Positions 1 through 64,000 of a DNA stretch of 64,000 nt are shown here, piece by piece. The DNA is taken from NCBI GenBank assembly GCA_019113825.1, contig DXGR01000042.1:1-64000 (forward strand). The letters run 5' to 3'. Position 1 is the first letter of the stretch. Each line of letters starts with the position of its first letter. The DNA comes from Candidatus Stackebrandtia excrementipullorum. Its GTDB lineage: Bacteria > Actinomycetota > Actinomycetes > Mycobacteriales > Micromonosporaceae. The notes under the pieces were generated by a model. That model saw only the letters and a list, made by a program, of their open reading frames with translations. It had not been told where the DNA came from and did no database searches. The translations under genes and the position numbers were made by a program.

Positions 1-178
1 CCAACTCCTTCCGGCCAGGGAAGCATTATTCGCCACCACGCCGGGACTCACGGCATGCACTCGGCTACAGTCGAACACGACCCTGGGCGGTCACGTTGAT
101 TCACAAAGCTTCGAGGACCCGGAAATGATCATGATTGAGAAACCGGTTACTCGCCGGTAGGCCGCCAGGTCACGAAGG

Positions 179-574
179 GTGCTCCCCGCGCACGCGGGGA
201 TGGTCCTGCACCGGTGACACCAGGTGCCAGGCACCGGACGTGCTCCCCGCGCACGCGGGGATGGTCCTCGATTCCCCGGGGCAAGGTCAAAAGTCAATCG
301 GTGCTCCCCGCGCACGCGGGGATGGTCCCGGGGTGGCGGAGTCCCGCGCGGTCAGCGCGTGGTGCTCCCCGCGCACGCGGGGATGGTCCCTGCGACCCGA
401 CGAAGACGACAATCCCCAGCTCGTGCTCCCCGCGCACGCGGGGATGGTCCTCATGCAACTAACTTTAGTCGCGTTCCCTCGAAGTGCTCCCCGCGCACGC
501 GGGGATGGTCCTTTGATAGAGCAACTGATCCTCGATCGAGAGATCTGTGATCCCCGCGCACGCGGGGATAGTCC
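179..574. CRISPR. CRISPR array, type I-E-like repeat, 7 repeats / 6 spacers
   Basis: Repeat GTGCTCCCCGCGCACGCGGGGATGGTCC (28 nt, internal CCCCGCG..CGCGGGG dyad) at about 179, 240, 301, 362, 423, 484, and a degenerate copy GTGATCCCCGCGCACGCGGGGATAGTCC at about 547; regular 61-nt period (33-nt spacers, last one about 35). No cas genes in the window. Confidence 0.97.
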
Positions 575-685
575 CACAGCTCGGGTCGCCGCAGCCGATC
601 TCCGGGTCCGGTTTCGCGCCGGGAACCCTGCATGTCGGCCGGTTCCGGGCGTCCCGGCATGCCGTCCGCCGGTCCCGGGTGCTGA

Positions 686-3600
686 TCAGTCGTCGTCGAC
701 GGCGCCCGTGTCGGCGAATATTTCGTCGGCTGCGGTGTCGGCTGCGGATGCGCCCGTGAGTCGTGCCAGCACTCGGAGGGTGCGTGCCTCTCCGGGGCGG
801 TGTCCGGTGTCGCGGTGCAGAACCAACGCGGTCTCGGCGCAGTAGCGCGCTGCGTCCATATCGCGCAGTGCTTCGTGGACGGCGGCGAGTTCGGTAAGCG
901 CTTTTCCTTCTTGCACCCGGTATCCGCGACGGTTTGCGTGCTCGCGTGCCTGTTCGGCCGGTGCGAGCGCTTCGGCTGCTCGGCCGGTGCGGCGTAGTGC
1001 CCGGGCCTGAACCAACCACGCGTCGATGAGCACCGGCACCGCATCGTCGTCCTGCGCCGCCTGTACGGCGGCAGCCGCGCGTTCACAGGCGAGCGCCGGG
1101 TCCCCGCCTGCCGCGATCGCCAGGGTCGTCAACACGTGAGACCGCATGGACGTGAGTTCCAGTGTGGTCATCAGTGTTGCGGCTTGTTGTGCTGCTTGTT
1201 CGGCGGCCTCCCAGTCTCCTGTTTCGGCGAAGATCCGCGCCAGTTCGTCGCTGTGGTGGCATTGTCGGCGCAGCGACCGCAGCTCTTCGGCGAGTTCGGT
1301 GGCCTCCTCCGCGCATCGTCGTGCTTCGGCGAGTCGTCCGAGGTCGCGGTAGGGTTCGGCGAGGTTGCCGAGGACGATGCCGAGGTTGGCGCTGTCGTCT
1401 TGCCGGTTGAGTTGCACGGCTTTTTCGAAGGTGGCGACGGATTCGTGTAGTCGTCCCAGTTCTCGTGACGTGATACCGAGGATGTTGAGGACGGCGCGTG
1501 GTGGTTCGACGGTCTCGGCCACGGCTCGTTTGCAGGCTTCGGCCGCCTCGACGAGGTTTCCGACACGGTAGTGAGCTGAAGCGATGCCGGCTCGGATCGC
1601 GGCCTGCCACGGTGGTGCGTCGGCGTCTAGGGCGGCGTCCAGTGCCGTCTTGTAGTGGGCGACGGCGGTGGTGTCGTCGCCTTTTTCGGTGTGGTACCAG
1701 CCGAGGCCACGTCCCATGGCGGCTTGGGCGAGCCGGTCGGCGTTGGTGTTGGCCTGGTCGAGTCCGAGTGTCGCGCTGTCGCGCCAGGTGTCGAATTCGG
1801 ACCGGGTGGCGAGGTGTCCGCGCCAGGAATCGGCCAGTGTGATGACGACATCGGACATGTCGAGGTCCGCGAGGGCTCGCATGAGTGGCACGAGGACGTC
1901 TTTTTCGTTCTCCAGCCAGTGGACGGCCTGGTCGCGGCTGTCGAAGGTTTCGGCTCGTGCCGCGGGTTCGGCGGGCAGAAGTAGGTGGTCGGCGCGCAGC
2001 ATGGCGGCGGCGTTGCGGGAGGAGGCGGCGTGCCAGTGTCCGAGGCGCCGCAGGGCTTCATCGCGGGCTTGGGGGCCGTCTTCACGGCGCGACAGTGTGG
2101 CCGCGTATTCACGCAGTAGATCGTGCAGGCGGTAGCGTCCCGGCCCGGCGGACTCGACGAGGTTGGCGGACAGCATCGTTCGCAGGCTCATGTTCGCGGT
2201 GGCGAGGTCGGTGTCGGCGAGTGCTGCCACCGCCGCTGCGGTGAACGACCCCGACGGTGGTGTCCCGAGGTTTCGGAAAACCTGTCGTGCGCTCCCGGGC
2301 ATCCGGTGGTAGGAGATGTCGAAGGCCGGTTCGACCGCTGCGGACGGGTCGCCGGCGATCGACAGAGTGGTGAACCGGGCGTGGCAGAGTTCGTCGATGT
2401 ACTCGGCGACGGTGCGTCGAGGGTCGTCGACGAGGTCGGCGGCGGCGATTCGCAGCGCCAGCGGCAATCGGCCGCACAATGCGACGAGCCGGTCGATGTC
2501 GCCTGGGTTGGGTCCCACCATGTGTCGGACGAGGGTCACGGCGTCGTCGTGTGTGAGCACGTCGAGGCGGATGCGTTGGGCGCCTTCGGATGCGACGAGG
2601 CCCGATAGTGCGTCTCGGCTTGTGACGAGTGTGAAGCATCGGTCGCCGGACGGGAGTAGGGCGCGCACCTGGTCGGCGTCGGCGGCGTTGTCGAGGACGA
2701 CCAGCATGCGTTTGTTGTCCGTCTTGGAGCGGTACAACGCGACACGTTCGTCGATGCCGTCGGGTATGCGGGCCACGGGGACACCAAGCCCTTTAAGGAA
2801 TGAGGCCAGCACGTCTTCGGCGGCGCGCGGCGACCGCGTGTCGAAACCTTTGAGGTCGACGTGGAGTTGTCCGTCGGGGAACCGTTGTGCCACCTGGTGG
2901 CCCCATCTGGCGGCGACGGCTGTTTTTCCGACTCCGGCCATACCGACGACGAGTGCCATCGATGTGGAGCCCCTGTCGAGTATCCCGGTCAATTGATCGA
3001 TCACTGTGGATCGGCCGATGAAACGGCCGGCCACCGGCGGCAACTGTCGGGGAGCGTCGCGGTGGGACGGTGCGGGCCGGGACGACGAGCCCAGCTCCAG
3101 CGATGGGTCGTTTCTTCTGATGCGCTCGTGCAACTTCCGCAGTGAGGGGCCCGGTTCGGTCCCGGTCTCGTGTCGCCGCCGTGCGCTGAAGCGGCGGTAC
3201 AGGTCGACGGCGTCGTTCGGTTTGTTGCTGCGGTGAAGCGCGAGCATGAGGGACCCGGTCAGGGACGACGACAGTGGATGTGTGTCGACGACGTCGGTGA
3301 GGGCAGCCAGGACCTGTCGGTGACGCCCCAGGGCGAGTTCGGAGACGAAACGGTTTTCGACCATGGCCAGTCGTTCGTCGTGCAGTTCTCGACGGGTGTG
3401 GTCGGCCCAGTCGCCGGTCAGGTTCGCGAGGGGCTCGCCTTGGACCACGGCCTCTGCTTCCGTCCACAAGGTTACGGCCCGTTCGTGTGAACCGGCGGCG
3501 GCCAGGGTGGTGGCGCGGGATGCGAGGTCTCGTGCGGCGTACAGGTCGATGCGTGCCGGGGGCGTTTCCAGGCGGTAACCGTCGTCGTCGCCGCGGGCGA

Positions 3601-3859
3601 TGGTGGCGCCGGGGTGTTGGGCGAGTGTCTTGCGTAGGCGGGCGATATAGGCGTAGAGCGCGCTGGTGGCCGCTTGTGGCGAGGTGTCGCCCCACACGCG
3701 GTCGATGATGGACTGTCGATCGACGGGGCGTCCCACGGACATGGCGAGGACGGCCAGCACCGCCGACTGTTTCGCCGGTCCGGCACGCTTCCAGCCGTCG
3801 CCGTCGGCGACCGCGATCTCCCCGAAGATGCGGATGATCACGCCGAAATCTCGGCCCAC
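686..3859 (-). CDS. AfsR/SARP-like regulator: winged-helix + BTAD + NB-ARC + TPR
   Basis: Long ORF of 1057 aa; N-term IRIFGEIAVADGDGWKRAGPAKQSAVLAVLAMSVGRPV...RVWGD (OmpR-like HTH/BTAD), P-loop VVGMAGVGKTAVAARW, Walker B-like MLVVLDNAADADQVRALLP, C-terminal TPR-like repeats. Start may lie slightly downstream of 3859. Confidence 0.9.
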   Translation of the reverse strand: MGRDFGVIIRIFGEIAVADGDGWKRAGPAKQSAVLAVLAMSVGRPVDRQSIIDRVWGDTSPQAATSALYAYIARLRKTLAQHPGATIARGDDDGYRLETPPARIDLYAARDLASRATTLAAAGSHERAVTLWTEAEAVVQGEPLANLTGDWADHTRRELHDERLAMVENRFVSELALGRHRQVLAALTDVVDTHPLSSSLTGSLMLALHRSNKPNDAVDLYRRFSARRRHETGTEPGPSLRKLHERIRRNDPSLELGSSSRPAPSHRDAPRQLPPVAGRFIGRSTVIDQLTGILDRGSTSMALVVGMAGVGKTAVAARWGHQVAQRFPDGQLHVDLKGFDTRSPRAAEDVLASFLKGLGVPVARIPDGIDERVALYRSKTDNKRMLVVLDNAADADQVRALLPSGDRCFTLVTSRDALSGLVASEGAQRIRLDVLTHDDAVTLVRHMVGPNPGDIDRLVALCGRLPLALRIAAADLVDDPRRTVAEYIDELCHARFTTLSIAGDPSAAVEPAFDISYHRMPGSARQVFRNLGTPPSGSFTAAAVAALADTDLATANMSLRTMLSANLVESAGPGRYRLHDLLREYAATLSRREDGPQARDEALRRLGHWHAASSRNAAAMLRADHLLLPAEPAARAETFDSRDQAVHWLENEKDVLVPLMRALADLDMSDVVITLADSWRGHLATRSEFDTWRDSATLGLDQANTNADRLAQAAMGRGLGWYHTEKGDDTTAVAHYKTALDAALDADAPPWQAAIRAGIASAHYRVGNLVEAAEACKRAVAETVEPPRAVLNILGITSRELGRLHESVATFEKAVQLNRQDDSANLGIVLGNLAEPYRDLGRLAEARRCAEEATELAEELRSLRRQCHHSDELARIFAETGDWEAAEQAAQQAATLMTTLELTSMRSHVLTTLAIAAGGDPALACERAAAAVQAAQDDDAVPVLIDAWLVQARALRRTGRAAEALAPAEQAREHANRRGYRVQEGKALTELAAVHEALRDMDAARYCAETALVLHRDTGHRPGEARTLRVLARLTGASAADTAADEIFADTGAVDDD

Positions 3860-6800
3860 GGTTCGATTACTCCTCCGATGTCGTCGGCGATGGACGTGGC
3901 CAGGCGGCGATGTTCGTCGTCTCCGGTGGCCTGTGCCAACAAATGATGCGACATGGCTTCACCCCACCGGTACCCCGTGGTGCGGTGCAGCGTCAGCGCC
4001 GATCGTGCGCCGGCGGCGGCCCGGTCGTTTTCTCCCAGTTTCAACAGTGCCGCCGCGGCGAGATCCAACGCCTGTGCGTAATGGATTCTGAAGTTGCGTT
4101 CTCGGGTGGTCTGGGCTACCTGCTCGGCCAGCTCGAGCGCCTCCCGGTCCAGGCCCAACCGGAGATGCGACGACGCGATGATGAGGCGCGCGTCGATGCG
4201 GTGCTGAAGGTGATCGGGCCGCTCGTCGGAATCCACAATCGATCGTGCGCGGGCGATCGCCCGTTCCGGATCGGGCTCGGCACGCGCGCACGCCACCACG
4301 GCGGTGAACCGGTACATCGGCGAGTCGGACTCATCGCTCAACGTCATGGCGAGTCGAGCGTACCGCTGCGCACCCTCCACATCGCCCTGCATCAGGCGCA
4401 ACCGTGACTTCTCCGCCATGCACCGGATCCGCTCGATCGGCAACGTGCCCGCCACGACCGTCTCATGCGCTTCGTCGACCGCCTGTTCGGCTTCGGTGAA
4501 TCTGCCCAGGTCGGTCAACACCTCCCCGAGCATCGTCAACGCGGGCACCAGCTTCTGCGGTGCCGCCACCCGCAGGTGATCGACGATACGACGCAACCCC
4601 GCCTCCGCCTCCTCCAATGCGCCCAGCTGCCGGTACCCGATGGCCAACAGTACGGACACGACCGTGTCCTGACGCAACGGAAGGTCGTCGACCGCTCCCA
4701 TAGCGCGCAGGCAGTAGTCGACGGCGGCGGCCGCATCACCGTGATAGTTGGCCGTATCCGCCAGTCCCATGTAGATGTTCACGGTCATGACGGCGTCGCC
4801 TGCGCGTTGTGCGGCGGGCAGGCCCGCCAAAAGATGCTCCTCCCCCACCGTGTAGTCGACGGCCATACGCGCGCGCATCGACAGGAGGTACCGCATTGCC
4901 GCGACCGCAATGGGAACGTCCTGTCGTGTCGCAGCCGCCAGGCCCGCCTGTGCCGTGCGCTCCCACGACACGAAGTCCGACGTCCTCGCCCAGTAGAGCC
5001 GCAACGCATCCGGCAGCAACCAGGCCTCGGGTGCATCGGCATCGGCGGCGGCGACCGTCACCGCCACGAGGTTGATCTCCTCGGCGGTGAACCACGACAT
5101 AGCGTCCACACCGTCATCGAATCGCGGCACCGGGACGTCGGCAACGTCGGTCGGCAACATCATGGCGCCCGGGCTCACCGCTTCGGCGGCGGCCCGCGCC
5201 GTCCGGTTGTACCAGGCGAACAGGCGCGCCCGAAACGTCGCGGTCTCCTCGTCGGTGCCCAGCTGCCGCGCGTACTCCTTCAACAGGTCGTGCATCACCC
5301 ACGCGCCGGTGTCGGTGCGCCGAGCCAGGTGCGCGGTTTCCACCGTGTCGGCGGGTTCGGTGACCGTGTCCTTGTCGAGGCCAGTCATCGCCATGACCGC
5401 TTCCGGTGGCACCGACTGGCCCGGTGTGACCGCCAAAGCCCGGAAGACGAGGCGGGCCGGCTCGCCCAGAGCGCGGTACGAGCGGTCGAATGCCGGCAGA
5501 ACCGCGGCCTCCGCGTCACCGGGAACCGCCAGGGTCGTGAACCTGTCACCGGCCGCCAGTTCATCCACATAGTCGGCAACGGTGATACCGGGCCACTCCG
5601 ACAGGTTCGCCGCCGCGATGCGCAGCGCCAACGGCAACGCGCCACACAATTCGATGAGACGCCGCGTCGCCTCCCCGTCGTGGTCGAGAAGGGTCGGAGA
5701 CAACGATTCGCTCAGCAACTCCACGGACTCGTTGTGAGACAACACGTCCAGCGACACGACCTGCTCCGCGTCGAATCCCGGTAGACGCTTGCGGCTCGTC
5801 GCGATCACCTGCGCGCCCTCGCCGGGCAACAGGGGCGTCAACTGGTCGACGTCGGCAACGTTGTCCAACACCACGAGAAGCCGTTTACCGGTGGTGAGAC
5901 GCCGATACAGGGCGACGCGCTCCGTCAGGTCGGCCGGGACATCCCCGCCGGGAACACCGAGCGCCCGCAGGAAACCCGACAAGACCTCACCGACGTCGCG
6001 CGGCGCCTCGTCACTGGACCCCAACAGGTCGACGAACAATTGACCGTCGTCATGCCGATCGGCCACCGACCGCGCCCACCGCAACGACAGGAGGGTCTTA
6101 CCGACGCCGGCCATGCCCGTCACGAGCACGACACGGTGCCCGTTGTCCACGGCCCGGTCGATCCGCTCCGACGCGTCCACTCGCCCCACAAACCCGCCCG
6201 GAGCTCGCGGCAACTGCCTGGGTACGAGATCCTCCGCCGAGACGGGGACACCCGCCCCGGGTCCCGTCACCGTCGGAGTCCTCGGTTCCAGTCCCGGGTC
6301 CTCCGACCGGATGCGACTCACCATGTCTCGCAACGCCTGCCGGGGCTCTATTCCCAGTTCGTCACCGAGCCGGTCACTCGTCGTCGTGTACAACGTGAGC
6401 GCCTCGGACTTCCGTCCGGACAGGTACAACGCGTGCATCAATTGCGCGACAAGGTTCTCCATCAGCGGGTCCACCGCCACGGCCGCGGCGATCTCGTCCA
6501 ATGTCTCACGGTGACGGCCGCGCGCCAACTCGACGGCGAACAACTCCTCCAGAGCGTTCCCGCGTTCCTGACGCAACCGCGCGCGCACCGTGTCCGCCCA
6601 GGAGCCCGATATGTTCCCCAACGGACGGTCACCGTACAGATTCACCACGCGACGCCACAGCTGCGCCGCCTCACCCAGGTCGACGTCCTCAGCCGCCGAA
6701 CGTGCCCGCGCCGACAGATTGCGAGCACACCACAGGTCCACCTGATCGGCGGGCGCACCCAGCCGATAGCCGTTACCGTCGCCGCGATCAATCCTGATGT

Positions 6801-7050
6801 CGCCCAACGGTTCCAAGGTTTTACGAAGCCGAGCGACATTCGCGTACAGACTCGCGCGGGCCGCCTGCGACGCGTCCCGGTTCCATACCCGCTCGATCAA
6901 CGTCTCCACCGGCACCGAGCGGTTGACGTTCATGGCCAAGACCGCCAACACGGCCGATTGTTTAGCCGGGCCCGCGCCGTACACTCGATCGCCGTCGACG
7001 ATCATGACGTCGCCCAGTATGCGGATGCGGATGCCGGGGTTGTGCGTCAT
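3838..7050 (-). CDS. AfsR/SARP-like regulator, paralogue of the downstream neighbour
   Basis: 1070-aa ORF; IRILGDVMIVDGDRVYGAGPAKQSAVLAVLAMNVNRSV...RVWN, VTGMAGVGKTLLSLRWARSV, LLVVLDNVADVDQLTPLLP; same architecture as the 686-3859 ORF, with overlapping ends. Confidence 0.9.
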   Translation of the reverse strand: MTHNPGIRIRILGDVMIVDGDRVYGAGPAKQSAVLAVLAMNVNRSVPVETLIERVWNRDASQAARASLYANVARLRKTLEPLGDIRIDRGDGNGYRLGAPADQVDLWCARNLSARARSAAEDVDLGEAAQLWRRVVNLYGDRPLGNISGSWADTVRARLRQERGNALEELFAVELARGRHRETLDEIAAAVAVDPLMENLVAQLMHALYLSGRKSEALTLYTTTSDRLGDELGIEPRQALRDMVSRIRSEDPGLEPRTPTVTGPGAGVPVSAEDLVPRQLPRAPGGFVGRVDASERIDRAVDNGHRVVLVTGMAGVGKTLLSLRWARSVADRHDDGQLFVDLLGSSDEAPRDVGEVLSGFLRALGVPGGDVPADLTERVALYRRLTTGKRLLVVLDNVADVDQLTPLLPGEGAQVIATSRKRLPGFDAEQVVSLDVLSHNESVELLSESLSPTLLDHDGEATRRLIELCGALPLALRIAAANLSEWPGITVADYVDELAAGDRFTTLAVPGDAEAAVLPAFDRSYRALGEPARLVFRALAVTPGQSVPPEAVMAMTGLDKDTVTEPADTVETAHLARRTDTGAWVMHDLLKEYARQLGTDEETATFRARLFAWYNRTARAAAEAVSPGAMMLPTDVADVPVPRFDDGVDAMSWFTAEEINLVAVTVAAADADAPEAWLLPDALRLYWARTSDFVSWERTAQAGLAAATRQDVPIAVAAMRYLLSMRARMAVDYTVGEEHLLAGLPAAQRAGDAVMTVNIYMGLADTANYHGDAAAAVDYCLRAMGAVDDLPLRQDTVVSVLLAIGYRQLGALEEAEAGLRRIVDHLRVAAPQKLVPALTMLGEVLTDLGRFTEAEQAVDEAHETVVAGTLPIERIRCMAEKSRLRLMQGDVEGAQRYARLAMTLSDESDSPMYRFTAVVACARAEPDPERAIARARSIVDSDERPDHLQHRIDARLIIASSHLRLGLDREALELAEQVAQTTRERNFRIHYAQALDLAAAALLKLGENDRAAAGARSALTLHRTTGYRWGEAMSHHLLAQATGDDEHRRLATSIADDIGGVIEPWAEISA

Positions 7051-7296
7051 CGCACCACAATACGGCCATACCGCGGGCGATCCAATGCCTTGCCCGGCGA
7101 GGTGGGCGCTTCGTCACCGTTCACGAGCCCGACATTCGCCGCGTCCAATCGACAACACGGCCCACCGTCTCCTTGACGGCCGGTACCCGAGCCACCAGGC
7201 CACACGCCGCCACACGAAACCCGCCATACCCTTCCGGAGCCGCACCGACCGGGTACAAATGACGCAACCACAATCATCGGCGGCGAAGGAGCAGCA

Positions 7297-7815
7297 ATGA
7301 CGGAGAACACCTCCCGGGAAAACAGTCCGAGCGAAGAGAAGAGCGACTCGACCACGACCTCCACCGACGCCGAACGTGTCTCGGAGGACAACACCACCGA
7401 CGCCAAAGCCACCACGCCGGACGCCTCGGCCGCCACCGACAACACCGACGCCGCAGGCACATCGACGAAACCGGCGGAAAAGGCGGCAGACGACTCGACA
7501 AGCGAACCGGCGGAGGAAGCCGCCGCCACGACCGACGAAACCTCTCACGACGACAAGGCCGCAACACCGGCCGAACCCGTGACCACCGGCACCTCCGCGG
7601 CGGGCGAGGAGACCGGGCCGGGCGCCGAGAACAACAAAGAGGAATCGACGGACTCCGACGAAGAGGAAGACGAAGAAGACGAAGAGTCCGAAGAGTCGTC
7701 GAGCAGCTCCTCGTCCAGTTCCAGTAGCTCCGACGACGAGGACTCTGAGGACGACGAAGACGACGAACCGCACGGCGACGAGCGTCACGCCGACGGAGAA
7801 ACCACCGAACAGTGA
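7297..7815 (+). CDS. Acidic low-complexity protein with poly-Ser/Asp/Glu tail
   Basis: 172-aa ORF ending ...EESSSSSSSSSSSSDDEDSEDDEDDEPHGDERHADGETTEQ; stop overlaps the next ORF start (GTGA). Confidence 0.65.
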   Translation: MTENTSRENSPSEEKSDSTTTSTDAERVSEDNTTDAKATTPDASAATDNTDAAGTSTKPAEKAADDSTSEPAEEAAATTDETSHDDKAATPAEPVTTGTSAAGEETGPGAENNKEESTDSDEEEDEEDEESEESSSSSSSSSSSSDDEDSEDDEDDEPHGDERHADGETTEQ

Positions 7816-8669
7816 CCCGGACACGACGTCCCGGCCATGTCGTCGGCGCCGGCTCGGTGCTCGGTGACGTCATCGGGGGATTCGGCATCACCGCGCAGAT
7901 ACGTGTGCGGGGCTGTCGAGCGGTCTACCGGGCCGAAGCCGATGGCCGGGTCGTCGTGCTGAAGACACTGTGCCGTGATGCGGCCGCCAAGGCACACCGA
8001 CGGTTCGACAACGAAGCGGCCGCTTTGCGCCTGCTGCACAACGTCGATCGTGTACCCGACCTGGTAGCCACCGGAACGACGGGTGTGCAGCGGTACATGG
8101 CCGCAGAATGGTGCGACGGCGTGACCCTGCGCGCCCTGTCGTCCACAGTGTCTCGAGGTGTCGCCGTCCTCGAGGCGCCCGCCATCGACTTCGCCGACCT
8201 GGCGACGGCAACGGCCGACGCGGTGCGCCTCGTCCACGACGCCGGTGTGGTCCATGCAGACCTGAGCCGTCTCAACCTGCTCACCGACGGAAAAACAGTC
8301 GTTCCGGTCGATTTCGAAAGCTCTCTGCATCCGGAGTCACCCAACCGAATCGCTCGCCGGATCACCTGGGCGTATGCCGCCCCCGAACTCACCGACGGAC
8401 CACCGGACGTCCTCAGCGACCAGTACTCCACAGCAGCAGTCCTATACCGACAACTGACCGGCCGGCACTGCCGCTCCCCCCGAGGAGATGCACCGGCCGA
8501 CTCGGCGGAAGCACTGCACAAACCAGCACGCCCCCTGCCCGACCGGGTATCCCGCCGTCACCCCGGCCTCGGAGACGTTCTTGCACAGGCGTTGTCGATC
8601 GACCCACGCGACCGTTTCGACACGATGCACTCGTTCACGAACGCCCTCGAGAAGACGCTCGCCCCCTGA
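7812..8669 (+). CDS. Protein kinase-like phosphotransferase (atypical motifs)
   Basis: 285 aa; VVVLKTL (putative Lys), HADLSRLNLL in place of HRDxxxxN, VPVDFESS in place of DFG, AAPELTDGPPDVLSDQYSTAAVLYRQLTG (APE-like and alphaF region). Confidence 0.75.
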   Translation: MTRTRRPGHVVGAGSVLGDVIGGFGITAQIRVRGCRAVYRAEADGRVVVLKTLCRDAAAKAHRRFDNEAAALRLLHNVDRVPDLVATGTTGVQRYMAAEWCDGVTLRALSSTVSRGVAVLEAPAIDFADLATATADAVRLVHDAGVVHADLSRLNLLTDGKTVVPVDFESSLHPESPNRIARRITWAYAAPELTDGPPDVLSDQYSTAAVLYRQLTGRHCRSPRGDAPADSAEALHKPARPLPDRVSRRHPGLGDVLAQALSIDPRDRFDTMHSFTNALEKTLAP

Positions 8670-8785
8670 AAGTTCCCAACAAATCAAGTACCGGTGACAA
8701 AAACGGGCCCGGGCCGCTCCGATGACGGTGCTGTAAAGGCCGGCGCAGATCGAACAAGCTCCGTGCCCAAAAAACAACCGCGGCC

Positions 8786-9330
8786 TCACATCACAGCCGC
8801 CGGCTGCCGCGCTTTCAAACCCTGTAAACATCTTGGGCCCTCACCGGCTGTTGCTACCGCGAAGCCACAGAACATTCGTCCTGTTTGGATGAAGGCGGTG
8901 ATGGCACGGGTGACGGTGGTGGCGCGCTGGGGGCGGCAGCGGAGTTCGCGCAGGATGCGCCAGGTTTTCAGTGGCGCGAAGACGCGTTCGCCACGGGCGC
9001 GAAGCCGGGCATAGGTCCTCGTGGGTTCGAAGCGGTGTTCACCGCATCCGGCGTAGCCCTTGTCGACCAACGCGGCCATCCCGGCCTGGCGCAGACCTGC
9101 AGGGATCCGCCAGATTCGTGCAGCAGCGGTGTCGCGGACCGACCCCGACAACGCACCCGATGTCCACAACAGATACCCGTCCGGGTCGATGATGGCCTGC
9201 ACGTTCATGCGGTGACAGCGACGCCTGCCCGGATAACGAGATCGATCGGCTCACAGAAGGCCAAGCTCCCATCGACGATCACGAACGCGTCGGCGTCGAC
9301 ATACCCGTTCGTCTGTTGAGGTTGGAGAAA
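8786..9330 (-). pseudogene. IS5-like DDE transposase remnant, frameshifted and N-terminally truncated
   Basis: ORF 8786-9208 encodes MNVQAIIDPDGYLLWTSGALSGSVRDTAAARIW...LVDKGYAG...FAPLKTWRILRELRC; upstream minus-strand sequence in another frame encodes DADAFVIVDGSLAFCEPI, then SRYPGRRRCHRMNVQ in the MNVQ frame, implying a frameshift. Confidence 0.75.
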
Positions 9331-9457
9331 ACGACGAACCGTCATCAGGTACAAAGCGGCCGGCCGTGGGGTCGTATTCACGCGTCCCGAGATGAGTCAG
9401 ACCGGTGGTCCCGCAACGGACAAAGGTTCGGCGACGGGCACGACCGCTTCCGTCGGG

Positions 9458-10612
9458 TCAATCGCAGCGCCACCCCCGCATGCGACCTCTGGGCACGATC
9501 ACCTTCGCCGACAGGAAAAGTATGACCAACCCGACGGCGGTAATGGTCAACACGAAAGCCTGGTCACGCATCTCCTTGCCCGGATCGTCGGGCAGAATCG
9601 GCGCCGCCGCCGGTGCGAGCGCAAGCTCCTCCATGTCCGTGAGCACAGTGGTCAATGCTCGGTACGGGTTGAGTTCACCGTGGCCGACGACCGCGTTCCA
9701 ACCGTCCGGCGGGTGGTTGGCCGTGACCGTTATCCGGTAGGCGATCTCGTCGGGGGTCGCGTCGGGATAGTAGGACTTGAGCAGCGCCGCCGTCGCCGAC
9801 ACGTAGGGCGCCGCGAAACTGGTGCCACCCTCATCGCGCCGTCCGTATCCCCCGCCGGAGGGCGCTGGGCCGTCGATCTCGGCGCCGGGAGCGGCGACGT
9901 CGACATAGTCACGAATGCTGGAGCTTTCCACATGGCCGCCATCGGGTCCGATGCCCGCGACGGCGATGACGTTGTCGTAGGCGGCGGGATATTCGCGGTT
10001 GCCGTCGGCGCCGGAGTTGCCCGCGGCGGCCACCACGACGACGCCTTCGTCGTGAGCACGTTTGATCGCGTTTTCGAGCGCGGTCGTGTGAATCGCCGTC
10101 AACGACAGGTTGATGACATCGGCGCCGTCGTCGATGGCCCGGTTGATGCCGTTCACGACCGGGATCACGGAGTCGCGGTGCGAGGAGCCTTCGATGCTCT
10201 CGATAACCCGGTACGACAGGATCTTCGCCCCGGGAGCAATGCCGTGAAACGGTGACGACCCGTCGGCTTTGCCCGCGATGATGCCGGCGACGAGGGTGCC
10301 GTGCGACGCCATGTCACAGCGCGGGCCCATCTCGTCCTCGGTGAAGTCGTAGGCACCGGCGACCTGGCCCTTCAAAATGGGATGTTCACCGACACCGGAG
10401 TCGATGACCGCGACCTTGACGCCTTCGCCCTGGGTCAGGGGCCAGATCCGTTCGGGCTGAAGCCTTTCCAACGGCCACGGTCGTTGTGGCATGGGTTCTT
10501 CGCGGAATTCGGGCTCGCAGTCCTCGGCGTATGCCGGGGAAGGCGCGAGAACAATCGACGACGCCGCGATCAGGATGATCGCCGTGAAACGGCCCAGCCG
10601 CCGCCAGAACAC
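9458..10612 (-). CDS. Mycosin-like (MycP) subtilisin-family serine protease, type VII secretion-associated
   Basis: 384 aa; signal peptide, VAVIDSGVGEHP (Asp), SHGTLVAGIIAG (His), GTSFAAPYVSATAAL (Ser), C-terminal TM segment QAFVLTITAVGLVILFLSAKVIVPRGR. Confidence 0.88.
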   Translation of the reverse strand: MFWRRLGRFTAIILIAASSIVLAPSPAYAEDCEPEFREEPMPQRPWPLERLQPERIWPLTQGEGVKVAVIDSGVGEHPILKGQVAGAYDFTEDEMGPRCDMASHGTLVAGIIAGKADGSSPFHGIAPGAKILSYRVIESIEGSSHRDSVIPVVNGINRAIDDGADVINLSLTAIHTTALENAIKRAHDEGVVVVAAAGNSGADGNREYPAAYDNVIAVAGIGPDGGHVESSSIRDYVDVAAPGAEIDGPAPSGGGYGRRDEGGTSFAAPYVSATAALLKSYYPDATPDEIAYRITVTANHPPDGWNAVVGHGELNPYRALTTVLTDMEELALAPAAAPILPDDPGKEMRDQAFVLTITAVGLVILFLSAKVIVPRGRMRGWRCD

Positions 10613-10665
10613 CGAAGGTCACCTCCTGGTCAGTGGTGGAGCCGCCGATCCGGCTCCACCGGCGT

Positions 10666-12312
10666 TCAATTCGACACCGGTTGTGGTGCCCCGTCTTGAC
10701 GCCCGTGCGGAACCTGGTCGTATTGGCCGGTGATGATGTTGGCCATGTGGCCGCGTGCTTCGTTGTCGGCGTCCCAGTAGCCGGAGTGGCCGCCGTCGGA
10801 TGCCGGGAACACGCGCCCGCCGAAGTCGTGGTCGATCGGGTCGTTGCCGTGGATCTGCGATACCCAACGGATCGAGTCGTCGGACGACCTGGTCGCCCAC
10901 ACGTTCTCCGCGTCTAGTCCTATGTAGTCTGCCGCGGTGTTGCTCGCGGAGAACCCGCCACCGGGGCTGGCCACCTGGACGAGGTTGTCGATCTGAAGAT
11001 CGTGATTGTGTGCGGCGTATCCGATGGTGGAGGCCCCGTAACTGTGTCCCATCAGCGTGTTGATGGACGGAGCTCCCTCGTGTGTGGCCCTCAAACCCTG
11101 TTGGAAGTTCGCCAGATCGGCCCCGGCGTCCTCGTAATAGTGGTCGAAGATGGCGTTGGGTACGACACGGTTCGGGGCGTCGTATCCGAGCCAGGCGACG
11201 GCCGCGGTGCTCTTGTCGGGCATGACACCGGCGGCGTCGGACTGCATCGCCATCGACCGCGACACGATGCTCTCCAGCCCCTCGGCGTCGGCGCCGGTGC
11301 CGGGCACGAAGGTCACAACATGGTCGGCGGTGTCCGGGTTACCGACCGCGATGACGGCTTGACCGTCGGCAGCGGAATCGTAGTCCAACAGGTACAACTG
11401 TTCGGCGGAATCGGTGCGCCCCAACTGCCCCTGAATGTGGTCGAGGTTTTCGAGCCTCGTGTTGACGTCACGCAGCTCCCGCTGCGCCTGGGTGGCCTCG
11501 TAAGCCTGCACGTCGTGCGGCGAATAACTTTGCCGCCGCAGGTCGCGGACCCGTTCCTCCAGTTCCGTCCGCTGGCCGGTCAGGGTTCCGCGTTCGGCGT
11601 CCATCCCGAGCCGATTCGCCTGGTCACGTGCCGTCGCGGGGACACCGTCCAGCGCGCCGATCTCGTGGGGTCGTGAAGTGATCAGCTGTTCCTGCTGTTC
11701 CAGCGACAGGTCATCCCACCACTGCTTGACCTGCTGCGGGTTGGAACCCTCCGGCGGAACCTCACCCGTGCTTTGTGTACCTGCCATGCGGACGTTGGTG
11801 GCTCCGGTCAGGGCCACGAGTTCGCTTTGAGCGCGCTGGTCGGCGGTGTTGGCGCGCATCACGGCGTCTCTGAGATAACCGGCGACCTGTTGAGCGCGTT
11901 GTTGTGCGGCGGCGACGGCGGCCGGCGACGGGTTGCTCCCCAGAGCGGACCAGTTGACGTGCACGGAACCGTCCTCGCCGACGTGCCCGGGGATCTGGGG
12001 CGCCATCGCGACGGCAGACTCGAGCATCTGCTTGGACGCGTCGATCTCACCGGCCAACGTGGAGACCACGTGGTCGACTCTACCGTACGACTGTGCCGTG
12101 TTTCCGAAGTCCTGCGTGTGTGTGGCGAGTCGGTGAGACGCCGCGTCGGAGTCGGCTCCAACCCAGGCGGCTGTCAGCCCCACCCGGTGTCGGTCGGTGT
12201 CGGCGCCGTACTGTTCCAGTTCACGAGCCAGCTTGCGGGCACCGTCTGCAGTGGTCCTCAGCGAGGCCGAGTCGGCCTGACGCAACTGTTGGAACGACAC
12301 CATGGCCGTCAT
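10666..12312 (-). CDS. WXG100-like N-terminus fused to DUF1023-type alpha/beta hydrolase
   Basis: 548 aa; N-terminal helical WVGADSDAA..; C-terminal NTLMGHSYGASTIGYAA nucleophile elbow and HSGYWD. Confidence 0.8.
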   Translation of the reverse strand: MTAMVSFQQLRQADSASLRTTADGARKLARELEQYGADTDRHRVGLTAAWVGADSDAASHRLATHTQDFGNTAQSYGRVDHVVSTLAGEIDASKQMLESAVAMAPQIPGHVGEDGSVHVNWSALGSNPSPAAVAAAQQRAQQVAGYLRDAVMRANTADQRAQSELVALTGATNVRMAGTQSTGEVPPEGSNPQQVKQWWDDLSLEQQEQLITSRPHEIGALDGVPATARDQANRLGMDAERGTLTGQRTELEERVRDLRRQSYSPHDVQAYEATQAQRELRDVNTRLENLDHIQGQLGRTDSAEQLYLLDYDSAADGQAVIAVGNPDTADHVVTFVPGTGADAEGLESIVSRSMAMQSDAAGVMPDKSTAAVAWLGYDAPNRVVPNAIFDHYYEDAGADLANFQQGLRATHEGAPSINTLMGHSYGASTIGYAAHNHDLQIDNLVQVASPGGGFSASNTAADYIGLDAENVWATRSSDDSIRWVSQIHGNDPIDHDFGGRVFPASDGGHSGYWDADNEARGHMANIITGQYDQVPHGRQDGAPQPVSN

Positions 12313-12620
12313 CCTCTCCCCGACAGCTGATGGGTGAAGGCACCGAAGTTTTGTGCCTGTCTGCCGTCGTTCATCGCGTGGTTACCGGCCGCCAGGACCA
12401 CCCGGTCGGCCGTGCGCTGCGATTCCAGCGCAAGGTTGCCCGCCAAGTGCTCCAACCGTTCCAGGGTCTGTCGCAGGGTGGAGACGGAGGCGAAACCGTC
12501 GTTGCCGGTGCACCCCTGACACAGGTTTTTGGACATGCTGTGGACGTAGGACTCCGCGTCCTGTCCTACGGTGCGGATCCGGGCACCTAGATTCCGCACC
12601 TCATGCTCACTGATCTGCAT
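12309..12620 (-). CDS. Small WXG100/ESX-like helical protein
   Basis: 103-aa ORF, ATGA overlap with the downstream hydrolase; helical composition typical of ESX-associated small proteins. Confidence 0.6.
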   Translation of the reverse strand: MQISEHEVRNLGARIRTVGQDAESYVHSMSKNLCQGCTGNDGFASVSTLRQTLERLEHLAGNLALESQRTADRVVLAAGNHAMNDGRQAQNFGAFTHQLSGRG

Positions 12621-12815
12621 GTCGGGACCTTTCAGCCATGGACGGTGGCAGTGGGTAAAGCCACTCTAGAGCGATTTGGACCTTAGCGGAAGACCCAAAG
12701 CAAAACGATTTGAGTACTGGTATCCGGGCTCCGCTTTCCCGACGGCGGCGACGCACCACCGTGCAGCGTCATACACCCTCGGCGGCTTCCCCCGTCCGGC
12801 ACGTAACCGAGCGCA

Positions 12816-13463
12816 TCAACCACGCAAGGCGACCAGCTCTTCCATCAGTACCGACATCACATCCGTCAACGCCGACGTCGCCAACTTTTCGGCATCGTCG
12901 TTGGGGCACGGGAGTGTGCAACTCACGGACTGAACGACGAAGACGTGCGAAGCATCCAGGAACGCCCCCGCCGCGTTCTCCTCGAGATCGGACTCGATAC
13001 GGCAATACGCTCCCGCGTCGGTCTCCTCGACGTTGCCGACGAGGTCGTCGGCAAGCCCTTCGGACTCCTCGACCACTTCACAGACATCGGCTTGACCGTC
13101 CGTTTCCACAATCAACAGTGGAACGGCGTGAAGATCGTTCTCCGACAAAACCCTCGCCTCGATCGACACCGTGATCGCCTCGAGCCCTTCGATCCAGCAG
13201 GCACCGTTCTGGTTGGGAATCCCCGCCAGGTTTTCGTCGATCCCCGCGGCGACCGCCTCGCACAACGCAGCCTGTGCCGCATCGTCCAACGGGCCGGCGG
13301 CGAACCGCTCGTCGTTGTCGAGGACCTCCTGAACGGCGGCGACCTCCTCGGGGTCCGCCGACCGCTCGTCGGGATCCGACCCGCCGCAGGCGGCCGCAAA
13401 CGACAGCATCGCCGCGCATACCCCGATGGACAGCAGCCTGGAAGCATGGGTTCGTATCGTCAC
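12816..13463 (-). CDS. Secreted lipoprotein, unknown function
   Basis: 215 aa, lipobox SFAAAC; motif EVLDNDERFAAGPLDDAAQAALCEAV. Confidence 0.75.
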   Translation of the reverse strand: MTIRTHASRLLSIGVCAAMLSFAAACGGSDPDERSADPEEVAAVQEVLDNDERFAAGPLDDAAQAALCEAVAAGIDENLAGIPNQNGACWIEGLEAITVSIEARVLSENDLHAVPLLIVETDGQADVCEVVEESEGLADDLVGNVEETDAGAYCRIESDLEENAAGAFLDASHVFVVQSVSCTLPCPNDDAEKLATSALTDVMSVLMEELVALRG

Positions 13464-13621
13464 CGCGGCTCACCTTTCTCGGTTGCATCGGCTCCCAACC
13501 GTGGAGCCGCAGGCGACTATATCTACAGGTGTCCATGGCTCGTCAAGCATGTGGACGGCACCGTGAATCGGTCACCGTGTGGCCTCACCGAACCGCCGCA
13601 CACGACGTGGGCGTCGCGCCT

Positions 13622-14608
13622 CTACGCCGAATCGCGCTCGATCAACGTCGCCGGGAACACAACGCGCTGCGGCTCCCGTTTCTCGTCGTTGATGCGCTGG
13701 AGAAGCAGCTCCCCGGCGGTTTTCCCGTGTTCACGGGAGGCCGTGGCCATGGTGGTCAGTCTCGGCGAGACCATGGCGGCGGCCTCGATGTCGTCGAAGC
13801 CGACCACGGCGAGATCTTCGGGCACGCCCAGGCCCGCGTCCTTGGCGCCGTAGACGGCACCGATGGCGACGACGTCGTTGACGCAGACGATCGCGTCGGG
13901 TGGTTCGGAAAGCTCCATAAGAGTGGCGACGCCGCGGTTACCGCCCTCGAGGCTTACCGACTCCTCCACGACAAGCTCGGGTGTGTCCCCGACAACGTCC
14001 CGGTATCCGTCCACACGCAACTGTGCCGTTGCGTCGTCATCGTCGGACGTGATGAACGCGATGCGCCGGTACCCCTTGTCGCGCAGATATTGTGCGGCGG
14101 CCGCACCGGATTCCCGGTCCGCGTTGGTGACCACGTCGAAGCGGCCACCGGGCAAGTCCGCGCCGAGAACGACCAGCGGTATTCCCGAGTCCAGCACGGG
14201 TTGGATGTCCGCAGTCGTCTTCCCGACACCGGAGATGACGACGCCGTCGGCCCGGGTACCCATCTGGCGCAGTACCTCGCGCTCGGTGCCCGGATCGCCG
14301 TCGGTGCTGGTGACGATGCAGTGGTACCCGGCCGGCGCGAGCGTGTCCTGAAGGCCTCGTGCGGCGGCGGTGTAGAACGGGTTGGTGATGTCGGGAACGA
14401 CCAGCCCGACGGTGTTGGTGCGGCGGGCTCGCATGCTGCGGGCCAGTTCGTTCGGCCGGTAATCGAGCTCCTCGATGATGGCCATGACCTTGGCGCGCGT
14501 GGCCTCCGACACGGGACGCCGCGAACTAAGCACATGGGACACCGTGGTGACACTGACCCCGGCCTTGGCCGCTACGTCGGTGATACCGACACGGTCACGA
14601 CGTGCCAC
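13622..14608 (-). CDS. LacI-family transcriptional regulator
   Basis: 328 aa; VGITDVAAKAGVSVTTVSHVLSSRRPVSEATRAKVMAIIEELDYRPNELARSMR plus periplasmic-binding-like domain. Confidence 0.93.
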   Translation of the reverse strand: MARRDRVGITDVAAKAGVSVTTVSHVLSSRRPVSEATRAKVMAIIEELDYRPNELARSMRARRTNTVGLVVPDITNPFYTAAARGLQDTLAPAGYHCIVTSTDGDPGTEREVLRQMGTRADGVVISGVGKTTADIQPVLDSGIPLVVLGADLPGGRFDVVTNADRESGAAAAQYLRDKGYRRIAFITSDDDDATAQLRVDGYRDVVGDTPELVVEESVSLEGGNRGVATLMELSEPPDAIVCVNDVVAIGAVYGAKDAGLGVPEDLAVVGFDDIEAAAMVSPRLTTMATASREHGKTAGELLLQRINDEKREPQRVVFPATLIERDSA

Positions 14609-15006
14609 TGGTCACCACTCCTTTAACGTCTCGATCGGTTACAAGCCGTTCATCGTCGACTCTACCGGTTCGCAATACGATTTGCGTTCCATAGCAGCTG
14701 CCGAGTCCCATCCTGCCCAACACTCGTAATCGACACGCACGACGCGCCCGCACGGTTGCACTCGCACCGCATAAAACCGCACATCGACCGGCAACCCACT
14801 CCCGTCGCCACCACTTCGACCCCCCTCGGGCTTCACACAACGCCGCTCATTCGGAAGAAGCCAGAACCAACATGGGCTTGACCATAAAACAGGACATATG
14901 GGCGGTTTCGCCACCCCCTCCGGTGCGACATGCGGCACACCCCCGCCAATGCGCGCCACCCGAACAACCACCACCGTCCACACACCACCCGCCTGCGGGG
15001 GAGACC

Positions 15007-15042
15007 CCTGCCCGGATGAACCGATCGGCTCATCCGGGCAGG
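15007..15042. terminator. Strong inverted repeat, likely terminator at 3' end of the beta-helix gene
   Basis: CCTGCCCGGATGA-ACCGATCGGC-TCATCCGGGCAGG: 13-bp perfect stem. Confidence 0.6.
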
Positions 15043-15109
15043 TGCGCATCGCGGCCGGGCATTACCCGATGCGCACACGTGCAGGTCTAACCCCTGCACA
15101 CGGTCCGTT

Positions 15110-16201
15110 CTATGTGTTCCCCCAGGTCTTCACACGGTCTTGCCCCTTGTTGTCACAACCGGAACCACCGGTGGTGTACCGGTCTCCATACACGTACGCC
15201 CAGTTGCCCACAACGCTTCCGTCGTAACCGGAGATGTTGTCGTTGTTGTAAAACTTGTTGCCGTGCGAGGCACATTCACGGGCCTGATCGTTCTGATCCG
15301 CACACCACTGGTGGCAGAACCAATCCGAGTACTGCGCCCTCACACCCGTCCGCTTGAACGAGTTGTCGTAGAAGCTGTTGTTGTTGCTGTCGTTGCGGAC
15401 CCGGACCGGATCACCACTGATGTATTCGAAGCGGCTGTCGAAAACCTTGTTGCCGTTGCTGTGGTGCGCAGCGTAGACACCATGCATCATGCCCCCGTTG
15501 GGCGCGGCGTTCTCGATATTGGTGAAGGTGATGTTGCGGAACGTGTTGTTGCTGGAGTTCCACAGGTTGATGGCACCGTAACCGGGGTTGCCACCGGTGT
15601 GTTTGCTACCGATGTTCGAAAACCACATGTTCTCGACGGTGTTCTTATTCAAGCCGACACCATCGGCCCGCACCATGCCGTTGACGGTCTTGGTCTTGCC
15701 GCGGAACTGCAAACCGCCGCTGCTGTAGTCCTGAACCTTCAGACCGTAGAAGTGCAGATTCGCGTTTCCGCCGTCCTCACCGGCGGGCGTGGAGGCGGAA
15801 AACCAGTAGCCGTTCTTGTTGTTGCCGCTGAAAACCGGTCGACTGTCGGACTTGAGCCGCTTGAAGGTGATGGAGTGCCCGGGCACGGTGAACTGCCACT
15901 TGGTGGTCCCGGCGACGTAGGTGCCCTTGTCGATGAGGACTTCGACGTCGGTGGTGGGCTTGGCTTTCACGAGCGCCTGCTCGGCACCCTCCAGCGACGC
16001 CACCGCCTTGGCGAGCGTGCTGCCGTCGTTCTTGTCGGACCCCTTGGTCGACATGTACACCTTGTACGGTCCGTCGGCAGCGGTGACCGTGTCGGTCGTC
16101 GTTTCGGCCGATGCGACATAGGCGGAGCCGGTGAAAACCAAGGCCACCGCCGCCACGACGGAGGCGAGTGCGACTACTCGTTTGCGCATGGACGGCACCA
16201 T
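15110..16201 (-). CDS. Secreted right-handed beta-helix / pectate-lyase-like protein
   Basis: Signal peptide MRKRVVALASVVAAVALVFTGSAYVASA; Asn-rich rungs NSSNNTFRNITFTNIENAA, NSNNNSFYDNSFKRTGV; YKVYMSTKGSDKNDGST start of fold. Confidence 0.85.
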   Translation of the reverse strand: MVPSMRKRVVALASVVAAVALVFTGSAYVASAETTTDTVTAADGPYKVYMSTKGSDKNDGSTLAKAVASLEGAEQALVKAKPTTDVEVLIDKGTYVAGTTKWQFTVPGHSITFKRLKSDSRPVFSGNNKNGYWFSASTPAGEDGGNANLHFYGLKVQDYSSGGLQFRGKTKTVNGMVRADGVGLNKNTVENMWFSNIGSKHTGGNPGYGAINLWNSSNNTFRNITFTNIENAAPNGGMMHGVYAAHHSNGNKVFDSRFEYISGDPVRVRNDSNNNSFYDNSFKRTGVRAQYSDWFCHQWCADQNDQARECASHGNKFYNNDNISGYDGSVVGNWAYVYGDRYTTGGSGCDNKGQDRVKTWGNT

Positions 16202-16446
16202 ATGGCCTCCTCAAGTCCACGAGCAAGGCTTGAGATGGTGACTTTTACCGGCCGGCAGGACCATCGCCCACAAAACCCCGCGTTTCCGCAGGTCGGACAC
16301 CGCTTAGCGGACAGTACCGCCATCGGCACGGCCGTTTTCATGGATGTTTTATGGCCCCACCACCGACCACTTAACACAGATTTAACAACAGTCCGATCGT
16401 CACCACACGCCTCGCGACCACCGCGTCGACGGCTCGCATTCATCCA

Positions 16447-18571
16447 TTGTGCACAAAGGTGCACATCGCGCTCGATTGCGCGATACTGGAAACCGTGACC
16501 GACCTGATGCGCGACCCGGCACTTGCCGTCGTGGTCACCCTCGTCGCCACCGTCGTTGCAACGCTCACATGGCTCTACCCACGAAAACCACGGCCGACCG
16601 CCGCACGGCTCACACCCTCCGAAATCGAGGAGCAACTGGCCACACTGTCACATACCGTTACGCGCCATTGGCGTCAACAACTGCCGAAGCAGGGCCTGGA
16701 CCCCGCAGCAGACCTACCCGTCCGACCCGGTTGGAGCGCCGACGTGGACACGGCGTCGCCCAGCCTCGACGTCATGTTCGGCGGCGCCATCTCCGGGCAC
16801 ATCCGACGCCTGCATCTGACGGGACGGACCACCACCACCGCCGCAGGCGACTTCCTGACTTTGCCCACCCGGCAACTGGTCGTCTTGGGCCGCCCCGGGG
16901 CGGGGAAGTCGGTACTGGCGGGCCTGTTGGCGCGTGACCTGCAAGGCAAGCGCCGACAACTCGGGCGACGGGTTCCCGTGGTGTTCACGGCCGCCGGCTG
17001 GCGCCCCCGGCCACGCCACTCACCTCTTGGATGGCCGACGTGTTGACGCTCGACTTCGGTATCGCTCGGGCCACCGCCCGACAGCTCATCGACCTCGGGG
17101 CCGTCATGCCGATCGTGGACGGACTGGACGAATGCGCAGACCCCGGCACCGCCGTCCGACAACTTCACGAATGGGCGCAGCGGGACACCCCGTTTGTCGT
17201 GACGTGCCGCAACCGTCCGTTCCTCGACGCCCACACCGATCACGGAGCACTCGCCCGGGCCGCAGTGGTCGAGCTTCGTCCACTGAACCCCGAAGACTCC
17301 CTGAACTATTTGGACCCGCATCGGGCCGCCCGCTGGGAAAAGGCCCGCGACAAGATCGAACAGAACGAGGCACTGGCCACAGTGCTGACCAGTCCTCTCA
17401 TGGTGAGCCTCGCCCGAGATCGCTACCGGCACATCCATCCCGATGAACTGTGCACCATGGATCAACCGGAGACGTTGTCCGAGGTCCTTCTCGACCAGTT
17501 CATACCCATGGCCTTTGCCGAAGAAACCGGTGAATATTCGGCCGCCAACGCCCACCGGTGGTTGACCTTCATCGCCGAACACCTGCACCGCCGCAACAGC
17601 GCACTCATCGCATGGTGAGAACTCCACCTACGGCACCGAGCGGCTTCCCGCTCGAAAACCGCACCTGAACACCGCCGGCCTTCGAACGCGCTGGTGGGAT
17701 TCAGGCTCGTTGATCACGGCCCTGGTTCCCAGCGGGTACTTCGGTGTGATCGTCGGGTCGATGGCCGGTTGGCAGGTCGGGTTGGGAGCCGCATGCCTTA
17801 CCCTGCTGGTCTTGGCCGCATTCTCCCAGCACCACATCAGGGTGTCGGTTCAGCCTTTCGACGGCAGCATCGACCCCGCCACGTCTCACGCCCTGGACCG
17901 CGCCCATACGTGGTCCCTCCTCGTTGCCACGGTCGGCGGCGGGCTTTTCATCGGCGCCGTGGTCGCATACGCCCTCTGGCTTGATGCGGGTCGGCCACGG
18001 GCGTGGGTATGGGGGTCACCACATGTTTGATGACGATGCTGTTTCTCGGTTTCAAGGCGGCCAGGCCCACCCGACTTCTCGAGGACATCACCTCGCAGCA
18101 AGAGCAGCTACACCACGCACAACACGATAAACGGTTTATCCTCATCGCGATGTCGGTGTGCACCGCAACGATATGCATCGGCGTGTGGACAACAGTGGCT
18201 TTCGTTCAAGGTCCCGTCATCGCGCTGAGCTTTCTCCCGTTGGCTGTTCCTTCGGCGCCATGGTCGGCCTCGCCGCAACGTACTCGGGGTCGGTGGAACC
18301 CGGGTTCCGCGCGCGTCCCGAGAGACCAGTCCCGTAGCCGCATACGCTGGCCGAATTGGCGCCGACAGCGTGGCTGCGACACCAGATCACCCGGCGGACG
18401 TTGGCTCGCAAAGGTCTACCTCCCAAGAACGTCATCGGGTTTCTTCAATCCGCCCACGAGCGCGGTGTGCTCCGGCAGACCGGAGGCCACTACCGGTTTC
18501 GGCACGCCCTCCTACAGGAGCACCTCGTCGACCGTGCCTCTGCCGACAAACCGGCGATACTCGACTCCTGA
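16447..18571 (+). pseudogene. Decayed NACHT-domain NTPase with TM segments
   Basis: Pieces in different frames: N-terminal TM and P-loop LVVLGRPGAGKSVLAGLLARDL (16447-17046), IVDGLDECADPGTAVRQL (17031-17618), TM segments (17710-18030, 18003-18250), C-terminal FLQSAHERGVLRQTGGHYRFRHALLQEHLVDR (18356-18571). Confidence 0.82.
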
Positions 18572-18575
18572 ACGG

Positions 18576-19478
18576 TCACGACGACTTGTCGGCGTCGGCC
18601 AACAACATGAAGTAGCAGTCGTCGAGGTCGGTACTCTGCCTGGCGAACTCGGCGCCGGCCCTCGTCAACTCCGCCGCGACCGCCGTCGACGCCTCGCCGT
18701 CGACCGGAAACAGCACGGTTCTACCGGCCACGGGGGTGACGGTTCCGAAACGCGACAGATCCGGGACCGTGTCGCCCGAGATGACGAACTTCTCGGTGGC
18801 GGGCAACCGCTTCAACAGGTTCGGGACGGTGTCGGTGCCGACGATGTCGCCGTCGGACAACATGGCGACACGGTCGCTGAGAATCTGAGCCTCCGACATG
18901 TCGTGCGTGGTGATGAGGATCGACGTCTCGTCGCGAACGTCGGTGAGCATCTTCCACATCTGCCGCCGCGCGGCGGGATCGAGTGCGGTCGTGGGCTCGT
19001 CCAGCAGCAACAGCTTCGGCCTCGTCGCCAACGCCATGGCCAGGATGACGCGTCGCTGATAGCCGCCGGACAGTTTCTGTGCACGAACGTCCCTGCGGTC
19101 CCACAGGTCCAGCGCGGTCAGCAGTTCCCGGGTGCGGGCGGCGGCGGTTTTACGGTTGACACCCCGGGCGCGAAGATACAGGTCGACATGTTCACGAGGC
19201 GTGGTGAAGGGGTCGGGCGCAACGCCTTGCGGGACAAGGGCAAGAGTGCGTCGGACCGTCGCCGCGTCGGTGGCGACGTCGACGCCGTCGATGATCACGT
19301 CACCGCTGTCCGGCCGCAACAACGTACTCACAATGCTGGTCAACGTCGTTTTTCCGGCACCGTTCGGTCCGACCAGCGTGAGGATCTCGCCGCGTTCGAT
19401 GTCCATCGATACGCCGTTCAAGGCGACGACCTTGCCGAAACTCTTCGACACCGAACGTAGTTGGGCGACGTGGTTCAC
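18576..19478 (-). CDS. ABC transporter ATP-binding protein (RiPP operon)
   Basis: LTLVGPNGAGKTTL, QKLSGGYQRRVILAMAL, LLLLDEPTTALDP. Confidence 0.95.
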   Translation of the reverse strand: MNHVAQLRSVSKSFGKVVALNGVSMDIERGEILTLVGPNGAGKTTLTSIVSTLLRPDSGDVIIDGVDVATDAATVRRTLALVPQGVAPDPFTTPREHVDLYLRARGVNRKTAAARTRELLTALDLWDRRDVRAQKLSGGYQRRVILAMALATRPKLLLLDEPTTALDPAARRQMWKMLTDVRDETSILITTHDMSEAQILSDRVAMLSDGDIVGTDTVPNLLKRLPATEKFVISGDTVPDLSRFGTVTPVAGRTVLFPVDGEASTAVAAELTRAGAEFARQSTDLDDCYFMLLADADKSS

Positions 19479-20230
19479 GTGTTCCTCCTCGGGCGCACGA
19501 TGTGTCCGGTCCCGCGGTTGGGAAGGCCTTCTCCCCCGTCGACGACGATGTCGGCGCCGGTTATGTGGCGGGCCGCCGACGACGCCAGGAAGCAGGCCGT
19601 CTCGGCGATGTCGGTGACGGTGCCCGCACGTCCCAGGGGAATGGACGCGGCCAAGCCGGCGAGCTCGACGATGGACAAACCGTCCGGGCGCTCCTCGGCG
19701 AGGAAACGGGTCCCGACAACGGATCCGGGGCTGATGACGTTGACACGCACTCGATGTCGACCCGCCGGCGAGGCCAGCGACTTCGCCAGGTTGGTCAAAG
19801 CGGCTTTGGCCGCCGCGTATGCGGGGTGCGACGGGGAACCGTCACGAGCCACGATGGACCCGATGTACAGGAGAGCGCCGGCGTTGTCGGCCAAGAGCGG
19901 AATGCCGTGCTTCGCCAGCAGGAATCCGGCGCCGGCGTGGACGGCCATGACCCGATCCCAGTCGTCGACCGTCACCTCGACCAACGGCTTTTGTGGCCCG
20001 AGAACACCCGCACAGTGCACGATCGCGTCGATACGGCCGTGCGCGCCCACAATCTCGTCGAGGGCCTTGATCACGGCGTCTTCACTGGTGACATCGCACG
20101 CGATGACGCCGTCGTCCGTGCCGTCGAGGTCCAGACCGGCCGCTACACCACCGCGTTCCCGCCACAACCGCATACAGTCGGCACCGATACCGCTTGCTGC
20201 TCCCGTCACCACCATGACCCGTGTGTTCAT
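19475..20230 (-). CDS. SDR-family oxidoreductase (RiPP operon)
   Basis: MNTRVMVVTGAASGIGADCMRLW..., YAAAKAAL, PGSVVGTRF; start ATG at 20230; 4-nt overlaps with both neighbours. Confidence 0.9.
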   Translation of the reverse strand: MNTRVMVVTGAASGIGADCMRLWRERGGVAAGLDLDGTDDGVIACDVTSEDAVIKALDEIVGAHGRIDAIVHCAGVLGPQKPLVEVTVDDWDRVMAVHAGAGFLLAKHGIPLLADNAGALLYIGSIVARDGSPSHPAYAAAKAALTNLAKSLASPAGRHRVRVNVISPGSVVGTRFLAEERPDGLSIVELAGLAASIPLGRAGTVTDIAETACFLASSAARHITGADIVVDGGEGLPNRGTGHIVRPRRNT

Positions 20231-21129
20231 TGAGACCCCGCCTCCAATGTCATCAGTCGCCACGCCGGGCCAGTCCACACCATCCGGCGCAGGTCCCCCG
20301 CCGGATCGATGACGCCGCGACGCATGAGCCGGGCCAGGACGCGCTCGAAAATGAGCCTGCTGGCCATCAACCTCGGGTGCCCGGTGTCGTGTGGAGACAG
20401 TGCCGCGAACGCGTCGGAGTACGCATCGGTCGCCACCCGTTCGGCCACACGAGACAAGGCGTCCCCCAGAGACGAACCCGCGTCCACGGTCACGAACCGG
20501 TGATCGTTGCCCGACAGCCAGCCCAGGTGTCGCAACCGCAACAGCGCCAGAGCCCCCGGTTCGGCTGCGGGTGTGACGAGCTCCGCCAGGTCCGGCAACG
20601 GTGCGATGTCGGGTGCCGGCCGGTCGGCCGTCCACATCACCGCCGCCCCCACCCCACGATCGTCGTCGTGGAGGCAGCGCATCCCCACCGCGACCTCGGC
20701 CGTGGGCAGCACCCACAACTTGGTGACGGTGTCGAGGTCCCCCACAGCACCCGACAGGCACAACTTTTCGCCCACCATGAGGTCCAGCAGCGCGCCACCC
20801 ACGACAAGCAGGCCCGCCGACGACCATTCCAGGTCGGGACGGTCGACGTGGAGTGCGTCTGCCAGATCGCCCGCAGACGCGGCGATGATGTCGGCAGCGC
20901 GTTCGGCGGCCCTGTCCATGTGGCCGTCGGGGTCGTCGACCGGTCGCACGAACATGGACCCGAGAACCGGTCGCCCGTCGTCACCGGTGACGATCAGGCC
21001 GGTCTCGGCGGCGACCTGCGGGGGCTCCACCTCGTGACCCGACGCCAGCTTCAGGACCGCGCCGCGAACGTCCTCTTGAGACAACACCTCGACCGCGGGC
21101 GTCGTCTCGCCGAACAAAACAAGTCTCAC
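20227..21129 (-). CDS. Hypothetical protein in RiPP operon
   Basis: VRLVLFGETTPAVEVLSQEDV...; likely GTG start overlapping the stop of the upstream ORF (GTGA). Confidence 0.7.
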   Translation of the reverse strand: MRLVLFGETTPAVEVLSQEDVRGAVLKLASGHEVEPPQVAAETGLIVTGDDGRPVLGSMFVRPVDDPDGHMDRAAERAADIIAASAGDLADALHVDRPDLEWSSAGLLVVGGALLDLMVGEKLCLSGAVGDLDTVTKLWVLPTAEVAVGMRCLHDDDRGVGAAVMWTADRPAPDIAPLPDLAELVTPAAEPGALALLRLRHLGWLSGNDHRFVTVDAGSSLGDALSRVAERVATDAYSDAFAALSPHDTGHPRLMASRLIFERVLARLMRRGVIDPAGDLRRMVWTGPAWRLMTLEAGSQ

Positions 21130-21530
21130 GGCAACTCCCATTCCGGGCCGGACAGTTCCACCAGATCGGTGTCGGGGACCAACCAGGTCAGCGCCGGAGA
21201 CAGAACGCCCACGACACCGCCCGATTCGAGACGAATGCGGTGTCCCGCCCCACCGGCGATCGGGAACAGTTCGCCCTGCTCCAGCCGATGCCACTCGACG
21301 GGGCCGTCGGGCCGTGGTCGGTAGGCCACGTGACACGTCCCCGCCATACAGGCAATCTCATGTGGACTGCTGTGTTGATGAGCGGGCCCGATGTACCGGC
21401 CGGGCCCGTCGCAGTGGTAGACCACCCGACCGGAGGCACTGGCCGGTAGCCGCGGATCGACTTCAAGCGTCAAGCCGTCGGCCGGTCGGGTCCGGTGCCG
21501 ATCGACCACGCGAAAACTCTTCGCCGTCAC
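21126..21530 (-). CDS. Cupin-like small protein (RiPP operon)
   Basis: VTAKSFRVVDRHRTRP...GRYIGPAHQHSSPHEIACMAGTCHVAYRP...ELFPIAGGAGHRIRL; GTG start overlapping the permease stop. Confidence 0.65.
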   Translation of the reverse strand: MTAKSFRVVDRHRTRPADGLTLEVDPRLPASASGRVVYHCDGPGRYIGPAHQHSSPHEIACMAGTCHVAYRPRPDGPVEWHRLEQGELFPIAGGAGHRIRLESGGVVGVLSPALTWLVPDTDLVELSGPEWELP

Positions 21531-22279
21531 GGTTCTCGCCACCGTTCGTCTCCGCTGGTGTACCAGACGCACAACCCGATCACCGCCACCACGATGGCGG
21601 CGTGACCGAACCAGGCGCTCAACGACAGTTCCGCCAATCCTGCGGTTGCGCGCATCAGCTCCGCCAACGACGCGGTCGGGACCGCCGATATCGGTAGTTG
21701 CAGCCACTCCGGCAGCAGCGCCATCGGGTAGTAGACCGGCGGGAGAAGAACCAGCAGGTAACCGATCATGTTGGCGATCGAGGCGATGTAGGCCGGGTTG
21801 TCCCAGCGACGTGAAATCGCGAACCCGACGGCACAGCCGAACATCCAGGCCAACAGCAGCGCCGGAATCAGCGCGAAGATGCGCCACAACGGCCTGTCTC
21901 CGAGGATCGCGAACACCACAAGCACGACCGTCACCGGGGGCGCGATGTAGAGAAGACGCGACACCGACAGCCCGAGCAGATACGTCAACGGGCGGATCGG
22001 GGACGCGACGAGCATGTGGTGAAGCTTGCGCATCCGGTACAGGACAACGGTTTGCGGCAGCGACACGATACCGCCCGTGACGGCGAACGCGATGGCCGCC
22101 CCGACGAACGCGTGCTGCCCCAGTTCACGCCCGGCCACCATGGTGAACACGAGGAAGAACGACAGCGGCATCGCCGCCAACGTCAAATACACCATGGGTT
22201 GTCGCACATTGGCGCGACTGCTGAGTACCGCGATGGGCCACACGCGTCCACGTGGCGACGTGATGGTCCGGTCGGTCAT
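21527..22279 (-). CDS. ABC-2 type transporter permease (RiPP operon)
   Basis: MTDRTITSPRGRVWPIAVLSSRANVRQPMVYLTLAAMPLSFFLVF... six hydrophobic segments; start at 22279. Confidence 0.85.
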   Translation of the reverse strand: MTDRTITSPRGRVWPIAVLSSRANVRQPMVYLTLAAMPLSFFLVFTMVAGRELGQHAFVGAAIAFAVTGGIVSLPQTVVLYRMRKLHHMLVASPIRPLTYLLGLSVSRLLYIAPPVTVVLVVFAILGDRPLWRIFALIPALLLAWMFGCAVGFAISRRWDNPAYIASIANMIGYLLVLLPPVYYPMALLPEWLQLPISAVPTASLAELMRATAGLAELSLSAWFGHAAIVVAVIGLCVWYTSGDERWREP

Positions 22280-22563
22280 TCGATGTTCACCGCCTCGGCC
22301 GGCAGGTACAGCTCCACAAGCCCGGATTCGCTGTGCACCACCAGTTCGTCGACATCGTCGACGTCGACCCGTTGGCCGGCGGTCAGGTCGAGGACCTGAC
22401 CGCCGGTGGTGACCTCTGCGGTGCCGCGCAGCACGAAGACCTGGGCGGGGCCGTCGAGTTCGCACACGCGCCACCGGGCTCCCGGCGACGTGGTCTGCAC
22501 CAGCTCGTAACGCCGGTGGTCGACGGGCCATCCGTGGCGGACGTGTCGCACCGCAGCGGTCAT
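22276..22563 (-). CDS. Cupin-like small protein (RiPP operon)
   Basis: MTAAVRHVRHGWPVDHRRYELVQTTSPGARWRVCELDGPAQVFVLRGTAEVTTGGQVLDLTAGQRVDVD...; ATGA overlap with the radical SAM stop. Confidence 0.65.
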   Translation of the reverse strand: MTAAVRHVRHGWPVDHRRYELVQTTSPGARWRVCELDGPAQVFVLRGTAEVTTGGQVLDLTAGQRVDVDDVDELVVHSESGLVELYLPAEAVNIE

Positions 22564-23747
22564 ACCGCTCCCGACGCCAGACGGGAGGCGCGTTCCCTCA
22601 GTTCCTCCAACTTGGATAGACGGTACATGTCCGGGAAGTAGCCCTGGTCGGCCATGTCGGCGCAAACCGGGTACGGCCCCTCCATGGATCCGTTGTCGTC
22701 CAGCGCATGCGCACGACACGCACCACGACATTCCTGTTTAAACACACAGTCGCCGCAGATCCCGGTGAGTTCGGCGTTGACATACCGTTCCCTCCGGTAC
22801 TCCATGTTCTGCGCCTCCCAGATGTCGCTCAGCGACAACTCACGGATGTCACCGAAGTAGGCCTCCTCGGTGTCACGGCTGGCCGCGCAGATGGTGACGC
22901 TGCCGTCGGGAAGTACACCCAGCAGCGGGAAGGAACAACTCGTGACGTTGTCGACGGTGCATCCACCGGCCGTGGTGTGGTTACGCAGGCGCGGTTGCAG
23001 CGACGGCGGAATCATCGCCGGCGGAACCTTCGCGATCACGTTGCCCTTGTAGTTCTCGATCGCATCGGCCATCAGATGCAACGCGTCGTGCGTCTGGGAG
23101 AACGGGATCTCCAGTTTCGACATGAACCGGTTCGCACGGCCCAACGGGTTGGTGAGGACGAACTTCAGATATTGCAGGTTCATGGTGTTCGCCAATGTCA
23201 CCAGGTCGCCGAGAGTGTGCCAGTTCTTTCGGTTGATGACACATTGGATGTCGGAGGTGAGGCCGGCGGCGTCAAGCCTGCGCAGGCCGGCGACGGTCTT
23301 GTCGAAGCTGCCCTTGCCTCGGCACCAGTCGTGGCTGGGCGCGTCTCCACCGTCAAGACTGACGGCAAAGTCGATGACGTTCCCGGCGTCGCGGATGCGT
23401 ACGCACTGCTCGACCAGCTTGTCGGTGACAAACATCGCGTTGGTCTCGATGTGAATGGGAATGTTTCGCTCGGCGAGCATGTCGAGGATCATCGTGATGT
23501 CGGGGTGGATGAGCGGCTCACCACCGGTCAACAACACGCCACCGGGCTCCAGCTCCTCCATGTTCAAGATCGCGGCCCGGACGTCCTCGGTCGACAGGTC
23601 CTTCGAGGTGTCCACGTTGGGGGACGATTCGACCCAACAGTGTTTACACGCCAGGTTGCATTTGAGGCTGAGGTACCAGTAGATGTAGGGCTTTCGCCGC
23701 TGAAGCGGCGTGATGCTCAGCTTCAGGCGCTCGCTTACTTCTGCCAT
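22560..23747 (-). CDS. Radical SAM/SPASM peptide maturase
   Basis: 395 aa; CNLACKHC (CxxxCxxC), LLTGGEPL, C-terminal SPASM Cys set GICGDCVFKQECRGACRAHALDDNGSMEGPYPVC. Confidence 0.93.
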   Translation of the reverse strand: MAEVSERLKLSITPLQRRKPYIYWYLSLKCNLACKHCWVESSPNVDTSKDLSTEDVRAAILNMEELEPGGVLLTGGEPLIHPDITMILDMLAERNIPIHIETNAMFVTDKLVEQCVRIRDAGNVIDFAVSLDGGDAPSHDWCRGKGSFDKTVAGLRRLDAAGLTSDIQCVINRKNWHTLGDLVTLANTMNLQYLKFVLTNPLGRANRFMSKLEIPFSQTHDALHLMADAIENYKGNVIAKVPPAMIPPSLQPRLRNHTTAGGCTVDNVTSCSFPLLGVLPDGSVTICAASRDTEEAYFGDIRELSLSDIWEAQNMEYRRERYVNAELTGICGDCVFKQECRGACRAHALDDNGSMEGPYPVCADMADQGYFPDMYRLSKLEELRERASRLASGAV

Positions 23748-24028
23748 GTCAGCACCTCCTTGGCGACGGCGGCGTCCATGAACGTGCCGACATCTCCGGC
23801 GACACGATCTGCGGGCACCTTCGGGAACCGTCCGACCACCTCGGTGGTGATCTGCTCGGTGTCACGCACACCGTCACACAGGTCCAGCACCAGGCGGCCG
23901 ACGTTGTTGGTGACCAGGACCCGGCCGGCGGCTCCGGCGAGCACGGCGTAAAAGCCGTCGCCTTGTTGCTCCACTGTCAACGGTTCGCATCGCAGCGGAA
24001 CCGCCGACGTCGTCACGTTCTCAGGCAT
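23735..24028 (-). CDS. PqqD-like RiPP recognition element protein
   Basis: MPENVTTSAVPLRCEPLTV...NNVGRLVLDLCDGVRDTEQITTEVVGRFPKVPADRVAGDVGTFMDAAVAKEVLTWQK; start ATG at 24028; overlaps the radical SAM start. Confidence 0.85.
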   Translation of the reverse strand: MPENVTTSAVPLRCEPLTVEQQGDGFYAVLAGAAGRVLVTNNVGRLVLDLCDGVRDTEQITTEVVGRFPKVPADRVAGDVGTFMDAAVAKEVLTWQK

Positions 24029-24044
24029 GGGGGTGGGGATCCCT

Positions 24045-24527
24045 TCAGGATTCGGGCGCCCAGACACGCCGACGCTCCGGCGCAGACATGGCGATGTTGT
24101 CGTCGTTGAACAGGGCGGAAACGGTCAATTCGTTTTCAATGTCGTCGGGATCGCTCGGTTTGACGCACCAATCCCGTGGGTCCACCAGGAACCACTGCCC
24201 ATCGGCGGAGGCGGTGACCATCCAGGTGTGCATGAGCGCGGGAAAGGTCTGCGGTGTCGCACCGAGCAGAACGTAAGCGGAGGCGACACCAAGTCGCCGT
24301 TGCACGGCACACGCGATGGAGGCGAAATCGATGCAGTTACCGGCGCGTTCCGCGGCCACCTCGTGATAGTCGGTGGGCCCGAGTCGAGCCAGCATGCGCC
24401 AACCGCTGAGCCGGTTACAGACTTCGGTGAGCACGCCGCGAGCGGACGCATCCGCTTCGGCTGCGACCTCGGCCGCAAGCCGGCTGACCACCGGGTGCTG
24501 TGGATCGACAAGGCTGCTGAGCTTCAT
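24045..24527 (-). CDS. Transglutaminase-like cysteine protease (putative leader peptidase)
   Basis: MKLSSLVDPQHPVV...AGNCIDFASIACAVQRRLGV...MHTWMVTASADGQWFLVDPRDW: candidate Cys-His-Asp triad. Start chosen at 24527; the longer ORF runs into precursor 1. Confidence 0.75.
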   Translation of the reverse strand: MKLSSLVDPQHPVVSRLAAEVAAEADASARGVLTEVCNRLSGWRMLARLGPTDYHEVAAERAGNCIDFASIACAVQRRLGVASAYVLLGATPQTFPALMHTWMVTASADGQWFLVDPRDWCVKPSDPDDIENELTVSALFNDDNIAMSAPERRRVWAPES

Positions 24528-24558
24528 GACCGGTTCCCGACTCGGACCCGAGGCGTCG

Positions 24559-24681
24559 CTACTGCATTTCCTCGACGACGGTGCCGCCGCCGGTGATGCA
24601 GACGCCACGACCGTGATCACTTGCCGCAGCCAGCTCGGCCGCGTCGATCAAAACCGGGGTCTCGTACTCGAAGATTTCCAT
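24559..24681 (-). CDS. RiPP precursor peptide 1 (40 aa)
   Basis: Own translation: MEIFEYETPVLIDAAELAAASDHGRGVCITGGGTVVEEMQ*; preceded by AAAGGAAAG RBS; near-duplicate of 24753-24875. Not in the supplied ORF list. Confidence 0.85.
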   Translation of the reverse strand: MEIFEYETPVLIDAAELAAASDHGRGVCITGGGTVVEEMQ

Positions 24682-24752
24682 GACACTTTCCTTTCAGTGG
24701 ACGCACCGAACCTCCGACATGGACAGGTTCGGCCTACCAAACGAGAGGGGTG

Positions 24753-24875
24753 TTACTGCATCTCCTCGACGACGCAGCCGCCGCCGGTGATGCAGACGCC
24801 ACGGCCGCTGGCGGTGGCGGCGGCCAGCTCGGCCGCGTCGATCAAAACCGGGGTTTCGTACTCAAAGATTTCCAT
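24753..24875 (-). CDS. RiPP precursor peptide 2 (40 aa)
   Basis: Own translation: MEIFEYETPVLIDAAELAAATASGRGVCITGGGCVVEEMQ*; preceded by AAAGGGAAG RBS; YETPVL matches YxxPxL. Not in the supplied ORF list. Confidence 0.85.
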   Translation of the reverse strand: MEIFEYETPVLIDAAELAAATASGRGVCITGGGCVVEEMQ

Positions 24876-25356
24876 GACACTTCCCTTTCAGACAGTGCAT
24901 CGAGCCACCACTATGGAGGCCCTTCGGGCGCGCCGCGGGCACGGCGAAATCGCAGCCGGAGCTGCAGGTTCGAAGCCGACCGGACCGGGCACGTGTCCAG
25001 CGTCACGCCAATCGGACTATCCCACCGTCGGCCAAAATCCGTCAACGCCGGACGCGATACTCGTCCGGTTTAGGCCAAGATTGGAACCGGGCTTCCGTTG
25101 CGCCCATGACATTCCATCGACGTGCGATCATGCGTCTTACCACTACAGCAGGGGATTCCCTTGCTACACAATGCTTGCCACAATTCCATAAGAGACGGTC
25201 GCGCCGTCGCCCCTGGTACATTCGGTCGATCTTCGCTGGCACGTCTCGGGCCGTCAACCAACCGAACGAACGGCTTCCGACCGGGCACAGGTGGCATACA
25301 TTTGCACAACACAAAACGTTTCTACGTTATGGAACGGACATACAGGAGCGGTGCCG

Positions 25357-25626
25357 ATGAGCGATGGTCCCCCGTTGCCACCCCAGTTGACGGTACGACA
25401 CCAACAACTGCTTCGCCTACTGGCCGAAGGCATCACCGATAGCGAAATCGCTCGACGGATGCACCTTTCGGAACGTCAGGTACGAAGAGAGGTGGCATCA
25501 CTGCTGCACACTTTCGGATGTCGCAATCGTTTTCAGCTCGGTGCAGCGACCAGCTTCACCCTGACTCCCCGCACAAAGGGGTCGCCCTGCCCGATGTGCC
25601 CGGCGCATGAAGGCAGTTTCGTGTAG
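25357..25626 (+). CDS. LuxR/GerE-type HTH regulator
   Basis: LTVRHQQLLRLLAEGITDSEIARRMHLSERQVRREVASLLHTFGCRNRFQLG; RBS AGGAG upstream of ATG 25357; divergent from the RiPP operon. Confidence 0.85.
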   Translation: MSDGPPLPPQLTVRHQQLLRLLAEGITDSEIARRMHLSERQVRREVASLLHTFGCRNRFQLGAATSFTLTPRTKGSPCPMCPAHEGSFV

Positions 25627-25687
25627 CGACGCCCCGTCAACCCCTACATCCGCGCGCTGCCGTCGGCACGTAGCGCGCGGACCTCCT

Positions 25688-25713
25688 GGCCGTCCGGTAC
25701 CCGCCGGACGGCC
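25688..25713. terminator. Inverted repeat after the LuxR gene
   Basis: GGCCGTCCGG-TACCCG-CCGGACGGCC, 10-bp perfect stem. Confidence 0.5.
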
Positions 25714-25866
25714 GACATGGACCCGGTGCACACCAGTGATTCGACATGCCTCGATATAACCGGGCGTCATGCTGTCACTCCATCAGTCGGCTGGGCGACA
25801 GAACCATACGAGCTTTAGCAGTACATTCCCCATGGAAGTACCAGCCCCAGGCTGAGGAGCACTTTC

Positions 25867-26541
25867 ATGACAACAGTCGACGAAATCATCGCAGCCATCG
25901 ACGAGGGCACCTCACTGCTGGAACAGGCACAAGCCCGCTTCGCCCGTACCGCACACGACAGTCGAGCCCTGTCCTCGGCCCTCAGCAAACTCGACGCAGA
26001 CGCCACCGCCGACCAAGCCTCTCGGGTCACCTCGAAACTCGACGAGATCAACCGCTGCATCACCACCACGACAACCCTTGCGGGCCAAGCTCACCGCAGC
26101 GCCACAACCCTCAAAGGCGATTTAACAGCCGACACCGTCGGCCGCGCTCGAGCCTTGCCCGCAGCCGCCACACATGCCCCATACGTGGCACACCCAACAC
26201 GCTTGGTGACACTACCGGTCGGTAAATTCGATTATCTTCTTGGTCAGATCACATCCGGACAACACAATACGGACCGTTCGAGGCAGATGAAGCGCCAGTT
26301 CGCTCGGATCGGGATCCACGACAACACAGAAGGGCAGCAGATCTTGCAAGCCCACTTCACCGATACAGCCGCCCGCGACGACAACGTGGTGGAAACCTTC
26401 ACCGGGGACTACGGCACCTTCGAAGTTCGCGATTCTCTGCTCTGCGGCCCCGGCGGTTTTCTGCACTGTGAATCGACGTGGGAGGTCGACGGTGACCGCC
26501 GCAGACTGACCACGGTGATACCGCGAGGAGGCAGGCTGTGA
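25867..26541 (+). CDS. Small polymorphic-toxin-like protein (helical N-terminus plus C-terminal toxin-like domain)
   Basis: 224 aa; N-term MTTVDEIIAAIDEGTSLLEQAQARF..., C-term LPVGKFDYLLGQITSGQHNTDRSRQMKRQFARIGIHDNTEGQQILQAHF...YGTFEVRDSLLCGPGGFLHCESTWEVDGDRRRLTTVIP resembles CdiA/RHS-type C-terminal domains (from memory). Confidence 0.6.
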   Translation: MTTVDEIIAAIDEGTSLLEQAQARFARTAHDSRALSSALSKLDADATADQASRVTSKLDEINRCITTTTTLAGQAHRSATTLKGDLTADTVGRARALPAAATHAPYVAHPTRLVTLPVGKFDYLLGQITSGQHNTDRSRQMKRQFARIGIHDNTEGQQILQAHFTDTAARDDNVVETFTGDYGTFEVRDSLLCGPGGFLHCESTWEVDGDRRRLTTVIPRGGRL

Positions 26542-26894
26542 CGTACCGAGAATTTGTCGTCCCCGACGACGTGGAGATCCTTGAGACCCTCGGAGTGACG
26601 CCTGAACAGATCGACGATGACGGGCCCGGCACCCAACGGCTGACCTTCGAGAACGACGGTCATCGGCTGGTTCTGACCTACGACGTGCTCGCCCGCTCGG
26701 TCGACCTCCATCTGACACAAAACGACGCCACGATGCTCGACATACGACGAGAAGGCGCGGTCCGCCTTGTTCCACAATGGGTCAATGCTGTCGGGTCCGT
26801 CAGGATCGACTTCGACACCGACGAGCTCACCGGCAGCCTCACGCTCACGGTCCACCCGACGATATCGATCCACGACAGCATGTTGCTCACCTGA
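26538..26894 (+). CDS. Putative cognate immunity protein
   Basis: 118 aa, GTGA overlap with the toxin-like ORF stop; small acidic protein immediately downstream. Confidence 0.55.
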   Translation: MTYREFVVPDDVEILETLGVTPEQIDDDGPGTQRLTFENDGHRLVLTYDVLARSVDLHLTQNDATMLDIRREGAVRLVPQWVNAVGSVRIDFDTDELTGSLTLTVHPTISIHDSMLLT

Positions 26895-26912
26895 CCGACC
26901 CCATACGCAAAA

Positions 26913-26947
26913 CGGCTCGCACGAACCATGGTGGTTCATGCGAGCCG
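26913..26947. terminator. Bidirectional terminator between convergent genes
   Basis: CGGCTCGCACGAACCATGGTGGTTCATGCGAGCCG, near-perfect dyad. Confidence 0.75.
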
Positions 26948-26965
26948 CCTGAATCTTCGGGTCGT

Positions 26966-28048
26966 CTACGACACGAGGGACTCCCACGTGATCGGCCCGA
27001 CGACACCGTCGGAAACCAGGCCCTTACCGGACTGGTAGGTGCGCACCGACGAATCGGTGCCGGGGCCGAAGTCGCCATCGACAACGGTGCTAATGCCGTG
27101 CTTGGCGGACAACGACGACTGGATGCCCTTGACGGCTTCGCCGTCGTCGCCGTTGCGACGGGTCATGACGGTCGCCTTCCAGGTTTCGGCACCGACCACG
27201 CCGTCGACGGTCAAGCTCAACGCGGTCTGGTGTGCACGAACTTCGGTTTCCGTGGCGGGACCGAAGTCACCGTCCACCAACAGATCCCGTCCGTGCTCCT
27301 TCAACAGGTACTGAAGGGTCTTCACGTCTTCGCCGGTGGAACCCTTGCGCAAGGTCGGCCAAGCCGGGTCCGGGCCCGGGTCCGGGTCTCCGCCGCCGAG
27401 GCCCAGGTACTGGGCCACCCCGTTGGCGTGGCCCTTCGCGGTGGCGGTCAAGAATGCCGGGTTCTTGAGCAGCGCCGCGTCACTGGCACGGTCGATGAAC
27501 AGGGTCTCGGTGAGGACCGCGGGCATCCTGGTCTCACGCAGGACGTGGAAGTTGGCGGCCTTCTTGCCGCGGTCGGTCACCGACGACACCGAACGCATAC
27601 CCGACAGGATCGCGGGGTGGATGGCGTTCTGCAGCGCAACCGCGCCCGCCGAGGCGCTGGTGTACCGGAAGCTTTCAAACCCGGTACCGCCGCCGGCGTT
27701 GATGTGCACGCTCACGAAGAGGTCGGCGCCCCACGAGTTGGCGTCGGATGAGCGGTACGCCAGGCTGCGAGTGGTGTCACCGGTGCGGGACATCCGAATG
27801 TCGACGTTCCAATTGGCCTTCAGGTGATCGCGCATCTGCAACGCGATCGACAGGGTGAGGTCCTTTTCCAGAAGACCGTTTCCTACGGCACCGCTGTCGG
27901 ATCCACCATGGCCGGGGTCAATGTAGACGCGGGGGGTTGCCGCCGTCGTCGGGTTCGCGAACGCCTGGCCGACACCGAGAACCGGGATCGCCAGTCCGCC
28001 TGCCGCAAGCAGCAGGGCGCGACGTCGGCTGATAAGTGCTTTGGGCAT
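26966..28048 (-). CDS. N-acetylmuramoyl-L-alanine amidase (Amidase_3) with two peptidoglycan-binding repeats, Tat-like signal
   Basis: MPKALISRRRALLLAAGG..., VYIDPGHGGSDSGAVGNGLLEKDLTLSIA, SVHINAGGG, two LRKGSTGEDVKTLQ / DGDFGPxT repeats; start at 28048. Confidence 0.92.
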   Translation of the reverse strand: MPKALISRRRALLLAAGGLAIPVLGVGQAFANPTTAATPRVYIDPGHGGSDSGAVGNGLLEKDLTLSIALQMRDHLKANWNVDIRMSRTGDTTRSLAYRSSDANSWGADLFVSVHINAGGGTGFESFRYTSASAGAVALQNAIHPAILSGMRSVSSVTDRGKKAANFHVLRETRMPAVLTETLFIDRASDAALLKNPAFLTATAKGHANGVAQYLGLGGGDPDPGPDPAWPTLRKGSTGEDVKTLQYLLKEHGRDLLVDGDFGPATETEVRAHQTALSLTVDGVVGAETWKATVMTRRNGDDGEAVKGIQSSLSAKHGISTVVDGDFGPGTDSSVRTYQSGKGLVSDGVVGPITWESLVS

Positions 28049-29026
28049 GGGTACCTCACGATTATGGCGACGATAGGCATGTGCGTCGCGATATGGCTTA
28101 CTGGTTGGGCATCGCTCAATCAACGAGATTGCGTTGAACGTATTCGATACCGCCTACCGCGTCAACCGTGGAGGGCATTTTCGCAACCGATAAAGATGAT
28201 TTCCCATTGCATTGTCACCCCTCGGTAGCCGCGTGGCCACCACGATGAACATTGCCACACTTTTTCCATTGTGCATAAATTATGGACCATTGTCGAAAAC
28301 GCCACCGGAATCGCTTTATCGTAACAATACGGGCATTGTTCGGCTATTGAACAATCCCGACTTTAAGCCTCGAGTGAAGCATCCTCGCGCACTCCGCACA
28401 AGACGCCCCCAGCACGCGGTTGACCATCCCGCCGAAGGAACCGGCCGCAACGTCGGCGCGCGCTCCGCTGCTCAGCCGACATCGAGGGATTCGGCGCCCA
28501 CGCGCGAGGCTCTCATGCACAGCGAAGGCGCCGGCTCGTTCGCGGCGACGCCGACTCCACTATCGAGTGAGGACGCGTCCGAACAACGGCCATATCGAGA
28601 TCGACTTCGCATTCTCATAAAACAAGATGGACACTCGATGACCGGCCCGGTTTCACGAACGCCGCGTCATCGCCCCGGTGCACGACCTTTTCGGTTTCCC
28701 GCAGCCATCTCGACCTCGTTGCCGACCGTAGGGGTGAAAGTGACGAAAAACCGACTCGCCCGCGAAACCGCACCGACAATTCCCGCAGTAAATAAGGCAT
28801 AGGATCATCGGCTGGACCCGCCTTAACGCCGGTCGACCACCGGCGGCCACTCCGCTAAAACATCACGCGCTGTGCACAGATGCGTTCCCAACCCTTCACA
28901 CGCGGGAAGCCCACGGAAGAGGCCACCGTTGCCGTCGACACGACCCCGGTTAGTCCGATGTAAACACATTGACGCCGCATTTCCGCGTCACGCGAAGCGG
29001 CACCGGTATCAGCGGACGGTTTTCCA

Positions 29027-29665
29027 TCATGACGGAAAACCTTCATACACGGTGGGCAACGTCTCCTGCAAGATGCTCTTGTGCACGCCAATGGCCTCGT
29101 CGCCTTCGGGAAACATCATGCTCGTGAGCGTGACCCCGTATCGTTGCCCGAACCGATACAACGCGGCCCCCGGCGAATTCGACGAGCCGTTGAAACAGTA
29201 CGTAAGCCCTGAAGACTCGTCGACGGTGAGGTCGTCGGGCTCACCGGTGAGAATCGCGTCGATGTCGCAATCCGTCGGCTCCGGGCCGTGCTGGAGCGCC
29301 TCCTCAAGAATCGCGTCGATGTCTTTCGGGGTTTGGTAACCGACCTCCAAGCTGAATCGGATGTCGTCGATGACGAGCATCCCGATCCCGCAGGTATCGG
29401 CCCGGATGGTCGACTCGGACTCCAACTGACCGGTGTCCCTGAACAGGTCACCGGTTCGATGGCAGAAGGCTTCAAACGCGTCGAAGTCCAAAGGCTCCTC
29501 GGCGAACCGCGGGTCGGACGCCAGAAACTCGTCTACCGAATACGGAGACTCCGCATCGGTTTCGGGTGCCGACTCAGGCGTTTCCGCACTGGCGCAGCCC
29601 GATATCAACAACCCGGTGACGATCGCCGCCGCCACACCACGCACTACACCGTCTCCCATATTCAT
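29027..29665 (-). CDS. Secreted lipoprotein, paralogous to 12816-13463
   Basis: Lipobox TGLLISGC; DEFLASDPRFAEEPLDFDAFEAFCHRTG resembles EVLDNDERFAAGPLDDAAQAALCEAV. Confidence 0.7.
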   Translation of the reverse strand: MNMGDGVVRGVAAAIVTGLLISGCASAETPESAPETDAESPYSVDEFLASDPRFAEEPLDFDAFEAFCHRTGDLFRDTGQLESESTIRADTCGIGMLVIDDIRFSLEVGYQTPKDIDAILEEALQHGPEPTDCDIDAILTGEPDDLTVDESSGLTYCFNGSSNSPGAALYRFGQRYGVTLTSMMFPEGDEAIGVHKSILQETLPTVYEGFPS

Positions 29666-29985
29666 CTCCGTTTCCCGTTTACCGCCACGCCCCGGGCAAA
29701 CCGCCGGGCCGGGCGCATTGCCGGTGGCCGTGGGCCTCATAAATCGCTAACGCCCTGTTTGGGTAAATAAAACAACTCGAGCGGAAACCGTTGCGACACA
29801 GGTCATGGCAGCCCATTCACCACTATAGACGGGGCTACGGTCAATCGGCGGTCACATAGGATCGATCGCCGCCCGAAACAGCATGGTAGCGTCATCGCGA
29901 CAACACGGGTAAATGGGCGGACGTCGATGGATGGTCACGTCGACGCCGTGAACGCGTACATGCGGAATAAGCGAGGTGCAGCACG

Positions 29986-30894
29986 GTGAAACGTGTACTC
30001 AGTCCACGGCTGCGTTGGGCCGGTGTGGCCGTGGCCGCTCTCGTCGCCGCTTCGGCGGCGACATTCGTGTGGTGGCCGGGCGGCGACGCCGACACCCCCA
30101 TAGCCACCGAGACCGTCGAACCGTCTGCTCCCGACGCCCCGGAACACTGCTTGCAGTCACCGGTCGATACCGGTGTCACCGAACCGGTGCCCGCCCCCGA
30201 CAACGGTGACGTCGAAGTGACCGACAAGGGATGGACGCTGTCACTTAAACACCCGCCGGTCGGCGCCCTGTCCTTCGGGACCGTACTGACCAACACCACC
30301 GACCTCGTGGCCACGGGCCTCACCGTGACCGTCAGCGCCCAACGCCCCGACGGTCAAGCCGTCGCCGAGGACGGATCCTCCGAGGCGTGGGAATGGTCGC
30401 AACCTCTCGGATACATCGGCCCGGGCGACGACTTCGGTTTCGGGATGAGAGCACCCATCGCATTGGAGGACCTTGAACAGGACCTCAACCTGATCGTCGA
30501 CGTGGAGGTCACCGAGTGGTGGCCGATGGAAAACGATGTTCACACCTTCGCGTCCCTCACCGCCCACGTCCCCGAGGTCGAGGACATGATCGACCCGGAC
30601 CGCAATCTGGAATTTTCGGTCCATTCCGACTACTGCACGCCCGTCCCGGCCGGACACACCGTCATTTTTCGGGACGGCGACGGCAACATCATCGCCGGTA
30701 CAGCCGATGTCGCGGACAACCCGTCAACGGCGGAGACGCCTTACGTCGCCGAGTACACGCCGGGCGCGAACGAGTCGTTGTTGACAGAAAACAGTTGGAT
30801 GCTACACACATCCCAAGAGCACACCACGTCCACAAGGTACGCCGATGTCGACATCTATCCGTACGCTCCCACCGAAGAGGAGCTTGCAACCTGA
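29986..30894 (+). CDS. Secreted/membrane-anchored hypothetical protein
   Basis: 302 aa, N-terminal TM LRWAGVAVAALVAASAATFVWWPGG; beta-rich ectodomain. Confidence 0.7.
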   Translation: MKRVLSPRLRWAGVAVAALVAASAATFVWWPGGDADTPIATETVEPSAPDAPEHCLQSPVDTGVTEPVPAPDNGDVEVTDKGWTLSLKHPPVGALSFGTVLTNTTDLVATGLTVTVSAQRPDGQAVAEDGSSEAWEWSQPLGYIGPGDDFGFGMRAPIALEDLEQDLNLIVDVEVTEWWPMENDVHTFASLTAHVPEVEDMIDPDRNLEFSVHSDYCTPVPAGHTVIFRDGDGNIIAGTADVADNPSTAETPYVAEYTPGANESLLTENSWMLHTSQEHTTSTRYADVDIYPYAPTEEELAT

Positions 30895-31045
30895 TCTGCT
30901 CCTGTGGCCCGGCCTCATCTCCGTTGTGACTCATCGCGGCCGGCATGTCGCCACACCAAGGACAGACGTGTCCGACCGCTTCACGCCGAACCTCGCTCTT
31001 CCGTCCTCTACGGAACGGCCCGAGGCCGGATCAGCCGGTGCGATG

Positions 31046-31981
31046 TCAGGAACGATCCGGTGGTTCGACGGCGATGAAACCCGAGTGAAACAGGTCAAGC
31101 GTCGCCTCGAGGCTGCAGTCATGACTGTTGACGCCGTTGCGGTACAGAGTGTCGACCCCTAGACACCCGCGTAGATTTTGTGTCCACACACCCAGGTCCC
31201 CGATCATCGAACCGGAGTCGTTGGAGGCGTTGATCGCGTGGTAAGCGGCCAAGACCTCCTTCGTCGGGTATTCGTCCGCGTTGTCCAACACGACCATCGC
31301 CTTGGTGTTCAACAGATCGACGTCGGCCACGACCTCATCGACGTCGGACACCGACGGCATGGCCAAAAAACGCCAGGCCGCATAGCGTCGCTCACGATCC
31401 GTGACCGAAAACGGTTCGACCTCCAGGTCGGAGGTTGCCCGACCGAGTCGTGTCATCGCAAGGATCGTGGTCCGGGCGGTGTCGACCTGCCGGTAGGTGA
31501 TCGGCTCGGAAAGGAACCGTTCCGCGTGCTGCGCGGCTTCCTCCACGAGGTCGGAATCGGGTTGCCCCGCGGTGTCGAGAATGACCGCACCCAAGAGGAG
31601 GTCCAGCCAGGAGCCGTCGGCGCGTGCGCGGTCCAGGTGCGGTTGCAGGGCTTTGGCGAGGCGGTCGCCGGCGAGTTCACCGAATCGGTCGTGTTCGGCC
31701 AAAAGCGCGACCGCGAACGTCGACGACAACGCAGGCGGTTGGTCGAGTGTGGTGTGCCAGGACGGTTGATCGGGCCCGGCTGCGGTGAAGAGGCCGTCGT
31801 CGGCCGACAAGGCGGCCAGTTCGGTGACATCGAACGGCCATGTGTCGTCGGGTTCGCCGGACCAGGCCATACTGACCCCGACCTGGGTCAACGCCGCGAC
31901 AATAGCGATGATCAACAGGACACGGACCCGATTTACTGCCCGCCATGTGGCGGTCGGTTTCCTCATGGCATCCATTTCCAC
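31046..31981 (-). CDS. Membrane-anchored hypothetical protein
   Basis: 311 aa with N-terminal TM VRVLLIIAIVAALTQVGVSMAW and helical ectodomain. Confidence 0.65.
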   Translation of the reverse strand: MEMDAMRKPTATWRAVNRVRVLLIIAIVAALTQVGVSMAWSGEPDDTWPFDVTELAALSADDGLFTAAGPDQPSWHTTLDQPPALSSTFAVALLAEHDRFGELAGDRLAKALQPHLDRARADGSWLDLLLGAVILDTAGQPDSDLVEEAAQHAERFLSEPITYRQVDTARTTILAMTRLGRATSDLEVEPFSVTDRERRYAAWRFLAMPSVSDVDEVVADVDLLNTKAMVVLDNADEYPTKEVLAAYHAINASNDSGSMIGDLGVWTQNLRGCLGVDTLYRNGVNSHDCSLEATLDLFHSGFIAVEPPDRS

Positions 31982-32208
31982 GCCTACTCGGGTCTACTGT
32001 TCCCGCCCAGTGTGGGGACCGGTGTCGCACACTGTCAACCCAGCGCCGCTTCGGACTCGTGTGGTCTGTGCTGCCCGCCACATATGTCGTCGGGTTCGCC
32101 GCTCCGGGTGACCATGCCGCCGCGGGCATCCGGCGCCGACTCGGTGACCGTAGCAATGGGACGTGACGACGGGAAGGGCGGCAACCGCTGCCCGCCCGTC
32201 GCAGCGGG

Positions 32209-32412
32209 TCAACAACAGCCGAGGTGTTCCCAACAGCAGGCCGTGCAGTCGGCCCGGTGGTAAATGCGGAAACGGTCGTATCCGCTGTCGCAGACGCCCG
32301 GGGAACAGTACGTTTCCCAATAGGGTGTGCACATGGCCGACGCGGATCCCTCTCCAAGGATCTTGGACAGGGCTTTATCGGCGACGGTGTTAATACGGGT
32401 GACGAGTTTCAT
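32209..32412 (-). CDS. Cys-rich mini-protein (67 aa, 8 Cys)
   Basis: MKLVTRINTVADKALSKILGEGSASAMCTPYWETYCSPGVCDSGYDRFRIYHRADCTACCWEHLGCC*; Ala-Ser-Ala processing-like boundary before the Cys-rich part. Confidence 0.65.
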   Translation of the reverse strand: MKLVTRINTVADKALSKILGEGSASAMCTPYWETYCSPGVCDSGYDRFRIYHRADCTACCWEHLGCC

Positions 32413-32620
32413 TGCTACTCCAGGGTTCAGCGCTGACGCGATGCCGTTAAGTCATCGTATCGACACCTGCCGATCGGTCGATACTGGATACGTTGCGTCA
32501 CAACGGCTTTATTTTCCAGAGGCGAACCGACCTCCACAATACGATCCCATGTGCTGCGCAGGACCGGGCGTCCGACAACCGATTACGGTTCTCATGAGCA
32601 GCCCGGTCCCGACACCGCTA

Positions 32621-32998
32621 TCAGGCCCGCCGACGAGGCCGCGATATGTCCGTTAACCGTGGCCGCCGCGCATCCGACACCACGATCGGCCCTCCCCCGG
32701 ACCCGGTCTCCCCGTCCGTTCGCGCCCCTTCGGGCGGTGCACCGTTCTCCGCGTTCAATGCTTCGGCCGCCTCCGCCAGCTGTCGGGCCTCATCCCGCTC
32801 GCACCACAGTTGTAGATACTCTTCTGCTGTCAACCACGCCATACCCCAAGCGTCGGGCACACGAGGCCGATTTTGCGGGAAGCGCGCCAGGCGAGCCACC
32901 ACATAACCGGCAGGGGCGGCCCGGTCGGCTTCTTCCACCGAGATCACCGAGACGAGCAAACGAGCTGCGCGCCCGGCCTTGTGCCGGATCGTATGCAC
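32621..32998 (-). CDS. Hypothetical protein
   Basis: 125-aa ORF with protein-like middle segment GYVVARLARFPQNRPRVPDAWGMAWLTAEEYLQLWCERDEARQLAEAAEALN; start uncertain. Confidence 0.4.
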   Translation of the reverse strand: MHTIRHKAGRAARLLVSVISVEEADRAAPAGYVVARLARFPQNRPRVPDAWGMAWLTAEEYLQLWCERDEARQLAEAAEALNAENGAPPEGARTDGETGSGGGPIVVSDARRPRLTDISRPRRRA

Positions 32999-33127
32999 CG
33001 GAAACGGCGACTACGCGTGGGGACACGAGATCAAACGCATCGTCGAGTTCCGTCGGCGGATGAAGGACCGGTAAGCGTCGGCCGGCCCGTGGCCTGGTGA
33101 AGATCGGCACGCCGGACCATGTCGGTC

Positions 33128-33280
33128 TCAGGGACTGTCGACCGTCGAGGTCTCCGACGTCGACGGAGCGTCGTCCGGTTCCTCCATCGGTATGTCGGTG
33201 CCGGAGAAGAGCACCCATCCCAACAGGGCGAGCACCGCGAGCACGCCCAGCATCGTGAGCACGTATCTCCTGGTCTCCAT
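33128..33280 (-). CDS. Small single-TM protein
   Basis: METRRYVLTMLGVLAVLALLGWVLFSGTDIPMEEPDDAPSTSETSTVDSP (50 aa). Confidence 0.5.
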   Translation of the reverse strand: METRRYVLTMLGVLAVLALLGWVLFSGTDIPMEEPDDAPSTSETSTVDSP

Positions 33281-33418
33281 GGCCTCATCCGATCCGACGA
33301 CATCGTTCGTCGTTGATCTTAAAGACCGCTTCGCGTTGGCCGGGCAGGTCCCCGGCCAACGCGGCGTCCCGCGGTTCCCGGTGCCCATACCCCAGAGGCA
33401 TGGGCACAGTCTCGTCCG

Positions 33419-34429
33419 TTACTCGCGGTCGCTGGAGAACGCCGCGTCGAAGGAGGCCGCGGGCGGATCGAAGTTCAACGACCGCACGAATTGGACGGCC
33501 TCGGCCGCGCCCTGAAGCCGGTCCATGCCGGCGTCCTCCCACTCAATGGAGATGGGCCCGTCGTAACCGATCGCGTTGAGAGTGCGGAAGCAGTCCTCCC
33601 ACGGGACGTCCCCGTGACCGGTGGACACGAAGTCCCAACCGCGCCGGGGATCTCCCCACGGCAGGTGTGAGCCGAGCCTTCCGTTGCGGCCGTTGCCGAC
33701 TCGCTTGCGGGTGTCCTTGCAGTCGACGTGGTAGATGCGGTCGGCGAAGTCGACGAGGAAACCCGCCGGGTCGATGTCCTGCCAGATCATGTGGCTGGGG
33801 TCCCAGTTGAGCCCGAACGCCTCTCGGCGACCGATGGCATCCAATGTGGCTACCGTGGACCAGTAGTCGTAGGCGATCTCGGACGGGTGCACCTCGTGGG
33901 CGAACCGAACGCCCACCTCGTCGAAGACGTCGAGGATCGGATTCCAGCGGTCGGCGAAGTCACGATAACCGTCTTTGACGACCTCGTCCGAGACCGGTGG
34001 GAACATCGCGACGTACTTCCAGATCGCCGAGCCCGTAAACCCGACCACGGTGGACACACCGAGCTTGGCCGCGGCACGTGCGGTCTGCTTCATCTCCTCG
34101 GCGGCGCGCTGCCGTACCCCTTCGGGCTCCCCGTCCCCCCACACGTGATCGGGAAGGATGTCACGGTGACGGTGATCGATCGGGTCGTCGCACACGGCCT
34201 GTCCCACCAGATGGTTCGAGATCGCCCACACCTGCAGCCCATACCGTTCCAGCACCTCACGCTTGCCGCGAAGGTAGTCGTCGTCGGACACCACCCGGTG
34301 CACGTCCAGGTGGTCGCCCCAGCAGGCGATCTCCAGGCCGTCGTACCCCCACCGGGACACTTTGGCGCACAGTTCCTCGAACGGCATATCGGCCCATTGG
34401 CCGGTGAACAGGGTGACAGGGCGAGTCAT
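33419..34429 (-). CDS. Sugar phosphate isomerase/epimerase (xylose isomerase-like TIM barrel)
   Basis: 336 aa; [55 protein letters not shown]. Confidence 0.92.
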
Positions 34430-35289
34430 GTCGGCTCCTTCGGAAGCGTTCTCAGGTATTGCAGTCCGTCCAATGCCAGGTCGTTTTGGCTTTTCGCCAA
34501 CGGCCGCCAGATCGACGCCGCCGTCGCGATGGTCGCGTTGTCGGCGGTGAAAGACTCGATGACCAGGGGACCGTCGTACCCGGCCGCCTCCAGCGCCGCG
34601 AGAATCCCCGGCCAGTCCATGTGGTCGCTCCCGGGCGCACCCCGGTCGTTACCCGACACCTGGACGTGAAAGACACGGTCGCCGGCGGCGGCTATCGCGG
34701 CGGTGATGTCGGTTTCCTCGATGTTCATGTGGTAGAGATCCAGCGCGACACCACAGTGCTCGACCGGCAGTCCCGCGATCGCCTCGAGTGTCTGGGCGAC
34801 GGTGTTGCACAGGCTGGTCTCATAACGGTTCAACGGTTCGACCGCCAACCGCACGCCTGCCGATGCGGCGTGATCGACAACCGGGGACAACGACCGACGC
34901 AGTTGCTCGTACACGGCTTTCCGATGCGCCCCCTCCATTCGCCAGGTCCTCCCCACCGACGCGTACGCGGGCCCGGCGATGACGTTCGATCCGACCTCGG
35001 CGGCCACGTCCACGACGTGACACAAATAGTCCTGCGTGGACCGAATAACCGACGCAGGCGCTTCGACGAGTTCACGGCCCTCCCCCATGACGAGGACGAC
35101 GGTCGCGTCAAGCCCAAGGTCGTTCAGCAGCCGCGCGGCCTTCGTCGGGTCCCAGTCGCCGGGCGCCTCCACCGGAAGCTCGATGACGTCGAACCCCCAG
35201 TCGCGCACCCGCGGCGCCAGGTCGGCCAACGCGTCGTCGGTCAACGGGGACGTCCACACCCATGTATTGACGCCCAGCTTGTTGCTCAT
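34426..35289 (-). CDS. Sugar phosphate isomerase/epimerase
   Basis: 287 aa; [61 protein letters not shown] overlap. Confidence 0.92.
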
Positions 35290-35415
35290 ATCCGATAGCT
35301 CCTCACCACACGATACTCACGGCAACGCGCCCGCCGGGGTGACGAATCGTCACGTCAGGCGACGACTCGTCACCCCGACCACGGCGAACACCCGCCGCAC
35401 ACCTCACGGTGTGAC

Positions 35416-36612
35416 CTAACGGTCCTGCCACGCCTCGGGGAAGTTGGGCAGATCCTCACCGCCGAACTTCGCGTAGTGCAGGCTCGGCATGTCCGCGTTG
35501 CGTTCCAGGAAATCGTCCAGGTCGGCGTCGGTGATCGGTTCCTGCGGCAGAACCCACTCGGCCGGCACCTGCTCGCCGTTCAAAATGTCGACGGCGGCCA
35601 GAACCGGTGTGCGCCACTGGAAGTTCGAGTAGACCGGCGCGATCGCGGTCAAACCGGTCTCCTGCCACTTACGCATGAACGACAGCTCGTCCTCGCCGAC
35701 CATGACCGGGTAGTCGACGCCCATGTCCTCGAACGCCTCCAGGGCCGCCACCGCACCGTCTCCGGCGTCCATCCAAATACCGTCGACGTCGCCGCGCTCC
35801 AGGTACTGCGTCACGACGTCCTTGATCTTGGCGCCGTCACCTTCGGTGAACTCGTCGCCGAGGATCTCCAGGTCGCTGTCGGCGAAGATCTGCTGAGCAG
35901 CGGCCCAACGGTTCTCCAGAACATCGACGCCGGGAAGAATCCGCAGCGCGAGAACCTTCGATCCCGGTTCGAGGTTGTCGACCAGGAACTCGGCGCCCTC
36001 GGCGCCGTACGCGTAACCACCGATCGGGTGGATGAAGGTCACGGCGCAGTCGGTGTTTACACCGCGGTCGAACACGATGACCGGCGCACCACTGTCACAC
36101 GCGGCCTCGACGGCGGGCGTCAGTGTCGCGGTCGTCGACGGCGAGATGATGATCGCGTCGCAGTCGCCGGAGTCGACGAACGCCTGAATGTCGGAGATCT
36201 GTTTGTTGTCGTCGTCGGCGGCGTCGGAGACGCGGAACTCGCCGATGTCTCCGGACTCCTGCAGTGCCTCGACCTGCTGCTCCATGGTGATGAACCCGGT
36301 GACACGCCACGGGTTGGACACCGATGCGTTGGAGAAGCAGACCGTCGCGTCGCCGCCTTCGGTGGCGAACTCGGACGTGTCGACCCAGTCGGGTTCGATG
36401 GCCTGCAGCCACGGCTGCTCGGCGTCACCTTCGGGTTCGATGTCCCGCTGGGCCATCTCCCTGTCGAAGTCTTCCTGAACGAACCACTCCTGGTCACCGC
36501 CGGTCTGCTCTTCGCCGGTCTCGGCGTCGTCGGTGGGTGCGTCAGTGGTACATCCGGTCAGCACCAGACCGGCGATCGCCAGCCCGGCCAGACCGGTCTT
36601 TGTGAATCTCAT
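35416..36612 (-). CDS. Sugar ABC transporter substrate-binding lipoprotein
   Basis: MRFTKTGLAGLAIAGLVLTGCTTD lipobox; periplasmic-binding protein fold (VCFSNASVSNPWR..IIISPSTTATL). Confidence 0.92.
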   Translation of the reverse strand: MRFTKTGLAGLAIAGLVLTGCTTDAPTDDAETGEEQTGGDQEWFVQEDFDREMAQRDIEPEGDAEQPWLQAIEPDWVDTSEFATEGGDATVCFSNASVSNPWRVTGFITMEQQVEALQESGDIGEFRVSDAADDDNKQISDIQAFVDSGDCDAIIISPSTTATLTPAVEAACDSGAPVIVFDRGVNTDCAVTFIHPIGGYAYGAEGAEFLVDNLEPGSKVLALRILPGVDVLENRWAAAQQIFADSDLEILGDEFTEGDGAKIKDVVTQYLERGDVDGIWMDAGDGAVAALEAFEDMGVDYPVMVGEDELSFMRKWQETGLTAIAPVYSNFQWRTPVLAAVDILNGEQVPAEWVLPQEPITDADLDDFLERNADMPSLHYAKFGGEDLPNFPEAWQDR

Positions 36613-36622
36613 GTGGATACTC

Positions 36623-37633
36623 CTATGACGTCGCCACATCGGAGTGACGAGGTGTGCGTTGACGGCGGGCCCGATCGACCGCGGCGTAGGCGACCGCGGC
36701 GATGATGATCAAGCCCTGCGCCGTCGGCCGGATGGTCGACGGCAGACTCAGTTGGTTGAACAGTCGGAACAGTGTTTCCACGGTCAAGGCACCGGCCATG
36801 GCGGCGACCACCCAGCCGCGTCCACCACCCAGGACCACACCACCAAGCACCACGGCGGTGATGGCGGTGAACTCGAGTCCCTGACCCACCTGCGCGGTGA
36901 CACCCGCGTAGCCGCCGATGAGAATGCCCGCCGCGGTGGCCATCAGGCTCGATAGGACGAACGCCGTGGTCTTGACCTGCCATACACGGGCACCGGCGAA
37001 CGTGGCGGCCCTTTCGTTGTCGCCGATGGTGATCAACGTCCGGCCCCACGCGGACCGCATGAGAAAGACCGCGGCGACACCCGCAACGATCACGATGATC
37101 AGCGCCCACGGCACCTGACCGATGAGTGGAACGTTGTCGATACCGTGTCGGCCCAGCTGCCGGAACTGCTCCGACAACGCGCCCGTGGGAGCTCCGCCCG
37201 TCAACCACCTGATCGCTCCGTACAGCACCAGCATGGTGCCCAGCGTGGTGATGATCGACGGCACTTTCAGGATCGTCGTGGCCAGACCGTTGACGACGCC
37301 GACGATCGCGCCGCCGGCGAACATCACCAGCATCACCGGCCAGGTCGCCGATTCGACGCCGTCGATCAACAACGCGGCGATGACGACCTGCGCACCGACC
37401 AGCGATCCGACGGACAGGTCGAACTCCCCGGAAACGATCACGAAGTACTGGCCGATCGCCAACAGGATCAACGGTGCGGCCTTTTTGACGAACAGCATCA
37501 ACGGGCCGGGCGACAGGAACGACGGGTTCAGCACGGTCAGGGCGACGACGATGAGAGCCAGCAGCACGAAGACCGTGGCGGAGCCGCTGAACAGGCGATC
37601 GGTGACCGCGCGCAGGCGTGACGTATTACTCAT
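36623..37633 (-). CDS. Sugar ABC transporter permease
   Basis: MSNTSRLRAVTDRLFSGSATVFVLLALIVV...; RbsC-like, start at 37633 (ATGA overlap). Confidence 0.92.
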   Translation of the reverse strand: MSNTSRLRAVTDRLFSGSATVFVLLALIVVALTVLNPSFLSPGPLMLFVKKAAPLILLAIGQYFVIVSGEFDLSVGSLVGAQVVIAALLIDGVESATWPVMLVMFAGGAIVGVVNGLATTILKVPSIITTLGTMLVLYGAIRWLTGGAPTGALSEQFRQLGRHGIDNVPLIGQVPWALIIVIVAGVAAVFLMRSAWGRTLITIGDNERAATFAGARVWQVKTTAFVLSSLMATAAGILIGGYAGVTAQVGQGLEFTAITAVVLGGVVLGGGRGWVVAAMAGALTVETLFRLFNQLSLPSTIRPTAQGLIIIAAVAYAAVDRARRQRTPRHSDVATS

Positions 37634-38697
37634 GCCCGTCCCTCCTGCCGATTGTCGGACCCGTGTTCGACCGTGTCGAGATCCGGTGGATGAGCGTCGT
37701 CGGTGAAACGTCTTCGGCTGACCTTGCCGACGAGGCTTCGCCGGGCGTAGACCGCGACGGCGGCGATGATGATGACGCCGCGTAGGACGTCCTTGATGAA
37801 CGGGTCGACGCCGAGAATGTTGAAGACCGAGTCGAGCGTGGCGAGGATTAGAACCCCGCCGATGGTGCCGCCGATGCCGCCGCGCCCACCCAGGAGGTAG
37901 GTCCCGCCGAGCACGACCGCGGCGATGGATTCCAGGTCGTACCCGTCGTCGTAGACGAGGGCGCTTCCCGTGCCGAACCGGGAGGCGATCAGCAGGCCCG
38001 CGACGCCTGCGGCGAGGGCGCACAGTATGTGGGCGATGATGACGGTGCGGTCGGTGCGCACACCGGACATGCGTGCGACCTCGGCGTCTCCGCCGACCGC
38101 GTACATGTGGTGCCCGGTTCGGGTGCGGTGCAGGAACCAGATACCGGCGGCTGCGAGGACGAACAACACGACCGTCGACAGTGGTATCGGGCCGATCCGT
38201 GTGTACCCGAACGCCTGGAACGCCTGCGGCACGTCACCGGCGGGACCGGCGTACTGCGTATCGAGGTATCCCTTGATGATCAACCCCATGCCGAGGGTGG
38301 CGATGAACGCGTTGACCTTGAGTTTGGTGATGACGACGCCGTTGAGGAAACCGATGACGGCCGAGACGCCGAGGGCTGCGGCGACGGCGATCGGTATGCG
38401 GGAGACGTCGCCGGCCATGGTGGTGGCGGCGACGAGGCTCGACAGGGCCATGACGTAGCCGACCGACAGGTCGAGAGACCGGCACAGAATGACCAGCGTC
38501 TGCCCGATGGCGATGAAGCCGAGCAGACTGGACCGGGTGAGCAGGTCGACGATGTTGGCGCCGGACAGCAGGTTGCCGCCTTCGATGGAGACGACGAGGG
38601 CCCCCAGTCCGACGATACCGACCAGTGCGGCGTAGACGATCGTGGTGGTTCCGAGGTGCACCGACCGCCATCTGTTAAGCACGGTAGACATATTCAT
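37630..38697 (-). CDS. Sugar ABC transporter permease
   Basis: 355 aa RbsC-like; LSVGYVMALSSL, GRGGIGGTIGGVLIL. Confidence 0.92.
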   Translation of the reverse strand: MNMSTVLNRWRSVHLGTTTIVYAALVGIVGLGALVVSIEGGNLLSGANIVDLLTRSSLLGFIAIGQTLVILCRSLDLSVGYVMALSSLVAATTMAGDVSRIPIAVAAALGVSAVIGFLNGVVITKLKVNAFIATLGMGLIIKGYLDTQYAGPAGDVPQAFQAFGYTRIGPIPLSTVVLFVLAAAGIWFLHRTRTGHHMYAVGGDAEVARMSGVRTDRTVIIAHILCALAAGVAGLLIASRFGTGSALVYDDGYDLESIAAVVLGGTYLLGGRGGIGGTIGGVLILATLDSVFNILGVDPFIKDVLRGVIIIAAVAVYARRSLVGKVSRRRFTDDAHPPDLDTVEHGSDNRQEGRA

Positions 38698-40205
38698 GGT
38701 GCCTCTTCCGTGGCGGTGCTTCCCGTTGCCAGTGCCATGACCTCGGCTTCACCGGTGTCGGGGGCCAGCTCCCCGGCTCGGAGCCGGCCCCCGATCCGCC
38801 CGTCGCGCATGACGACGAGACGATCGGCCATGCCGATGACCTCGGTCAGTTCCGATGAGATCAGAAGTATCGCCATACCGGCGGCCGCCAGTTCACGCAT
38901 GAGCGTGTAGACGGCGTGTTTCGCACCGACGTCGATACCTCGGGTCGGTTCGTCCATCACCATGACACCCGGCTCGGTAACCAGCCATTTGGTGAGTACG
39001 ACCTTCTGCTGATTACCACCCGACAGGAACCGAACCTCCTGGTTGAGCCCCCGAGAGACCAGTTCCAGTGACGACAGGGTCTGGGGAATGCGCCGCGCCC
39101 GCGCCCGTGACGCGCCGGGCCGCACCGCATCCAGCGCCATACGCGCGTTCGCACCGATCGACTGGTTGAGGGCCAGCCCCTCCGTCTTGCGGTCCTCGGT
39201 CACCAGAGCCAGACCGTTGCGAACCGCCTGCCGGGGCGACCTCAGTCGCACCGGACGGCCGTCCACCTCGACCGTGCCGCGGGTGAACGGCGCAACACCG
39301 AACAGGGCGTGTGCGATCTCGGTTCTACCACTGCCCTGGAGACCGGCCAGGCCGACGATCTCACCGGCGTGAACGGTCAGGTCGATGCTGTCGAGCTGAT
39401 CGTTCCCGCCACCGTGGATTGCCAACCGCACGTCGCCGACCGTCGTGGCGGGCAACTTGTCGGGGAAAAACGAGGACATCGGTCGCCCGACCATCGACCG
39501 CACGAGTTCGTCCGGCGTGATGTCGGCCGTCGCCCCGGTCGCCGCAAGTTTCCCATCTTTAAGGACGGTCACCCGGTCACACAGGTCGAAGATCTCCTTG
39601 AGCCGGTGCGACACATACAGGACGGCGACACCGCGCTGCTTCAACCGTTCGACCAGGTCGTACAGGAGCGCGACCTCACGGCCCGCCAGCGCCGCGGTCG
39701 GCTCGTCCATGGAGATGACGCGCGCGTCGTAGGACATCGCCTTGACGATCTCGACGATCTGTTGTTGCGCGATCGACAGTGAACGTACGCGCCGCCGCGC
39801 GGACAGCCCCTCGACGCCGAGGTCCGCCAGTAGGGACTCGGTGTCAACGATCATGCGTCGCGTGTCGACCGCGCCACGGCGGCGCGGTTCACGCCCGAGG
39901 TAGACGTTTTCGGCGACGGTGCGGTCGGGCAGGAGGTTGAACTCCTGGAAGACGGTGGACACTCCGGCCTGCTGTGCCTGCAACGGGTGTGTGAACGCGA
40001 CCGGTTTCCCGTCGAGTTCGATCGTTCCCGCGTCGGCCTCGTGAACACCGGCGAGAATCTTCATCAGCGTGGACTTGCCGGCACCGTTCTCACCGACGAG
40101 TGCGTGGACCTCACCCGCCTCCACGGTCAGATCAATGCCGTCCAGCACCTGGACACCGAGAAACGACTTGTCGATGCCGGTCATGGACAGCAGCGTGGTG
40201 TTCAT
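38694..40205 (-). CDS. Sugar ABC transporter ATP-binding protein (duplicated ATPase domains)
   Basis: MNTTLLSMTGIDKSFLGVQVLDGIDLTV...GENGAGKSTLMKIL, LSIAQQQIVEIVKAM, second half FLSGGNQQKVVLTKWL, MDEPTRGIDVGAK. Confidence 0.94.
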   Translation of the reverse strand: MNTTLLSMTGIDKSFLGVQVLDGIDLTVEAGEVHALVGENGAGKSTLMKILAGVHEADAGTIELDGKPVAFTHPLQAQQAGVSTVFQEFNLLPDRTVAENVYLGREPRRRGAVDTRRMIVDTESLLADLGVEGLSARRRVRSLSIAQQQIVEIVKAMSYDARVISMDEPTAALAGREVALLYDLVERLKQRGVAVLYVSHRLKEIFDLCDRVTVLKDGKLAATGATADITPDELVRSMVGRPMSSFFPDKLPATTVGDVRLAIHGGGNDQLDSIDLTVHAGEIVGLAGLQGSGRTEIAHALFGVAPFTRGTVEVDGRPVRLRSPRQAVRNGLALVTEDRKTEGLALNQSIGANARMALDAVRPGASRARARRIPQTLSSLELVSRGLNQEVRFLSGGNQQKVVLTKWLVTEPGVMVMDEPTRGIDVGAKHAVYTLMRELAAAGMAILLISSELTEVIGMADRLVVMRDGRIGGRLRAGELAPDTGEAEVMALATGSTATEEAP

Positions 40206-41326
40206 TCGTCGACCTCCACCCAGGAGGATGTGCGCGCCGAGGTCAGGACGGCTGCGGCGATGCGCGCTGCGCGGGCGCCGTCGGCGAAGTCGGGGAGCCC
40301 GTCGGGCCTTTTGTCCACGATCGCGGCGGCGGTGTCGGCGACGAAGGCGTTGAAACAGTCCTGGTATCCCTGCGCGTGACCGGCCGGAACGCGCGACAGG
40401 CGTGCCGCCTCGGAACCCAGCACATCGGGGTCGCGCACCAACAGACTCGACCGGTCTCGCTTGCCCAACCACAGAACCTCGGGCTGTTCCTGGTCGAAGC
40501 TCACGGTGCCTTCGGTCCCCGACACCTCCAGCAGCATGCGGTTTTTGCGGCCGGCCGAGACCTGACTGATGACGGTGGTACCCACGGCGCCACCGGTGGT
40601 GGCGAACTGGAGGATCGCAATGTCCTCGGTGTCGACCTGCTCGGTCCGTACCGGGATGACCGTCGACAACTGCGCCGACACCCGCCTGATGCGGTCGCCG
40701 GTGACGAATTCCAGAAGGTCGCACCAGTGTGAACCGATGTCGCCGAACGCCCGGAGAGGTCCACCGAGTTCGGCCTTGACACGCCAGTTGTCGTCACCGG
40801 GTTGCAGCAGCCAGTCCTGCAGGTAACTGCCGTGGGCGAGTGTGACGCGTCCGAGCGTGCCGTCGGCGATGATCTGCCGCGCCTCACGCATGAGCGGGTG
40901 GAACCGGTTGACGAACGGGACGGTCGCGACCAGTCCCGCGTCCGCCGCGGCCTCGGCCATCGCGGTGGCCGAGTCGGCGTCGACCGACAGCGGTTTTTCG
41001 CAGACGACGTGTTTTCCGGCGGCGACGGCCGCCTTGGCGAGCTGTTCGTGCAGATGGTTCGGCGTGCAGATGTGGACCACGGTGACGTCGGGTGCGGCGA
41101 ACAACGCCGCTGCATCGTCGTAGGCAACGGCTTCGCCGATCTCCGCAGCGAAGGCGCGGGCCTTCTCCGGTGAGGAACCGGACACGGCCGTCACCTGTCC
41201 GCCCGCGGCGCGAATCGCGCGGGTGTGCACTCGCCCCATGAAGCCGGTACCGATGACGCCGGCCCGATAGGTCGACGCGATCGCTTCGTTTGTGGCCTGC
41301 ACGTTGCCACCGATGTCGTCTGCCAT
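40202..41326 (-). CDS. Gfo/Idh/MocA-family oxidoreductase
   Basis: YRAGVIGTGFMGRVHTRAIRAAGGQVTAVSG, HVVCEKPLSVDADSA. Confidence 0.93.
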   Translation of the reverse strand: MADDIGGNVQATNEAIASTYRAGVIGTGFMGRVHTRAIRAAGGQVTAVSGSSPEKARAFAAEIGEAVAYDDAAALFAAPDVTVVHICTPNHLHEQLAKAAVAAGKHVVCEKPLSVDADSATAMAEAAADAGLVATVPFVNRFHPLMREARQIIADGTLGRVTLAHGSYLQDWLLQPGDDNWRVKAELGGPLRAFGDIGSHWCDLLEFVTGDRIRRVSAQLSTVIPVRTEQVDTEDIAILQFATTGGAVGTTVISQVSAGRKNRMLLEVSGTEGTVSFDQEQPEVLWLGKRDRSSLLVRDPDVLGSEAARLSRVPAGHAQGYQDCFNAFVADTAAAIVDKRPDGLPDFADGARAARIAAAVLTSARTSSWVEVDE

Positions 41327-41532
41327 GTGCCGACGTTAGGCTTGACTTATGACGGTTGTCAAGCAAAAGTTGAAATAGCTCCGCGAATAGTTGCTCAACC
41401 GAGACCGTAAGATGGCTGTGGTTCACTGAGGCGGTCTCAGGCTCCGCCACCGGACCGAGACGAACCCTCAAACCACAGGCCACCCGTGGACCCACCCGGT
41501 CCGCCGACACTCGACAGACAGAGACGGGGACG

Positions 41533-42723
41533 ATGCTCGAAACCAACCCGCGAGCCGGCGGCCCCAGCCCCGGCGCCGGAACCCTCCTGCAACTCCTTCG
41601 AGACGGAGCGCCACGCACCCGTTCCGAACTGGCGGGTGTCACCGGGCTGGCCCGATCCACCGTCACGCAACGCATCGACGCGCTTCTGGCCAGCGGGCTC
41701 ATCGGCCCCGCCGGAGAAGCCGCCTCCACCGGCGGCCGACCACCCACCACGTTCGCGTTCCAACCCACGGCACGCGTCACGCTCGGCGCCGACCTCGGCG
41801 CCACCCACGGCCGGCTCGCCATCACCGACCTCGCCGGCAACGTCCTCGCCGCCACCAACGCCGACCTCGACATCGCCGCAGGCCCCAAGGCCGGACTCGA
41901 CTGGATCGTCAACGAAGGCCGCGCGCTCCTCGAACAGACCGGACGCGGTGCACAGGACCTATTGGGTGTCGGGATCGGACTGCCCGGCCCCGTCGAATAC
42001 TCCACCGGACGTGCCGTCAACCCGCCCATCATGCCCGGATGGGACGGTTTCGACGTTCCCGCCTACATCGAAGAACGCCTCGCCGGCCCGGTCCTCGTCG
42101 ACAACGACGTCAACATCATGGCGCTCGGCGAACACTTCACGCACTGGTCCAGGGCCGAACACCTCATGTTCGTCAAAGCCGCCACCGGCATCGGATGCGG
42201 CATCATCAGCGACGGCCAGGTCTACCGAGGAGCACAGGGCGCCGCCGGCGACATGGGGCATATACGGGCCACCGGTGACAACAACACACCCTGCCGCTGC
42301 GGCAACACCGGGTGCCTCGAAGCCGTCGCCAGTGGAGCGGCCATCGCCGCCGCGCTCACCGCACAGGGAACCGAGGCTCACACCGCCATGGACGTCGTCG
42401 AGCTGGCACGTGCCGGGTCCCTCGCCGCGCTGCACCTGATCAGACAGGCCGGACGCGACATCGGTGAAGTCCTCGCCGCCGCCGTCAACCTGCTCAACCC
42501 GTCCATCATTGTCATCGGCGGCTCGCTGTCGCTGGCCGGCGACCACCTGCTGGCGGGCGTCAGGGAAGTGGTGTATCAACGTTCACTGCCGCTGGCGACC
42601 CAACATCTGCGAATCGTCCAATCCCGTACCGGGGAACGCGGCGGCGCCATCGGAGCCGGGATCATGGTCGTCAACCACGCTCTCAGCCCCGAACGCGTCG
42701 ACGAATGGGTGACGGCCGGCTAA
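41533..42723 (+). CDS. ROK-family transcriptional regulator
   Basis: HTH RSELAGVTGLARSTVTQRIDALLASGLI; ROK domain LGADLGATHGRLAITDL, DNDVNIMALGEH, CRCGNTGCLEAVAS. Confidence 0.94.
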   Translation: MLETNPRAGGPSPGAGTLLQLLRDGAPRTRSELAGVTGLARSTVTQRIDALLASGLIGPAGEAASTGGRPPTTFAFQPTARVTLGADLGATHGRLAITDLAGNVLAATNADLDIAAGPKAGLDWIVNEGRALLEQTGRGAQDLLGVGIGLPGPVEYSTGRAVNPPIMPGWDGFDVPAYIEERLAGPVLVDNDVNIMALGEHFTHWSRAEHLMFVKAATGIGCGIISDGQVYRGAQGAAGDMGHIRATGDNNTPCRCGNTGCLEAVASGAAIAAALTAQGTEAHTAMDVVELARAGSLAALHLIRQAGRDIGEVLAAAVNLLNPSIIVIGGSLSLAGDHLLAGVREVVYQRSLPLATQHLRIVQSRTGERGGAIGAGIMVVNHALSPERVDEWVTAG

Positions 42724-43299
42724 CCGCACCCGCGAGGCCGTACGGCGGCTCGGACGTACTGTGACCTCCACGGTGGCCGGTTGCAGACCGGTCGTCGTGG
42801 AGAACCGTTCCACCGAACGCCGCACCCTCTCGTTCACGTCGGACAAAGCGACGCCCGGCGCCAGGTCCAACCGTACCCAGGCGTCCGGACGAGGGGGTCT
42901 ACCCGTCATCACCACGTGAGCACCCACAATCCGTTTGTCCACAAGGTCACGCTCCAGTGCGCGCACCAACGCACCCGACTTGACGTGCGTACGCCACCGC
43001 ACCTCGTCGTCGTCTCCGCGCGACAACAGATTCGCCAGACCCGGACCCGACCGCCGACGAAACTGTCGACCGAAAAGCCACAAACCCAACACCGTCACGA
43101 CGGCGCCCACCGCGACCAGCACCGCCACATTCCAGTCGTCGCCGCGGTGCCACAGATCCAAGAGGTCGTCGCTCAACAGCACCGAATCACTAGAGACACC
43201 CGGCATCCGGCCGAAGTGCATCAACCCGATCGCGATCCCCACGGCCAACAACAGCACACCGATCAACGTCCACAAAACGCGGTTAGCGGCGTCCGACAC
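42583..43299 (-). CDS. AmaP-like alkaline-shock-associated membrane protein
   Basis: Two N-terminal TM segments; VRLDLAPGVALSDVNERVRRSVERFSTTTGLQPATVEVTV; located in Asp23 cluster. Confidence 0.65.
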   Translation of the reverse strand: MSDAANRVLWTLIGVLLLAVGIAIGLMHFGRMPGVSSDSVLLSDDLLDLWHRGDDWNVAVLVAVGAVVTVLGLWLFGRQFRRRSGPGLANLLSRGDDDEVRWRTHVKSGALVRALERDLVDKRIVGAHVVMTGRPPRPDAWVRLDLAPGVALSDVNERVRRSVERFSTTTGLQPATVEVTVRPSRRTASRVRLAGRHPFVDAFGAESVVDDHDPGSDGAAAFPGTGLDDSQMLGRQRQ

Positions 43300-43309
43300 G
43301 AACCTCTCC

Positions 43310-43825
43310 TCAGGTCACTCGACGCAGCCGCGCCATTTTGACCCGGACGCGACGACCGTCCGGGACCGACATGCGGTTCAACTCCTCATCGATGGCGGCA
43401 TCCACATCGGCACGCGAATCGGCGTCCCCGGTTGCCCACACCCGGCACCGCCACCGCTTGCCCACTTTTGCTTTCGCCCCGGTCACACCCGGTACATCGT
43501 CGACCGCCCGCACCAACCCGTGTTCGGCCCCACGCCGCTGCACGTACCAGTTGTCGTCCACCGTCACCGGCACCCGCACCGGACGCCACGGACGCAGCTG
43601 AGCCACCAACAACACCAGTCCCAGCACGGCCAACACGACCGCGACCGCCAACACGACCGCGCCGTTCAACGTGACCGAGCGGAGCCAGTCATACCAACTC
43701 GACAACGGCACCAACACCGGCGGACGGTTCAACAACACCATGATCGCCTCGGCCGCCAACAGAACGCCACCGGCAACCAACAGCAGTCCGAGCACCAACG
43801 AAGCCAAGCGATTGAAGGCGCGCAA
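43310..43825 (-). CDS. DUF6286-like membrane protein of Asp23 cluster
   Basis: 171 aa; RLASLVLGLLLVAGGVLLAAEAIMVLL, WYDWLRSVTLNGAVVLAVAVVL. Confidence 0.65.
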   Translation of the reverse strand: MRAFNRLASLVLGLLLVAGGVLLAAEAIMVLLNRPPVLVPLSSWYDWLRSVTLNGAVVLAVAVVLAVLGLVLLVAQLRPWRPVRVPVTVDDNWYVQRRGAEHGLVRAVDDVPGVTGAKAKVGKRWRCRVWATGDADSRADVDAAIDEELNRMSVPDGRRVRVKMARLRRVT

Positions 43826-43828
43826 CGA

Positions 43829-44137
43829 TCACTCCAGCCGCTCGACGTCGATATCGGCGACAACGATCTGCACCGGCCGATCGTCACCGGCGGCGGTCAT
43901 CACTCCACGCGCGGCCGACAACGCCCGCGCCGCCACGGGCTCCACCGGCAGGGTCGACACCGCGATGTGTACCTGCGGTTCGTCACCGCTCACGCTCACG
44001 CCCTCCACCTTGCCGCCGGGGTACTGTGCGGCAACCTCCACAGGCCCGTCACCTACAAGCCTGCTCACACCGTCAACACGCGTTACCGCCTCACGCAGGG
44101 CATGCGCGAGACGCCCGCGGTCCATCGCCGTCGTCAC
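43829..44137 (-). CDS. Small Asp23-cluster protein
   Basis: 102 aa; GVEVAAQYPGGKVEGVSV-like region; overlaps Asp23 ORF by 4 nt. Confidence 0.6.
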   Translation of the reverse strand: MTTAMDRGRLAHALREAVTRVDGVSRLVGDGPVEVAAQYPGGKVEGVSVSGDEPQVHIAVSTLPVEPVAARALSAARGVMTAAGDDRPVQIVVADIDVERLE

Positions 44138-44631
44138 TGAACCCGCGACTCCGATTCATCGTCGTTGTCACCTTCGACGAACACGTCGTCGACGTTGATA
44201 TTGACTTCGACGACCTTCAAACCCGTCATGGTTTCGATCCGATCCATGACGTTCGAACGCACCGCCTCGGTCACCTCGACGATGCTCTGCCCGTACCAGG
44301 TGACGATGTCCAGATCCACCGCCGCCTCACGTTCACCGACCTCGACCGAGACACCTTGAGCCAGGGTCTCCGCACCGCCGGCCAGCGACCGCAACTGCCC
44401 CATGCGCCGGGCCATACCCGACCCCATCGACTGGACTCCCGGGATCTCCCGGGCCGCCAAACCCGCGATCTTCGACACGACCGTGTCGGCGATGCTGGTA
44501 CTGCCGTGTTCACTGGTCAACTTCGACCGCGACGTCGGCCCGGGGTTACGTTTCGGTGTGTTCTTCGGCTGGTTCGAAGCCGCCTTGTTGTTGGTATCGC
44601 CGTTTCCAGAATTCTCGGCCATGATCGTCAC
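44134..44631 (-). CDS. Asp23/Gls24 family envelope stress response protein
   Basis: TSIADTVVSKIAGLAAREIPGVQSMGSG...GVSVEVGEREAAVDLDIVTWYGQSIVEVTEAVRSNVMDRIETMTGLKVVEVNINVDDVF. Confidence 0.93.
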   Translation of the reverse strand: MTIMAENSGNGDTNNKAASNQPKNTPKRNPGPTSRSKLTSEHGSTSIADTVVSKIAGLAAREIPGVQSMGSGMARRMGQLRSLAGGAETLAQGVSVEVGEREAAVDLDIVTWYGQSIVEVTEAVRSNVMDRIETMTGLKVVEVNINVDDVFVEGDNDDESESRVQ

Positions 44632-44647
44632 CTTTCCTCACGTGTGG

Positions 44648-44842
44648 TCAACGAGGCTTTCCGTTGCTCGGGGTGAACCGCTCGACAATCTCGCCGACGT
44701 TGACGTCACCGTCCAGGACACGGCCGATGTAGAAGCAGATGAGCCCCACGATCAAAGCCCCCAACGCCGCCCCGACGCCCGCGAGCGACCACAGCGCGAC
44801 GAACAGAAACCCGGCGAAGAAGCCGAACTGTTGCCAGGACAT
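44648..44842 (-). CDS. DUF2273-like small membrane protein of Asp23 cluster
   Basis: MSWQQFGFFAGFLFVALWSLAGVGAALGALIVGLICFYIGRVLDGDVNVGEIVERF (64 aa). Confidence 0.75.
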   Translation of the reverse strand: MSWQQFGFFAGFLFVALWSLAGVGAALGALIVGLICFYIGRVLDGDVNVGEIVERFTPSNGKPR

Positions 44843-45173
44843 GTGTGTCTCCCCCGAAAGCCACGAATACGCGCCCATGACACCCATGGACGCTACCCAC
44901 GGTAATGGACACGGCACTTTGCGACGGGGGAATCGGCGAGCTCGTCGGGGCGGAACGCCTCGCCTCGTAAGAGATGGGCACAGCGGTGGCAAAGAGACCG
45001 CAGGGCGCGCAGCCCCTCTTCATATCGGCCGCGTCGTTCGCGCCCGGCGCGACAATTCGGGTAAGCCGTTCCCGCTTGGAAGTCGGCGACGTGGGCAGAT
45101 TCGTGATTCGGGCCCGAACGGGAATGACGAGCCGGGAGAAAGTCAGCCTGCGGCATCATGCCGCTCGATACAA

Positions 45174-45217
45174 AGAACGGCCCCTGCTCAACGTTTCCGC
45201 TGTTCAGGGGCCGTTCT
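45174..45217 (-). terminator. Terminator of tRNA-Tyr
   Basis: AGAACGGCCCCTG...CAGGGGCCGTTCT, 13-bp stem immediately 3' of the tRNA. Confidence 0.75.
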
Positions 45218-45222
45218 GTGGC

Positions 45223-45307
45223 TGGTGGCGCGTGTAGGATTCGAACCTACGTAGGCTAAGCCGATGGATTTACAGTCCACTCCCATTGGCCACTCGGGCA
45301 ACGCGCC
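45223..45307 (-). tRNA. tRNA-Tyr (GTA anticodon), CCA encoded
   Basis: RC: GGCGCGTTGCCCGAGTGGCCAATGGGAGTGGACTGTAAATCCATCGGCTTAGCCTACGTAGGTTCGAATCCTACACGCGCCACCA; paired acceptor stem, GTTCGAATC T-loop, long variable arm. Confidence 0.96.
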
Positions 45308-45397
45308 ATGTATACGTGCCGCGGAAAGAATAACGGGTCCCCGGGGGGCGTGTGCAACTGGGTTCCCATCAGCCGACACGCGGGGGCCGACACCGGA

Positions 45398-46429
45398 TCA
45401 CGGCAACCGGACATCCGCTACGACAACACGGTGATCGCTGCCCTCGACGTGGTGAATCGCGAAGCTCCGCACCGCGACACGGTCGTCGACCAACACCCGA
45501 TCCAACGCGACGGGCATCACCAGTCCGCTCCAGCCACCGACCGGTCGCCACGTACCGGTCAGGCCGTTACCCGTCGCATCCGCCGCGTCGACATACCCGG
45601 TGTCGATGAGATCACGCAGGATCCGGTGATCAAGTGACGCATTGAAATCGCCCGCCAGAATCCTGATCGGACCATCTCGCTCCGCCGCCGGCAACGACCT
45701 CAAATCTTCGTTCCACGCCGACATCGACGACGGCCCCAACGGTGCCATCGGATGCACGGAGGTGAACAGGACCTCGTCCTCGTCGGGCAAAGCCAACCGA
45801 ACCGTCGGCATGAAGAACAAACCCGGCACCGGGTCCCGGACCGTCATGGGTACCGCCGAAAACACTCCGGAGCCGCTGGCATCCTCGGCGGTCACATACT
45901 CCTGATGCGGCAACCGAGCCGACAACCTCTCCCGCTCCAGAGCAGCCAAGGACTCGTCGGTGAGTTCCTGAACGGCGAGAACGTCCACGTCATACCTGTC
46001 GACCAACGACACGACCCGCTCGGCGTCACCACCACCGATGCGCAGGTTCACCGTCATCACCGTCAACGCCGAACCGTCGGCCGCCGGAGACTCCACACCG
46101 ATCGCGCGCGGAACGATCACCGCCACCAACGCCATGATGCTCAACAGCGCACCGGTGAACGCTACCCCCGCTCGCAGCCACAACGCCCACAGCAGCAGGA
46201 CCACTCCGGCGAACATCATGAAGGGCGCGAAAGCCATCGCCACGACCACGAACCAGTTGGCTTCGGCACCGAACAACCGCCACCCGGCGAAAACGAGCCA
46301 GAGCACCACCGACAACCACAAAAGACACTTGGAGACACGTCGCGCCGCTCCCGTCCGCCGCCGTATGGGGTCACCGGCCGGGTCGTGTTCTTCAACGAGT
46401 GCATCGGTCGACATGGTCCGAGTATCCAC
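45398..46429 (-). CDS. Endonuclease/exonuclease/phosphatase-family membrane protein
   Basis: Three N-terminal TM segments; [52 protein letters not shown]. Confidence 0.88.
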
Positions 46430-46504
46430 GCTCCCGCCAACTGGACGTTTACCTCAGGCCGTAGGCTCGACGGTCGATACACCAGGACAACAGGGAGGCA
46501 CACC

Positions 46505-46996
46505 GTGGCGAATCCGTCATTCGACATCGTCAGCGAAGTGGATGTCGCGGAGTTGGACAACGCGATCAATCAAGCGTCTAAAGAACTGTCCACCCGCTTC
46601 GACTTCCGTGGCACCGGCGCGAAAGTGGAACGTGCAGGCGATGAGGCGGTGACGTTGACCGCCGAAACCGAGGACCGGGTCAAGGCGGCACTCGAAGTCT
46701 TCAAGGACAAACTGGTCAAACGCGGTATCTCGTTGAAATCCCTCGACGCCGGCGAGCCGCGCCCGTCGGGCAAGACCCACAAGGTCGACTGCACCCTCAA
46801 GCAGGGCATCGCTCAGGACCAGGCCAAGAAGATCACCAAGATGATCAGGGACGAAGGCCCCAAGGGAGTTCAGGCTCAAATCCAGGGCGAGCAGATCCGC
46901 GTCTCCGGCAAGAAACGGGACGATCTTCAGGCGGTCATCGCCATGCTCAAGAAAGCCGACCTGGAAGTCGCGGTGCAGTTTACGAATTACCGGTAG
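46505..46996 (+). CDS. yajQ: YajQ-family nucleotide-binding protein
   Basis: [43 protein letters not shown]...[36 protein letters not shown] start 46505. Confidence 0.96.
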
Positions 46997-47005
46997 GGAG
47001 GGACG

Positions 47006-47171
47006 ACCGGACGGTAATTCGTAAACCAAAAACACAGCACGAATCACCCGCGGCGACAGAGGAGCCGCCAACAGGCGACCCCCAAAGCCACCGGCAGAGA
47101 AGAAACAACCGGACGGTAATTCGCAAACCAAAAACACAGCACGAATTACCCGCGGCGACAAAGGAGCCGCC
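47006..47171. repeat. Two imperfect 64-nt direct repeats (102-nt period)
   Basis: ACCGGACGGTAATTCGYAAACCAAAAACACAGCACGAATYACCCGCGGCGACARAGGAGCCGCC at 47006-47069 and 47108-47171. Confidence 0.9.
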
Positions 47172-47196
47172 GGTAGCACGGACTACCGGCGGCTCC
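47163..47196. terminator. Strong hairpin after the repeats
   Basis: GGAGCCGCCGGTAG-CACGGA-CTACCGGCGGCTCC, 14-bp perfect stem. Confidence 0.7.
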
Positions 47197-47368
47197 GCTA
47201 ACACCGACTTGTGTTGCACCGTCGACCGACGCACCACCGTCCGTACTTTGTGGATGCCTTTGCGTAGGTCGACGATGGGTGCCCTAAGGGCACGACCTTC
47301 GGCTCACGGTTCATGCGACGGACTCGGGTCTCGGTGCGGGCTTTATGCCGTGGTGGACGACGGTCCGA

Positions 47369-47836
47369 TCACAGCGGCCCCAGGACGGTACGAGGGTCGG
47401 TGTCGAGTTCCAGCGTTTCGAGCACCGTCAACAGTTTCCGTTCCTCGTAGGCGAAGTGGCTTTCCATGATCGCCGCTATGCCGTCGAGGTGTTGAGCCAC
47501 TTCAGATGGTGACGCCGTGGCGATGACCGTCTCCAACCGGTTGACCAGGTGCGCAATCATCGCGTGATCTCGTTCCAGGTATTCCAAGGTCTCTCGCAAC
47601 TGTGGGTACGCGGCGGCTATCGCGGGAAACAGTTCACGGTCTTCGCCTTCGTGATGTCGAGTCAGAGCGGTGCAGAATCCGCGACAATACAGCAGAAGGT
47701 CACGGGTTGCGGTGTCGTTCGATTCGCCCGACTCCAGCGCCTCTTGTGCGATGTTCAGGGCTTCACGCAGACGTTGGTGTACATTGCGTAGTTCGCTGCT
47801 CCAGGCGATCAGCCTGGTCTCTTCGCCCTCAGCCAT
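47369..47836 (-). CDS. Hemerythrin domain protein
   Basis: 155 aa; LTRHHEGEDRELFPAIAAAYPQL, ERDHAMIAHLVNRLE, MESHFAYEERKLL. Confidence 0.92.
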   Translation of the reverse strand: MAEGEETRLIAWSSELRNVHQRLREALNIAQEALESGESNDTATRDLLLYCRGFCTALTRHHEGEDRELFPAIAAAYPQLRETLEYLERDHAMIAHLVNRLETVIATASPSEVAQHLDGIAAIMESHFAYEERKLLTVLETLELDTDPRTVLGPL

Positions 47837-48082
47837 GTGAGGACGAAGAAGTCGACGTGTTCATCGTCGTTCTCCTTCGGGTTCCACGCCTCCATGCCTG
47901 GCACGATCTGCCACCGACACGCGACGCTGCCGCCAATCTAGTACAGCGTCGGGTCCCGGAATCCGGAGGTCATTCGCGGGGCCGGTGACCGGCCCGCACG
48001 GGCGCTCATCCGTGCGGCGCCCAGGAAGGAAAGCCGGGCCTGTACTCACGGACCGGCTGCAAGATGGTCCAGAGGGGACGGG

Positions 48083-48991
48083 TTACCGCGCGGTGTGTGC
48101 GGCCACCACGTCGGCTACGTACTTCTCGACCGTGCGACGCGGTTCCCAGCCGAGCGTCCGCATCTTCGAGTTGTCGGCTTCGCCACGCACCCGTTCACCG
48201 CGCAACGACGGCACCAAAGTGTATTCGGTGCCGAACATCTTCGCGACCTCCACAACCGGAAGCTCGTGGCCGCTACCGATCAGATAGCCGTCGCCTTTGC
48301 CGTGTTCGCCGCACATGACGAGCCCGTCGATCGTGTCGTCGATGTGGGTGAAGTCGCGAGTCTGTGTGCCGGGTGACACGACCGTCAACGGCTCACCCTC
48401 ACGGTATTGCCGTTCGAAGATCCCGATGACCGTCGCGTACCGGCCCTCCTCGATCTGCCCCGGCCCGTAGACGTTGTAGAAGTAGGTGATGACGTAGTCG
48501 AGCCCGTACCAATCGCCGTAGTTGCGGATCAGTTCACCGTTCTTGGCTTTCGTCCACGCATACGGGTTGAGGTTTTCGTCCTCACCGTCGTTACCGAACT
48601 TGGAGCTCGACCCCGCGTACACGAGCCGCGCACCCCGGTCGTTGCAGAACTTGACGACCTCCTTGGTGCCCCACGTATTGTACTCCCATACGCGGTCGAA
48701 CTCGTCGAAAGACTGCGGGATTCGGGCGTACTCCCCCAGGTGGAACACCAGGTCCGGGTCGGCGATCTGCTGCTGTGGCCACACCTTGTTGATCGAGGCG
48801 GTGTCGGCCTCGATGTAAGTGACCCTGGGGTCCTCACATTCGACGTCCCGCCGACCGGTGAAGTAGTTGTCAAGGGACACTATGTGAGCGCTCGGATACT
48901 CGGTGAGGAGTCGACGGACCAGGTGGCTCCCGATGAAACCGGATCCCCCGGTCACCAGTATCGTCCTGTCGCTCACGAGCGTTCCCTTCAT
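48083..48991 (-). CDS. NAD-dependent epimerase/dehydratase (NDP-sugar)
   Basis: TILVTGGSGFIGSHLVRRLL, YAGSSSKFG, YVITYFYNVYGPGQ; start approximate. Confidence 0.92.
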   Translation of the reverse strand: MKGTLVSDRTILVTGGSGFIGSHLVRRLLTEYPSAHIVSLDNYFTGRRDVECEDPRVTYIEADTASINKVWPQQQIADPDLVFHLGEYARIPQSFDEFDRVWEYNTWGTKEVVKFCNDRGARLVYAGSSSKFGNDGEDENLNPYAWTKAKNGELIRNYGDWYGLDYVITYFYNVYGPGQIEEGRYATVIGIFERQYREGEPLTVVSPGTQTRDFTHIDDTIDGLVMCGEHGKGDGYLIGSGHELPVVEVAKMFGTEYTLVPSLRGERVRGEADNSKMRTLGWEPRRTVEKYVADVVAAHTAR

Positions 48992-49021
48992 CTGGCGGCA
49001 ATCTATAGGCAACCTTCGACT

Positions 49022-49876
49022 TTACCGGACCGCGCCCGCCATGGCCTCGAGCCGCCTGATGCGTTCGGGCATCGGCGGATGGGTGGAGAACAACTTGGAC
49101 AAACCGCCGCCCGCGAACGGACTGGCGATCATCATGTGGGCGGTCTCCGCAACGGGGCCTTCGGGTTTCATCGGCAGTTTGTCGACGCCACCGGAGATCT
49201 TACGCAACGCGCTCGCCAACGCCAGCGGGTCACCGGTCAGCTCGGCACCCGACTCGTCGGCTTGATACTCGCGACTACGGCTGATCGCCATCTGTATGAC
49301 ACCGGCGGCGATCGGACCCAGAATCATCGTCAGCAACAGGACCAGCGGGTTCGGACCGCCACGGTCGTTGCCCAGCGGAATGAACCACGCGATGTTGGCC
49401 AGGACCGCGATGATGCTCGCCATCGCACCGGCGACACTGGCGATCAGAATGTCCCGGTTATACACGTGCGACAGTTCGTGCCCGATGACGGCACGCAGTT
49501 CCCTTGGGGTCAATATCCGCACGATGCCGTCTGTGACGGCAACCGCCGCGTTCTCCGGATTACGTCCCGTAGCGAACGCGTTGGGCTGCTGCGTCGGGCT
49601 GACGTACAACCGGGGCATCGGTTGCCCCGCCTTGTCGGACAACTCTCGTACCATCGCGTACAACTGCGGGGCTTGCTGTTCGGTGATCGGTTTGGCCTTC
49701 ATCGACCGCAGCGCAAGCTTGTCGGAGTTGAAATAGGTGTATGCGTTCATGCCGATCGCGACGACACCGGCGATCACGAGACCGATTGTGCCGCCGATCC
49801 AGTACCCGACCGCGATGATCAAGGCCGACATCAGACCCAACAGCAGCGCCGTCTTCAATCCGTTGCGATGCTTCAT
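49022..49876 (-). CDS. htpX: M48-family HtpX-like membrane metalloprotease
   Basis: [27 protein letters not shown] (HExxH), [24 protein letters not shown]; start at 49876. Confidence 0.92.
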
Positions 49877-50036
49877 GCCACCCCCCGGCTCACTTCCGCG
49901 ACGTCCCACGGCCGCGGATTCAAACCCTGTAACGCCGTAATCTCGCGTTGTCTTCCCAACTGTGATCTACCCGGATACGCCGCTTCCCAAGCTCGTCACG
50001 GTCGCGTACCGGTCCGCGGCCGCTCCGGCGGGGCGG

Positions 50037-51470
50037 TCAGAAGACGGCCGTCGCCCACACCAGTTGGGGCGCGAACCCGACCACGATCATCACCACGGTC
50101 GCCACCGCCGTCGTCACCGCGACGGGCCACGTGGTCCGAACCGGGGGCGTCGTGTCACCGCCGGAGCGGACGACGGCCACACCGAAACGGATGTAGTAGA
50201 CCAGCCCGACAACGGCGTTCACGGCCACCACGACGGCCAGCCACGGCAACGGCTCCGCGACGACCGAGAGCACCGTGACCTTGGCGAACAGTCCCGCCAG
50301 CCCCGGTGGAAGCCCCGCCAACGCCGCCAACGCCAACAACAGCGCCACAGCCGCCACCGGCGAGGTCCGCAGCGAACCCGCCAGGTCGACAATCCGCCCA
50401 CCGTCGCTTTCACGCCCCCGCAGCGTGATGAGAGCGGCAAACACGACCAGCTCCATCACCACGTACAGCAACGCGAACACGAGGACCGCCGCTGCGGCGT
50501 CGCTTGACCCGCCGGATGCCGCGTAGCCGGTCAACGGCACCAGCAGATACCCGGCCTGAGCGATCGACGACCATGCCAGGAGACGAACAGTGCGGTGCTG
50601 CCGCAACGCGACGAGGTTGCCAACGGTCATGGACGCGACCGCCAACACCGCAAGGACCGGCCACACCGAGCCCAGGATCGGGGTCAAGCCCTCGGTGACC
50701 ACCCACAACAGCGCGGCCACACCGCCGAGCTTCGACGCGGTCGACAGGTAGGCGGCGATCGGGAGCGGCGCTCCGTCATAGGTGCCCGCCGCCCAGCCGT
50801 GCAACGGCACCGCGGCAAGTTTGAACGACATTCCGGCCACGACCATCGCGGCGCCTACCAGTGACAACGGTGTCACGGTCAAAGTCTGTGCCAAAGCCGA
50901 CAGGTGCACCGCCCCACCGGCGACGAACAAGATCCCGGCCCCGAACAGGGTCACCGCACCGGCCGCCACCGATACGAGGAGAAAGTTCACCGCGGCTTCG
51001 GCGCTGCGTCGGCTCTCACCGCGCATGGCGACCAGCGCGTACAACGGCAACGTCAACGTCTCCAACGCGACAATGATCGTGACCAGGTCGCGCGCATACG
51101 CCAGTATCACGCCTCCGGTCAACGAGCACGCCAACAGGAACACGTACTCCCCGGCGGGCGCGTGGCCGTCACGCAGCAGCGGCGACGACAACGCCAGGAC
51201 CGCCAACGCGAGAACCGTCAACGCGACGACGAAGACCGTCCCCGGGACACCGGTGACCAACGAGCAGCCCGCTTCGGAACAGAACGTCTCGCGTGGCTGC
51301 GCAAGCCCAACACCGACGGCGGCCGTCGCCGTGACGGTGAAACCGATCGCGGCCACGGCCGAGGTCACGCCCCGGCGGCCGAAGACCAGATCGAACAGCA
51401 GGACCAGAACGACCGTTCCGGCCGCGGCGTAGCCCGGCAACAGCGCGACGTGATCGATGGTCTGGTTCAT
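50037..51470 (-). CDS. nuoN: NADH-quinone oxidoreductase subunit N, second copy
   Basis: ETLTLPLYALVAM, AVPLHGWAAGTYDGAPLPIAAYLSTASKLG; start approximate (51470 or 51482). Confidence 0.85.
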   Translation of the reverse strand: MNQTIDHVALLPGYAAAGTVVLVLLFDLVFGRRGVTSAVAAIGFTVTATAAVGVGLAQPRETFCSEAGCSLVTGVPGTVFVVALTVLALAVLALSSPLLRDGHAPAGEYVFLLACSLTGGVILAYARDLVTIIVALETLTLPLYALVAMRGESRRSAEAAVNFLLVSVAAGAVTLFGAGILFVAGGAVHLSALAQTLTVTPLSLVGAAMVVAGMSFKLAAVPLHGWAAGTYDGAPLPIAAYLSTASKLGGVAALLWVVTEGLTPILGSVWPVLAVLAVASMTVGNLVALRQHRTVRLLAWSSIAQAGYLLVPLTGYAASGGSSDAAAAVLVFALLYVVMELVVFAALITLRGRESDGGRIVDLAGSLRTSPVAAVALLLALAALAGLPPGLAGLFAKVTVLSVVAEPLPWLAVVVAVNAVVGLVYYIRFGVAVVRSGGDTTPPVRTTWPVAVTTAVATVVMIVVGFAPQLVWATAVF

Positions 51471-52924
51471 CGTGTGATCCACTCCAGAAGGTCACCGGTG
51501 AAACCGTCGAGCAACACCCACGGCATGATCCCGAATGCGACGATCGCCAGGACCAACGGCGCCCACAAGACCACCTGCGATGTGGTGGTCGCGTCGTCCA
51601 CCGGTGACACGGCCGTCGACGGCGGTCCGTGAGAAACCTTGCGCAACATGCGCAGTAGGTACGCGGCGGCCAAGGCCGCGCCCAACGCCGCGAGCACCGC
51701 CGCGACAGCCCCCCAGTCGTCGAATACGTCGAAGGCGGCGTACACGGTGAACGCCTCACCCCAGAAGCCGGCGAGGCCCGGCAACCCAAGTGAGGCCAAC
51801 GCGGCGAAACCGAGAACCCCCGCCAGTCGGGGCGCCACATCGCGGAGACCACCCAACCGATCGAGGTCACCGGTACCCGTGGTGTCTTTGATCGCACCAA
51901 CCAGGAAAAACAGTAGGCCGGTGATGAGCCCGTGGGCGATGTTGCCGTACAGGGCGGCGTTCACGCCGACGCTCGACAGTGTGGCGATTCCCAGGAGCAC
52001 AAAACCCATGTGCCCCACCGATGAATAGGCGATCAGGCGTTTGAGCTCGGTCTGGGCCAGACACACCAGCCCACCGACGATGATCGCCGCGACCGCGAGC
52101 ACCGTCAGGACACCTTGGGCTGCTTCGACTCCGGCGGGAGTCACACCGAGTCCGACACGGATCAGCCCGTAGGTACCCATCTTCAACAGCACACCGGCCA
52201 ACATCACGGACCCGACGGTCGGTGCCTCGGTGTGCGCGTCCGGCAGCCAGGTATGCAAAGGCCACAGTGGGCTTTTGATTGCGAACCCGACGCCCAACAG
52301 CGCGAACGCGAGCAGCTGCGTCCGGTCCGACATGCCGGCGCCTCGCGACTGTGTCAACGCCACGATGTCGCCCGTCCCGGTGCCGGAGACCACCACGAAC
52401 ACCCCGACCAGCAACAGCAGCGAACCCAGGAGCGTGTAGAGCGCGAACTTCACGGCCGCGTGACGCCGGTTCGCACCTCCCCAGAACGCGATGATCGCGT
52501 ACATGGGCAGCAGGACGACCTCGAAGAAGACGAAGAACACGACGAGGTTCATCGACAGGAACACACCGACGATGCCGACCTCGACGGCCAACAGCAACGC
52601 GATCAGTTGGGCCCCGCGCGGTGTGTCGGTAACAAGCACGTGCAGGCAACACAGCACCGTCAGTCCGGCGGTGAGAACGATCAACGGGTATGAGATCCCG
52701 TCGACGCCCAGATCGAAGCGCAACCCGAGAGGCTCCACCCACGGCACGTCGAAACGATGCCACAACGGACCGTCGGATGCCGCGACCGGCAACACCGCCG
52801 CCGCCACGACCGCCGCCACCGCGAAACCGGTGGCGATCCACGCGCCGACCCGGTTGCGCACGGCCATCGCCACCAGTCCGCCCAACGTCGGCAGCACCAC
52901 GGTGGAGAGCAACACGAACGTCAC
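51467..52924 (-). CDS. nuoM: NADH-quinone oxidoreductase subunit M, second copy
   Basis: FDLGVDGISYPLIVL, FFVFFEVVLLPMYAII, KSPLWPLHTWLPDAHTEAPTVGSVMLAGVLLKMGTYG; GTG start 52924. Confidence 0.9.
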   Translation of the reverse strand: MTFVLLSTVVLPTLGGLVAMAVRNRVGAWIATGFAVAAVVAAAVLPVAASDGPLWHRFDVPWVEPLGLRFDLGVDGISYPLIVLTAGLTVLCCLHVLVTDTPRGAQLIALLLAVEVGIVGVFLSMNLVVFFVFFEVVLLPMYAIIAFWGGANRRHAAVKFALYTLLGSLLLLVGVFVVVSGTGTGDIVALTQSRGAGMSDRTQLLAFALLGVGFAIKSPLWPLHTWLPDAHTEAPTVGSVMLAGVLLKMGTYGLIRVGLGVTPAGVEAAQGVLTVLAVAAIIVGGLVCLAQTELKRLIAYSSVGHMGFVLLGIATLSSVGVNAALYGNIAHGLITGLLFFLVGAIKDTTGTGDLDRLGGLRDVAPRLAGVLGFAALASLGLPGLAGFWGEAFTVYAAFDVFDDWGAVAAVLAALGAALAAAYLLRMLRKVSHGPPSTAVSPVDDATTTSQVVLWAPLVLAIVAFGIMPWVLLDGFTGDLLEWITR

Positions 52925-54720
52925 GCGAAACCTCCCCAGTAGGCGGCCAGGCCGACCAACACGATGACGGCTACGCCGGCCAGTGCCGACAGCAGGTGTC
53001 GGGGCACCCCTGCCGTATGGGCTTGGGCCACCAGCGCCGCCATCGCGGACGTCGACCGCCCGACGCCTTCGACCGCGCCGTCGACGAGCCCGGTGTCCCC
53101 ACGCCGAACGGCCCGCGCCAGCCCACGCAACGGCCGCGTCACCAGGCGGTCCTGCACACCGTCGAAGCCGAAACCGTCGGCGGCGAAGGCTGCGGCCCGC
53201 CCGGTCACCGGGTCGACCGCCGGGTTCGCGCGCCATCGCCACCACATGCCGCCCGCTCCCAGCGCCGCCACGGCCAGTACCGGGACGGTCGGCCACACGT
53301 GAAGTTCGACGACGGCGACCGGACCGACGAACCCGGCCGCACCCAACAGGACGGTCGGTACGGACAACACGACCAGTGGGATCCACATCGCCGGTCCCGG
53401 ATCGTGTGGCCGGGCGGGGCTTCGGCGGTCGGCGAAAAACGTGCGGAGCCAAGCGCGCGTCGCATAGGCGGCGGTGATTCCGACGGTCACGATCCCCGCC
53501 CACAGCACGATGGTGCCCGCGGACGTGTCGGCTGCGGCGGCCGCCGCGAGAATGCCTTCCTTGCTCCAGAAACCCGACAGTGGCGGTAGACCCGCCAACG
53601 CCGCGAAGCCGAGCGTCATCGTCCAAAACGTCACCGGCGCGCCTCGCCGGAGACCGCCCATCCGGAACATCGCGTTACTCGCGACCATGTGAATGACAGC
53701 CCCGGCCCCCAAGAACAGCAACGCCTTGAACGCCGCATGGCTCAACAGATGGAACATGGCCGCGTCACCGGCGGCCACGGCGATCCCCGCGAACATGAAC
53801 GCCACCTGGCTGACCGTCGACCACGCCAACACCCGTTTCAGGTCGTCGGACGCCAACGCGGCCAACGCGGCGGTCACCATCGTGACGGCCGCGATCATCG
53901 CCAGAACCAACCCGAGGAGATCCGATGTAAACAAAGGCAGGAGCCGGTACAGGAGGTAGGCGCCGGCCGCCACCATGGTGGCGGCGTGGATGAGAGCCGA
54001 GACCGGAGTCGGTCCCGCCATCGCGTCGGGAAGCCAGGTGTGGAGCGGGAACTGGGCGCTCTTACCGATCGCGCCGGCCAGGATCGGCAGGCCCGCCGCC
54101 AACAGCACACCCGGGTCGGCCAACGGGATCGCCAACAGCAACGCGGTGATGTTGAACGTACCGAAGTGGACACCGAGTACGACGATCCCCAGCAACAGTC
54201 CGACGTCGCCGACCCGAGTGACCAAAAATGCCTTGACCGCGGCCGTCGGCGCCTCCCGAAGTCGACGGTCGTGCCCGATGAGGAGATACGAACAGGCGCC
54301 CATGACCTCCCACCCGACGAGCAGCAGGATCAGATCGTCGGCGGTGACCACCAGGAGCATCGCGGCGGTGAACAGACTCACCTGAGCCGCATAGGGCACG
54401 TAGCGTTCGTCGTCACGCAGATAAGCCGTCGAATACAGCTGCACCAGCCATGCGACCACGGTCACCGCGACCGCAACATAGGCGGCCACGGGCTCGGCGA
54501 TCAGGTTCGCTTCAACGACGATGTCGCCGAAATCGGCGAGTACACGGCGAGCCGACGCCGTCGTCCCGGCGACCGCCAATATCAGCGACGAGACCAGAGC
54601 AACACCGATACCGGTCAAGCCCAGGGCGGTCGCGGCCCGGCGCCGTCGCAGCGGCACCAGCAAACCCGCCAGGCCCGCAACCGCCGGAGCCAACGGAAGC
54701 AGCCAGATCACCTCGATCAC
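52921..54720 (-). CDS. nuoL: NADH-quinone oxidoreductase subunit L, second copy
   Basis: 599 aa; LLLVGWEVMGACSYLLIGH, SAQFPLHTWLPDAMAGPTPVSALIHAATMVAAGAYLLYRL. Confidence 0.92.
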   Translation of the reverse strand: MIEVIWLLPLAPAVAGLAGLLVPLRRRRAATALGLTGIGVALVSSLILAVAGTTASARRVLADFGDIVVEANLIAEPVAAYVAVAVTVVAWLVQLYSTAYLRDDERYVPYAAQVSLFTAAMLLVVTADDLILLLVGWEVMGACSYLLIGHDRRLREAPTAAVKAFLVTRVGDVGLLLGIVVLGVHFGTFNITALLLAIPLADPGVLLAAGLPILAGAIGKSAQFPLHTWLPDAMAGPTPVSALIHAATMVAAGAYLLYRLLPLFTSDLLGLVLAMIAAVTMVTAALAALASDDLKRVLAWSTVSQVAFMFAGIAVAAGDAAMFHLLSHAAFKALLFLGAGAVIHMVASNAMFRMGGLRRGAPVTFWTMTLGFAALAGLPPLSGFWSKEGILAAAAAADTSAGTIVLWAGIVTVGITAAYATRAWLRTFFADRRSPARPHDPGPAMWIPLVVLSVPTVLLGAAGFVGPVAVVELHVWPTVPVLAVAALGAGGMWWRWRANPAVDPVTGRAAAFAADGFGFDGVQDRLVTRPLRGLARAVRRGDTGLVDGAVEGVGRSTSAMAALVAQAHTAGVPRHLLSALAGVAVIVLVGLAAYWGGFA

Positions 54721-55073
54721 GGCGCCTCCCCCGCTCGATCCGACATCGAAACGGAGCGTTCAACCGGCCCCTCGGTGTCGATGCCGTCGGTGTCGATGCT
54801 GCCGCGCAACCGATACAGCTTCAGGACAAGCGCCAAACCGACCCCCACCTCGGCGGCCGCAATAACGATGACGAACAACGCGAACGTCTGTCCCGTGTGC
54901 CCCGAGTCGCCGTGAAGAGGAGCGACGTCGGCGGTGATGAGCAACAGGTTTACCGCACCCAGCATGAGTTCGACGGCGGCCAACATCATGACCGCGTTGC
55001 GTCGCACCAGGACGCCGTAAACCCCCACACCGAACAGCAGACAGGCGAGGACGTACGGAATCACCGGATGCAC
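54717..55073 (-). CDS. nuoK: NADH-quinone oxidoreductase subunit K, second copy
   Basis: [30 protein letters not shown]...ALFVIVIAAAEVGVGLALVLKLYRL. Confidence 0.9.
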   Translation of the reverse strand: MHPVIPYVLACLLFGVGVYGVLVRRNAVMMLAAVELMLGAVNLLLITADVAPLHGDSGHTGQTFALFVIVIAAAEVGVGLALVLKLYRLRGSIDTDGIDTEGPVERSVSMSDRAGEAP

Positions 55074-55193
55074 TAGGCATCACCGGCCACACGGGTAAGC
55101 CACATGGCCCTATCTTGCCTTCTTCGACACCGATGTGGGGATCAGGGCGACGCCACCGATAGGCGACTCACCGCGAGCCGCCCCCCGAACACG

Positions 55194-55233
55194 CCGGTGG
55201 CCCGGGCGCCACACGGGCGCACCGGGCCACCGG
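55194..55233. terminator. Very GC-rich hairpin between the two nuoKLMN sets
   Basis: CCGGTGGCCCGGGCGCC-ACAC-GGGCGCACCGGGCCACCGG. Confidence 0.7.
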
Positions 55234-55243
55234 TCACAACGAA

Positions 55244-56839
55244 CTACTGCGCCAAGAACTGTCCGGCGCCCTCAACGATGTTGAGGAGGAACTGCGGCGC
55301 GACGCCCAACAGGACGGTCGCGATGACACCCAGCGCCACCGCCGCACCGGTCATCGGACCGGGCAACGACACCGACGGGGCGTCGTCGACGGGCTGCTGC
55401 AACCACAGCAACACGACGACCTTCAAGTACGGGAACGCGAGGATCACGCTGGACAGAACACCGACGATCACCAGACCGGTCTGACCCGCCTCCAACGCCG
55501 ACGAGAACACCGCGAACTTGGCGGCGAACCCGGACGTGAGCGGAATACCGGCGAACGCCAGCATCAGCAGAGTAAAGATCAACGCGAACCGTGGCGAACG
55601 CTTCGCCAACCCGGCCCAACGCGACAGGTGCGTCGCCTCACCGGCGGAGTCACGCACCAGTGTCACCACCGCAAATGCGGCCAGGACGGTGAAGCCGTAG
55701 GCCACCAGGTAGAACAAGGTGGCACCGAGGGCCTGCCCCAGCGCGATGACACCGACCAGCAGGTAACCGGCGTTCGCGATCGACGAGTAGGCCAGCAGAC
55801 GCTTGATGTCGGTCTGCGTAACGGCCAGAATCGAACCGACCACCATCGTCGCGATCGCGACGGTGATCATGATCGGCTCCCAGTCCCAGGCCAGGCTTGT
55901 CCCATCGGGGTTACCGCTGTTGGCGAACGCCACGTTGAACACCCGCAGAAGTCCGCCGAAGGCGGCGACCTTCGTGCAGGCGGCCATCAAAGCGGTGATC
56001 GGGGTCGGCGCGCCGGTATAGACGTCGGGCGTCCACACGTGGAATGGAACGGCGGCGGCCTTGAACAGCAGCGCAACCGCCAAAAGTCCCAGGCCGGCCA
56101 GCAACAGCACCTGCGAGTTGCCGGATGCGGCCACCGCGGCGTTGATGTCGACCAGCTGCACCGAACCGGCGTAGCCGTATAGGAGCGCGACACCGTAGAT
56201 GAAGAACGCCGACGCGAAGGCTCCCAGGAGGAAGTACTTCATCGCCGCTTCCTGTGACAGCAGGCGCTTCCGCCGAGCCAGGCCGCACAGCATATACAGC
56301 GGCAGCGAGAACGCCTCCAGTGCGATGAAGAGCGTCAACAGGTCACCGGCGACGCAGAAGAGCATCATGCCGCCGATGGCGAACATTGTCAGCGGGAAGA
56401 CCTCGGTGAGGCCCTCCTTACGGGCCTGATCAACGTCTGCGCGGCTCCCTACGGGGACCGCGGCCTGCGCCACGAACGCGCCGCCGCTGGCGACACGACG
56501 CTCGGCGATCAACAGGATAGAGACCAATCCGAGCACCAGGATCGTTCCCATGAGGAACAGTCCCGGACCGTCGATGACGATCGAGTCGACTCGGCTTCCG
56601 TCTCCGGTGACCAGCGCCGGACGGTGGTCACCGACGTTGGGAATGATCATCACCAACGCGGCCAACAGGCCACCGGCGGCCAACGCCAACTGAACGATGT
56701 AGCGGTAGGCCTTGGGCACCAGGGCTTCAAGCAGAATCCCCAGGAAGGCGACCCCGAAGACGATCATCAGCGGGGCAAGCCCGACGTAATCGAGCGTCGG
56801 GAAGTTCATCTGCGTTTCAGCAAGAACCATGGTGGACAC
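55244..56839 (-). CDS. nuoN: NADH-quinone oxidoreductase subunit N
   Basis: 531 aa; ALEAFSLPLYMLCGLARRKRLLSQEAAMKYFLLGAF, AAAVPFHVWTPDVYTGAPTPITALMAACTKVAAFG. Confidence 0.95.
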   Translation of the reverse strand: MSTMVLAETQMNFPTLDYVGLAPLMIVFGVAFLGILLEALVPKAYRYIVQLALAAGGLLAALVMIIPNVGDHRPALVTGDGSRVDSIVIDGPGLFLMGTILVLGLVSILLIAERRVASGGAFVAQAAVPVGSRADVDQARKEGLTEVFPLTMFAIGGMMLFCVAGDLLTLFIALEAFSLPLYMLCGLARRKRLLSQEAAMKYFLLGAFASAFFIYGVALLYGYAGSVQLVDINAAVAASGNSQVLLLAGLGLLAVALLFKAAAVPFHVWTPDVYTGAPTPITALMAACTKVAAFGGLLRVFNVAFANSGNPDGTSLAWDWEPIMITVAIATMVVGSILAVTQTDIKRLLAYSSIANAGYLLVGVIALGQALGATLFYLVAYGFTVLAAFAVVTLVRDSAGEATHLSRWAGLAKRSPRFALIFTLLMLAFAGIPLTSGFAAKFAVFSSALEAGQTGLVIVGVLSSVILAFPYLKVVVLLWLQQPVDDAPSVSLPGPMTGAAVALGVIATVLLGVAPQFLLNIVEGAGQFLAQ

Positions 56840-58384
56840 TTAATTGTCTCCCGTCACGACCGAGTCGGCTGTGGGCACGGTGGGCGCCGGATCGGTGACA
56901 CCGACGAAGCCGAGGGTGCTTTCCACCGCGGGATTGATGATGTCGAGCACCGGCTGCGGGTACACACCGAGCACGAGGATCCCGACGACCAGCGGCGCCA
57001 CGACAAGCTTCTCCCTCACGTTGAGGTCCTTACGCATCGCGGGCAGCTCGACGAGCTTCGGGTTCACCGTGCCCTGCATGGTCCGCTGGTACATCCACAT
57101 GACGTACGCCGCGGCCAGGATGATCCCCACCACCGAGATGACGGCGACGGGCTTGTTCACCGAGAAGGTTCCGAGCATCACCAGGAACTCCGACACGAAC
57201 GGTGCCGTACCCGGCAACGCCAGTGAGGCCAGCCCCGCGATGAAGAAGGTTCCCGCCAGCAACGGCAGAGCCTTACCGGCACCACCGAAGTCGGCGATCG
57301 CCGACGAACCGCGGCGGGCCGCCAACATACCGACCACGATGAACAACAGACCGGTCGCGAGACCGTGGTTGACCATGTAAAGGACGGCGCCGGTCCCGGA
57401 CTGTGTGGTGAACGCGAAGATCCCCACACCGATGAAACCGAAGTGTGCGATCGACGTGTAGGCGACAAGGCGTCGCAGGTCCGTCTGTCCGATCGCGACG
57501 AGCGCACCGTAGATGACACCGACCAACGCCAAGGCAATGGCCAACGGAGCGAACGTCTTCGACGCGTCGGGGAACAACGGCAGGCAGTAGCGCAGGATCG
57601 CGAACGTACCGATCTTGTCCATGACGCCTACGAGCAGCGCGGCAACCCCGGCGGGTGCGGCGCCACCGGCGTCGGGAAGCCAGGTGTGGAAGGGGAAGAA
57701 CGGGGCTTTGATCGCGAACGCGGCGAAGAAACCGAGGAACAGCCAGTTCTGCAGTCCCGTATCGAGGGGTTCGCCGTCGACGAGCGCCTGCCAGTCGAGC
57801 ACGCCGCCACTGGCGACCCACAGACCGATCAGCGCCGCCAGCAACACCATGCCACCCAGCAGCGAGTACAGGAAGAACTTCACGGCCGCGTACTGACGCC
57901 GTGCACCTCCATACGAGCCGATGAGGAAGTACATCGGCACCAGCATCACTTCGAAGAAGATGTAGAACAGCAACACGTTCGAAGCGATGAAGGTCCCGAT
58001 CATGGTCGCCTGCAGCACCAACAGCAGCGCGAAGAACGTCGGAACGTTACGTTTTTCGTTGTCGGCGTCGTTCCAGGACGCGCCGATCACGATGGGGGTC
58101 AACAAGGCGGTCAACGCGACCATGACCAACGCGATGCCGTCGACACCGAAGGCCAGGTTCAGGCCCCAGTCCGGCACCCACGAGTAGTGCTCGTTGAACT
58201 GGAGACCGGACGCACCCGTATCGAACTGGATGGTCACGATCGCGGCGATCACCAACACCGCCAGGGAGAAGCCCAAGGCGATGAACTTCGCCTGCCGGGG
58301 CTTGCCCTTGGGTACGGCGGCGGTGACCAGCGCCCCTATCAGGGGCACCACGATCAGTGCCGAAAGGAACGGAAACGAGCTCAC
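56840..58384 (-). CDS. nuoM: NADH-quinone oxidoreductase subunit M
   Basis: VSSFPFLSALIVVPLIGALVTAAVPKGK..., FYIFFEVMLVPMYFLIGSYGG, KAPFFPFHTWLPDAGGAAPAGVAALLVGVMDKIGTF; GTG start overlapping nuoL stop. Confidence 0.95.
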   Translation of the reverse strand: MSSFPFLSALIVVPLIGALVTAAVPKGKPRQAKFIALGFSLAVLVIAAIVTIQFDTGASGLQFNEHYSWVPDWGLNLAFGVDGIALVMVALTALLTPIVIGASWNDADNEKRNVPTFFALLLVLQATMIGTFIASNVLLFYIFFEVMLVPMYFLIGSYGGARRQYAAVKFFLYSLLGGMVLLAALIGLWVASGGVLDWQALVDGEPLDTGLQNWLFLGFFAAFAIKAPFFPFHTWLPDAGGAAPAGVAALLVGVMDKIGTFAILRYCLPLFPDASKTFAPLAIALALVGVIYGALVAIGQTDLRRLVAYTSIAHFGFIGVGIFAFTTQSGTGAVLYMVNHGLATGLLFIVVGMLAARRGSSAIADFGGAGKALPLLAGTFFIAGLASLALPGTAPFVSEFLVMLGTFSVNKPVAVISVVGIILAAAYVMWMYQRTMQGTVNPKLVELPAMRKDLNVREKLVVAPLVVGILVLGVYPQPVLDIINPAVESTLGFVGVTDPAPTVPTADSVVTGDN

Positions 58385-60294
58385 CCGAACGTCACCACCA
58401 ACAAGGCCGCCACCACTACGACAGCGCCAGACAAAATGGACAAAGCGTAACTGCGGACGTAACCGGTCTGAGCTCGACGCAAGCGCGCAGACCCACCGCC
58501 GACCGCGGCGGCCAAACCGTTGACGATTCCGTCGACACCCCGGTTGTCCACCCACACCAGTGCACGGGTGAGCAGCCTTCCGGGAAGTTCGATGACCAGT
58601 TCGTTGAACCGGTCTGCGTACAGGTTCTGGCGCGCGGCTTGAACGATCGGGCTGCGAGCCGGCTGCTCCTCCAGCGCGGTACCGCGGCGGAACAGCAGGA
58701 CTGCGATCACGATGCCCAAGACGACCAGGGCCATCGTCAGGCCGGTCGCGGTCAAGTGGGACATCTTCTCCTCGTGCGCCACTTGGGTGCCGAAGACCGG
58801 CGTCAACCAGTCGACAACGGACGTCGCCATGAGCCCACCGGCGGCAACCGACCCAACGGCCAGGATCACCAACGGAACCACCATGATCGGCGGCGACTCG
58901 TGTGGACGCTTGATGTCGTCGGTCCACCGCTTCGGGCCGTGGAACGTGAGGATGAACAGGCGTGTCATGTAGAAGGCGGTCAGACCGGCACCCAACAGTG
59001 CGGCGCCGCCGAAGATCCAACCTTTCCAACCGTCCTGGTTGAACGCGGCCAGGATGATCGGGTCCTTCGTGAAGAAGCCGGACAACGGAGGCAGACCGAT
59101 GATCGCCAGGTAGCCGAGACCAAAGGTCGCCCAGGTCCACGGCATCAGCTTCCACAGGCCACCGAACCGGCGAATGTCGACCTGATCGTTCATGCCGTGC
59201 ATGACCGAACCGGCGCCCAGGAACAGGCCCGCCTTGAAGAAACCGTGAGCCAACAGGTGGATGATGCCCAGCGCGTAGGCCGCGCCGCCCAGCCCGACGG
59301 CCAGGAACATGTACCCGATCTGAGAGACCGTCGAGTACGCCAGGACTCGTTTGATGTCGTCCTTCGCGCAACCGATGATGCATCCGATGAGAAGGGTCAA
59401 AGCACCGATGCAGACCACGACGAGCTGCGCGGTTTCGTTGGCCGAGAAGATCGCGTGCGACCGGGCGATGAGGTAGACGCCCGCGGTCACCATGGTCGCG
59501 GCGTGAATCAGGGCCGACACCGGGGTCGGGCCTTCCATCGCGTCGGGAAGCCACGTCTGGAGCGGGAACTGGCCGGACTTACCGCATGCACCGACCAGCA
59601 GGAACAGCCCGATGGCCAGCACCGTACCCGAGGCGAGGTTGCCGGCGAGTGTTCCGTTGAACACGACCTGGAAGTCGGTCGATCCGAACGCGACGAACAT
59701 CAGGAAGATCGCGATGAGGAATCCCGCGTCACCGACACGGTTGATCAGGAACGCCTTCTTACCGGCTGTCGCCGCGCTCGGCCGCGTGTACCAGAAGGAG
59801 ATGAGCAGATAGGAGGCGACACCGACGCCTTCCCAGCCTACGAACATCATCACGTAGTTGTTGCCCAGGACGAGCAGCAACATGGCGGCGACGAAGAGGT
59901 TGAAGAACGCGAAGAAGCGTCGCCGACCCTCGTCGTGTGCCATGTAGCCGATCGCGTACACGTGGATCAACAGACCCACGCCGGTGATCAACAGGACGAA
60001 CACCGCGCTGAGTGGGTCGAACAGCAACCCGGCGTTCACGTTCAGACTTCCGGTGTCTATGAACGTGAACAGGTTGAGCAGCGCGGAACGGGAGTCGTCG
60101 GGCATGCCCGACAGTTGCAGGAAGTAGACCACGCCGAGCGCGAACGCCGCACCGACGGTCGCGGTACCCAGCAGGTGGCCCCATCGGTCGGCGCGCTTTC
60201 CGAGCAGCAGCAGGATCGCGGCGCCCGCCAGCGGCAGGGCGATCAGCAGCCACATCGACGAAAGAGCACCGGTGGCCGGAGCGAATTCGGTCAC
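58381..60294 (-). CDS. nuoL: NADH-quinone oxidoreductase subunit L
   Basis: 637 aa; FVGWEGVGVASYLLISFWY, GQFPLQTWLPDAMEGPTPVSALIHAATMVTAGVYLIARS. Confidence 0.96.
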   Translation of the reverse strand: MTEFAPATGALSSMWLLIALPLAGAAILLLLGKRADRWGHLLGTATVGAAFALGVVYFLQLSGMPDDSRSALLNLFTFIDTGSLNVNAGLLFDPLSAVFVLLITGVGLLIHVYAIGYMAHDEGRRRFFAFFNLFVAAMLLLVLGNNYVMMFVGWEGVGVASYLLISFWYTRPSAATAGKKAFLINRVGDAGFLIAIFLMFVAFGSTDFQVVFNGTLAGNLASGTVLAIGLFLLVGACGKSGQFPLQTWLPDAMEGPTPVSALIHAATMVTAGVYLIARSHAIFSANETAQLVVVCIGALTLLIGCIIGCAKDDIKRVLAYSTVSQIGYMFLAVGLGGAAYALGIIHLLAHGFFKAGLFLGAGSVMHGMNDQVDIRRFGGLWKLMPWTWATFGLGYLAIIGLPPLSGFFTKDPIILAAFNQDGWKGWIFGGAALLGAGLTAFYMTRLFILTFHGPKRWTDDIKRPHESPPIMVVPLVILAVGSVAAGGLMATSVVDWLTPVFGTQVAHEEKMSHLTATGLTMALVVLGIVIAVLLFRRGTALEEQPARSPIVQAARQNLYADRFNELVIELPGRLLTRALVWVDNRGVDGIVNGLAAAVGGGSARLRRAQTGYVRSYALSILSGAVVVVAALLVVTFG

Positions 60295-60451
60295 GGTTAT
60301 GCCCTCACTGTGCTGGCCGAGCGGCCGTCGACGGTTTCGGTTGTCCCGCGCGCCGTGCCCGGGGGCGAGACGGACACGTCCTCGCCCGCATGACGACGGC
60401 GGTGAAGGGCACCAGCAGGTACGGACACACCAAACTCCAAGCAGGACAACA

Positions 60452-60751
60452 TTAGTACTTAAGCAGGTTGACGTCGTCGACCGACGACGAGTTGCGGGAT
60501 CGGAAAATGGCCATGATGATCGCCAAACCGATGACCACCTCGGCAGCGGCCACCACCATGACGAAGAACGCGATCATCTGACCGTCAAGGTTCCCGTTGA
60601 TCCGGGAGAAGGTCACCAGCGTCAAGTTGGCCGCGTTGAGCATCAACTCGATGCACATGAACACGATGATGGCGTTGCGGCGCACCAGGACACCGATAGC
60701 GCCGATCGTGAACAGTGCCGCAGCCAGGACCAGATAATAGGTGGGGTTCAC
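60452..60751 (-). CDS. nuoK: NADH-quinone oxidoreductase subunit K
   Basis: 99 aa; [53 protein letters not shown]. Confidence 0.97.
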
Positions 60752-61545
60752 CGACGGTCCCCTTTCTTACCCTCGGTGCGCTTGGGGGCGATCTCGGACG
60801 GCTCCAACTGCCGCATGGGCACCACCCGACTGAGGCTGCCTTCGGCTTCGGTTCCGTCGGGCAACAACGCCGGGGTGGCAACCGAGTCCGAGGTGGCGAA
60901 CACTCCGGGGCCGGCCTTCGGGCCGGGGTAGTTGCCTTCGGCGAACCGTTCCCTGGAGAAGTCCTTCTGTGTCTTGCGTTCGGAGGCGGGCTTCTCCACG
61001 TGTGCCAGCAAGAGCGCGCCGACGGCGGCGACCATCAGAAGTACCGCGGTCACCTCAAAGGCGAACAGGTAGCGGGTGAACAGCAGCTCGGCGAGACCTT
61101 CGACGTTGCCGCCGGCGTTGGCCTCCTCCAGCCCCGCGGGGGTGACCGCTCCCAGGCCACGGGCGAGCCCGGAGCCCAGCAGCACGGCGAGAGCCACACC
61201 GAGTCCGATGGCCGCCAGACGCTGCCCACGTAGGGTTTCCACAAGGGAGTCTGTCGAGTCGCGTCCGGCCAGCATGATCACGAAGAGGAACAACATCATG
61301 ATGGCGCCGGTGTAAACGATCATCTGCACGAAGCCGATGAACACACCTTCCTGCAGCATGTACAGGACGCCCAACGACATCATGGTGCACGCCAACAGGA
61401 GTGCCGAGTGAATGGCGTTGCGGGCCAGGACCATACCGATCCCACCGGCCAACGCCAGCGGAGCCAGGATCCAGAAGACGGCCGCCTGCCCGACGGTGGC
61501 TTCGGTGTTGGCCAGCAGGTCGCCGGCCTGAGCCAGAATCGTCAC
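60748..61545 (-). CDS. nuoJ: NADH-quinone oxidoreductase subunit J
   Basis: [56 protein letters not shown]. Confidence 0.97.
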
Positions 61546-62099
61546 GGGGCCTCCCGCTCTGCACGCTCACTGGGCGAATATTCGGCGCCGAGAGAGGACC
61601 CGGGATTGTCCACGCCACTGACGTAGTAATCCTTTTCGGAATCACCCAACCGCATCGGGTGCGGCGGTTCCTCCATGCCCTCCAGCATCGGCGCGAGCAA
61701 CTGCTCCTTCGTGAAGATCAGTTCACGACGATCGTCGGAGGCCAGCTCGTACTCGTTACTCATGGTCAGCGAACGCGTCGGACACGCCTCGATGCACAAT
61801 CCGCAGAAGATGCAGCGCGAATAGTTGATCTGATAGTCCTTGGCGTACCGCTCACCGGGCGAATAACGCGCGTTCACGGTGTTGTCGGCACCCTGAACGA
61901 AGATCGCGTCGGCCGGGCAGGCCCAGGCGCACAGCTCGCAGCCGATGCACTTCTCCAAACCGTCGGGATGACGGTTGAGGATGTGGCGGCCGTGGTAGCG
62001 CGGCGCGGTGGCGTCGCGCACTTCCGGGTATTTGACGGTGACGGTCTTCTTGAACATGTGCGAAAACGTCACGCCGAAACCCTTGACGGAGTCAAACAC
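61542..62099 (-). CDS. nuoI: NADH-quinone oxidoreductase subunit I
   Basis: Two 4Fe-4S motifs [16 protein letters not shown] and [16 protein letters not shown]. Confidence 0.98.
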
Positions 62100-62101
62100 G
62101 G

Positions 62102-63442
62102 CTATCCCTCCTTTCCGGCAGAGTTGTCGGCGGAGCCTCCGTCGACGGAAACGGTTTCGCGTTCAGCGGAGATCTCCTTGATCCGCGACGACGGCGGAAC
62201 CTCCAGGTCCAGCGGCGGTACCGGGAAGCCGCCCATGCCCACATCGGGCTTGGCGGGTTCCTTGTATTCCTTGCGCATCGGCCAGTACAGCAGGCACAGC
62301 ACCGCGACAAGCAGGCCGCCGCCGAGGAGACCGATCCAGGCCGCGGAGAAGGTCGGCTGGTCCATCGCCAAACGGATCGCCGCCAGGACCATCACCCACA
62401 CGAGGCTGCCCGGCACGAGGACCTTCCAACCCAGACGCATGAACTGGTCGTAGCGGAACCGCGGGAGCGTACCCCGCAGCCAGACGAACACGAACAGCAT
62501 CACGAGGAGCTTGCCGAAGAACCACACCAGTGGCATGTATCCCTCGTTGGCTCCCGGCCACCAGCTATCGGGGAACGGAGCCGTCCAACCACCCAGGAAG
62601 AGGGTGATGCCCAGTGCGGACATCGTGATGATGTTGATGTATTCGGCGAGGAAGAACAACGCGTACTTCAGCGACGAGTACTCGGTCATGAAGCCGGCCA
62701 CCAACTCCGACTCCGCCTCCGGCAGGTCGAAGGGCGCACGGTTGGTTTCACCGACGATCGAGATCACGAACACGATGAAGCTCGGGAACAGGATCAGCGC
62801 ATACCAGCCCGGCAGCGTGAACGAGAAATCCCCGATGGTCATCTCGGGGCCGCTTCGCTGCGCTTCGACGATGCCACTGGTCGACAGCGTTCCCGCGGTG
62901 AGAAACACCGCCAACACCGACAGACCCATCCCGATTTCGTACGAGATGACCTGTGCGGCGGCACGCAGCGAACCGAGAAGGCTGTAAGTGGAGCCGGAAG
63001 CCCAACCACCGAGAACGACACCGTAGACACCGACGGCCGACGTCGCCAGAATCAGCAGGACGGCCACCGGGAAGTCGGTCAGCTGAAGCGGTGTCGCGAC
63101 ACCGAACATGTTGACGACGGGCCCCAGAGGGATGACCGAGAAGGCCGTGAACGCACACACCGTCATGATCATCGGTGCCAGGACGAACACGACCTTGCTG
63201 GCGGTTCGAGGCGTCAAGTCCTCTTTAAACGCCAACTTCAGACCGTCGGCCAAACTCTGCAACAGCCCGAACGGGCCGTGACGGTTGGGGCCGGGACGTA
63301 CCTGCATCCGGGCCACGACCCGTCGCTCATACCAAATGGTGAACAACACCAGCAGGACGAGCATGATGAAGATGGCCAGGGCTTTAACCCCGATCAGCCA
63401 CCACGGGTCCTGCCCGAAGGCATCGAGAGTGTCAGTCATCAT
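62102..63442 (-). CDS. nuoH: NADH-quinone oxidoreductase subunit H
   Basis: [25 protein letters not shown]..., [61 protein letters not shown]; start at 63442. Confidence 0.97.
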
Positions 63443-63521
63443 CGGGCTTCTTCTCCCACAGTTGTGAACCGGCGAGGGAGCGCGGGGGCGGCGCAGCCGA
63501 CTCGCTGAGACAACACGGCCG

Positions 63522-64000
63522 TCACTTGGTCCCTCCGTCGTATGCGGCGATCGACACCACATCACCGGCAATGACGCCGAGGCCCCGATGAACACCCGAA
63601 CCCGGTGAGTTCGTCGGCAGCCACACCACGTTGTCCGGCATGGCGGCGGTGATCGCGACGGGCAGGGTAATTCCGCCGATCGCACTGGAGACCTTCACCG
63701 CTGCACCGTCGACGAGAGCGTGAGCCTTCGCGGTGGCGGCCGACAGCCGTGCCACCGGAGTGCGGGCGGTCCCCGCCAAGTGCGTGTTGTTGTCCTGCAG
63801 CGTCCCGGAGTCCAGCAGGTGGCGCCACGTCGCGAGGACGGCCTGTCCGGCACCGGCCGTGGCCGGCGTCGCGGCCGACACCAACGGAGCGGCCATGCGT
63901 CCCTCCGGCGTCGGAACACCGGCCAGTTCGCCGCGCACGGCGCGCAGGTTGTCGAACCCGAGGTCGGCGTCCATGAGCTCGGACACCGCCTGCAGCACTT
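63522..64000 (-). CDS. nuoG: NADH-quinone oxidoreductase subunit G, C-terminal part (runs off the window)
   Basis: ...[35 protein letters not shown], position directly upstream of nuoH. Confidence 0.85.

What the first reader, a model, noticed from the sequence alone, without database searches (positions are those of the whole stretch)
24559..24875. Two near-identical unannotated 40-aa precursors differing in core Cys content
MEIFEYETPVLIDAAELAAASDHGRGVCITGGGTVVEEMQ and MEIFEYETPVLIDAAELAAATASGRGVCITGGGCVVEEMQ. The leader is identical; only SDH/TAS and T/C differ in the C-terminal half. The variable Thr/Cys after GGG, next to an invariant Cys (CITGGG[T/C]), suggests alternative crosslinks from one enzyme. 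RBS and 5' flanks are also duplicated, pointing to a recent tandem duplication. Both are absent from the ORF track because of length.
Basis: seen in the sequence. Interest (0 to 1): 0.8.

Follow-up and report, generated by a model that had tools for sequence, protein, structure and literature searches.

The report
Paired radical-SAM peptide precursors, lasso-type leader
Two tiny, nearly identical genes at the head of an actinobacterial operon encode starting peptides for a modified natural product, and they join a leader of the kind used by lasso peptides to a radical enzyme that probably ties a cysteine to a glycine three residues on.

Summary
Two 40-aa ORFs (minus strand, 24753-24875 and 24559-24681) share 36 of 40 residues and lead a tightly packed operon running down to 18576. 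Outside the four changed codons all 7 substitutions are silent (P ~4e-5), so both are constrained as proteins. dS ~0.42 and decayed flanks argue against a recent duplication.

Neighbours encode a transglutaminase-fold putative protease, a discrete PqqD-type RRE, a radical SAM/SPASM enzyme, ABC exporter parts, cupin-like proteins and an SDR. The leader carries YxxPxL, with Ser/Thr exactly 15 residues after the Tyr: lasso spacing, predicting cleavage after residue 22. No lasso cyclase is in the operon.

The nearest enzyme relatives (<=36% identity) are mostly ScmF-type maturases beside YxxP-leader precursors full of Cys-x-x-Gly. A profile of those precursors ranks the two ORFs first and second among 1229 window frames, mainly through the leader. 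Both ORFs keep one C28-I-T-G31, the spacing of the streptosactin Cys-Gly thioether.

Best reading: a lineage-restricted radical SAM RiPP with lasso-type leader handling and one shared Cys28-Gly31 crosslink. New variant of a known kind; chemistry untested.

The parts
24753..24875 (-). Precursor copy B, MEIFEYETPVLIDAAELAAATASGRGVCITGGGCVVEEMQ
   Evidence: ORF; ranks 1 of 1229 frames with a profile of ScmA-like precursors, E 1.7e-6; NCBIfam lasso_leader_L3 E 0.0057, 16.6 bits, below the 19-bit cut-off
24559..24681 (-). Precursor copy A, MEIFEYETPVLIDAAELAAASDHGRGVCITGGGTVVEEMQ
   Evidence: ORF; rank 2 with the same profile, E 3.6e-5; all substitutions against copy B outside codons 21-23 and 34 are silent
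24682..24752 (-). Intergenic spacer between the precursors with an 8-bp perfect inverted repeat (CCGAACCT/AGGTTCGG); possible RNA hairpin
   Evidence: Fold -25 kcal/mol, z -2.0; weak
24045..24527 (-). Transglutaminase-fold protein (160 aa), Cys65/His100/Asp116; putative leader peptidase
   Evidence: PF01841 1.2e-7, no match to the lasso B2 type family; residue positions, the triad assignment is by inspection
23735..24028 (-). Discrete PqqD-type RRE (97 aa)
   Evidence: PF05402 1.5e-8
22560..23747 (-). Radical SAM/SPASM enzyme (395 aa): C30xxxC34xxC37 and SPASM Cys 271, 287, 331, 334, 340, 344, 362
   Evidence: PF04055 6.9e-24, PF13186 2.7e-8; best NCBIfam model ScmF 190.9 bits, cut-off 400; Cys motif
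22276..22563 (-). Small cupin-like protein (95 aa)
   Evidence: PF07883 E 0.0098, weak; overlaps the radical SAM gene by 4 bp
21527..22279 (-). ABC-2 type permease
   Evidence: PF01061 9.6e-10
21126..21530 (-). Cupin-like protein
   Evidence: PF07883 E 0.0026, weak; GTG start inferred
20227..21141 (-). Protein of unknown family
   Evidence: No significant Pfam, NCBIfam or PDB match; no homologue in 296 other genomes of the phylum or in plasmids; ATG start inferred
19475..20230 (-). Short-chain dehydrogenase/reductase
   Evidence: PF13561 6.3e-48
18576..19478 (-). ABC transporter ATPase, DrrA-like
   Evidence: PF00005 5.1e-33; TIGR01188 224.6 bits, below cut-off
25357..25626 (+). Small LuxR-type HTH protein, divergent; possible regulator
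   Evidence: PF00196 3.1e-8

Best explanation
The two ORFs are RiPP precursors of the operon they head. The YxxPxL leader is bound by the discrete PqqD-type RRE, which presents the peptide to the radical SAM/SPASM enzyme. That enzyme most likely joins Cys28 to Gly31 (C-x-x-G), probably as an alpha-thioether giving a four-residue ring, in both peptides. The transglutaminase-fold cysteine protease then removes the leader after residue 22 (Ser/Thr21 at position -2, as in lasso leaders), giving cores HGRGVCITGGGTVVEEMQ and SGRGVCITGGGCVVEEMQ, which the ABC proteins export. Shown: the ORFs, the coding constraint, gene order, domain families, leader motif and spacing, and the CxxG signature in precursors beside relatives of the enzyme. 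Inferred: RRE-leader binding, the type and position of the crosslink, the protease's role and cut site, and export.
For: Operon: gaps of 71, 31 and 16 nt, then every gene overlaps the next by 1-13 bp. RRE, radical SAM/SPASM with all SAM and SPASM cysteines, and a transglutaminase fold with a Cys-His-Asp set. Selection: 7 of 7 changes outside the variable codons are silent. Leader: YxxPxL at 6-11 and Ser/Thr at 21, i.e. Tyr(-17) and Thr(-2) as described for lasso leaders (PMC10368454). Comparative: relatives of the enzyme sit beside YxxP-leader precursors in which 70% of Cys have Gly at i+3 against 9-19% at other offsets, in a set chosen without using CxxG; a profile of 37 such precursors ranks the two ORFs 1 and 2 of 1229 frames, next E 0.33. 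Chemistry precedent: streptosactin Cys31-Gly34 alpha-thioether, also i,i+3 (PMC8172795), and four-residue rings (PMC13361665). Discrete RRE binding a WxxP leader in an actinobacterial sactipeptide, StsA/StsC (PMC12710340).
Against: No close homologue of the radical SAM enzyme was found in two scans of genome contigs or in about 1000 genomes, so core conservation is untested. The window enzyme scores well below the ScmF cut-off and sits on a long branch beside the ScmF clade with weak support (81/20); enzymes near that split (Micromonospora, Rhizobium) have no precursor recognised beside them. The profile match is driven by the leader: the core alone gives E 0.21 and 0.42. The relatives listed have at least two CxxG (this was a selection rule for the profile set); the window has one. 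No direct evidence of transcription, modification or cleavage.
Confidence: 0.6

Rival explanations
1. One reading: one enzyme makes different crosslinks in the two peptides because residue 34 is Thr in one and Cys in the other (for example a second link Cys34-Glu37, a Cys28-Cys34 bridge, or a Thr34 acceptor).
For: Residue 34 is one of only four changed codons in otherwise silently diverging genes, and two nucleotides changed in it. PapB is described as linking Cys/Asp or Cys/Glu (abstract of PMC9413430).
Against: In relatives 152 of 174 Cys have Gly at i+3 and none has Glu; a Cys-Cys distance of 6 is rare (3 pairs, against 63 at distance 10). The CxxG motif is intact in both copies without residue 34.
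Confidence: 0.2
2. The radical SAM enzyme does something other than a thioether (epimerisation, methylation, decarboxylation, Cys excision), and the peptide may be a scaffold for a small molecule, with the SDR and cupins completing it.
For: The best PDB match is a cytosylglucuronate decarboxylase, E 7e-13; mycofactocin and heme maturases also score; SDR and cupin-like genes lie in the operon.
Against: Two nearly identical precursors with changed core residues fit a peptide product better; SPASM enzymes beside discrete RREs and CxxG precursors are the nearest context.
Confidence: 0.2
3. The transglutaminase-fold protein is not the leader protease but a true transferase, using the C-terminal Gln40 kept in both peptides, for example to close a ring with the N-terminal amine.
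For: The protein matches Transglut_core (PF01841), not the lasso B2 profile. Both precursors end in Gln.
Against: No Lys in either precursor; lasso leader peptidases share this fold (PMC10885120) and the leader has lasso spacing.
Confidence: 0.12
4. The ORFs are not translated, or are regulatory leader peptides of the operon.
For: Short, first in the operon, and without a family match above cut-off.
Against: Silent-only divergence outside four codons, strong RBS in both copies, and the precursor profile match.
Confidence: 0.05

Closest known systems
SynChlorMet (Scm) cassettes, NCBIfam TIGR04248/04250/04251/04252
   Same: Radical SAM/SPASM enzyme with ScmF as best model, discrete PqqD-type RRE, YxxP-leader precursor with Cys-x-x-Gly.
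   Different: Window enzyme far below the ScmF cut-off, no second radical SAM (ScmE), RRE below the ScmD cut-off, no TIGR04252 match, one CxxG instead of two to many, and a transglutaminase-fold protein whose homologue was not found in those loci.
Lasso peptides
   Same: YxxPxL leader, Ser/Thr at -2, discrete PqqD-type RRE and a transglutaminase-fold protein.
   Different: No lasso cyclase gene in the operon, the protease matches Transglut_core and not the lasso B2 profile, no Asp/Glu at core position 7-9.
Streptosactin (GggA/GggB, GGG subfamily)
   Same: Radical SAM/SPASM sactisynthase making a Cys-x-x-Gly alpha-thioether (PMC8172795).
   Different: Streptococcal, two rings, no discrete RRE named in the passages read here; homology of GggB to the window enzyme was not tested.
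StsA/StsB/StsC actinobacterial sactipeptide
   Same: Actinomycetota, discrete RRE binding a WxxP leader (PMC12710340); StsB model scores 106.6 bits with the window enzyme.
   Different: Far below the StsB cut-off of 625 bits.

Membership tests
RiPP (general) | Short genetically encoded precursor next to an RRE and a modifying enzyme | tested here: met
Sactipeptide | Radical SAM/SPASM maturase with complete cysteine motifs | tested here: met
Sactipeptide | Cys sulfur to alpha-carbon thioether in the core | not testable with these tools
   Only the CxxG sequence is seen; needs MS/NMR
Scm cassette (ScmF/ScmA) | Maturase above TIGR04251 cut-off (400 bits) | tested here: not met
   190.9 bits, best model but below cut-off; beside the ScmF clade with weak support
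Scm cassette (ScmF/ScmA) | Precursor matches TIGR04252 ScmA | tested here: not met
   No match at E up to 10; the precursors of clear Scm loci tested also fall below the cut-off or unmatched
Scm cassette (ScmF/ScmA) | YxxP leader plus Cys-x-x-Gly core | tested here: met
   a single CxxG, and the match is mostly from the leader
Scm cassette (ScmF/ScmA) | Second radical SAM enzyme ScmE | tested here: not met
   One radical SAM gene in the operon
Lasso peptide | YxxPxL leader with Thr at -2 | tested here: met
   Spacing exact; Thr in copy B, Ser in copy A; lasso_leader_L3 16.6 bits, below the 19-bit cut-off, for copy B only
Lasso peptide | Discrete PqqD-type RRE (B1) | tested here: met
   PF05402 1.5e-8; the specific lasso model scores 18.3 of 70 bits
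Lasso peptide | B2 leader peptidase profile | tested here: not met
   Only PF01841 and, weakly, DUF553 match
Lasso peptide | Asparagine-synthetase-like cyclase in the cluster | tested here: not met
   None among the operon genes; the rest of the genome was not searched for one
Lasso peptide | Asp/Glu at core position 7-9 | tested here: not met
   With a cut after residue 22, positions 7-9 are I, T, G (sequence)
Mycofactocin | MftC above TIGR03962 cut-off | tested here: not met
   115.4 of 265 bits

The most novel reading that the evidence does not exclude
A RiPP class that pairs lasso-type leader handling (YxxPxL with Ser/Thr at -2, discrete RRE, transglutaminase-fold protease) with an ScmF-like radical SAM enzyme in place of the lasso cyclase, and makes two products from paired precursors whose ring number differs through Thr/Cys34.
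Probability: 0.15. Interest if true: 0.7.

Novelty: new variant of a known kind. Interest (0 to 1): 0.5.

Why it matters
It gives a two-gene natural experiment (same leader, same enzyme, residue 34 swapped) on a maturase whose nearest relatives, the ScmF family, had no chemistry described in the papers searched. The shared C-x-x-G motif makes a precise, cheap prediction (loss of 2 H at Cys28-Gly31) that would also suggest a reaction for many uncharacterised Scm clusters in bacteria and methanogens. [quoted passage not shown]

Tried and rejected
(1) Lasso peptide: no cyclase in the operon, wrong core. (2) Close homologues: none of the precursor, radical SAM enzyme, protease or 304-aa unknown in the plasmid collection beyond distant radical SAM hits at about 28% identity, nor in genus, family, class or phylum samples at the thresholds used. 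The weak precursor hits in three family genomes lie inside long unrelated frames, one reductase-like by eye. (4) Rhizobium and Micromonospora radical SAM relatives: no precursor or RRE recognised beside them. (5) Single-sequence structure predictions of the unknown protein and the protease were useless (pLDDT 35 and 42), so no fold search was made. (6) Core-only profile was not significant. (7) Promoter and terminator scans no better than shuffles.

Full report
Observation. They share 36 of 40 residues; residues 21-23 (TAS/SDH) and 34 (C/T) differ. The repeat is 164 nt at 84% identity. The divergence is highly structured: of 11 changed codons, 4 are the replacement codons and the other 7 are silent. 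Random placement of 7 changes in the unchanged codons would leave all silent with P about 4e-5. That is direct evidence that both are kept as proteins. dS of about 0.4 and decayed flanks beyond about 40 nt upstream contradict 'recent' duplication.

Surroundings. Downstream on the same strand lie a 160-aa transglutaminase-fold protein, a 97-aa PqqD-type RRE, a 395-aa radical SAM/SPASM enzyme, two cupin-like proteins, an ABC-2 permease, an unknown protein, an SDR and an ABC ATPase. The gaps after the precursors are 71, 31 and 16 nt and every later junction overlaps, so this is very probably one operon. The unknown 304-aa protein has no significant match in Pfam, NCBIfam, PDB, plasmids or a phylum sample. 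A divergent LuxR-type HTH gene follows at 25357.

Leader. Residues 6-11 are YETPVL. Lasso leaders have YxxPxL at -17 to -12 and Thr at -2 (PMC10368454). Counting from Tyr6, position -2 is residue 21, which is Thr in copy B and Ser in copy A, so the predicted cut is after residue 22. The NCBIfam lasso-leader model finds copy B at E 0.0057, just below its cut-off. [quoted passage not shown] The lasso cyclase is absent from the operon and the protease does not match the lasso B2 profile, so this is lasso-like handling, not a lasso peptide.

Enzyme relatives. No close homologue was found. A pattern scan of 85,462 species' genomes returned relatives of at most 36% identity (pairwise identity). Most of the best ones lie in Scm cassettes: five tested maturases have TIGR04251 ScmF as best model, four above the cut-off, and in the loci tested ScmE and ScmD models match the neighbours. 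The window enzyme also has ScmF as its best model, at 190.9 bits against a cut-off of 400. In a maximum-likelihood tree it branches beside the ScmF clade, apart from ScmE (the split is 100/98), but its own placement is weak (81/20) and its branch is long.

Precursors of the relatives. Small ORFs beside these enzymes carry a YxxP leader followed by repeated Cys-x-x-Gly. In 51 ORFs chosen by leader and at least two Cys, without a CxxG rule, 70% of Cys have Gly at i+3, against 9-19% at other offsets. In the 37 clear precursors it is 152 of 174, the commonest Cys-Cys distance is 10, and some hold the literal CITG of the window. A profile of these 37, built without the window, ranks copy B first (E 1.7e-6) and copy A second (3.6e-5) of 1229 window frames; the next is 0.33. 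The core part alone is not significant (0.42 and 0.21), so this match shows kinship of leader plus spacing, with CxxG as a consistent but not independently significant feature.

Mechanism. The common motif is C28-I-T-G31. Streptosactin's Cys31-Gly34 alpha-thioether has the same spacing (PMC8172795), so a four-residue Cys-Gly ring in both peptides is the most economical prediction. Residue 34 lies outside it: Cys34 is followed by Val-Val-Glu, and no Cys of the relatives has Glu at i+3; its distance of 6 from Cys28 is rare. Cys34 may be free, disulfide-bonded or linked to Glu37; this is open. RRE binding, the reaction, the cut site and export are inferences, not results.

Context. The genome is 4.17 Mb, 99% complete. 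A same-family genome (G150) has a contig of the same length, 79,416 bases, as the Micromonospora sp. CB01531 record that carries the same radical SAM gene, so the family is the one holding Micromonospora; the genus was not identified. The radical SAM enzyme was not found in the other four genomes of the genus held here.

Verdict.

Noticed in passing
L013, L016-L019, L023, L026, L028, L034, L044, L052, L058 and others: ScmF-associated precursors in many phyla (Nitrospirota, Chloroflexota, Aminicenantes, methanogens and more) share a YxxP leader and repeated Cys-x-x-Gly (152 of 174 Cys in 37 precursors); those tested fall below or outside TIGR04252. No paper naming this family was found in the library searched.
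   Followed up: partly
L034:4296-5496: Five tandem YxxP/CxxG precursor ORFs in a Bacteroidetes MAG, each with two or three CxxG: another multi-precursor array beside an ScmF enzyme.
   Followed up: no
L018:8365-9162: A protein with a C-terminal PqqD domain (E 1.5e-10) and a weak sulfotransferase match: a possible RRE fusion in an Scm cluster.
   Followed up: no
window 20227-21141: 304-aa protein of the operon with no family or structure match and no homologue found in the sampled phylum or plasmids.
   Followed up: partly
window 24682-24752: Perfect 8-bp inverted repeat between the two precursor genes; hairpin stability only marginally above shuffles (z -2.0).
   Followed up: partly
L010 (Rhizobium sp. 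N324 plasmid) 6881-11148: Radical SAM protein followed by two hypotheticals, a nucleotidyltransferase-family protein and a ribose-phosphate diphosphokinase; the radical SAM gene occurs in 35 Rhizobium plasmid records; function unclear.
   Followed up: no
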